Part shown: positions 1 to 31,384 of the stretch, piece by piece | Numbering within the stretch: the stretch's first letter is position 1 | Layout of the letters: the number at the start of each line of letters is the position of its first letter | IMG/VR virus record: IMGVR_UViG_3300030060_001627 | Coordinates: 1-31,384 of that record | Source of the DNA: a virus | Direction: 5' to 3' (one strand) | Length of the DNA stretch: 31,384 nucleotides | Made by a program: the position numbers and the translations under genes | The notes under the pieces: generated by a model | Databases searched by the model: none | What the model was told of the DNA's origin: nothing | What the model saw: only the letters and a program-made list of their open reading frames with translations

Positions 1-1
1 A

Positions 2-70
2 GCAATCCAAGAACAACAGGCGCAAATAGAATCACTGCAAGCAGAAGTTGAGGCGTTAAAGAATGGCTAA
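2..70 (+). CDS. Tail fibre protein, 3' end only (partial)
   Basis: This is the last 22 codons of a gene that starts left of the window. The visible C-terminus is a heptad-like coiled coil ending in AEVEALKNG. The next fibre gene ends in the same nine residues, directly after an S74 chaperone domain. I infer that this gene also ends in an S74 domain, but the domain itself lies outside the window. Its stop overlaps the start of the next gene within the string ATGGCTAA. Confidence 0.7.
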   Translation, partial: AIQEQQAQIESLQAEVEALKNG

Positions 71-79
71 CACAAAGAT
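41..79 (+). repeat. Fibre-gene junction direct repeat, copy 1
   Basis: A 39-base segment covering the end of one fibre gene and the start of the next. It matches 1992-2030 at 37 of 39 positions by eye; one difference is synonymous (GCG/GCA) and the other lies in the start of the next gene. It could act as a homology hook for exchanging fibre modules. Confidence 0.75.
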
Positions 80-2021
80 CACAACAGCGGTAATAAAAGA
101 CGATGCCATAACCACGGCGAAGATAGCGGATGATGCTGTTACCGGGGCGCTAATTGCTGATGACGTAGCACTTGCTGGCAACCCCACAACCACAACTCAA
201 TCGGCGGGTAATAATACGACTAGGATCGCAACCACCGCATTCGTAACGACTGCCGTTACTAACCTTGTAGATTCTGCGCCTTCAGCACTAGACACGCTCA
301 ATGAGTTAGCCGCTGCAATGGGTGACGATGCGAACTTCTCAACCACTGTGACTAATAGTATCGCTACGAAGTTGCCTCTTGCGGGCGGTGCTTTAACTGG
401 GAATTTAACTACAAATTCAAGAGTCGCTATAGGTCAATCATCTGTTACGGGTGGTAATGTTTTACTTGATTTGCATGGTTCGGGTAGTGGTGTAGGCGCA
501 CAGTCAGCTTACTATAACGACCATAACACAAGCGGCTTCTTCGTGGGTCTTGCAGGAAACACTTCTGGCAATCCAATTATTTATAACGTACCCGACACAA
601 ACATAGAGTTTTATACAAACAATGCTATAGCAATGACCATAGCAAGTGGCGGGACAACCTTTGCGGGAAATGTATTTTCTGGCAATAAAACCGGACTTTC
701 CGATACTAATACAGGTCACGCAATAGCGCCCGGCGGTTTGGTTTATCACGCTACTGACGGAACCATAACACAATCTTTGAACAGACTAACAGACGATGGG
801 CCTGTCCTGAGATTAGTGGGCAACAATACAACCGCCGGTTCCATTGGTGTTTTGAGTGGCGGTTTGTCATTTGGCTCTGGTTCTTCGATGACGACACGAA
901 TGTCCCTTGATACAAACGGAAATTTACTCGTTGGAACAACTGATGTATCTCAATATAACAACGCTAGTGGTGCAGATCATGGAATTGTGTTAGCAGCTAC
1001 TAACTACATAGATATTTCGCGCAACGGCAACCCAATGCTCTATCTCAACAGAACAGATAGTGATGGACAGCTTGTATTATTTTCGCGAGAAGGTTCGGGT
1101 GTAGGCAGTATTGCCACTGAAGGCGGCGACATGGCTATTGGCAACGATGATGCTGGTATCCAATTTGTAAATGGCACAGAACACTTTAGACCATTTAACA
1201 TGACTACTAATGCTGCTACCAATGCACTTATGAATATTGGTTCTAGTAGTAAGCGTTTTAAAGACCTTTACCTATCTGGAACGTCTTATGTAGGCACACA
1301 AGTTAGGTTCACCAGCGTTTCCTACGATGATAGATCTTTCGGTTTAGACTCACATGGCTTCTATCTATACAACAATGACGATAGTCGTTATGACTTTCAC
1401 GTGGATGGAAATGGTGCGTTAAAGGCAGTAGGGAGCTACGGAAGCAAAATAAACGCAAACGATTCTTATCACGAATTTTCAGTTGGTGGTGGAGGCAGCG
1501 GTCTTGCTATGTATATTTTTAATAACAATACTTCTGGTTCCGGGCTTTTAATAAACGCAAATGGCAACGTAGGTAATAGTAATACCTATTTCTTGAGAGG
1601 CTATTCTGGGTCTGCAAGCCAAGATAACTTTTACATCTATTCTAATGGCAGCACTGACAGCAGAACTGGCACATACGGGACAATGTCTGATGTAAAGTTG
1701 AAGCAAGATATAGAGGATGCGAGTAGCCAGTGGGACGACGTAAAAGCTTTTCGTTTCCGTAAGTATCGTTTGAAAAGTGAAGTAGAAGCAGACCCTAATA
1801 CTGGGTATCACCTCGGTGTTATAGCGCAAGAATTAGAGCTGACTAGCCCCAATCTAGTTACAGAAAATCCAGATCTTGACGATCAAAATAACAATTTAGG
1901 AACAACGACTAAAGCAGTAAAAACGTCAATACTTTTGATGAAGACAGCAAAGGCTTTGCAAGAGGCTATGGATCGCATTGAAACGTTAGAAGCAGAAGTT
2001 GAGGCATTAAAGAATGGCTAA
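63..2021 (+). CDS. Tail fibre protein with C-terminal S74 peptidase/chaperone domain
   Basis: A 652-residue receptor-binding type fibre. The N-terminal ~100 residues have short hydrophobic/Asp repeats and the common phage motif PLAGGALTGNL. The middle is beta-rich, Gly/Asn/Ser-rich, with repeated 'GNLLVGTTD' and 'KDLYLSG' fibre signatures. The C-terminus (about 540-652) matches the S74 intramolecular chaperone: SDVKLKQDI supplies a Ser542/Lys547 pair with the Ser-x4-Lys spacing of the autocleavage dyad, followed by GVIAQELE and a coiled coil. In this family the domain trimerises the fibre and then cuts itself off. The start overlaps the previous fibre gene by 8 bases. Its N-terminal region is nearly the same protein as in the next gene. 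Confident as a fibre; the receptor cannot be told. Confidence 0.93.
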   Translation: MANTKITTAVIKDDAITTAKIADDAVTGALIADDVALAGNPTTTTQSAGNNTTRIATTAFVTTAVTNLVDSAPSALDTLNELAAAMGDDANFSTTVTNSIATKLPLAGGALTGNLTTNSRVAIGQSSVTGGNVLLDLHGSGSGVGAQSAYYNDHNTSGFFVGLAGNTSGNPIIYNVPDTNIEFYTNNAIAMTIASGGTTFAGNVFSGNKTGLSDTNTGHAIAPGGLVYHATDGTITQSLNRLTDDGPVLRLVGNNTTAGSIGVLSGGLSFGSGSSMTTRMSLDTNGNLLVGTTDVSQYNNASGADHGIVLAATNYIDISRNGNPMLYLNRTDSDGQLVLFSREGSGVGSIATEGGDMAIGNDDAGIQFVNGTEHFRPFNMTTNAATNALMNIGSSSKRFKDLYLSGTSYVGTQVRFTSVSYDDRSFGLDSHGFYLYNNDDSRYDFHVDGNGALKAVGSYGSKINANDSYHEFSVGGGGSGLAMYIFNNNTSGSGLLINANGNVGNSNTYFLRGYSGSASQDNFYIYSNGSTDSRTGTYGTMSDVKLKQDIEDASSQWDDVKAFRFRKYRLKSEVEADPNTGYHLGVIAQELELTSPNLVTENPDLDDQNNNLGTTTKAVKTSILLMKTAKALQEAMDRIETLEAEVEALKNG

Positions 2022-2030
2022 TACAAAGAT
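1992..2030 (+). repeat. Fibre-gene junction direct repeat, copy 2
   Basis: Second copy of the 39-base junction at 41-79. It again spans a fibre stop codon and the next fibre start (ATGGCTAA overlap). DNA conservation here contrasts with strong synonymous divergence just downstream. Confidence 0.75.
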
Positions 2031-3696
2031 ACAAAGCGAACAGGTAGAGGATGACATAGCGTTAGGGGGCAACCCTACCACTACCACTCAAAGCGCCGGG
2101 AACAATACAACGCGAGTTGCTACCACAGCGTTTGTCACAACGGCAGTCGCTAACCTTGTAGATAGCGCCCCTTCTGCCCTAGATACCTTGAACGAACTAG
2201 CAGCAGCGATGGGGGATGATGCCAGTTTTTCCACAACCATAACGAACAGCATAGCGACCAAGCTTCCTTTGGCTGGCGGCACGATGACGGGGAACATAGC
2301 TCACGCCTCTGATTTCACCATAGATGCTGGTGGCGACATTACGCTTGATGCAGATGGTGCGGACATCATACTCAAAGATGGCGGTACATCCTTCGCTGAA
2401 TTAGATAAAGATAACGACAACTTTAGAATCAAGAACCCTATCGCAGATGGCGATATAAAAATCCAAGGCGTGGACGGTAGCTCCACAATTACTGCGCTTG
2501 ACTTTGATATGTCAGCGGCGGGTGCAGCTACCTTTAATAGTAGCGCCGTATTTGGTGGAGACATAACCGCGAATACTGGTAGTTCAACAACAACTATTCG
2601 TTTGAAAAACAACGTAACTGGGACTGGTGGCACTGATGGCGCAGTGCTGCAAGTTGATTCAAATGAGTTTTATATCTGGAATTTTGAAAACGATGACATA
2701 ATTTTTGGCGCGAATAATAGTGAAAAAGTGCGTATAGACAGCAGCGGCAAACTTACTTACGGCGGCCTTTCTTATGGCGTTGCATTAGACCCTGACGGCT
2801 CTGGGGGATTTGGCTCTGGATATAACTTTGAAACAAATGGTGGAAGCCCACGTCATTTAGTAACTGGTCCTGTTTCTGGGCAGTATTTGTCTTCTGGTTC
2901 GTCTCCATTCATAGCTTGGTACACGGGAGCTTCTGCAAGTGCGAGTACGTCCGCACCAGAACGCCTGCGAATTGACAGCAGCGGGAATTTGCTTGTGGGT
3001 ACGACAGACAGCAGCGTCTACAACAACAGCGGTTCAGGAACAGGTATCAATCTTCAAAACTTTGGAAACATTGCCATCGCCAGAGATGGTAACGATTGCT
3101 TGGCTCTTAACCGTCTAAATTCGGATGGTGCGATTGCCAACTTCAACAAAGATGGCACAAACGTAGGTGTAATCGGTAGTGATTCAACAGATATTTTTAT
3201 AGGAACAGGCGACACAGGAATTAGATTTAATGATGCCGTTAATGGTGTTTTGCCTTATAACACTGGCTCTGGACAAACGGACGCAACTTTAGATTTAGGT
3301 TTTTCATCAGTTAGATGGAAAGACCTCTACCTATCTGGCGGCGCATACGTTGGAGGTACTGGGTCGGCTAACTATCTTGACGATTATGAAGAAGGGACGT
3401 GGACTCCATCTAACAGTGGAAACATAACAATCAATAGCACGGAAAATGCAACTTACACAAAAGTTGGAAGGCATGTGACTGCTAGTTGTTGGCTGAAAGT
3501 AAATCTTTCTTCCGCTAACGGTGTTCTGGGGGGGCTTCCTTTTAGCGGCTCTGGGAGAACAACAGCAGCGGTCAGCAACATCACTCAACAAGAAAATTTA
3601 TACAATCAGGTTCTTGGCACAACTGTTTATTTCTATGGTGCAACATCGTCAGGTACTAATGACGATATTTTATTTTCTATCTCATATGATACTTAA
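2014..3696 (+). CDS. Tail fibre protein without S74 domain
   Basis: A 560-residue second complete fibre. Residues ~10-95 repeat the N-terminal attachment-like region of the previous gene with few amino-acid changes. The middle carries 'GNLLVGTTD', a region parallel to its neighbour, and 'KDLYLSGGAYVGG'. The S74 chaperone is replaced by a C-terminal domain that opens with LDDYEEGTWTP and contains GGLPF, a common end domain of phage fibres and baseplate appendages. A run of seven G at 3528-3534 lies in this last domain; the in-frame reading (LGGLPF) is the family-like one. A short ORF in another frame continues to 3724, but I treat it as a shadow. Confidence 0.9.
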   Translation: MANTKIQSEQVEDDIALGGNPTTTTQSAGNNTTRVATTAFVTTAVANLVDSAPSALDTLNELAAAMGDDASFSTTITNSIATKLPLAGGTMTGNIAHASDFTIDAGGDITLDADGADIILKDGGTSFAELDKDNDNFRIKNPIADGDIKIQGVDGSSTITALDFDMSAAGAATFNSSAVFGGDITANTGSSTTTIRLKNNVTGTGGTDGAVLQVDSNEFYIWNFENDDIIFGANNSEKVRIDSSGKLTYGGLSYGVALDPDGSGGFGSGYNFETNGGSPRHLVTGPVSGQYLSSGSSPFIAWYTGASASASTSAPERLRIDSSGNLLVGTTDSSVYNNSGSGTGINLQNFGNIAIARDGNDCLALNRLNSDGAIANFNKDGTNVGVIGSDSTDIFIGTGDTGIRFNDAVNGVLPYNTGSGQTDATLDLGFSSVRWKDLYLSGGAYVGGTGSANYLDDYEEGTWTPSNSGNITINSTENATYTKVGRHVTASCWLKVNLSSANGVLGGLPFSGSGRTTAAVSNITQQENLYNQVLGTTVYFYGATSSGTNDDILFSISYDT

Positions 3697-3748
3697 TTTC
3701 AAACTTACGCTTACTGGATGGTAAGCACAGACACAAAAGGAGAAAAAC

Positions 3749-4009
3749 ATGGCACTAACTAAAACAGAGATCGTGGACAAGGTAGAAGTTGTAGACACCG
3801 GGTCATGGTCTATGGTGCAAGTACGCACCGCCACCGTTATCAAGGAAGATGACACAGAGCTGTCGCGATCTTACCATAGGCACGTTGTTAGCCCAGCGGA
3901 TGATTGGTCAGGCGAATCAGATAAGGTCAAGGCGATCTGTGATGCTGTACACACGGCAGACACAAAGAAAGCTTATGAGGCTAGTCAAGCAGATCCTAGC
4001 ACGCCATAA
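3749..4009 (+). CDS. Small phage protein of unknown function
   Basis: An 86-residue soluble, charged protein. An AGGAG ribosome site sits about seven bases before the ATG. It has a likely beta-rich N-terminus (VQVRTATVIKEDD), a polar SRSYHRHVV stretch and an Ala-rich C-terminal helix (KVKAICDAVHTADTKKAYEA). It follows the fibre genes and precedes other small genes before the connector block. It could be a fibre accessory protein, but no family is recognised. Confidence 0.75.
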   Translation: MALTKTEIVDKVEVVDTGSWSMVQVRTATVIKEDDTELSRSYHRHVVSPADDWSGESDKVKAICDAVHTADTKKAYEASQADPSTP

Positions 4010-4048
4010 TAAACGGATTATCAGACGATAAAGCCAAAGGAGGCGAAA

Positions 4049-4372
4049 ATGGCAGAAGCCACAGAGATGGAGCAAGTACCAGAAGAGACCGGAAGTTTCA
4101 CAGTAAACATCGGTGATGAGCAGCAAGTTTTCATGGCAAAAGACATGACAGACGAGCAAAAAAGCATCTATCAAGATCTCGCGCTGGTCACGCAAAGAAA
4201 AAACAACATTATAGCGAACGCTAACGCTGATCTCAGAATACTCAACTCAGCAGAAAAAGACTTTAAGGCACAGCTTATTGACCTGTTGGGAGTAGAGATA
4301 CCTGAGTTAGAAGAAGCGCCGCCAGAAGAAGAGGCCACAGATGCCCAGAGCGAAGGCGCAGCCGAAAGCTGA
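4049..4372 (+). CDS. Small acidic coiled-coil phage protein, unknown function
   Basis: 107 residues, preceded by AAAGGAGG. The N-terminus is short and beta-like (GSFTVNIGDEQQVF). It is followed by a long helix (about 33-80) with a likely coiled coil and a very acidic tail (PELEEAPPEEEATDAQSE). The 3' end overlaps the next gene by 32 bases. Function not recognised. Confidence 0.72.
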   Translation: MAEATEMEQVPEETGSFTVNIGDEQQVFMAKDMTDEQKSIYQDLALVTQRKNNIIANANADLRILNSAEKDFKAQLIDLLGVEIPELEEAPPEEEATDAQSEGAAES

Positions 4373-4547
4373 CAATGTAGCAAATGACCTTGCGTCTTTT
4401 CGTGAGGTTTCGAAGGTTCGGTGGGATCAGATAGATCAACGCCTAGAATCTGGCAACCAAAGGTTTAACCGCTTAGAGCATCTTATATGGGGCTTATACG
4501 GGCTTCTCATAAGCGCTACAGTGCTTCAATCCGTTTTAGGGGGGTAA
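4341..4547 (+). CDS. Small membrane protein, XhlA/holin-like
   Basis: A 68-residue protein with a charged amphipathic helix (about 12-42, including RWDQIDQRLESGNQRF) followed by one C-terminal hydrophobic segment (LIWGLYGLLISATVLQSVL). This topology recalls haemolysin XhlA and small holin accessory proteins, but it sits far from the lysis genes, just before the connectors. It begins inside the preceding gene. The membrane segment is clear; the lysis role is only a possibility. Confidence 0.65.
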   Translation: MPRAKAQPKADNVANDLASFREVSKVRWDQIDQRLESGNQRFNRLEHLIWGLYGLLISATVLQSVLGG

Positions 4548-4550
4548 ACT

Positions 4551-5213
4551 ATGGCCGGTATATCTGTAACCACACAGCCCACGACAGAGCCGGTATCGCT
4601 GCAAGAGGTAAAGCAGTATTTGCGGGTTGAAGATAACACTGATGAAAGAGTGCTTCGCCCGTTCATACAGGCGGCACGTATGGTCGCAGAAGAACACATT
4701 GGCAGAGCGCTTATCTCACAAACGCTCACCTTATTCATTGATGCGTATGATGATACGAATGACCCGCTTTGGGAGGGTACCAAAACTGGACCCTACCTGA
4801 ATTACTACAAGAACTACATCCAGCTACCGAAGTCACCTGTTACAAGCGTAACATCCGTAAGCACGTTCGATGACAGTGACAACGAAACCACGATGGCCGC
4901 AAGCCGTTACTTCGTGGATAACGTGCGGGAGCCGGCGCGTATTGTTTTGAGGCAAGGTGAAACATTTCCCACGGCGCTACGTGTAGCGAACGCGATCAAG
5001 GTCGTTTATGTGGCAGGATACACCAACGCCCATTCTGTACCGGAACCAATACGGATGGGGCTGTTGCAGCATATTGCGTTTTTATATGAGCAGCGCGGCG
5101 ACATGATGGAGCCGCAACAAGGCATGAATATGCCGCCAGCAATCAAAATGCTGTATCAGCCTTATGTGATTATGGGTGGTTTGGGTTCTAGTTCCTTAAT
5201 GGCGCTTGGCTAA
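4551..5213 (+). CDS. Head-tail connector protein, phiE125 gp8 / HK97 gp6-like
   Basis: 220 residues. The N-terminal half is the typical connector fold: EPVSLQEVKQYLRVEDNTDERVL, then helical FIQAARMVAEEHIGRAL, then SQTLTLFIDAY. The C-terminal half has IKVVYVAGYTNAHSVPEPIRMGLLQHIAFLYEQRGD, also family-like. In this family a ring docks under the portal. It ends at the first base of the next gene and opens the ordered connector-neck-terminator-tube block expected of siphophages. Confidence 0.88.
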   Translation: MAGISVTTQPTTEPVSLQEVKQYLRVEDNTDERVLRPFIQAARMVAEEHIGRALISQTLTLFIDAYDDTNDPLWEGTKTGPYLNYYKNYIQLPKSPVTSVTSVSTFDDSDNETTMAASRYFVDNVREPARIVLRQGETFPTALRVANAIKVVYVAGYTNAHSVPEPIRMGLLQHIAFLYEQRGDMMEPQQGMNMPPAIKMLYQPYVIMGGLGSSSLMALG

Positions 5214-5539
5214 TGCCATCTATTGGCCGCCTTCGCTATCTGGTGAAGCTGCAATCACCGACAAGAACCACTGATACCGGCGGTGGGCAAAGTATTTCTT
5301 GGTCTACCATAACGGATCTCTACGCTGATATAAGGCCTGTTTCGGGTAACGAAGCATTCACACAAGGGCAGCTGCAAGAAAACACGCGACACGAAGTTAC
5401 AGTGCGATATAGAAGCGATATGAACACAAGCTACAGGCTTCTTTTCGGTACGCGGATATTCAACATACGGCACATCAAAAACGTAAACGAAAGTGACCGC
5501 TTTTTCGTGTTGACTTGTGAAGAAGGCGTTGCTGCATGA
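5213..5539 (+). CDS. Head-tail joining/adaptor protein, SPP1 gp16-like
   Basis: 108 residues. The start MPSIGRLRYLVKLQSPTRTTDTGGGQ and the central WSTITDLYADIRPVSGNEAF match the phage head-tail joining family, small beta-barrel proteins forming a ring below the connector. The C-terminus (FGTRIFNIRHIKNVNESDRF) fits the same fold. The start overlaps the previous stop by one base (TAATG). Confidence 0.85.
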   Translation: MPSIGRLRYLVKLQSPTRTTDTGGGQSISWSTITDLYADIRPVSGNEAFTQGQLQENTRHEVTVRYRSDMNTSYRLLFGTRIFNIRHIKNVNESDRFFVLTCEEGVAA

Positions 5540-5967
5540 GGATTGTCAACGGGTCACAGTTTTTTGGCAAATTGGAGAAAAGACTTCAAGAATTTCCAGA
5601 AAGGAATTCGAAGAGGGCTTGCCTTAATTCTGCCAACCTTGTGAGGAATACAGCAATTCAAAGCATTGCAAGGGGCGCTGCGACAGGCGAAACGTACGTC
5701 AAATACAATCCGCGCAGAACTCACACGGCATCAGCTCCAGGTCAGGCACCCGCTAACGACACCGGATTCTTAATTAGCAGCATATCAAGCAGCGTAGAAA
5801 AACACAGGGGCAGCGTTGTGGGGGTGGTAAGGGCTAGCGCACCATACGCCGCACATCTTGAATTCGGCACACAACAAATGGCAGCGAGGCCATTCTTTCA
5901 GCCAGCGCTTGATAGGAATGCCACGAAGATAAAAGCAATATTCCAGAGAGAAGGGTTGATCAAATGA
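5536..5967 (+). CDS. Neck/tail-completion protein, HK97 gp10-like
   Basis: 143 residues. The family pattern is clear: an N-terminal helix, then RNTAIQSIARG, then TASAPGQAPANDTGFLISSISS, then APYAAHLEFGTQQMAARPFFQPAL. These match HK97 gp10-type proteins that complete the head-tail interface. Overlaps both neighbours by 4 bases (ATGA), suggesting coupled translation. Confidence 0.87.
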   Translation: MRIVNGSQFFGKLEKRLQEFPERNSKRACLNSANLVRNTAIQSIARGAATGETYVKYNPRRTHTASAPGQAPANDTGFLISSISSSVEKHRGSVVGVVRASAPYAAHLEFGTQQMAARPFFQPALDRNATKIKAIFQREGLIK

Positions 5968-6371
5968 GTATTGGTCAGTTTGCCTTGCAAGAAAAGCTTT
6001 ACAGCACCTTGAACAATGACAGCAACCTGACGACCACATTGGGCGCAGCTGTTTATGATGAGGTGCCAGAAAATTCTTCTTTCCCTTACGTGCAGATCGG
6101 CCCAGCGTTGACGCAAGACTTCAGCACGAAGGACGTTACAGGTTCCGAGATCACGCTTACATTGGACGTTTGGTCGCGGTACAAGGGTGGTAAGGAGGTG
6201 AAAAACCTCATGGACAGGGTTCATACATTATTGCATGATAGTAATCTGAGCGTTACTGGTCATAACCTCATCAATATGCGGTTTGAGTTCGGTGATGTCT
6301 TAAGAGACCCAGATGGGATTACAAGGCATGGAGTCATGAGATTTCGTGCAGTCATGTTAGGCACTGCATAG
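5964..6371 (+). CDS. Tail terminator protein, DUF3168-like
   Basis: 135 residues. ALQEKLYSTLNNDSNLTTTLGAAVYDEVPENSSFPYVQIG is a typical DUF3168 start; the second half (LTLDVWSRYKGGKEVKNLMDRVHTLLHD) also fits. The family caps the head-proximal end of the tail tube. Position between the gp10-like and tube genes supports the role. Starts with an ATGA overlap. Confidence 0.87.
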   Translation: MSIGQFALQEKLYSTLNNDSNLTTTLGAAVYDEVPENSSFPYVQIGPALTQDFSTKDVTGSEITLTLDVWSRYKGGKEVKNLMDRVHTLLHDSNLSVTGHNLINMRFEFGDVLRDPDGITRHGVMRFRAVMLGTA

Positions 6372-6380
6372 GAGATATAA

Positions 6381-6824
6381 ATGGCAGCACAACCGGGCTT
6401 GGACATGTTGCTCAAGGTAAATACATCAGGCAGCACTTATGTGACTGTGGGTGGCTTGAGATCAACGACTATTACACTTAACGATGAGATGGTTGACGCA
6501 ACCAATAAAGACTCACTTGGATCAAGGGCCATACTTGTCGGCGCTGGCGTTCAAAGTGTTTCAATCAGTGCGTCTGGAATATTTACAGATGCAACTTCGG
6601 AAACCACTGTCAAGGCAGCGTTCTTTTCTCAAGCGCAAACAAGCGATGGGTCAAGCGCACAGACACCGGCAATGAAAAACTTCCAGTTTTTGATACCAGA
6701 CTTTGGCACATTGACTGGCGCTTTTCTGATCACATCACTTGAGTACGCAGGTGAATTCAACGGCGAAGTAACTTACTCAATGTCATTTGAGTCTAGCGGT
6801 TACATAACCTTCGCGGCGGTATAA
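6381..6824 (+). CDS. Major tail tube protein
   Basis: 147 residues, mostly beta. MAAQPGLDMLLKVNTSGSTYVTVGGLRSTTITLNDEMVDATNKDS is the usual start of TP901-1-type tube proteins, and the end (AFLITSLEYAGEFNGEVTYSMSFESSGYI) matches the conserved tail. It would polymerise as rings around the tape measure. GGAGAT lies before the ATG. Position after the terminator gene fits. Confidence 0.9.
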   Translation: MAAQPGLDMLLKVNTSGSTYVTVGGLRSTTITLNDEMVDATNKDSLGSRAILVGAGVQSVSISASGIFTDATSETTVKAAFFSQAQTSDGSSAQTPAMKNFQFLIPDFGTLTGAFLITSLEYAGEFNGEVTYSMSFESSGYITFAAV

Positions 6825-6828
6825 TCTG

Positions 6829-7077
6829 ATGGCTTGGGTTGAGGTGACTGTTAAAGCTGGCAAAGAAGAAGTGCCAGCCTTGTTCAACGGTATGCAAGTT
6901 GATTTACCAAGTCATATCAAGGTAGGCGAATCTATCAAATTAAATGATGTGGATTACAAAGTAATCAATACCATCCCTGATAGCAGAGATGAAATCACGC
7001 ACGTTATCCTCGCAAATGCGAAAGATAAAGGAGGAAAGTCAGATGACGAACCAGTTGAAGGGCCAAACGAAGATTGA
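6829..7077 (+). CDS. Small tail-region protein, unknown function
   Basis: An 82-residue, acidic, probably beta-rich protein (VEVTVKAGKEEVPALFNG, KVGESIKLNDVDYKVINTIPDSRDE), starting 4 bases after the tube gene and overlapping the chaperone gene by 35 bases. Small proteins with a similar SH3-like pattern occur in tail regions, but no named family is recognised. Confidence 0.72.
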   Translation: MAWVEVTVKAGKEEVPALFNGMQVDLPSHIKVGESIKLNDVDYKVINTIPDSRDEITHVILANAKDKGGKSDDEPVEGPNED

Positions 7078-7396
7078 GCTAGGCCGTAAGAGCTACGAAT
7101 GTAGGCTATCTATTGACGCTCTTATACAAATTGAAGAAGCCTTGGATCAAGGCATTTTGGAAATAACACAAGATATTTCTGATGCAAAGATAAGGCTTGG
7201 GCAGATGGCAACAATTCTGCTCTATGCGCTTCAAGGGGCGGGCAACAAGATTGACGAAGGCGAAGTAAAAGAACTCATCCAAGCTACGGGGATAGTTCCG
7301 ACTTGTACGCAGGTTGCAGAACTTTTAGTGGCAACCCTTAGTGATCCAGAAAGTGAGGGTGATCCAGAAGCAAAAAAGGACAAGGAGGTAGCTTAG
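7043..7396 (+). CDS. Tail assembly chaperone, GTA gp10/TAC_11-like (0-frame product)
   Basis: 117 residues. The ATG at 7043 is chosen over 6989 because AAAGGAGG stands directly upstream. The body (KIELGRKSYECRLSIDALIQIEEALDQGI, then KIRLGQMATILLYALQGAG, then a helix pair and an acidic tail) resembles TAC_11, the GTA gp10 chaperone. It should bind the tape measure during tail assembly. Near its end lies an in-frame A-AAA-AAG slippery heptamer (7372-7378), and the following TAC_6-like reading frame has no start codon upstream of its conserved part. A -1 shift would give a longer fusion of about 184 residues, like lambda gpG/gpGT. Confidence 0.85.
   Translation: MTNQLKGQTKIELGRKSYECRLSIDALIQIEEALDQGILEITQDISDAKIRLGQMATILLYALQGAGNKIDEGEVKELIQATGIVPTCTQVAELLVATLSDPESEGDPEAKKDKEVA
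7372..7378 (+). promoter_or_regulatory. Likely -1 ribosomal frameshift slippery site (A AAA AAG)
   Basis: The heptamer sits in the 0 frame as gcA AAA AAG, six codons before the chaperone stop at 7394. It is one of the most efficient bacterial -1 slippery sequences. About 7 bases downstream, 7386-7390 (AGGTA) can pair with 7403-7407 (TACCT), a weak candidate hairpin. A Shine-Dalgarno-like AAGGAGG also lies at 7382-7388. Confidence 0.7.
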
Positions 7397-7596
7397 GCAA
7401 GTTACCTTGGAGAAGATATTACAGCATATGCGTCGGCATGGTGGGCATAGCCCCTTCTGAATTCTGGAACATGTCGCCGCAAGAAGTGTACGCGACAATG
7501 GGAGGTTTCATGGAGTTCCATGCAGCAGAACAGGAAAAACCGCCAATAACGAGGGATGAGCTAAATAACCTTATGGAGCTGTACCCAGACGAATAA
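7378..7596 (+). CDS. Tail assembly chaperone extension, TAC_6/DUF2376-like (read by -1 frameshift)
   Basis: 72 codons continuing the chaperone after a -1 shift. Translation gives LPWRRYYSICVGMVGIAPSE then FWNMSPQEVYATMGGFMEFH, a close match to the TAC_6 (DUF2376) pattern, and ends in NLMELYPDE. Between the upstream in-frame stop (7360) and the ATG at 7438 there is no ATG, GTG or TTG. Starting at 7438 would remove the conserved LPWRRYYSICVG segment, so frameshifting is the best reading. The stop overlaps the tape-measure start (TAATG). The alternative is an independent 52-residue product from 7438. Confidence 0.78.
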   Translation, partial: GQGGSLGKLPWRRYYSICVGMVGIAPSEFWNMSPQEVYATMGGFMEFHAAEQEKPPITRDELNNLMELYPDE

Positions 7597-9506
7597 TGGC
7601 TACTACTGTTGACGAACTAATTGTACGCATCAAGGCTGATACCAAACAGCTTGAGAGTTCTCTCAATCGCGTAAGAAAACAAACAAAAGAAACATTCAAC
7701 GAAAGAAGTAGCAATCGTTTCGTCGCATCTCTGCGAAACATAAGAGGAGCGGCAGCAGCAGCGGCGGTTGGCTTAGGTGCCGTTGCAGCGGTCAAAGTTG
7801 CACAGACAGGCGCAGAGTTTGAAAACCTAAAGCTTTCTTTGCAAGCTGTTTATGGTTCGGCGCAAGCTGGTGATGCAGCCTTCAGTCAAATAAGGCAGTT
7901 CGCATCAGAGATGCCTTTCCAAGTACAGGATCTCTCAAAAGCATTCATACAGCTCAAAACAGCTGGCATTGAACCCACCAGAGAGCTATTGATGACGTAC
8001 GCAGATGCTAGCTCTGTTGCTATGGATTCTCTGGGCGCATTCCAAGCTATGGTGCGTATCACTCAAAGATCAGCGGCAGGCGGTCTCGGATTAGAAGAAC
8101 TAGAGCAAATTTCAGACAGAGGCATTCCTGTCTATGAAATCCTCGCAGAAAGGCTTGGTGTCACGCGGCAGAAGATAAGTGACATGGGCAAAACAGCGGA
8201 AGGTGCAGCGAAGTTGATGAAGACCTTTCAAGAGGGTTTGAAGGAAGGTTTCGGCGGTACTGTTGCTTTGAAGATGGAAACTCTCAATCAAAAGCTTTCA
8301 AATATGAGTGATGCTTTTGATGGGCTGGCTATGGCTATATTTGAAGATAGTGGAGTTGGCAAGGGGATGAAAGCCCTCGTGGATCTAGCCAAAGATTTTG
8401 CTAATTCTTTGGCGGTAGGCATAAAAATGTTGTCAACCGGACAAAGCGCAGAAATGGTCAAGGCTGTTACGTTAGAGGAAAAATTAGCTGTTGCAGTTAA
8501 AGAGCGTCAAGAAATAGAAGATAGGGCTTTAAAAAACAAAGCTGGCGAAATAGTTAACGCCACTATGCGCGAAAGATTAAAGCAAGCGGATGCCACTGTG
8601 GAGTCATTGCGCAAGGAAGTTGTGCAGAGAGACAAACTCAATATAAAAAACAAAGCAGATGCGCAAGCTGCGAAAGAAGCTAAAGATGCCAAGATAGCAG
8701 AATTTGATGCACAACAAGCAGCAGATAAAGCAAGAGAAAAAAGCATAGAGAATCTGCGCGGATTGTTAAATGATGTGAAAACACCTGCAGAGCAGGTAAC
8801 AGAAAAAATTCAAAGACTAAACGCTGAGCTTATTTTAATTGGCAAGGGCGGGGAATCAGAATTCACGCCAGAGCAGCTGGCAGAGGCCATAAAAAGACTA
8901 GGCGAAGAGATGACGCCGCTTGAAAAGAAAACAAAAAAAGTAAAGGAAAAAACTGATGAATTAGCGAAAACCATGAAGGAGCATTTGTTGGAGGCTGTAG
9001 TGGAAAACATAAATGCTTTTACAACGGATTTCGTGAATGCGCTGATGAATGGTGAAAGCGCGTTGGAATCATTCAAAGATTTCGCTAAGAAAATGATAAG
9101 TCAAATCATTGCACAATTTTTACAGCTGCAAGTTGTGAACAAGATTGTTAACACTTTGACCACAGCATTCGGAGGATCGCCAACTACTGACGCGGCGACA
9201 GACGTTGGGGCAACAGGCGGCAGGCTCCATAGAGGCAGAATGACTCTCGTTGGAGAGCAAGGTCCAGAGCTTTTCATACCGAATAGCGGCGGCACCCTAA
9301 TGAACGCGCAGAACACAAGGGGAGCATTAGGCGGTGGTGGGGCTGTTGTTGTGAACCAAAACATAAACCTATCCGCTGGCGTGGCCGGCACTGTGCGGCA
9401 AGAAGTTATTAAGATGATGCCAATGATAAGTGACATCACGAAAGCCGGCGTGTTAGAAGCTTCAGCGCGGGGTGGAAATTACAGAAGAGGGTTATTAGGT
9501 GCCTAG
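7596..9506 (+). CDS. Tail tape measure protein
   Basis: 636 residues. The N-terminus (VDELIVRIKADTKQLESSLN) and the region around 80-210 (GSAQAGDAAFSQIRQFASEMPFQVQDLSKAFIQLK, then GLGLEELEQISDRGIPVYEILAERLG) match the TIGR02675-type tape-measure N-domain. Hydrophobic Ala-rich helices lie near 50-70, long charged coiled coils at about 290-470, and the end carries GRMTLVGEQGPELFIPNSGG, common in these proteins. It sets tail length and is injected with DNA. At ~0.15 nm per residue this predicts a tail near 95 nm. Confidence 0.93.
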   Translation: MATTVDELIVRIKADTKQLESSLNRVRKQTKETFNERSSNRFVASLRNIRGAAAAAAVGLGAVAAVKVAQTGAEFENLKLSLQAVYGSAQAGDAAFSQIRQFASEMPFQVQDLSKAFIQLKTAGIEPTRELLMTYADASSVAMDSLGAFQAMVRITQRSAAGGLGLEELEQISDRGIPVYEILAERLGVTRQKISDMGKTAEGAAKLMKTFQEGLKEGFGGTVALKMETLNQKLSNMSDAFDGLAMAIFEDSGVGKGMKALVDLAKDFANSLAVGIKMLSTGQSAEMVKAVTLEEKLAVAVKERQEIEDRALKNKAGEIVNATMRERLKQADATVESLRKEVVQRDKLNIKNKADAQAAKEAKDAKIAEFDAQQAADKAREKSIENLRGLLNDVKTPAEQVTEKIQRLNAELILIGKGGESEFTPEQLAEAIKRLGEEMTPLEKKTKKVKEKTDELAKTMKEHLLEAVVENINAFTTDFVNALMNGESALESFKDFAKKMISQIIAQFLQLQVVNKIVNTLTTAFGGSPTTDAATDVGATGGRLHRGRMTLVGEQGPELFIPNSGGTLMNAQNTRGALGGGGAVVVNQNINLSAGVAGTVRQEVIKMMPMISDITKAGVLEASARGGNYRRGLLGA

Positions 9507-10392
9507 AATCATCACAATGCCATCAGCCCCAAACTTCTCACGTAGCACTTTCACACTGAATCGTGCTGTCAGTAACACAGTTTCCCCATTCACAGGGGCA
9601 ACGAGGACACAAGAATATGATTTCGCTGGGTGGTCAAGCACAGTTTCGTTGCCGCCACTTCGCCGGGACGTTGCAGCACAATGGCAATCTTTTTTGCTGA
9701 ACTTGAAAGGATCAAGCAATTATTTCCTTTTCAATGATCCAGATGCGAAAACACCGCGAGGGACTTATAACACCAACAACCTCGCCAGTGATATACGAAT
9801 CAACAGCGGCTCTCAAGTAACATCTGTTACGTTGTCTTTTTCTGGGAGCACCATCACTGCCGGCACCGCAATATTTGATGGACTTGTTGCGGGAGACTTC
9901 TTTTTCGTGGAAGGGGCTACGAACGCTGACAACAATGGAACGCACAAGATAGTTACAAAAACCAGTGACACAGTGGTAGTAACAGGAACCGTCCTGACCA
10001 CAGAATCAAGCACCGCGTCATGCACAGTGAAACAAAACGTGAAAGGCGCAGAAGCTTTGAGCCTTGATGCGTCTACAAACACCGGGACGGGAACAATATT
10101 ACAGGGTGACTATCTAGCTATTTATGACGGTACAAGCTTGTCATCAAACAACCCAGTGCAGCTCGTCATGGTCACAGAAGATGCTACAGTCACAACACAA
10201 AGCGGATCACCGGATCACTTTTCATTGCAGATACAACCGAAACTGCGGGCTGACTTCACGAATAATTACGTGGCCGGTTTTAGCTCTACTTACAACAAGT
10301 CACGCTTCCGCTTGAGCGAAACGCCAGTAGAGTGGTCTGCGAACAACAACAGCGTTTTCGGGATCTCTTTTACTTGCGCTGAGGTGATCTGA
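9499..10392 (+). CDS. Minor tail protein (distal tail/baseplate)
   Basis: 297 residues from a GTG start that overlaps the tape measure by 8 bases; an ATG at 9517 is the alternative. The N-terminal third (STVSLPPLRRDVAAQWQSFL, then LKGSSNYFLFNDPDAKTPRG) resembles phage minor tail proteins that follow the tape measure. A beta-rich insert of about 100 residues follows, with a conserved-looking end (PVEWSANNNSVFGISFTCAEV). It sits where GTA-like phages place distal tail proteins. The exact family was not identified. Confidence 0.7.
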   Translation: MPRIITMPSAPNFSRSTFTLNRAVSNTVSPFTGATRTQEYDFAGWSSTVSLPPLRRDVAAQWQSFLLNLKGSSNYFLFNDPDAKTPRGTYNTNNLASDIRINSGSQVTSVTLSFSGSTITAGTAIFDGLVAGDFFFVEGATNADNNGTHKIVTKTSDTVVVTGTVLTTESSTASCTVKQNVKGAEALSLDASTNTGTGTILQGDYLAIYDGTSLSSNNPVQLVMVTEDATVTTQSGSPDHFSLQIQPKLRADFTNNYVAGFSSTYNKSRFRLSETPVEWSANNNSVFGISFTCAEVI

Positions 10393-11030
10393 TGGCTACA
10401 CGCCAAGGGATTGATACGGCCCTCCTTAGCAAACTTGATGATGCACACGCTTTTGTTTTCTTCGCCGTGAAAGCAGAGTTTGATACGTCAACCATCGCTG
10501 TGCATACACAGACCGGGGAGCTTGCTTTTGGCGGCACCACGTACGAAGGCGCTGGAACTTTACTTGGAATCACAGGAACAGAAGACAGTTCTGATCTCAA
10601 GAGTGATGGCATCACCGTTTCTTTATCTGGCATGACACCAGAAGTGTTGACCTACGCCCTTACGGAAAATTACCAAAACAGACCTATAACTGTATTCCAA
10701 GGATTCTTAGATGCTGGCGGCTCCAAAGTTACAGGCACACTGACCTTATTTAAAGGCCGAATGCAGAACATAACATTAAGCGATGATCCTGATGGTAACT
10801 CTGCTGTGATAGTGCAAGCGGAAAACCGTTTGATTGATTTACGAAGGCCAAGCAATTTGAGATACACGAAAGAAAGCCAAGAGTTCGTGGCATCTGGCGA
10901 TACGGGCTTCAACCGCATACAGTCGTTGCAAGAAAAGAAAATAGTGTGGGGCAACCGAAGCGGTGAGAGTGGGGGCATCAACAACAACATATATGAGGGG
11001 GAGGATACAGTTCCTACCCATGAGCGATGA
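10392..11030 (+). CDS. Baseplate hub protein, DUF2163-like
   Basis: 212 residues, TGATG-coupled to the gene before. Features that fit: FFAVKAEFDT at the start, TGELAFGGTTYEGAGTLLGI, then SDGITVSLSGMTPEVLTYAL and VFQGFLD. These occur in hub proteins of the GTA gp13/DUF2163 type and related minor tail proteins. Its place between the distal-tail and the peptidase-like genes agrees. Confidence 0.8.
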   Translation: MATRQGIDTALLSKLDDAHAFVFFAVKAEFDTSTIAVHTQTGELAFGGTTYEGAGTLLGITGTEDSSDLKSDGITVSLSGMTPEVLTYALTENYQNRPITVFQGFLDAGGSKVTGTLTLFKGRMQNITLSDDPDGNSAVIVQAENRLIDLRRPSNLRYTKESQEFVASGDTGFNRIQSLQEKKIVWGNRSGESGGINNNIYEGEDTVPTHER

Positions 11031-11449
11031 TCAAGCTTCCCGAATGGCAAACCAAGTTACACAAGTACCTCACAGAAAACAGAGATAGAGATTTCGTATG
11101 GGGTACATGGGATTGCTGTATCTTTTCTGATGGTGCAATACACGCCATTTCTGGCAAGCACGTTATTCCTAGTGAATTAAGGTGGGGAAGCGAATCTGAT
11201 GCTTTTGAATCCATCACAGAATATGGCCGCACGTTTGCAAATGCCATAAAAAAAGCGGCGCGAGAAGCGGGGTTAGAACCAATAGATGTATCACAAATTA
11301 CGGCAGGTGATCTTGCCGTCTACATGAATAACAATGAGGAGCTTTGTGGCATCTGTGATGGGTATGCGTTGATCAGCCCAGCAGATGATGGTTATGCTTT
11401 CAACAAATGTGACACGGCCCGCATAGCTTGGAGAGTGCCTGATGGCTAA
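11027..11449 (+). CDS. Tail-tip cell-wall peptidase-like protein, DUF6950/NlpC-P60-like
   Basis: 140 residues. The start (PEWQTKLHKYLTENRDRDFVWGTWDCCIFSDGAIHAISG) resembles DUF6950, a phage family related to NlpC/P60 peptidases, with Cys at the nucleophile-like WDCC motif. AGDLAVY in the second half parallels the GDL segment of the fold. The usual catalytic His is not obvious, so activity is uncertain. In GTA-like tails this slot holds the gp14 peptidase that opens the wall. ATGA overlap with the hub gene. Confidence 0.75.
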   Translation: MIKLPEWQTKLHKYLTENRDRDFVWGTWDCCIFSDGAIHAISGKHVIPSELRWGSESDAFESITEYGRTFANAIKKAAREAGLEPIDVSQITAGDLAVYMNNNEELCGICDGYALISPADDGYAFNKCDTARIAWRVPDG

Positions 11450-14400
11450 AGCGATCAAGACTGCGATTATAGCCGTTGTCGTCACCGCTGTAATAATCTA
11501 TGGCGGGGCTATGGTATTGCAAGCATTGGGGCAAGGGACGGCGTTTGGTGCGGCAGCAGGAGGTCTTGCTGGCAAGCTCGCAGGAGCCGGCATTGGTATG
11601 TTGACCAGCACATTTGTTGGGACGCTAGCGGCAGCTGGTGTCGGAATGTTGATGTCACGCGGGGTTGATGGCAACAGTCAGAACTACGGAACCAAAACAT
11701 CTGTACGAGAAGCAGTTGCACCAAGACAGATAATTTACGGGATCACAAGAGTGGGCGGCGTGATTGCTCATATTGAAGTGAGCGGCGCAAACAATGAATT
11801 TCTTTGTATGATTGTTGTGGTCTCAGGCCATGAACTTGAAGGCTTTCAGAGTGTTATGTTCAATGATCTCACCCTTACAACATCCACATCCACTATAAGC
11901 GGGGAAACGGTACACAGAGTTACCAATTCCGAATTTTTGAACACTGAAAACCCTAGCAACTTTGGCAGCGGCAGTCTTGCCAGATTCACGTTTCATGACG
12001 GATCGCAAACCGCACATGATGGACTTGCCAGAGCTAGGCTAGGCGCGACTTCCATTCCATCAACTCATAAGTTTACGGACTGCGCTTATTTCTACATTGA
12101 ACTTATATTTGACTCAGAAAAGAACAATTCCATCCCGCAAATAAGCTTCGTTATGAAGGGCAAAAATGTTTTTGATCCGCGAACGAATGCAGCAGCGACC
12201 ACTGATCTACAGCGCAGCAACCCGGCCTTACAAATAAGAGATTACCTAACAGATACAACTTATGGCATACGGGCCACATCTGATGAACTAAATGACACAA
12301 CGAACGCTGGTGGATTTGCAGCAGCGGCAAACACTTGTGATCAAAACGTTACTTTGGCAGATGGGTCATCCACAGAGAAAAGATATACCAGTAATGGCGC
12401 GACTAATATGTCCGCATCTGGTGAATCTATTATTTCTGGCATCATGTCATCTATGGGCGGGCGGTTGACGTATACGAATGGCAAATTCAATTTGTTCGCT
12501 GGCGCAGCACAAACGCCATCAATGACCATCACAGATGATGATTTGTTAACAGCGGTGGCCGTTGAGACGAAGACTCGTACGGGTGATTTATATAACAGCG
12601 TCAAGGCTATATATGTAGACAGCAGCAATGACTTCAAAGCACAGGAAAGCCCGGTTCTGACTGATACCACTATGCTTTCGCATGACACACCACCCGGGAG
12701 TTCATCAGCCAACTTCAGAAAGACGTTAGAAGCACAGTTGCCGTGGACAACATCAGAAACTATGGCGCAGCGTTTGGGCAAGATACAGTTAAAGTATCAA
12801 AGACAAAGCATACAGTGTCGCGTTTCTGTGGGCATGGAGTTTTTTCGCTTGCAGCCGAATGATTTTGTGAGAATGACAAACGCTAGGCTTGATTTCACTA
12901 ACAAGCTTTTTGAAGTGCAAGACATACAAATGGCTCTGGACTCAGCTGACAACGCTTTGGTAGCCAGTGTGGACATGACGTTGCGAGAGATAGACAACGC
13001 TGTATGGGACTTTGCAACCAATGAGTATTCAGCTGGTATAGGCGAAGGATCTGCGATAGATACGGGTGACTTTTCTGTCAACGCGCCTACCATCGGAACG
13101 CTTACCCAGCGAGCAACGATCCAAGGGCCGCACACCATAATTGACATTATTGTGCCGTGGACTAACCAACAAACGGATGCGGTTCAAGGCACAGAGATAC
13201 AGTATAAAATTTCCAGCGAGAGCGATTATGCAGTTGCTACCGTGGCAGGGAAAGGTCAAACCAAAGGCGTTATCCAGAACGTCGTGGTAGGCAACACATA
13301 TAACGTCCGGTTGAGACACTTCAGCTATGACAACGTGTACTCCGGTTATTCATCTGTCGCTAATATTACGATCGCGGAATCAGATACCTTAGCGCAACCA
13401 TCTAGCGTCAGCGCCACCACCGGCAAGCCTTTCTTTATTGAGTTGAAGTGGACTAACCCAGCGAATACGAACCTTCGCGCCGTAGAAGTACACGCCAGCA
13501 CAACAAGCGGATTCACGCCTAGCACCGGGACACTTGTAAACAGTTATTACGGTGATGTAGGCAAAAACAAAAGAGTGTTGTTAGGTAAGAGCAGTGATTT
13601 TGGCTTTGATTACGGGACTACATTTTACTTTCGGTTACGGGCTATCAATGTGCTCGGCACTGCTACGGCATACACCTCACAAGTCGCTGGTTCTTTCACT
13701 AAGGCTGTAAGCGCTGACATAGACAGCATTTCGGCAAATCAAATAACCGCTGGGACAATAGATGCTTCCCAAATAGACGTGGAAAACCTAAATGCTTCCG
13801 AAATAACGGTTGGAGAGATCAACATCAACCGTTTGCCATCTACGGTGGTTTTTACGAGTGAGCTGACAGATGGGTCAACAGTCATTGACGGGAGCAATAT
13901 ACAAACTGGCGAAATAACGCTTACCTCTGGGGACGGCACTAGCAATTTAGCTCACATAAAAGGCGGCAAGACGTCTTATGAAGACACCAGCAATGAAGGT
14001 TTCTTCATGGGTTTCAACGCCAGCAATCACCCAGCGTTCAACATTGGCACCGGGTCTGACTTCCTTAAATACGATCAAAGCAATGGATTGACACTTCGCG
14101 GAACTCTTACAGCGGGAGACATAACCTCTGGCGGCACCTTGTCTGGTGTCAATATGGAGATCGGCTCCAGCAACTCTATATTTAAAGCCACAAGCTCTGG
14201 CATCCAACTAGGCCACGCAACATTTAGCAGTGCGCCGTTTAGGGTGACACCGGCCGGCGCTCTCACGGCAACTAACGCCACCTTGAGCGGATCTCTCACA
14301 AGTGGTTCTGGCAATAGTATTTTCAAGGCCACCACAACGGGCATCCAGCTAGGCCACGCTACGTTCTCCAGTGCGCCATTTCGTGTGACTGCGGCGGGCG

Positions 14401-15047
14401 CTTTGACAGCAACGAGCGCGACAATAACAGGCGCTATAACGGCCACCTCATTCGGTATGTCTGGTGGCGCAAAGATCAACGCTGGAGATATTCTGGCGAG
14501 CAGCAGTTTTTTCACCACAGACGGCAGCGGCAATCTGACACTAGCGGATGATGGTGTAACCTCTGATAAAATTGCTACTTCGCTGCAATCAAGTAATTAC
14601 TCTGCCGGTTCCGCTGGCTGGAAGATACAGAAATCAGGTAACGCAGAATTCAACGGGGTGGTTTTGAGCAGAAGCCTTGTGGTCGCTACCGGCACCATCA
14701 ATGTAGCTGCTGCAACCGCCGGATCTGGTGGGGTTCCAGCACAATCTGATGATGTTCAAGTTCTCAAAACCATATTCACACATGGAGTTTACAGTGCGGG
14801 TTTCAACGCGTGGTCAGGATCAACTAGCACTTTTCTTGTGCAAATGAGCATGAGTGGGAGCTTCTTCACAACCGTTGGACAAGAAACCAACGCGTTTTTA
14901 GGGCCACGCGGAACACTTCTACCTCTAACGGTATTTTCTGGGACACAAGCCTTTACTTTGCGAACGCAGCTATGGGGCAGACAGATCGGTGGGTGGGGTA
15001 GTCAGAATAATGTAGTTTTAACATATCGCATCTATAAGGTAACTTGA
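11442..15047 (+). CDS. Tail tip/host-specificity protein, J-like
   Basis: 1201 residues. The N-terminal ~75 residues are strongly hydrophobic and Gly/Ala-rich. Next comes a Phage-tail_3-type core (EAVAPRQIIYGITRVGGVIAHIE...) to about 560. One or two FN3-like domains follow (about 646-750, ending FYFRLRAINVLGTATAYT), then a DUF1983-like stretch with DSISANQITAGTIDASQID. The C-terminus has two copies of a 47-residue unit (about 908-954 and 955-1001) with the shared IQLGHATFSSAPFRVT. The C-terminal beta domain is presumably the receptor-contacting end. The start overlaps the previous stop within ATGGCTAA. Confidence 0.9.
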   Translation: MAKAIKTAIIAVVVTAVIIYGGAMVLQALGQGTAFGAAAGGLAGKLAGAGIGMLTSTFVGTLAAAGVGMLMSRGVDGNSQNYGTKTSVREAVAPRQIIYGITRVGGVIAHIEVSGANNEFLCMIVVVSGHELEGFQSVMFNDLTLTTSTSTISGETVHRVTNSEFLNTENPSNFGSGSLARFTFHDGSQTAHDGLARARLGATSIPSTHKFTDCAYFYIELIFDSEKNNSIPQISFVMKGKNVFDPRTNAAATTDLQRSNPALQIRDYLTDTTYGIRATSDELNDTTNAGGFAAAANTCDQNVTLADGSSTEKRYTSNGATNMSASGESIISGIMSSMGGRLTYTNGKFNLFAGAAQTPSMTITDDDLLTAVAVETKTRTGDLYNSVKAIYVDSSNDFKAQESPVLTDTTMLSHDTPPGSSSANFRKTLEAQLPWTTSETMAQRLGKIQLKYQRQSIQCRVSVGMEFFRLQPNDFVRMTNARLDFTNKLFEVQDIQMALDSADNALVASVDMTLREIDNAVWDFATNEYSAGIGEGSAIDTGDFSVNAPTIGTLTQRATIQGPHTIIDIIVPWTNQQTDAVQGTEIQYKISSESDYAVATVAGKGQTKGVIQNVVVGNTYNVRLRHFSYDNVYSGYSSVANITIAESDTLAQPSSVSATTGKPFFIELKWTNPANTNLRAVEVHASTTSGFTPSTGTLVNSYYGDVGKNKRVLLGKSSDFGFDYGTTFYFRLRAINVLGTATAYTSQVAGSFTKAVSADIDSISANQITAGTIDASQIDVENLNASEITVGEININRLPSTVVFTSELTDGSTVIDGSNIQTGEITLTSGDGTSNLAHIKGGKTSYEDTSNEGFFMGFNASNHPAFNIGTGSDFLKYDQSNGLTLRGTLTAGDITSGGTLSGVNMEIGSSNSIFKATSSGIQLGHATFSSAPFRVTPAGALTATNATLSGSLTSGSGNSIFKATTTGIQLGHATFSSAPFRVTAAGALTATSATITGAITATSFGMSGGAKINAGDILASSSFFTTDGSGNLTLADDGVTSDKIATSLQSSNYSAGSAGWKIQKSGNAEFNGVVLSRSLVVATGTINVAAATAGSGGVPAQSDDVQVLKTIFTHGVYSAGFNAWSGSTSTFLVQMSMSGSFFTTVGQETNAFLGPRGTLLPLTVFSGTQAFTLRTQLWGRQIGGWGSQNNVVLTYRIYKVT
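14163..14444 (+). repeat. Tandem repeat of two 141-base units in the tail tip gene
   Basis: Units at 14163-14303 and 14304-14444 encode near-identical 47-residue segments (NSIFKAT..GIQLGHATFSS core). The DNA copies differ at many synonymous positions, so the duplication is not recent. It sits in a receptor-proximal part of the protein. Confidence 0.8.
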
Positions 15048-15220
15048 TGAGTGAGATCGGCGACATTGTGGGCGGGAACATCACAGAAGATGGTGTTTTT
15101 GTAAATGAAATTGCTGTAAAGAATAATGACACCGTGACCGTGAATGTAATTTTTTATGCGAACGATCATGAAAGCTATGCAGAAAAGAGAGCAGCAGTAG
15201 AAGCGTTAAGCAGTGGATAG
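15047..15220 (+). CDS. Small protein of unknown function after the tail tip gene
   Basis: 57 residues, too short for routine ORF lists. It begins with ATG overlapping the tail tip stop (TGATG) and ends inside the start of the holin-like gene. It is acidic and beta-like (GNITEDGVFVNEIAVKNNDT, then TVNVIFYANDHESYAEK). The coupling to both neighbours supports it being real. Function not recognised. Confidence 0.62.
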   Translation: MSEIGDIVGGNITEDGVFVNEIAVKNNDTVTVNVIFYANDHESYAEKRAAVEALSSG

Positions 15221-15563
15221 CATTGTCACACTCATAAATGAGGTGGGATTCCCAATAGCTGCTGCCATCGGGCTTGGGCTTTTCGTTTGGAAACTTATTA
15301 CAAAAATAATAGATGGCATGGAAGCCAAGATTGATGTTCTGGATGACAAGGTTTCGGCACAGATAAGTGAGATAGAAGAACGGCTTGGTAGCAAGCTTGA
15401 TGCTCAAATGGGAATACTTGTTAGCCTCATAGATAGGGTTCGTTCTGTGGACAACGAAATCATCAGACAAGACACCATGATGAAAACCATCCTTGGGGTG
15501 CCAACATTGATGAACACAGACCGTATGGCAAAGGCTGATAGAGAAGATCAGAGAAAGGATTGA
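15213..15563 (+). CDS. Holin-like membrane protein
   Basis: 116 residues from a GTG start inside the end of the small upstream gene. One hydrophobic segment near residues 10-30 (GFPIAAAIGLGLFVWKLITK) is followed by a long charged coiled coil (KIDVLDDKVSAQISEIEERL and beyond). Single-membrane-segment proteins with a cytosolic coiled coil often act as holins or pinholins in phages. It lies at the left end of the lysis region. Its stop overlaps csgF. Confidence 0.65.
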   Translation: MDSIVTLINEVGFPIAAAIGLGLFVWKLITKIIDGMEAKIDVLDDKVSAQISEIEERLGSKLDAQMGILVSLIDRVRSVDNEIIRQDTMMKTILGVPTLMNTDRMAKADREDQRKD

Positions 15564-16030
15564 TGATGCGTGGTGAAATAAAATTTTATGCCTTGATCAA
15601 TGTTTTCGTCTTATTGCTGCTAACAACTCCAGCGGTGCTAAGTGATGAGATGAGGCACAAATTCAAAAGCCCTAGCTTTAGTGGTCAAGGCGCATCAAGC
15701 CACTATCTCACAATAGAAAACCAAACCTTTAACCGGAAGGAAGCCATTGACGCAAGATTAGAAGCGTTAGCGGATGAGCTAGAAAGGGAAGCACAAAATA
15801 CAACGCTGGCTAGATTCCAAAGAAATTTAGAGAGTAGAATATACGCTCAACTATCACGCCAGCTTGTAGATAACCTGTTCGGTGAAAACAAGAGCACAGA
15901 AGGCATCATTGAACTACTAGGCAATAAAATTGAGTATGAGAGCGATGGAGAAACTGTCACGCTTACCATCACAGATGAAGATGGCGGCACGACTACCATT
16001 GTTATTCCTGTCAACAGTTTTACTTTCTAG
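15563..16030 (+). CDS. csgF: Curli assembly protein CsgF homologue
   Basis: About 155 residues from ATG 15563 (TGATG overlap); TTG 15560 and ATG 15566 are alternatives. A signal peptide ends near LLLTTPAVLS. The mature start (HKFKSPSFSGQGASSHYLTI) aligns with the conserved CsgF opening (FRNPNFGG...); in E. coli this part inserts into the CsgG pore. The C-terminus (TVTLTITDEDGGTTTIVIPV) matches the CsgF end (LNVTDRKTGQTSTIQV). In bacteria CsgF caps CsgG and helps nucleate curli. It overlaps csgG by 56 bases. Finding it next to csgG in a phage lysis region is unusual. Confidence 0.88.
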   Translation: MMRGEIKFYALINVFVLLLLTTPAVLSDEMRHKFKSPSFSGQGASSHYLTIENQTFNRKEAIDARLEALADELEREAQNTTLARFQRNLESRIYAQLSRQLVDNLFGENKSTEGIIELLGNKIEYESDGETVTLTITDEDGGTTTIVIPVNSFTF

Positions 16031-16778
16031 CTGCCAAACAGACCCCCGCGCCGCTATTGATGCAAAGCCAGAACCTAACGCCCTGATAGGTGAATTGCTG
16101 GTTGGAGAGCTGGCGCTAGTAGAAACACCAAAGCAGCGCCCGGTCATAGCTATATACGCGCAAGCATTCCAAGACTTTACGGGACAACGCAGAAGCAACA
16201 GCCAATACGCAGACTTTTCCACAGCAGTGACCCAAGCGCCCTACGCATACCTTATACGCGCACTCAAACACGCTGGCGGCGGCGAATTCTTTGATGTTGT
16301 AGAAAGGGTTGGCTTAGATAATCTAACCAAAGAAAGGCAGCTAATTCGTTCTACAAGGCAGCAGTTTGAAGATGACCAAGACCTTATGCCATTGAAATTC
16401 GCTGGTTTATTGATGGAAGGAGGCGTGATAGGGTACGAAAGCAACGTGAAGTCAGGCGGCTTCGGTGCGAGGTATTTGGGGATCGGTGCTTCCAAAGAGT
16501 ACCGACAGGACACTGTAACAATAAGCCTTCGCACAATATCAGTCTCAACCGGGAAGGTGTTGCTTGAAGTCTTGATTACCAAGTCAATATTCAGTGTTGG
16601 CTATAGTCAGGATATTTTTCGTTTCATTGGGCAAGGGACGAAACTAATTGAGATTGAGAATGGTGTGGTTGAAAACGAAAGCGTTGGTTTCGCGCTGCAG
16701 ATCGCTATTGAGACTGCCGTTCTGGAAACTATTAAGCAGGGTTACGATAATCTTTTCTGGATTCCTCGCGACTACTAG
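15975..16778 (+). CDS. csgG: Curli secretion pore CsgG homologue (outer-membrane lipoprotein)
   Basis: 267 residues from ATG 15975; upstream ATG codons at 15930 and 15945 and one at 15981 are alternatives. The chosen start gives a compact lipoprotein signal with lipobox LSSC (Cys20). The body is clearly CsgG: DFSTAVTQ, the near-invariant GYESNVKSGG and GARYLGIGA, VSTGKVLLEV and IFRFI. In E. coli nine CsgG subunits form a barrel whose neck is set by Tyr51, Asn55 and Phe56. Here Phe is kept, Asn is Asp, and the Tyr sits two residues later, so the gate may differ. The C-terminus is about 20 residues shorter than in E. coli. Its end overlaps the curlin-like gene. Confidence 0.93.
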   Translation: MKMAARLPLLFLSTVLLSSCQTDPRAAIDAKPEPNALIGELLVGELALVETPKQRPVIAIYAQAFQDFTGQRRSNSQYADFSTAVTQAPYAYLIRALKHAGGGEFFDVVERVGLDNLTKERQLIRSTRQQFEDDQDLMPLKFAGLLMEGGVIGYESNVKSGGFGARYLGIGASKEYRQDTVTISLRTISVSTGKVLLEVLITKSIFSVGYSQDIFRFIGQGTKLIEIENGVVENESVGFALQIAIETAVLETIKQGYDNLFWIPRDY

Positions 16779-16872
16779 CTACGCAGACAATGAAATATAT
16801 GTCAATCAGGTCGGCGCAACAGCCAACATTGATTTAGAACAGCTGGGATCAAACAACGTGATCGGCGGGTAG
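16708..16872 (+). CDS. Curlin-like protein, N-terminal segment with signal peptide (ends at a frameshift stop)
   Basis: 54 codons from a TTG inside the end of csgG. A good signal peptide (LRLPFWKLLSRVTIIFSGF, cut after TTSYA) leads into curlin-type repeats: IYVNQVG then IDLEQLGSNNVIGG, the familiar Q-x-G..N spacing of CsgA/CsgB. The frame then meets TAG at 16870. The repeats resume at once in the +1 frame (next entry). ATG codons at 16648 and 16660 are open upstream but would give long, unlikely leaders. I think this is the first part of one protein rather than a separate gene. Confidence 0.72.
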   Translation: MRLPFWKLLSRVTIIFSGFLATTSYADNEIYVNQVGATANIDLEQLGSNNVIGG

Positions 16873-16873
16873 C

Positions 16874-17422
16874 ATGACTGCCCTAGATCTTGATGGCACT
16901 AACCTGACACTGGATATCAATCAGATTGGTAACAACAACATCTACCGGGGCGACATTCTTGGTAATTCCAACACCGTCTTCATGGAATTTGATGGTGATT
17001 CGAACTCTTTTACCATCCAAGTTGATCCGACGAACACTTACAGCGCTGACTCTGGCAACTACAACGTTGATGTCACCGGGTCATCTAACAGCATGACGTT
17101 AAACGTTGGCACAGCGGCTTTATCTGATACCTTAGACCTTGATTGGATCATCAATGGCTCATCCAACAGCATAACCAGTTCTATTGATATAGATCAGGCT
17201 ACCAACTACATGGATATTGATGGTTCCAACAATACGGTGACATATGATGGTGACGGCGCGGCGACAGGGTACTTCTATCTGGATCAAACGGGTTCATCAC
17301 GAACTTTCAATATCCAGCAGCAAAGCACATCCGCGCAAGATTGGCTCAAAATTATTTCTACTAGCTCTAATGGCACTATGTGCGTCATTCAAAACGACCA
17401 AGGTACAAGCACAAGCTGTTGA
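16874..17422 (+). CDS. Curlin-like repeat protein, main body
   Basis: 182 codons in the +1 frame relative to the signal-peptide segment. It is rich in Asn, Asp, Ser and Gly, with repeating beta-strand units: LTLDINQIGNNN, GNSNTVFMEFDGDSNSFTI, GSSNSMTLNV, GSSNSITSSIDIDQ, DGSNNTVTYDG and FYLDQTGSSRTFNIQQ. The pattern fits secreted curlin-like fibre proteins. It has an ATG at 16874 but no signal peptide of its own, so export needs joining to the segment before it. Two Cys (near CVIQNDQ and at the end, STSC) could form a disulfide. It would be the natural substrate of the CsgG/CsgF pore next to it. The 3' end overlaps the FecR-domain gene. Confidence 0.8.
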   Translation: MTALDLDGTNLTLDINQIGNNNIYRGDILGNSNTVFMEFDGDSNSFTIQVDPTNTYSADSGNYNVDVTGSSNSMTLNVGTAALSDTLDLDWIINGSSNSITSSIDIDQATNYMDIDGSNNTVTYDGDGAATGYFYLDQTGSSRTFNIQQQSTSAQDWLKIISTSSNGTMCVIQNDQGTSTSC

Positions 17423-18452
17423 AGTTGGCGCTATAAGCGACGTCAAAGGCGCTGCGCGGGTTTTACGTGATACCCCTTATGCTGCAAGCCTTAACTTCAA
17501 TTTATTGCTGAGCGACGATCTCAGGACTTCTCAGGGCAGGTTAGAAGCTACGTTCTTAGATGACAGCACTGTACGACTTACAGAGCACTCATCTTTGGTC
17601 ATTGACGAATACGTTTTTGATCCAAACCCTTCTAAATCAAAAATGGCTATCTCTTTTGCAAGCGGAACGGCGCGTTTCATAACGGGCAAGCTAGGTCTCA
17701 TTGATAAGCAAAATATAAAGCTACGAACGCCAACCGCGGATATTGCCATACGCGGGACGGACTTTACTTGTACGGTAGATGAGCTTGGCCGCTCCCTAAT
17801 CATTCTGTTGCCAAAACTGGACGGCACTTCAAGCGGTGAGATCTTGGTGACTACCGCGCTTGGTTCTGTGACGCTTAATAAACCATATGAAGCAACCACG
17901 GTTGATGTATACGAAAAAACACCCACCGCCCCCGTGATATTGGATCTGACGCTGGATCTCATTGACAACATCTTGATCGTGAACCCACCCAAAGAAGAAG
18001 CATCGTTAGAAGAAGAACAGACGGCGCAAGCGGTTGATTATTTAGAATTCGATGATCTTGATGTGGACTTCTTAGCAGAAGACTTTCTGGACAATGAAGC
18101 GGACTTAGAATTCACGGAGCTAGATATAAATTATTTGGATGTGAACTTTCTTGAAGATCTGCTCAATATTGTTGACGCGCTGGCGGTGAAAGAAGAAGAA
18201 GATCAACTCAAGCAGCTAGCGACGAGTATAAATATCAAAGGCACCAGCATAGGCCAAGACCCCGTCACACAGATCACAACCATCATACAGGGCCAAAACG
18301 TATCTATCAGACGCAACGTTTCATCAAACGCAAGGATTGACTTAGACGGCTCTGGATCGTACACAGTTATATTAAGTCAGGGCGGTATCAAAAACACAGT
18401 GATAGTAAACGGTGGTGGTAGCTCAATAGTAAGGATAACGCAGGGTTCGTAA
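17340..18452 (+). CDS. Exported FecR-domain protein with acidic linker and curlin-like C-terminus
   Basis: About 370 residues. Coordinates start at an ATT codon, which gives a full signal peptide (GSKLFLLALMALCASF, cut near VQAQA). The first normal ATG nearby (17370) would cut that signal in half, and the ATG at 17244 would give a very long leader; the true start is open. The mature part is FecR-like: VEVGAISDVKGAARVL, TSQGRLEATFLDDSTVRL and IAIRGTDF. An acidic linker of about 80 residues follows (YLEFDDLDVDFLAEDF...). The last ~60 residues (YTVILSQGGIKNTVIVN, SSIVRITQGS) again look like curlin repeats. FecR-type proteins often sit next to CHASE2 cyclases, as here (TAATG overlap). Confidence 0.8.
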   Translation: MGSKLFLLALMALCASFKTTKVQAQAVEVGAISDVKGAARVLRDTPYAASLNFNLLLSDDLRTSQGRLEATFLDDSTVRLTEHSSLVIDEYVFDPNPSKSKMAISFASGTARFITGKLGLIDKQNIKLRTPTADIAIRGTDFTCTVDELGRSLIILLPKLDGTSSGEILVTTALGSVTLNKPYEATTVDVYEKTPTAPVILDLTLDLIDNILIVNPPKEEASLEEEQTAQAVDYLEFDDLDVDFLAEDFLDNEADLEFTELDINYLDVNFLEDLLNIVDALAVKEEEDQLKQLATSINIKGTSIGQDPVTQITTIIQGQNVSIRRNVSSNARIDLDGSGSYTVILSQGGIKNTVIVNGGGSSIVRITQGS

Positions 18453-20209
18453 TGAGATTTTTGTACATTTACATCTTTCTCCTGTTGCCTATGGCGTTCA
18501 ACTTCTCAGGTTTAGAAATGTTGAAGCTCAAGGTATTTGATGTATTTGTTTCTACCCCAGAACCCAGTGGCAACTTTGCCGTGTTAAATATCACAGAGGC
18601 AGATGTGGAAGAACAGCTTGGCTGGCCTTTCCCTCGTACTGTCTTGGCAAACCTGCAAGAAGATATGATGGAGAAGGGTGCGCTAGGCGTGGGCTGGGTC
18701 ATCAGCTTCCCGCAACCCGGCAGATGGAACGGTGACAAACTTTTTGCTTTGATAGCCAATCAGCACCCATCTGTGTTCGCTATGTTCGAAAGCCCTAACA
18801 GGGAATATCCCAAGACCACTGGTACTGTCATCATGGGCGAAGATATTGGCGGCTACTTGGCTACCGGCACCATACAAAACACCCCAAAACTACAAATCAA
18901 CCAAGGCATCGTTTCGGCACCTATTGATGTTGATGGATTGTTGCGCCGTATGCCTCTGCTCATGCGAACACCGGATGGCTGGATACCATCATTCGCAGTG
19001 CAATCACTAAAAACTTTAACGGGTGGTGACACATACATAATTAAAACGAACGAAAACGGGTTGGAAAACGTTCGCATCCCAGAATTACCGCCCATCCCAG
19101 TAGATTCTATGGGCCGCAAGTGGGTGTCTTGGGTCGAACCAATAGAAACCACGATGGATGATATGGATGTAGCAGGTAAATTCGTATTCGTCGGGGTGAC
19201 AGCAAAAGGTGTGATGCCGCAAATTTCTACACCAGCTGGCCTGATGTACCCTCATCACATACAAGCGGCGTTTGCAGAGTCACTTATCAATCAAAATTCA
19301 CCAATTATCAAAGATTACGCGCCAGCGGTGGAAATGTTGGTTTTTACCGCCGTTCTCGGGCTTGTGTACGCTTCTATCACGTTTTTGGGGGTAGCCCTTG
19401 GTATTTTAGGGGCTATCGCTGTTTGGCTTGCCACGGGGCTTACAGGCGCTTATCTAATAAATACAGGAATGTTGCTAGATGTTTCGTGGTCATTGGTTGC
19501 TTCTGTGGTTATGGGGGCCGGCGCGTTCTATTTCAGATTCAAGGAGCAATGGCAGCTGCGCCAACAGATCAAAAAACAATTTGAGCATTACCTTGATCCA
19601 AGACAGGTGGCAGAGCTGCAAAAGAACCCTGATAAGCTCAAACTGGGTGGTGATCGCGCTTATGCAACTTTCTTGTTCACAGATGTGCGGGGGTTCACCT
19701 CTCTGTCAGAGCAGCTTGAACCCGAAGAAGTGACCTATGTGATGAACCGGGCGTTGACTGTGCAATCTGACGCAGTAAAAGAAAATGGTGGTCTGGTAGA
19801 TAAATACATCGGTGATGCGATGATGGCTATATGGAACGTGCCGTTGCCTATGCAAGATCATGAGTTAAAAGCGCTGCAATGTGCCAGAGATATAGAGGCC
19901 GGAATGGTCACGTTGAACGAAGAGCTTACGGCAGATGAAAAGCCCAATATTCAAATAGGCATTGGTATCAATACAGGCGATGCAATAGTAGGCAACATGG
20001 GAAGCGCAACACGGTTTGATTACACAGCGATAGGTGATGCAGTAAACACTGCTGCACGTTTGGAATCAGCAACAAAAGCCGAAGGCGTAAACGTTTTGAT
20101 CGGGGCCAACACTGCACACGCTGTACAGGAAGGGCTACGGTATCACAATGACATAAGCGTCAAAGGCAAAAAAGAAGGATTGAAGGTGTACACATGGGAT
20201 TCAAAGTAA
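18452..20209 (+). CDS. CHASE2-domain membrane adenylate cyclase (class III)
   Basis: 585 residues. An N-terminal hydrophobic anchor (about 4-16) precedes a periplasmic CHASE2 sensor domain (about 30-285). Three membrane segments lie at about 290-360, and a cytoplasmic class III cyclase domain fills 400-585. Key residues are present: metal Asp411 (FTDVRGFTSL) and Asp455 (DKYIGDAMMA), Lys451 for adenine recognition, Thr525 (FDYTAIGDAVN), and Asn532/Arg536 for catalysis (VNTAARLES). It should make cAMP from ATP, possibly in response to a signal outside the inner membrane. It is TAATG-coupled to the FecR-domain gene; this pair is common in bacteria but unusual in a phage. It overlaps the spanin gene by 16 bases. 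Confidence 0.93.
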   Translation: MRFLYIYIFLLLPMAFNFSGLEMLKLKVFDVFVSTPEPSGNFAVLNITEADVEEQLGWPFPRTVLANLQEDMMEKGALGVGWVISFPQPGRWNGDKLFALIANQHPSVFAMFESPNREYPKTTGTVIMGEDIGGYLATGTIQNTPKLQINQGIVSAPIDVDGLLRRMPLLMRTPDGWIPSFAVQSLKTLTGGDTYIIKTNENGLENVRIPELPPIPVDSMGRKWVSWVEPIETTMDDMDVAGKFVFVGVTAKGVMPQISTPAGLMYPHHIQAAFAESLINQNSPIIKDYAPAVEMLVFTAVLGLVYASITFLGVALGILGAIAVWLATGLTGAYLINTGMLLDVSWSLVASVVMGAGAFYFRFKEQWQLRQQIKKQFEHYLDPRQVAELQKNPDKLKLGGDRAYATFLFTDVRGFTSLSEQLEPEEVTYVMNRALTVQSDAVKENGGLVDKYIGDAMMAIWNVPLPMQDHELKALQCARDIEAGMVTLNEELTADEKPNIQIGIGINTGDAIVGNMGSATRFDYTAIGDAVNTAARLESATKAEGVNVLIGANTAHAVQEGLRYHNDISVKGKKEGLKVYTWDSK

Positions 20210-20589
20210 GCGCGGCGGCGGGTGTTCTACTCTTGTTATCAGGTATTGCGTTTAAGCTTTACTATGACAAAGCGCAAGCACAGATAGCTTCTCTTAAGCA
20301 AGAAATCATAACGCTGCAACAAAATGAAGAATTGTTAAAAAAAGAGATAACAGAACAAAACGAACAGCTACAGGAACAGCTACGCAAATCACAAGAGCAG
20401 TTTGAACAGATAAACTTGCTCAATGAGCGCAACCAACAAGCGAACGCAGATATAGCAAACCTGCGATCTAAATTTGCCAAACACGACCTTAATTATCTAT
20501 CATTGCGGAAACCAAAGCTCATCGAAAAAATCGTGAACAAAGGTACTGCCGAAGTCTTAACAAATCTTGAAAACCTTACTGATAATTAG
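20194..20589 (+). CDS. Inner-membrane spanin, Rz-like
   Basis: 131 residues. An N-terminal membrane anchor (VSAAAGVLLLLSGIAFKLYY) is followed by a long periplasmic coiled coil rich in Gln/Glu/Lys (about 25-95) and the Rz-like end segment KPKLIEKIVNKGTAEVLTNL. In Gram-negative phages it pairs with an outer-membrane lipoprotein to fuse the membranes at lysis. The next gene is an embedded lipoprotein with this spacing. The start lies inside the cyclase 3' end. Confidence 0.85.
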   Translation: MGFKVSAAAGVLLLLSGIAFKLYYDKAQAQIASLKQEIITLQQNEELLKKEITEQNEQLQEQLRKSQEQFEQINLLNERNQQANADIANLRSKFAKHDLNYLSLRKPKLIEKIVNKGTAEVLTNLENLTDN

Positions 20590-20944
20590 TTTCTCCTGTC
20601 TCGCCGGCTGTAGTTTGCTAACCCCGCAACCTCCCAAAGCTGCGCCGGTTGAGATAGTGAGGGTAGAAGTTCCCGCCCCCGTTTACCACCCAAACCTGCC
20701 AGAAAAGGTCAAAACGTTGCCTGTAGAATGGACTGTTCTTACGCCTGATTTGATGAAAGAATACGTCACAGATCTGGAAAATGGAGAAGCGCCGGTAAAC
20801 GTTTGGTATTCGCTGACAACAAAAGGTTATGAAAACCTTAGTCAAAATATGGCAGAAGTTCAGCGGTACATAAAACAAGCGCTCAACATTATTGATTATT
20901 ACAAGTCACTAGACGAAGGGGGAACCGATGACGCTACTGATTGA
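20567..20944 (+). CDS. Outer-membrane spanin lipoprotein, Rz1-like
   Basis: 125 residues from a TTG start inside the Rz-like gene. The lipoprotein signal MKTLLIISFSCLAGC gives lipobox LAGC (Cys15). After it comes a Pro-rich stretch (LLTPQPPKAAPVE, VPAPVYHPNLP) typical of outer-membrane spanins, then a helical C-terminus. The overlapping arrangement is the classic Rz/Rz1 layout. The protein is longer than lambda Rz1. Confidence 0.82.
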   Translation: MKTLLIISFSCLAGCSLLTPQPPKAAPVEIVRVEVPAPVYHPNLPEKVKTLPVEWTVLTPDLMKEYVTDLENGEAPVNVWYSLTTKGYENLSQNMAEVQRYIKQALNIIDYYKSLDEGGTDDATD

Positions 20945-21092
20945 CATATTCAACTACGGGACAACCATAGTTGCTCTGGCATCTGTTGTATGCGCGATGA
21001 CACCTACGAAGAAAGACGACACCATCGTTGGCTACGCGTACAAGTTTTTAGAAATACTGGCGGTCAACATTGGAAAAGCCAAAGACCAGTAA
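20928..21092 (+). CDS. Small membrane protein in lysis region
   Basis: 54 residues from ATG 20928, overlapping the spanin gene by 17 bases; too short for routine ORF lists. One hydrophobic segment (LIDIFNYGTTIVALASVVCA) is followed by a polar tail (TPTKKDDTIVGYAYKFLEIL, then AVNIGKAKDQ). The GAAGGGGGAA upstream can act as a ribosome site. It could be a small holin or antiholin, but this is only suggested by topology and place. Confidence 0.68.
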   Translation: MTLLIDIFNYGTTIVALASVVCAMTPTKKDDTIVGYAYKFLEILAVNIGKAKDQ

Positions 21093-21294
21093 CACCGTTG
21101 AGGATTGTTTAGTCCTCATCGAAACAACCCGCAACGTCTTAAGCGTTTATAATGATAATGACGCTATCATAGACCAGCTGATGGATATTGCCTTGCATCT
21201 CGAAAAAGAAAAGAAGGGTGCGATGGCTTATTGGCTATATAAAGCGTGTGATAGCTTGGAGGGTATGGATTGTATACTTACAGGGCAGTCTTAG
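21070..21294 (+). CDS. Small acidic helical protein, unknown function
   Basis: 74 residues from a TTG start inside the preceding gene. Mostly helical, acidic (VEDCLVLIETTRNVLSVYND, then IIDQLMDIALHLEKEKKG). It overlaps the SNase gene. No family recognised. Confidence 0.65.
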   Translation: MEKPKTSNTVEDCLVLIETTRNVLSVYNDNDAIIDQLMDIALHLEKEKKGAMAYWLYKACDSLEGMDCILTGQS

Positions 21295-21626
21295 ATCGTG
21301 TGATAGATGGTGACACCATTGATGTAGATATTGATCTAGGGTTTGATGTTTGGCTGAAGAAGCAACGTGTCAGGCTACATGGCATTGACACACCGGAATC
21401 AAGGACTCGCAACAAGGCTGAAAAGGTGCTAGGTCTTGCCGCGAAGGAACGATTAAAAGAGCTGTGTGCTGATGGGATAAGCATACAGTCATTGGGAAAG
21501 GGCAAGTATGGAAGGATCTTGGGCATCCCGTACACTGCGACAGATGTTGACATTTGTGCGCTCCTTATTGAAGAAGGACATGCAGTTGAGTATCACGGCG
21601 GTAAGAAGACCAAAGTATGGGGATAA
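21270..21626 (+). CDS. SNase-like (thermonuclease fold) nuclease
   Basis: 118 residues from TTG 21270, with GGAGGG about six bases upstream. The staphylococcal nuclease pattern is complete: DGDT (Asp13, Asp15), RVRLHGIDTPESR (Arg35, Asp40, Glu43) and KYGRILG (Arg82). It has no signal peptide, so it would act in the cytoplasm, possibly on host nucleic acid. It overlaps the gene before and precedes the lysozyme by 4 bases. Confidence 0.9.
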   Translation: MYTYRAVLDRVIDGDTIDVDIDLGFDVWLKKQRVRLHGIDTPESRTRNKAEKVLGLAAKERLKELCADGISIQSLGKGKYGRILGIPYTATDVDICALLIEEGHAVEYHGGKKTKVWG

Positions 21627-21630
21627 ACAT

Positions 21631-22077
21631 ATGGATAGAGCAAAACTTGAAACAGAACTAGCGAGAGATGAGGGGTGTATCTTTGAGGTGTATGAAGATC
21701 ATCTTGGGTATGCCACCTGCGGCGTAGGCCATCTCATCAAAGAGGGTGATCCAGAACACGGTCAGCCAATAGGCACACCAGTGCCACAACAGCAGGTCAA
21801 CGCATACTTGCAGCAGGATATTGATATAGCAGTGAAAGAAGTATCTGAGCGATACCCTTTCTTCGATGAGCTTGATGATGTAAGGCAGCGCGTCATGGTC
21901 AACATGGCTTTCAATCTTGGCTCTACAAGGCTTGCGTTATTTAAGAAGTTCCTCGCAGCAGTTGAAGAACAAAGATGGGATGATGCTAGCTTGGAAATGC
22001 TGGACTCTAAGTGGGCTGGTCAGGTGGGCAATAGAGCCAAAAGGTTGTCTGATATGATGCGGGATGGCACTGTCTAA
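21631..22077 (+). CDS. Endolysin, T4-type lysozyme (GH24 muramidase)
   Basis: 148 residues from ATG 21631; a longer open frame upstream is not used because the family N-terminus starts here. The catalytic triad pattern is clear: ARDEG (Glu14), YEDHLGYATCGVGH (Asp23, Thr29). The rest (VMVNMAFNLG, WAGQVGNRAKRLSDMMRDG) fits GH24. It cuts peptidoglycan glycan strands. No signal peptide is seen, so release depends on a holin. Confidence 0.95.
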   Translation: MDRAKLETELARDEGCIFEVYEDHLGYATCGVGHLIKEGDPEHGQPIGTPVPQQQVNAYLQQDIDIAVKEVSERYPFFDELDDVRQRVMVNMAFNLGSTRLALFKKFLAAVEEQRWDDASLEMLDSKWAGQVGNRAKRLSDMMRDGTV

Positions 22078-22285
22078 GACACAAAACGCAAGGCTGGGTT
22101 CGTTCCTTGCCATCGTATTCAATGAAGAGGTGCCGAAAGATTACCTAGAGAACGTTGTCCTTGATGGTTTTGTATCAAAGGATAACGAAGGGTATTATCT
22201 GACAGAAAAAGGTTTAGACGAAAAGAACCGTCTTTGTACCTTAGCAGGACTCAACATAAAGTACCTATCTGAGAGGAAATCATGA
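22064..22285 (+). CDS. Small protein, unknown function
   Basis: 73 residues starting inside the lysozyme end and touching the nuclease gene at ATGA. It reads LGSFLAIVFNEEVPKDYLEN then GFVSKDNEGYYLTEKGLDEKN; the second half resembles a winged-helix beta-wing, but no family can be named. Confidence 0.7.
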   Translation: MALSKTQNARLGSFLAIVFNEEVPKDYLENVVLDGFVSKDNEGYYLTEKGLDEKNRLCTLAGLNIKYLSERKS

Positions 22286-22623
22286 GCGAACCCGAAGAAG
22301 AGCTTGCAATGCGTCTTAAGGCTCTGAAGATACCGTTCGTCAGAGAGTGGCGGTTCCGTGGCACAACAGATGATCGGCGCTGGCGGTTTGACTTCCTGCT
22401 TTTGCCAGAAGAACTCAAGATAGCTATAGAAGTGGAGGGGGGTGTCTTCGTTGGGGGCCGTCACACTAGGGGCAAGGGCTTCACCAATGATCTGATGAAA
22501 TACAACGCTGCTCTAATGATGGGATTCTCAGTGTTGCGGTATACCACCGCTCAAATAAATGGCATCGCTATGGAACAAATACCTGAGCTTTACGCGAAGA
22601 AGTCAGCGGCTCTGACCGCTTAG
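22282..22623 (+). CDS. PD-(D/E)XK-fold endonuclease, Vsr/DUF559-like
   Basis: 113 residues. The order is EELAMRLKALKIPFVREWRF, then RRWRFDFLL (Asp37), then IAIEVEGG (Glu50, Glu52), RHTRGKGF and DLMKYNAALMMGFSVLRYTT. This is the layout of small restriction-like nucleases related to Vsr/DUF559, with Glu-x-Glu in the usual (D/E)xK place. Its stop overlaps the stop of a minus-strand zinc-ribbon gene. A role in DNA processing is likely; the substrate is unknown. Confidence 0.78.
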   Translation: MSEPEEELAMRLKALKIPFVREWRFRGTTDDRRWRFDFLLLPEELKIAIEVEGGVFVGGRHTRGKGFTNDLMKYNAALMMGFSVLRYTTAQINGIAMEQIPELYAKKSAALTA

Positions 22624-22775
22624 TATTGTGAATCACAATCCTCACAGAAGGGCATCCAGTTGCCGTGGTTGTCTTGCGTGAGGGCCATATCTCTATCACA
22701 GAAAGGACATTCCTCAACCTCATAGTCATACGGGTTGAAGAAGTCTGTGTCCTTGCGCTCTGGAACGTGGAACAT
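22620..22775 (-). CDS. Small zinc-ribbon protein
   Basis: 51 residues, too short for routine ORF lists. Two CxxC pairs, ECPFC and FCEDC, flank a TQDNHGNW segment, a compact zinc ribbon. Its start overlaps the stop of the gene upstream on the minus strand (TAATG), so the two form an operon. It ends tail-to-tail with the nuclease gene on the plus strand. Similar small zinc proteins are common in phage early regions. Confidence 0.78.
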   Translation of the reverse strand: MFHVPERKDTDFFNPYDYEVEECPFCDRDMALTQDNHGNWMPFCEDCDSQY

Positions 22776-23056
22776 TATAGCGCCCCCAGAACATCATCAG
22801 CGTTTCCATAGACCGTTTTCACTCTACAAAGAAGGTGAACTTTGTATGAGTTACGCTCAGCCAAAAGTTCTTCTGTCATGTATCCAGCTTTGTGGTGCGC
22901 TGTCGTTAAGTGCATGAGCTTAAGTCCTAAGAAGATCTCTCCTAACTCATAAGCAATCTCTTTCAACGCTTCGGTGTGACGGTTTTCGTCAGTCAGCTGC
23001 GCTATGCGTTGTATAACGCTCGTGGGAAATTGGTTTTTGTTATTAGGTGTGGTCAT
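22775..23056 (-). CDS. Early-region protein, unknown function
   Basis: 93 residues, mostly helical (VIQRIAQLTDENRHTEALKE, IAYELGEIFLGLKLMHL), with His-rich HLTTAHHKAG. The start is well supported: AGGAGCTAGATA directly upstream, and a TTGCAA/TATAAT promoter 40-65 bases away. First gene of a two-gene unit. Function not recognised. Confidence 0.8.
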   Translation of the reverse strand: MTTPNNKNQFPTSVIQRIAQLTDENRHTEALKEIAYELGEIFLGLKLMHLTTAHHKAGYMTEELLAERNSYKVHLLCRVKTVYGNADDVLGAL

Positions 23057-23058
23057 TT

Positions 23059-23070
23059 TATCTAGCTCCT
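23059..23070 (-). promoter_or_regulatory. Shared leader/RBS element AGGAGCTAGATA, copy 1
   Basis: A 12-base ribosome-site leader, identical in front of three minus-strand genes (also 24918-24929 and 28391-28402). Confidence 0.7.
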
Positions 23071-23095
23071 TTTATTTCTCTTCCTAATGTTTACT

Positions 23096-23123
23096 ATTAT
23101 AAACATACTAAGACTCATTGCAA
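23096..23123 (-). promoter_or_regulatory. Sigma70-type promoter for 23056 unit
   Basis: On the minus strand: -35 TTGCAA (23118-23123), 16 bases, -10 TATAAT (23096-23101, a consensus match). The gene starts 40 bases downstream. It directly follows the terminator of the upstream unit. Confidence 0.8.
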
Positions 23124-23133
23124 GCCTTTTTCG

Positions 23134-23166
23134 AAAAAAAATGCCGGCTCTGACCCCACTGCCGGC
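23134..23166 (-). terminator. Rho-independent terminator of the GIY-YIG/XRE unit
   Basis: On the minus strand, GCCGGC, a 12-base loop, GCCGGC, then A and a run of T (complement of the A run at 23134-23141). It ends about 10 bases before the next promoter's -35 box, isolating the two units. Confidence 0.82.
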
Positions 23167-23252
23167 GAGTGGTTCTAAGGGAGGAGAAGTATCACTACCT
23201 TGGTCTAGCGTCAGCACGAGTCAAATTGTAAGGGGACAAGTGCTGCGCCTAA
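23167..23252. other. Non-coding gap with a possible RNA hairpin
   Basis: 86 bases between the GIY-YIG stop and its terminator. 23213-23217 (AGCAC) pairs with 23240-23244 (GTGCT), extended by 23208-23210 with 23246-23248 past a small bulge. The loop contains a further weak pairing (TTGT/ACAA). No gene is seen here; an open frame on the plus strand crosses it but looks spurious. Confidence 0.4.
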
Positions 23253-23822
23253 TCATAAATATATGTTTATATCTTTTTTTGGCAACTCCTTTTTGCAATC
23301 AGTTCCTTTTGTGCGATTCAATCTTGGCCTGTATCTAGCAATCAAGACTTTCTCCCAATACAACCTTCTCCTGCTTGAACAAGGCAAAACTCTGTAATGA
23401 GTGTAGGGTTTGTGATGTTGGGGTATCCTTGCGTAAACGTTTTTTGATTGACCCACATAAACGATCTCTCTGTCATTTGACAATACATAAACGCCAGATA
23501 TACCAATCTGGTCACGAGGAATGAAACCGTTTTCAAACTGTTTGCTTCGATCATCTGATTGTTGTTGTTGACGCTTCTTCTGCTTGACCAATATCTTCAT
23601 CATCTCAACAGATGATTCGCTGGCCTCAACTTCTTCTTTAAGACTCTGCAGTAACCTTTCGGCTTTTGTCTGCATTTCTCTTTGATTTTCAAGAGTTGCT
23701 TCAAGCTGCCATAACCGCCTCTGCTCTTCTGAGACGGGGTCATCAAGTCCAAAAGCAATCGCACCGGTTGACATGAAGCCAGTATTAAAGCTGGCTTGCT
23801 CCGCGATTCGTAACCTACTCAC
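23253..23822 (-). CDS. GIY-YIG endonuclease with N-terminal coiled coil
   Basis: 189 residues from a GTG start. Residues about 30-95 form a charged coiled coil with a Lys/Gln-rich end (KQKKRQQQQSDD). The C-terminal half is GIY-YIG: GVYVL (110-114), YVGQSKN, Arg132, Glu157 (YWEKVLI) and Asn169 (PRLN), the expected catalytic order. The coiled coil may hold partners or DNA. It is the last gene of the unit and overlaps the XRE gene end. It could be a homing-type or a host-DNA-degrading nuclease. Confidence 0.85.
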   Translation of the reverse strand: MSRLRIAEQASFNTGFMSTGAIAFGLDDPVSEEQRRLWQLEATLENQREMQTKAERLLQSLKEEVEASESSVEMMKILVKQKKRQQQQSDDRSKQFENGFIPRDQIGISGVYVLSNDREIVYVGQSKNVYARIPQHHKPYTHYRVLPCSSRRRLYWEKVLIARYRPRLNRTKGTDCKKELPKKDINIYL

Positions 23823-24019
23823 TGCGCCATAGTCTCAAGAAATGTTTTTGCGAGTCTCTCTTGCCGTGGGTTCAAAGCGTCTTCTTTGTCCTCAAGCTTA
23901 GAGATCATGGATCGGTTCGGGACACCTTTGGCATAGTATCCCATGAACTCAGCAAGCTCTGACTGCGTCACGCCAGCCTTCTCTCTGAGTTCCCGTAGTG
24001 CGCGTCCGTTAAAAATCAT
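23819..24019 (-). CDS. XRE-family helix-turn-helix regulator
   Basis: 66 residues from ATG 24019, chosen over 24076 because the domain begins there (MIFNGRALRELREKAG) and it just overlaps the upstream stop. The HTH reads LRELREKAGVTQSELAEFMG, then PNRSMISKLEDKE. Probably represses phage or host promoters; the target is unknown. Confidence 0.85.
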   Translation of the reverse strand: MIFNGRALRELREKAGVTQSELAEFMGYYAKGVPNRSMISKLEDKEDALNPRQERLAKTFLETMAQ

Positions 24020-24203
24020 CTGGATACTCCGAATCAATGGGTTCATCTGCCCAGTATTGGGAGTCCGTAAGCACATCGCGACGATAGCGTTTCAGCTTGT
24101 CATCAACGCACTTATCACAAACGAAGGTGAGTGGTATGCCGCGAGCATCATATTCCATCCACCCTTCGCTCTTTTCGCAGTAGTGGAGAGACATATCAGC
24201 CAT
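24009..24203 (-). CDS. Small zinc-binding protein
   Basis: 64 residues. LHYCEKSEGW and FVCDKCVDDKLKRY give Cys8-area and CxxC ligands plus His, consistent with a small zinc finger. Its start overlaps the previous stop as ATGGCTGA. Function unknown. Confidence 0.75.
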   Translation of the reverse strand: MADMSLHYCEKSEGWMEYDARGIPLTFVCDKCVDDKLKRYRRDVLTDSQYWADEPIDSEYPDDF

Positions 24204-24366
24204 TGACTATCTCCTCAAACCTTGCGTAATCATGCGCATCCAAGATGTCTTTTATAGAAGACATTGGAATGTTACGCATCTCACAGTTGTACTTCTCATT
24301 CAAGCTATCCACAAACCGCGATAGCTCCATGATTGGGTTTCCGTAGTCTTTCGCTAGATATTTCAT
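24196..24366 (-). CDS. Small protein, unknown function
   Basis: 56 residues, too short for routine ORF lists. It begins MKYLAKDYGNPIMELSRFVD and ends YARFEEIVNG. Overlaps of 8 bases (ATGGCTGA) downstream and AAATGA upstream make it a clear operon member; a longer ORF in another frame (24305-24490) is rejected. Confidence 0.75.
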   Translation of the reverse strand: MKYLAKDYGNPIMELSRFVDSLNEKYNCEMRNIPMSSIKDILDAHDYARFEEIVNG

Positions 24367-24575
24367 TTGTTTGCCTCCATGTCATACCATTGCCAGATAG
24401 TTTCTTTTGCTGAGTCCCACATACTGCCGAACAAACGATGCATCCCTTCGGAAGCCCTGTCTGTATCTTGGTACGTGTCCATAAACTCAATGTAGTTGTA
24501 CTTCATCGCGGTGAACATCAAGCTGCTCACAACTTCCTCAGCTTCATGTTTTTGCATGTCAAATTCGGTAGGCAT
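24363..24575 (-). CDS. Small helical protein, unknown function
   Basis: 70 residues, acidic and aromatic-rich helices (AEEVVSSLMFTAMKYNYIEF, then GSMWDSAKETIWQWYDME). It lies between two coupled genes in the same unit. No family recognised. Confidence 0.75.
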   Translation of the reverse strand: MPTEFDMQKHEAEEVVSSLMFTAMKYNYIEFMDTYQDTDRASEGMHRLFGSMWDSAKETIWQWYDMEANK

Positions 24576-24577
24576 CG

Positions 24578-24916
24578 TTACTTCGCTCCTGATTCAACGT
24601 ATGAATCAATAAGTCTGGTAAGCTGGTCACAATAAACATCTTCGTGAGACTTCACGGTAATCAGTTCATACTTGCGGCGCTTCTTGAACTCAACGGTGTA
24701 CGTGTCATTGAACATCAACCGAACTTTCACATGGCCCTTGAACTTGCGACCCTTAACACTAAAAGATAACCAACCCATGTCTTGGTCAGAAGCGGCTGCA
24801 CCTGTCAGTTTATCCGCGCCCCAACACATCATGGCTTCCCAACCAGTAGTGCCATCATTGGCTCTGCCGGCTGTTATTTGGTCTCTTATTGTGTTTCCTA
24901 CTTGAATCGAATCCAT
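24578..24916 (-). CDS. Conserved-looking phage protein, unknown function
   Basis: 112 residues. TIRDQITAGRANDGTTGWEA, MMCWGADKL, then a beta-rich part (LSFSVKGRKFKGHVKVRLMF, DTYTVEFKKRR). I recall similar proteins in other phages but no function. It is the first gene of its unit, with the shared AGGAGCTAGATA leader and a promoter just upstream. Confidence 0.82.
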   Translation of the reverse strand: MDSIQVGNTIRDQITAGRANDGTTGWEAMMCWGADKLTGAAASDQDMGWLSFSVKGRKFKGHVKVRLMFNDTYTVEFKKRRKYELITVKSHEDVYCDQLTRLIDSYVESGAK

Positions 24917-24917
24917 C

Positions 24918-24929
24918 TATCTAGCTCCT
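24918..24929 (-). promoter_or_regulatory. Shared leader/RBS element AGGAGCTAGATA, copy 2
   Basis: Second copy of the 12-base leader, two bases from the ATG at 24916. The flanking GAAATAAAAA is also shared with copy 1. Confidence 0.7.
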
Positions 24930-24949
24930 TTTTATTTCCGAACGTGTAT

Positions 24950-24978
24950 ATAATAGGAAACTTTTAGACTATATGCAA
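24950..24978 (-). promoter_or_regulatory. Promoter for the 24916 unit
   Basis: Minus strand: -35 TTGCAT (24973-24978), 17 bases, -10 TATTAT (24950-24955). It lies in the 3' end of the upstream gene, and ATGGGTTG leads into the -35 box, as at the 25689 promoter. Confidence 0.65.
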
Positions 24979-25233
24979 CCCATTTTGTGCAATTATTATC
25001 GCATTGCCGAATATTTTTTGAGTGTGTCCTTCGCCTTCTATAATGCTAGTCGCAGCGAAGTTTTGAGGTAAGTTGTTGTCTTGCGCTCTGTGGTAGAGGA
25101 TGCCATCGCTTAGAGCTATGTTTTTAGCCTTGCCGCCGAGGAGCAAGCGCATCTCCCCAGCGTCAGGCATTTCTGTCACGATACGAACGATACAATCATT
25201 CTCAGAGTTATGAATTGTAAAATGTCTTGTCAT
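24964..25233 (-). CDS. Small beta-rich protein, unknown function
   Basis: 89 residues: HFTIHNSENDCIVRIVTEMP, then MRLLLGGKAKNIALSDGILY, then FGNAIIIAQNGLHIV. Likely a small beta sandwich. It overlaps the upstream gene by 26 bases. No family recognised. Confidence 0.72.
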   Translation of the reverse strand: MTRHFTIHNSENDCIVRIVTEMPDAGEMRLLLGGKAKNIALSDGILYHRAQDNNLPQNFAATSIIEGEGHTQKIFGNAIIIAQNGLHIV

Positions 25234-25426
25234 GCAACGCAGAGAATGTTTCTATCGCACGATCCAGAACCTTCTCATGTTGTTCTATGAGAGACATCAA
25301 ATTCTTGATGTGCATTTCTTGGTTTTTGTAAAGATCCAAAAGCAGGTTGACCGTTGCCTTCATCTTGGCCCAATCACCTTCAACCCCAGCCTCCCTAATC
25401 TTGTTCACTAGCTCTGCGTGAGTCAT
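25208..25426 (-). CDS. Small helical protein, unknown function
   Basis: 72 residues, nearly all helix (DWAKMKATVNLLLDLYKNQE, then NLMSLIEQHEKVLDRAIETF). Likely a coiled-coil dimer. ATGA-coupled to the gene upstream. Confidence 0.75.
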   Translation of the reverse strand: MTHAELVNKIREAGVEGDWAKMKATVNLLLDLYKNQEMHIKNLMSLIEQHEKVLDRAIETFSALHDKTFYNS

Positions 25427-25689
25427 ACATTCACCTCCGTTGCTGGCAAAGCATGAAAATCATCAAGCGTGATGTCCAAGAAAGCAGCGCTAGATTCTGC
25501 GCCGAACTCATTGTGGACAAACCTAACGCGAATATTTTCATCGTTGTGCGGCATTGACCAAGTGATTGGAAAAAGCGCGTCTTTGTCAATCTCTTTGAAG
25601 AAACTGTGCTCTAGCGTACGGTTGTAATTGAGATCCTTGGCCTTCTCATTCGCGGCGCGTAAGGTTTCGTAATCAAAATATTTTATCAT
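25423..25689 (-). CDS. Early-region protein, unknown function
   Basis: 88 residues from ATG 25689 (MIKYFDYETLRAANEKAKDL). This start is preferred over 25776 because GGAG sits six bases upstream and a promoter lies just before it. The rest (FFKEIDKDALFPITWSMPHN, VRFVHNEFGAESSAAFLDIT) is unrecognised. First gene of a three-gene unit. Confidence 0.75.
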   Translation of the reverse strand: MIKYFDYETLRAANEKAKDLNYNRTLEHSFFKEIDKDALFPITWSMPHNDENIRVRFVHNEFGAESSAAFLDITLDDFHALPATEVNV

Positions 25690-25714
25690 ATCAAGCTCCA
25701 TTAAAAGGTTTCCC

Positions 25715-25742
25715 ATTGTACACAAGTTGATGTTTGTTGCAA
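25715..25742 (-). promoter_or_regulatory. Promoter for the 25689 unit
   Basis: Minus strand: -35 TTGCAA (25737-25742), 16 bases, -10 TACAAT (25715-25720). Same -35 and spacing as the 23096-23123 promoter. Confidence 0.7.
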
Positions 25743-25753
25743 CCCATATTGGG
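25740..25753 (-). promoter_or_regulatory. Candidate operator CCCAATATGGGTTG
   Basis: Inverted repeat CCCAATATGGG overlapping the -35 region. A near-identical CCCATTATGGGTTG lies at 28706-28719. Confidence 0.4.
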
Positions 25754-25792
25754 TAGGCTGTGTGGATCCACGCCATTTGGTGTCAAGCGGTT

Positions 25793-26071
25793 TCAGTCAG
25801 TACCATCTCGTTTCATGTAGTCCCACTCACCTCTATCGTCTTTGCACAATTTGTACCGATGAAGGACGTTGTACGCCGTGGTGGTGCTTATCTTGAGGGA
25901 CTTAGCTATTGATTTGCCTGTTCTACCTTTTAGGCTTTCCAGCAGTATCTTGATGATCTGCGGCCCCGTGATGGGATCTTTTCGCGGGTAGTACACAGAT
26001 TGAGCTTGCCGTTCATCTTGCTTGGCGGCATATCTCTTCTGCGCTTCTATTGCATCAATGAGGCTTGCCAT
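25793..26071 (-). CDS. Helix-turn-helix protein, likely DNA-binding
   Basis: 92 residues from ATG 26071; the longer open frame upstream overlaps the HNH gene and is rejected. The C-terminal half has an HTH (GKSIAKSLKISTTTAYNVLH) preceded by a helical, charged region. It overlaps the HNH gene by 17 bases. Probably a small regulator; target unknown. Confidence 0.75.
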   Translation of the reverse strand: MASLIDAIEAQKRYAAKQDERQAQSVYYPRKDPITGPQIIKILLESLKGRTGKSIAKSLKISTTTAYNVLHRYKLCKDDRGEWDYMKRDGTD

Positions 26072-26372
26072 TCTGATATTCATTCCACAGTTCTTCTGCC
26101 AGCTCTTGTCCGTATGTTGACGGCAGGAAGTGAGCTTCGAAAAACTTAAACTCGTCACCATATACATCATGCAGCTGTTGATGATGAAACTGACACAGAG
26201 GAATGACGTTCCTGTCATCAGCACGTAACCCCATGCCGCGACTGCCTATCCACGGTTTTAGCAAATGATGAACTTGTGTCATGCCTTGGCAGGAAAGCGC
26301 ATATACAGAGCAGCGCATTTCTGCGATCTGCTCCATATGCTTTCTATCTGAGAGATGCTTGCGCTTCTTCAA
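26055..26372 (-). CDS. HNH-type endonuclease, DUF968-like
   Basis: 105 residues from TTG 26372 (ATG at residue 13 is an alternative). The pattern MTQVHHLLKPWIGSRGMGLR, DDRNVIPLCQFHHQQLHD matches phage HNH/DUF968 nucleases: two His, then Asn and a His-rich C-terminal part, with Cys residues. Such nucleases act in recombination or packaging. It is in the recombination unit, overlapping the SSB-like gene end. Confidence 0.8.
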   Translation of the reverse strand: MKKRKHLSDRKHMEQIAEMRCSVYALSCQGMTQVHHLLKPWIGSRGMGLRADDRNVIPLCQFHHQQLHDVYGDEFKFFEAHFLPSTYGQELAEELWNEYQNGKPH

Positions 26373-26707
26373 AACGGTATGTTGTCAGCCTGTTCTGTCA
26401 GAGATAAACCAAGGTATGAGTCACCCTTTTGGCTCACGTTATTCCAAGCGCCGAACTTGTACCGCTTGCCATCAATGGTGATGGGGCCGCCAACGTCTGG
26501 ACTCTTGGCATTCTGTTTTTTATCTGTGGGGTTCAAGTAGACCCTACCCATAGATACTGCCACCTCATACACCTCCTCGCCGCGTTGGGTCTGTGCTTTT
26601 ATCAATGACACATACTTTGTCTCACCATTGATATTCAGCGTACCCTTATATGCGACATCCGCATTGTTATCAGGGAACATCGCCCCTTTCAAGTTATCAT
26701 GTGCCAC
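26369..26707 (-). CDS. SSB-like/DUF736-like protein with SSB-type C-terminal tip
   Basis: 112 residues from GTG 26707, seven bases after AAAGGAGG; an ATG at 26746 is rejected. The body is beta-rich (DVAYKGTLNINGETKYVSLI, YEVAVSMGRVYL, DGKRYKFGAW), similar to DUF736-type small proteins. The last residues, ADNIPF, resemble the acidic DDDIPF tip with which bacterial SSB proteins bind partners. With the exonuclease and ERF genes nearby, an ssDNA-binding role is plausible but unproven. Confidence 0.75.
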   Translation of the reverse strand: MAHDNLKGAMFPDNNADVAYKGTLNINGETKYVSLIKAQTQRGEEVYEVAVSMGRVYLNPTDKKQNAKSPDVGGPITIDGKRYKFGAWNNVSQKGDSYLGLSLTEQADNIPF

Positions 26708-26978
26708 TGTTTGTCCTCCTTTGGTGGTCAATAATGATGGGTGCAAGGCGATACTCTGATGCCCTGTACTTGTGTAGCTTGGTTATGAGAACTTCGCCAG
26801 TGAGCGGTAAGTTGTATCTCTCACGACCTTTCAACGTTCGAAACTCTCTCATACCGGCACTAATACTCGCAGCGCCGTGACGTATGCCGGTCTTTTCATA
26901 CACCGCGTTTTCTAGCTGGGGTAGTGTCCACGTTTTGAAGTCTGACATTATTTCGTAGATCGCATCATTTCTAGTCAT
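26697..26978 (-). CDS. Small protein in recombination unit, unknown function
   Basis: 93 residues. MTRNDAIYEIMSDFKTWTLP, LENAVYEKTG, then ISAGMREFRTLKGRERYNLP suggest a winged-helix DNA-binding fold. It overlaps the ERF stop by 8 bases. Confidence 0.72.
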   Translation of the reverse strand: MTRNDAIYEIMSDFKTWTLPQLENAVYEKTGIRHGAASISAGMREFRTLKGRERYNLPLTGEVLITKLHKYRASEYRLAPIIIDHQRRTNSGT

Positions 26979-27606
26979 TTGTATACAGCTCCATAAGTGT
27001 TACGAAAGCATCATGTATCTTGCCCTTGGAAGCATCTTGAGCCTTTTTGATATATTCTTTACTGTCATCAAAAATAGCCTTGCATTGTTGACTCTCTGGA
27101 TCTGGCAAATACTGACGACACTTTTCCAAAAACTGAATTGGATTATCACATCCATCAATAACCGCATTTGATTTCACAAGCTTGAAAGTAGATTCCTGTT
27201 TTCTGTTGGCTTCCCCATCATCATCTTGCATCACTGGCTTCCCGTCATCTTTTTGATGGCCTATACCACAAGCCAAGCTAAGGCTGTATCTCTTGGCGTA
27301 CGTCATAGCACTGCCGAATGCCTGTGCATCTTTCTTGGATGCGGCAATAAATACAGGGCCAGTTCCCAAGACACCACCATGACCCAATAACAAAGTCTCA
27401 ACACAAGCGCCGCCATCTCGTTCGTGGCTTATCTGTTGGAACATCAAACCATGCTTGGTCAGCGTGGGTTTAACCGTTGAGATCACTTGCTCTAACGTTG
27501 CGTATTCACTGGTGAAGTACGGGTTCTTGCCATCTTTTGTTGCGTGTTGAATCTCTGCTTGCGCTGCGATCAACCCATCAACAAGTTCTTTTGTGATGTT
27601 TTCCAT
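26971..27606 (-). CDS. ERF-family single-strand annealing recombinase
   Basis: 211 residues. The ERF domain covers about 10-125: LIAAQAEIQHATKDGKNPYF, YATLEQVISTVKPTLTKHGL, then AFGSAMTYAKRYSLSLACGI, which is the conserved ERF core. A charged linker and helical end follow. It anneals homologous ssDNA ends, working with the exonuclease encoded just upstream on the same strand. Its start is adjacent to the exonuclease stop. Confidence 0.92.
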   Translation of the reverse strand: MENITKELVDGLIAAQAEIQHATKDGKNPYFTSEYATLEQVISTVKPTLTKHGLMFQQISHERDGGACVETLLLGHGGVLGTGPVFIAASKKDAQAFGSAMTYAKRYSLSLACGIGHQKDDGKPVMQDDDGEANRKQESTFKLVKSNAVIDGCDNPIQFLEKCRQYLPDPESQQCKAIFDDSKEYIKKAQDASKGKIHDAFVTLMELYTND

Positions 27607-28389
27607 CTATATTCTCCAAAGTTCCTTCGCCGCTTCCCGTTCGCCGTCAGACCAGCCAAACCCAATCCTTGCGCCCGTATCTGGGTACAAAAGATTAGCG
27701 ACCTGTTTGATGTCAGGGGAGTAGCTTAGGAGGTTCATCATATTCAAGGCGGCTCTGCGAACCACCCTCATGTGATGCTCTATATCAAGCACCGGCTTTA
27801 CAACCACATGACTTTGTTTAGTTGTCACATGGACGTAATCTACTACTGGCATACAATCTTCAGCTGTAGCGTAGATCGCAAGCTGTCTTGATGTTGAATC
27901 CATCATCTTGCTTGGCAACCTAGCGACGCTTTTGATGTCGCGCACAACACCGTCATACAACAGATCAATGTATCCAATGATCGGTATTGGTAATTCTTCG
28001 AACTCTAGTTTTATTTTTTTCTGTGTAGCTATCGGTTCGCCCAGCATACGGAAGTGCGGGATAGCTGGGGTCAAATACTTTGGCAAAGCCTTGCGCTCTG
28101 TTTCAACTTTGCTGTGGTCTATGTAGCTGTTCTGCTCAGTAGCATCTGTGAGCCTGTTATCAAATTCATCAATGGCCCACTGTATTACCTGCGCATCACT
28201 AACTGATTGTTCGAAGCAAGCCCTACTGATTGCCTTGTCTATTGCAATGCCGCGCCACATCGCTGGAATACCAACGTTGTCTCTGTAACCAGAAACATCC
28301 AGTATCCAACGGGCCGGGTCTTGAATGTATTTGTTGATTGCAGAAGCGCTGAGGTGGTCTATGTTGTGCGCTGCGAAAGGATCGTTCAT
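27607..28389 (-). CDS. RecB-like PD-(D/E)XK exonuclease
   Basis: 260 residues. N-terminal LSASAINKYIQDPARWILDV is typical of phage RecB-type exonucleases. The catalytic part reads IIGYIDLLYDG (Asp142), VRDIKSVARLP (Asp151, Lys153) and STSRQLAIYAT (Gln169). It should resect double-stranded ends to feed the ERF annealer. First gene of the unit; it carries the shared AGGAGCTAGATA leader. Confidence 0.9.
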   Translation of the reverse strand: MNDPFAAHNIDHLSASAINKYIQDPARWILDVSGYRDNVGIPAMWRGIAIDKAISRACFEQSVSDAQVIQWAIDEFDNRLTDATEQNSYIDHSKVETERKALPKYLTPAIPHFRMLGEPIATQKKIKLEFEELPIPIIGYIDLLYDGVVRDIKSVARLPSKMMDSTSRQLAIYATAEDCMPVVDYVHVTTKQSHVVVKPVLDIEHHMRVVRRAALNMMNLLSYSPDIKQVANLLYPDTGARIGFGWSDGEREAAKELWRI

Positions 28390-28390
28390 T

Positions 28391-28402
28391 TATCTAGCTC
28401 CT
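28391..28402 (-). promoter_or_regulatory. Shared leader/RBS element AGGAGCTAGATA, copy 3
   Basis: Third copy of the 12-base leader, one base from the ATG at 28389. A weak candidate promoter lies above it (TTGTGA, 17 bases, TAGTTT), poorer than the other minus-strand promoters. Confidence 0.65.
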
Positions 28403-28449
28403 GTTTATGTACTAAAACTAGCACATATCGGGTTTACTCACAAGAGCTG

Positions 28450-28469
28450 TTTTGATACTGTTATCAAAA
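28450..28469. promoter_or_regulatory. Palindromic operator between divergent units
   Basis: TTTTGATACTGTTATCAAAA: 8-base perfect arms around CTGT. It lies 15 bases before the Cro-like ATG (28484) and 61 bases from the exonuclease start, the usual place for an autoregulated Cro/CI operator. A candidate plus-strand promoter (TTTACT 28433-28438, 17 bases, TACTGT 28456-28461) overlaps it. Confidence 0.72.
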
Positions 28470-28483
28470 TTGCAGAGGTTTGT

Positions 28484-28705
28484 ATGAAACTTTCGGCTTG
28501 GTTAAAAGAAAATGACATGACGCAAAAACAGTTTTTGTATTACGTCACGCGCAATCACAACGGCAGCTTCTCATCGCACGCTATCGCAAAATGGTGTAAT
28601 GGTCAGCGCATACCACGACCCCATGATATGAAGATTATACACAGAGCCACATTCGGAGCGGTCACGCCCAACGATTTTTACGGGTTGCAAAAAAGCCAAG
28701 CATAG
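28484..28705 (+). CDS. Cro/CI-like small HTH regulator
   Basis: 73 residues from ATG 28484, with AGAGG five bases upstream; the longer frame from 28325 is not used. MKLSAWLKENDMTQKQFLYY, then SSHAIAKWCNGQRIPRP, is an HTH of the type that reads operators like the palindrome just upstream. Probably controls itself and the divergent recombination unit. Confidence 0.83.
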   Translation: MKLSAWLKENDMTQKQFLYYVTRNHNGSFSSHAIAKWCNGQRIPRPHDMKIIHRATFGAVTPNDFYGLQKSQA

Positions 28706-28719
28706 CCCATTATGGGTTG
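28706..28719 (+). promoter_or_regulatory. Candidate operator CCCATTATGGGTTG
   Basis: Palindrome CCCATTATGGG directly before the HTH gene start, matching 25740-25753 on the other strand at 13 of 14 positions. Confidence 0.4.
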
Positions 28720-29070
28720 GTGAGTAACCAAGCAATAAACTGGTGCCGCACTAAGCGATGCCCTAACCCAACCACCAAACTTATTCTGATTATGTTGGCG
28801 AACTACGCTGACGAGCGCGGCGTGTGCTACCCATCAGAGCGCCACTTGGCTGACATATGTGGCATTGCTGAGCGTTCCGTACGCAGAAGCATTAAGCATT
28901 TGGCTGACGCTGGATACATCACTGTTACAAGGCGTAAAGGCTTGACGAACTTGTACAAAATACCGATACCTACCTTGGCCGCTGGTGGCCGCAAGGTCAG
29001 GCCATTCTTGGCCGCTAATACCTTAAAAACACAAAGAGCCGCGAGGAGCTTAAATGACATTGCTGGATGA
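28720..29070 (+). CDS. HTH_36-type replication/regulatory protein
   Basis: 116 residues from GTG 28720 (TTG 28717 is equally possible). The winged HTH is clear: NPTTKLILIMLANYADERGV, then YPSERHLADICGIAERSVRR, then HLADAGYITVTRR. In phages this family often precedes replication genes as a replisome or initiator protein, which fits its place before the primase-helicase. Confidence 0.83.
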   Translation: MSNQAINWCRTKRCPNPTTKLILIMLANYADERGVCYPSERHLADICGIAERSVRRSIKHLADAGYITVTRRKGLTNLYKIPIPTLAAGGRKVRPFLAANTLKTQRAARSLNDIAG

Positions 29071-30751
29071 ATTATATGATCGCTACAAAATACCAAGTCA
29101 CCGATTGCATGAAGGCCAACAAAAAACTAAATGCCCAGAATGTCAGCCCAAACATGATCCCAAAGACAACCCACTTTCCATTGATGTACAGCCCGATAAG
29201 ATTGTTTTCAAATGCCATCACTGTGGGTTTTCTGGTGGCGTTGCAACAGATATTTCTACGGTGATGCGAAAGCCACAACCAAAACGCAAGCAATACAAGA
29301 AGCCAAAAGAAGCCAGCAACTTTTTGCAAACGTTTTTCTCATCCCGTGGCATCACAGATGAAACGGTTCGGGCGTTTGACTGTTTCGTGGATGGGGAAGA
29401 TTGGATCGCGTTTCCATATAACGGCAAGGAGAACGAATGCGACAACATAAAGTATAGGCACAAAGACAAAAGGTTTCGGCAAACAAAAGACCCAGTGAAG
29501 TCTCTATACAATTACGCCAATATCAAAGATTCGGATACTGTGGTTTTCGTAGAGGGTGAGATGGATGTGTTAAGCGTTTATGAGGCTGGCATTCATTCTG
29601 TGACTACGCTGCCAGATGGCGCACCACCAGATGCCAAGTTCAAGGATAATGACAAGCGGTTCAGCTGTCTTGACTCACACCCAATAAGCGCCGCGAAAGT
29701 TGTTCTGTTTTGTGATGCAGATGGGGCCGGCGAAAACTTACGCAAAGAATTGATACATAGGTTTGGCAAGCAAAGATGTTGGTATGTAAAGCCACCGAAG
29801 GGATGCAAGGACGCTAATGATGTTTTGTTAGAACACGGCAAAGAATTCTTAAAGGGCTTGATTGACAAAGCGAAGCCGTATCCAGTGGATGGGCTGTACA
29901 CAGTACGCAGCTATTACGATGAAGTTATTGACCTTTACCACGGCAACTATGACCGGCCCATTGAGATAGGGTATGACAGTCTTGACCCCATCTACAAAGT
30001 GATGAAGGGAACGTTCCACGTATGGACGGGTATACCGAACCACGGGAAGTCTACATTCTTGGATCAATGCTTGATTCAGATTGCAAAGAACCACGGCTGG
30101 AAGTTCGTGATGTTTTCGCCAGAGCATTCAACGAAGATGCACATCAGACGGTTGTTACAGATGCTTATTGGGAAACCATTTGACAAGGGCATTACTGATC
30201 GCATGACGGAAGCAGAAGCGACACAGGGTATGTCTTGGATTAACGAACATTTCTACTTCATAGAAACAAAAGAACACATACCCAGCATTGATAAGATTCT
30301 GAGCATTACACAACAAACTGTGCAGAAGTACGGATGCAATGGTTTGGTCATTGACCCTTACAATGAAGTAGATGCCAGCCGCAAGGGTACTCAACGAGAG
30401 GATGAGCACATTCGTGACTTCATAAGCAAATGCAAACGGTTCAGCAAAAACCACGATATGACAACGTTCGTGGTGGCCCACCCGACCAAGCTTCCAAAGG
30501 AGAACGGTCAGTACCAAGCTCCATCTGCGTATGACATAAGCGGCGCTAGCCATTGGCACAACCAAGCAGATGCAGTGGTTGTTGTACATAGGGACTTTGA
30601 TTCCAACACAGTGCAAGTGATTACACGTAAGATCAGAGAGCAAGGTTTGTACGGAAAGATTGGAGAGGCTACATTCTGGTTCAATCCAGACACACACACA
30701 TTCGAAGAACCATCCCCAAGAGCGTGGGGTGATTACAGGACAGCACAATGA
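29054..30751 (+). CDS. Primase-helicase, T7 gp4-like
   Basis: 565 residues. Zinc domain: Cys27, Cys30, Cys54, Cys57 (KCPEC... CHHCGFSGG). Toprim primase: VEGEMD (Glu167) and FCDADGAG (Asp221, Asp223). Helicase domain: Walker A GIPNHGKSTF (Lys332), EHS motif, Walker B GLVIDPYNEVD, TTFVVAHPTK and SGASHWHNQADAVV. It would prime and unwind DNA at the fork as one protein. Overlaps the HTH gene by 17 bases and is ATGA-coupled to the next. No DNA polymerase is in the window. Confidence 0.95.
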   Translation: MTLLDELYDRYKIPSHRLHEGQQKTKCPECQPKHDPKDNPLSIDVQPDKIVFKCHHCGFSGGVATDISTVMRKPQPKRKQYKKPKEASNFLQTFFSSRGITDETVRAFDCFVDGEDWIAFPYNGKENECDNIKYRHKDKRFRQTKDPVKSLYNYANIKDSDTVVFVEGEMDVLSVYEAGIHSVTTLPDGAPPDAKFKDNDKRFSCLDSHPISAAKVVLFCDADGAGENLRKELIHRFGKQRCWYVKPPKGCKDANDVLLEHGKEFLKGLIDKAKPYPVDGLYTVRSYYDEVIDLYHGNYDRPIEIGYDSLDPIYKVMKGTFHVWTGIPNHGKSTFLDQCLIQIAKNHGWKFVMFSPEHSTKMHIRRLLQMLIGKPFDKGITDRMTEAEATQGMSWINEHFYFIETKEHIPSIDKILSITQQTVQKYGCNGLVIDPYNEVDASRKGTQREDEHIRDFISKCKRFSKNHDMTTFVVAHPTKLPKENGQYQAPSAYDISGASHWHNQADAVVVVHRDFDSNTVQVITRKIREQGLYGKIGEATFWFNPDTHTFEEPSPRAWGDYRTAQ

Positions 30752-31113
30752 ATAGAAAAATAACCGAAGAGATGAAAGACGTAATCAAGCAAGCGAATGA
30801 TCCGCTGGAATATAGGATCTACAAATGGTCAGATGCTGTAAATAAATGGAAAGAGCTAGCAACGAAGGCAGCTATCGCTGAAGGAAACTTCAAGACTTGG
30901 AAGGCCGCGAGGAAAGTTTCTTTTGTAAATGCTGGAAGATCTCTAGGATTAGCAGATGCGTTGACAGAAGCTGACGGGGACTACGCAGCTCATTGGATGA
31001 TTTACAATGATGCAGCAATCAAAGCAGAAGCGGCGAAGAAAGAAATTGATATTGCCAAGGCACATTGGGAGACAGAAAGATCAAACCAAGTAAGCCTCAG
31101 ACAAGTAAAATAG
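30748..31113 (+). CDS. Helical protein after primase-helicase, unknown function
   Basis: 121 residues, helical and charged: YRIYKWSDAVNKWKELATKA, KTWKAARKVSFVNAGRSLGL, then AAIKAEAAKKEIDIAKAHWE. ATGA overlap with the helicase suggests coupled expression. It could be a replication accessory factor; no family recognised. Confidence 0.78.
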   Translation: MNRKITEEMKDVIKQANDPLEYRIYKWSDAVNKWKELATKAAIAEGNFKTWKAARKVSFVNAGRSLGLADALTEADGDYAAHWMIYNDAAIKAEAAKKEIDIAKAHWETERSNQVSLRQVK

Positions 31114-31280
31114 AAGAGTACGAAATAACGTATGAAGAAACTATTATCCATAGAGTGTTGGTCAGAGCTTCCAATGAATTAGATGCTATTCAACAAGCGA
31201 AACGAAAAGATGGCTTGCCCCTGCAGTTATCCAAACACAAGGGCATTGCCATAACTTCGATAATCAAGCGGTCTCTCTGA
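31065..31280 (+). CDS. Small protein, unknown function
   Basis: 71 residues from a TTG start inside the preceding gene. YEITYEETIIHRVLVRASNE, LDAIQQAKRKDG looks like a small alpha/beta protein. Its end overlaps a minus-strand gene by 17 bases. Confidence 0.65.
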   Translation: MGDRKIKPSKPQTSKIEEYEITYEETIIHRVLVRASNELDAIQQAKRKDGLPLQLSKHKGIAITSIIKRSL

Positions 31281-31383
31281 TGTAACTATCCTTCACTGCC
31301 TCCTTGAGATAATCAGGGCTGATATTCCAATCATCATATCCGTGGATCAAAGAATCCAAATAAAAATCCTGCGGCGGGTAAAT
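31264..31383 (-). CDS. 3' end of a minus-strand gene (partial)
   Basis: 39 codons plus stop, open to the right edge: YPPQDFYLDSLIHGYDDWNI, then PDYLKEAVKDSYIRETA. The composition looks like real protein, and the tail-to-tail overlap with the plus-strand gene fits this compact genome. Product unknown. Confidence 0.55.
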   Translation of the reverse strand: MYPPQDFYLDSLIHGYDDWNISPDYLKEAVKDSYIRETA

Positions 31384-31384
31384 A

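Follow-up and report, generated by a model that had tools for sequence, protein, structure and literature searches.

The window analysed here is the whole of a viral contig from IMG/VR (IMGVR_UViG_3300030060_001627, 31,384 bases), in which a CHASE2-class III adenylate cyclase gene ends a cassette of six genes ordered as small membrane protein, CsgF, CsgG, curlin-like protein, FecR and cyclase (Table 1). Because tape measure, distal tail and J-like genes are present, the genome is considered to be of siphophage type. Elsewhere on the contig, the neighbouring tail-fibre genes at 63-2021 and 2014-3696 have the N-terminal families phrog_2631, 7032 and 454 in common and then diverge, the first having an S74 chaperone domain at its end; this pair possibly represents alternative or duplicated fibres.

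Table 1. Features of the curli-FecR-cyclase cassette and its borders in the window.
Feature	Coordinates	Strand	Remarks
J-like tail tip protein	11442..15047	+	Upstream border of insertion; PF13550, PF09327, phrog_31
Small membrane protein	15213..15563	+	One TM and coiled coil; phrog_18771; fixed first cassette gene
CsgF curli assembly protein	15560..16030	+	PF10614, E 1.2e-18; phrog_35372
CsgG curli outer-membrane pore lipoprotein	15930..16778	+	PF03783, E 8e-46; lipobox LLSSC
Curlin-like gene, 5' part	16648..16872	+	Encodes the signal peptide and initial repeats; a TTG near 16708 is the likely start
Curlin-like gene, 3' part	16874..17422	+	Out of frame with 5' part
FecR-domain exported protein	17244..18452	+	PF04773, E 4e-10; phrog_37870, E 1e-66; true start uncertain, mature part from about 17415
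CHASE2-class III adenylate cyclase	18452..20209	+	ATG start, 585 aa; N-terminal membrane helix, CHASE2 at residues 11-301 (Pfam PF05226, E 9.8e-28), three membrane helices at about 290-377, cytoplasmic cyclase domain at 401-581 (Pfam Guanylate_cyc PF00211, E 1e-20, residues 405-580)
Rz-like inner-membrane spanin	20194..20589	+	phrog_739, E 3.5e-12
Rz1-like outer-membrane spanin lipoprotein	20567..20944	+	phrog_812, E 4e-16
SNase-like nuclease	21270-21626		Lysis region
Endolysin (phage lysozyme)	21508..22077	+	End of lysis region; PF00959, E 1.6e-9

The hexad of the cyclase is complete, with D411 and D455 for metal binding, K451 and T525 for the substrate, and N532 and R536 for the transition state. 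Among 88 phage homologues, D411, K451, D455 and R536 are each found in 88/88, and the substrate-specifying position 525 is T in 61, S in 26 and D in one. N532 is kept in 87/88, the single exception being the cyclase of phage Melnitz (L008, 9917-11968), where a Ser replaces the transition-state Asn and activity may be reduced or lost; cyclase activity may therefore be dispensable in some phages. Since the guanylyl cyclase Cya2 has a Glu at the position of K451, the family rules point to ATP as the substrate. In the AlphaFold model (pLDDT 88), CHASE2 is flanked by a helix at residues 2-15 and by the three membrane helices (290-377), and the predicted cyclase domain superimposes on CyaC in its complex with an ATP analogue (Z 26.4; 1.6 A across 186 residues). 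Given the intact catalytic site, together with the strong purifying selection reported below, production of cAMP is predicted to be likely. The gene is phage-borne, as a whole virus contig carries it along with tape measure, J-like tail tip, spanin and endolysin genes, and contamination from a host chromosome is ruled out by the phage structural and lysis genes that flank it on both sides. A chance ORF or a degenerate cyclase is likewise ruled out by the Pfam matches, the kept hexad and the dN/dS values. Judging from the sequence, this marine tailed phage does carry an intact gene for a true membrane adenylate cyclase; the preliminary description, which had reported a phage-encoded membrane CHASE2 cyclase with all catalytic residues, is on this point borne out by Pfam, by the six hexad positions and by the nature of the contig.

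Regarding the first cassette gene, proteins of phrog_18771 measure 93-116 aa with one TM and a coiled coil (in the window; in L007, 6899-7461; in L008, 5210-5848), and their gene stands directly before csgF in one or two copies. As the "histidine kinase" of a published phage module (PMC9599517) also precedes csgF in one or two copies, we infer that both are the same gene; neither Pfam nor NCBIfam finds a kinase domain in the small protein, and the label, read literally, is apparently not supported. The data do not support its being a resident holin, since the gene always precedes csgF and is absent, along with the cassette, from the empty site described below, an absence that also assigns it to the cassette. 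CsgG matches the NCBIfam CsgG model at E 1e-43, under the equivalog cut-off of that model, and its true start probably lies inside the ORF given in Table 1. The curlin-like gene is homologous to annotated phage curlin genes and occupies the same place, although it has no PF07012 match and its frame is broken: 17 nt are missing with respect to L002, L005 and L006, which cuts the frame early, while the other 45 loci compared have a single intact ORF, leaving the window as the only break in 46. This deletion may be genuine or may stem from faulty assembly, intact copies being present in close relatives; unless it is the latter, fibres are perhaps not made by this phage.

The predicted model of the FecR protein comprises a FecR beta domain, a disordered acidic linker and a C-terminal beta domain. 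The first of these resembles the cell-surface-signalling domain of PupR (Z 15.9), while no good structural match is found for the C-terminal beta domain (Z about 3). Residues 1-94 of the mature part (window 17415-18449) also match, more weakly, a cell-surface anchoring domain (PDB 5ix9, Z 6.7); this modelled likeness is weak evidence that the part may have a retention role. An N-terminal cytoplasmic anti-sigma domain of the DUF4880 type was not found in the FecR proteins of the window and of HTVC008M, which match PF04773 only. A curlin-repeat motif, QxGxxN, occurs at the C-terminus in the window and in most carriers and is set aside as evidence because HTVC008M and Melnitz lack it. The FecR stop codon overlaps the ATG of the cyclase (TAATG), and across 46 loci the overlap between FecR stop and cyclase start amounts to either 4 or 1 nt.

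This tight arrangement is found well beyond the window. Relatives of the cyclase in viral contigs number at least 594, and the same block is annotated in Pelagibacter phage HTVC008M (KC465899) and Methylophilales phage Melnitz (MZ577096). In a sample made up of the window and the 87 loci most like it out of these relatives, counting only loci with enough flank, FecR lies upstream of the cyclase in 66/66, csgG, csgF and curlin are present in 35/35 each, and the small membrane gene in 29/29 (17 single, 12 double). With the small membrane protein as a second, independent seed in a single-protein scan, csgF is adjacent in 74/74, and FecR and cyclase are both present in 52/52. A module for type VIII secretion (T8SS) with FecR, adenylate cyclase and "histidine kinase" has been described in pelagi-myo- and podophages, and transfer between phage families has been proposed for it (PMC9599517). 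The phage curli cassette itself is thus already known and the window is a further carrier, so that the notion of a lone, unusual acquisition by this phage does not hold: the cyclase ends a fixed, published curli/T8SS-FecR-cyclase cassette. Nor is the gene absent from all related phages, being present in L002-L006 and found to be lacking only in the more distant siphophages L173 and L174. What can be added here is the siphophage-type carrier of 46% GC, the empty site, the repeated placement in lysis cassettes and the lack of a kinase domain in the "histidine kinase" gene; in their accessible and searchable parts, PMC9599517, PMC7029224 and PMC9004378 report neither a siphophage carrier nor a spanin or holin neighbourhood.

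These data bear directly on whether the cyclase acts alone, its CHASE2 domain sensing an outside cue so that host cAMP and CRP-controlled transcription are reset. While the intact hexad and strong purifying selection agree with such a takeover of the host, no sampled locus whose flank allowed the comparison has the cyclase without FecR and curli genes, and across this sample both cyclase and FecR are obligate members of the cassette. The adjacent FecR also offers an internal partner, and the phage's own exported FecR is a more likely cue for CHASE2 than the outside signal first proposed. Furthermore, no cNMP-binding protein or domain is encoded in any of the 24 carrier records searched, which eliminates a phage-encoded cAMP receptor for these records and implies that any effect of cAMP must go through the host; as for a host receptor in SAR11, the literature yielded nothing usable. 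A stand-alone action of this kind is therefore highly improbable, and that reading of the cyclase is wrong or at least incomplete.

With regard to its origin, the 43 phage cyclases in the tree fall into a single clade (support 99) that excludes the 32 bacterial sequences, and within it the window groups with L002-L006 (support 98). The best bacterial matches, mostly from Alphaproteobacteria, reach at most about 34% identity. Recent capture from a bacterial donor is ruled out by this low identity and the separate phage clade, and the domain phylogeny that was expected to name a donor points to no recent one. Comparison with the nearest relative, L002, gives dN/dS values of 0.031 for the cyclase, 0.018 for FecR, 0.027 for CsgF, 0.050 for CsgG and 0.018 for the small gene, low values in all five cassette genes measured, with the cyclase under strong purifying selection. 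The cassette could still be thought of as an inert passenger captured from a bacterium, as might be suggested by the broken curlin frame of the window and by the loss of a catalytic residue in 1/88 homologues. However, dN/dS values of 0.02-0.05 and a catalytic site conserved across a deep clade of phage sequences alone already largely refute this, and its probability is close to nil.

In bacteria, FecR and CHASE2 cyclases are found as pairs in Campylobacterota, together with a phosphodiesterase (PMC9239204). Other bacterial homologues of the cyclase stand beside FecR without curli genes (L115, L134, L156 and L094) or adjoin HlyD secretion genes, and neither csgG nor csgF lies within the fetched flanks of 80 bacterial loci. 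From these FecR/cyclase pairs, and from the PupR-like, FecR-only fold, we infer that the phage FecR would provide the periplasmic input to CHASE2. Two bacterial loci merit separate mention. In Bradyrhizobium (L094, 1415-6802), a FecR-LamG-cadherin protein of 1796 residues, an adhesin-like partner, lies directly upstream of the CHASE2 cyclase. In an uncultured alphaproteobacterium (L123, 5270-6985), one ORF upstream of the CHASE2 cyclase homologue combines cNMP-binding and HlyD type I secretion domains, a fusion that suggests, from its sequence, cAMP acting directly on a secretion machine.

The presence of CsgF, CsgG and the curlin-like gene in every locus where they could be sought is what would be expected if the cassette made curli-like fibres serving in sibling capture, superinfection block or debris trapping, with the cyclase only tuning export (PMC7029224; PMC9599517). 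Sibling capture in particular was proposed for the phage curli module in PMC7029224, and bacterial cyclase homologues beside the FecR-LamG-cadherin adhesin and HlyD secretion genes fit a role of this sort. In contrast, the curlin gene is broken in the window and clumping was not observed among cells infected by Melnitz (PMC9004378). Such a fibre or adhesion module is a real possibility, albeit one that falls short of being probable.

The place of insertion raises a different question. In the siphophages L173 and L174, whose J protein is 48% identical to that of the window and whose tape measure is related, an empty site is found: J is followed by one small gene, Rz and Rz1, L174 running on to an endolysin, and no CsgG or cyclase domain occurs anywhere in either contig. 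J-like tail genes are present in 7/28 long carrier contigs, which indicates that several carriers are of siphophage type. An SNase-type nuclease gene, as in the lysis region of the window, also adjoins the cassette in L074 (5875-6297). Downstream genes were compared in the 74 loci whose sequence extends 0.9 kb or more past the cyclase, all picked for likeness to the window: Rz/Rz1 follow in 41, a multi-TM gene of phrog_1544, usually with the endolysin next, in 21, a PF11351 holin in five and none of these in seven. In 64/74, a gene for a spanin, a PF11351 holin or an endolysin is reached within 2.5 kb of the cyclase end. When the downstream gene types are mapped on the cyclase tree, at least 7 changes are counted over 32 tips (10 over 36 tips when unclassified ones are included), so that the lysis neighbourhood is not simply one inherited insertion.

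Such recurrence speaks for a lysis-timing device, as was conceived for Melnitz (PMC9004378), in which the curli pore, the small membrane protein and the cyclase set the time of burst and fibres are secondary. Spanins or holin/endolysin genes come directly after the cassette in most non-myophage carriers, in the window Rz begins within the end of the cyclase gene, the two sharing 16 nt, and the first cassette gene encodes a small, one-TM protein with a match, though only a weak one, to a holin family (phrog_4898, E 0.002). On the other hand, the curlin-like gene and FecR, needless for a pure lysis timer, are always kept, the carriers retain their own endolysin and spanins, and in the two T4-like carriers, HTVC008M and Melnitz, the cassette lies away from the lysis genes. 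Moreover, accessory genes are often found where the late operon ends. Lysis timing as the primary function is thus rather unlikely.

We lean, if only slightly, towards a model in which the cyclase provides the output signal of a fixed curli (type VIII secretion) cassette of six genes, placed between the tail-tip and spanin genes of a marine siphophage-type genome. The cassette, whose region shows no promoter-like or terminator-like signals above chance, would probably be transcribed late with the lysis genes, to judge from its position only. CsgG and CsgF would form an outer-membrane pore exporting the curlin-like protein and perhaps also the linker and C-terminal beta domain of FecR, while the FecR beta domain would remain in the periplasm as the binding partner of CHASE2. 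The state of the envelope, of curli export or of the fibres could then set cyclase activity via FecR, and cAMP, through a host receptor, might keep the envelope or the late-infection state suitable until lysis. Beyond this, it can be speculated that the whole serves as an envelope surveillance and lysis-coordination circuit, in which curli-type export and exported FecR feed the cyclase and the progress of late infection at the envelope is read as cAMP and coupled to lysis. This extension is decidedly unlikely; if true, a phage-encoded transmembrane second-messenger circuit would be spread through marine myo-, podo- and siphophages. In any case, the phage curli cassette occurs widely in the ocean, and opinion on what it does is divided between fibres with sibling capture and lysis timing. 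The obligate presence of cyclase and FecR among the sampled loci, the repeated placement inside lysis cassettes of different types, the occurrence also in siphophage-type genomes of higher GC and the missing kinase domain now reduce this dispute to simple genetic and biochemical tests.

Several known systems share parts of this architecture. The catalytic fold resembles that of CyaC from Arthrospira (Spirulina) platensis and CyaB from Pseudomonas aeruginosa (Z 26.4 and 25.5), with the same metal, Lys and Asn/Arg residues; unlike these enzymes, the window cyclase has a CHASE2 membrane sensor as input domain and is phage-borne. The phage FecR has the periplasmic beta domain fold of the FecI/FecR cell-surface signalling regulators (FecR, PupR), but lacks both the anti-sigma domain and a FecI neighbour, and is exported and paired with a cyclase. 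In the bacterial pairs of Campylobacterota (PMC9239204), Bradyrhizobium, Thalassospira and Limnobacter, FecR lies directly upstream of a CHASE2 class III cyclase as in the phage; these pairs differ in the lack of csgG/csgF in the flanks of the 80 loci, in their identity of at most about 34% and in a FecR partner that is sometimes very large and adhesin-like. Closest is the T8SS module of HTVC023P-type podophages and pelagimyophages (PMC9599517), with the same gene set and order of phrog_18771 small gene(s), CsgF, CsgG, curlin or curlin-like gene, FecR and cyclase. Compared with that module, the window has a siphophage-type carrier with a J-like tail tip and 46% GC, single rather than paired small membrane and curlin genes, an insertion between J and Rz, a broken curlin frame, and a cyclase 30-32% identical to the myophage versions.
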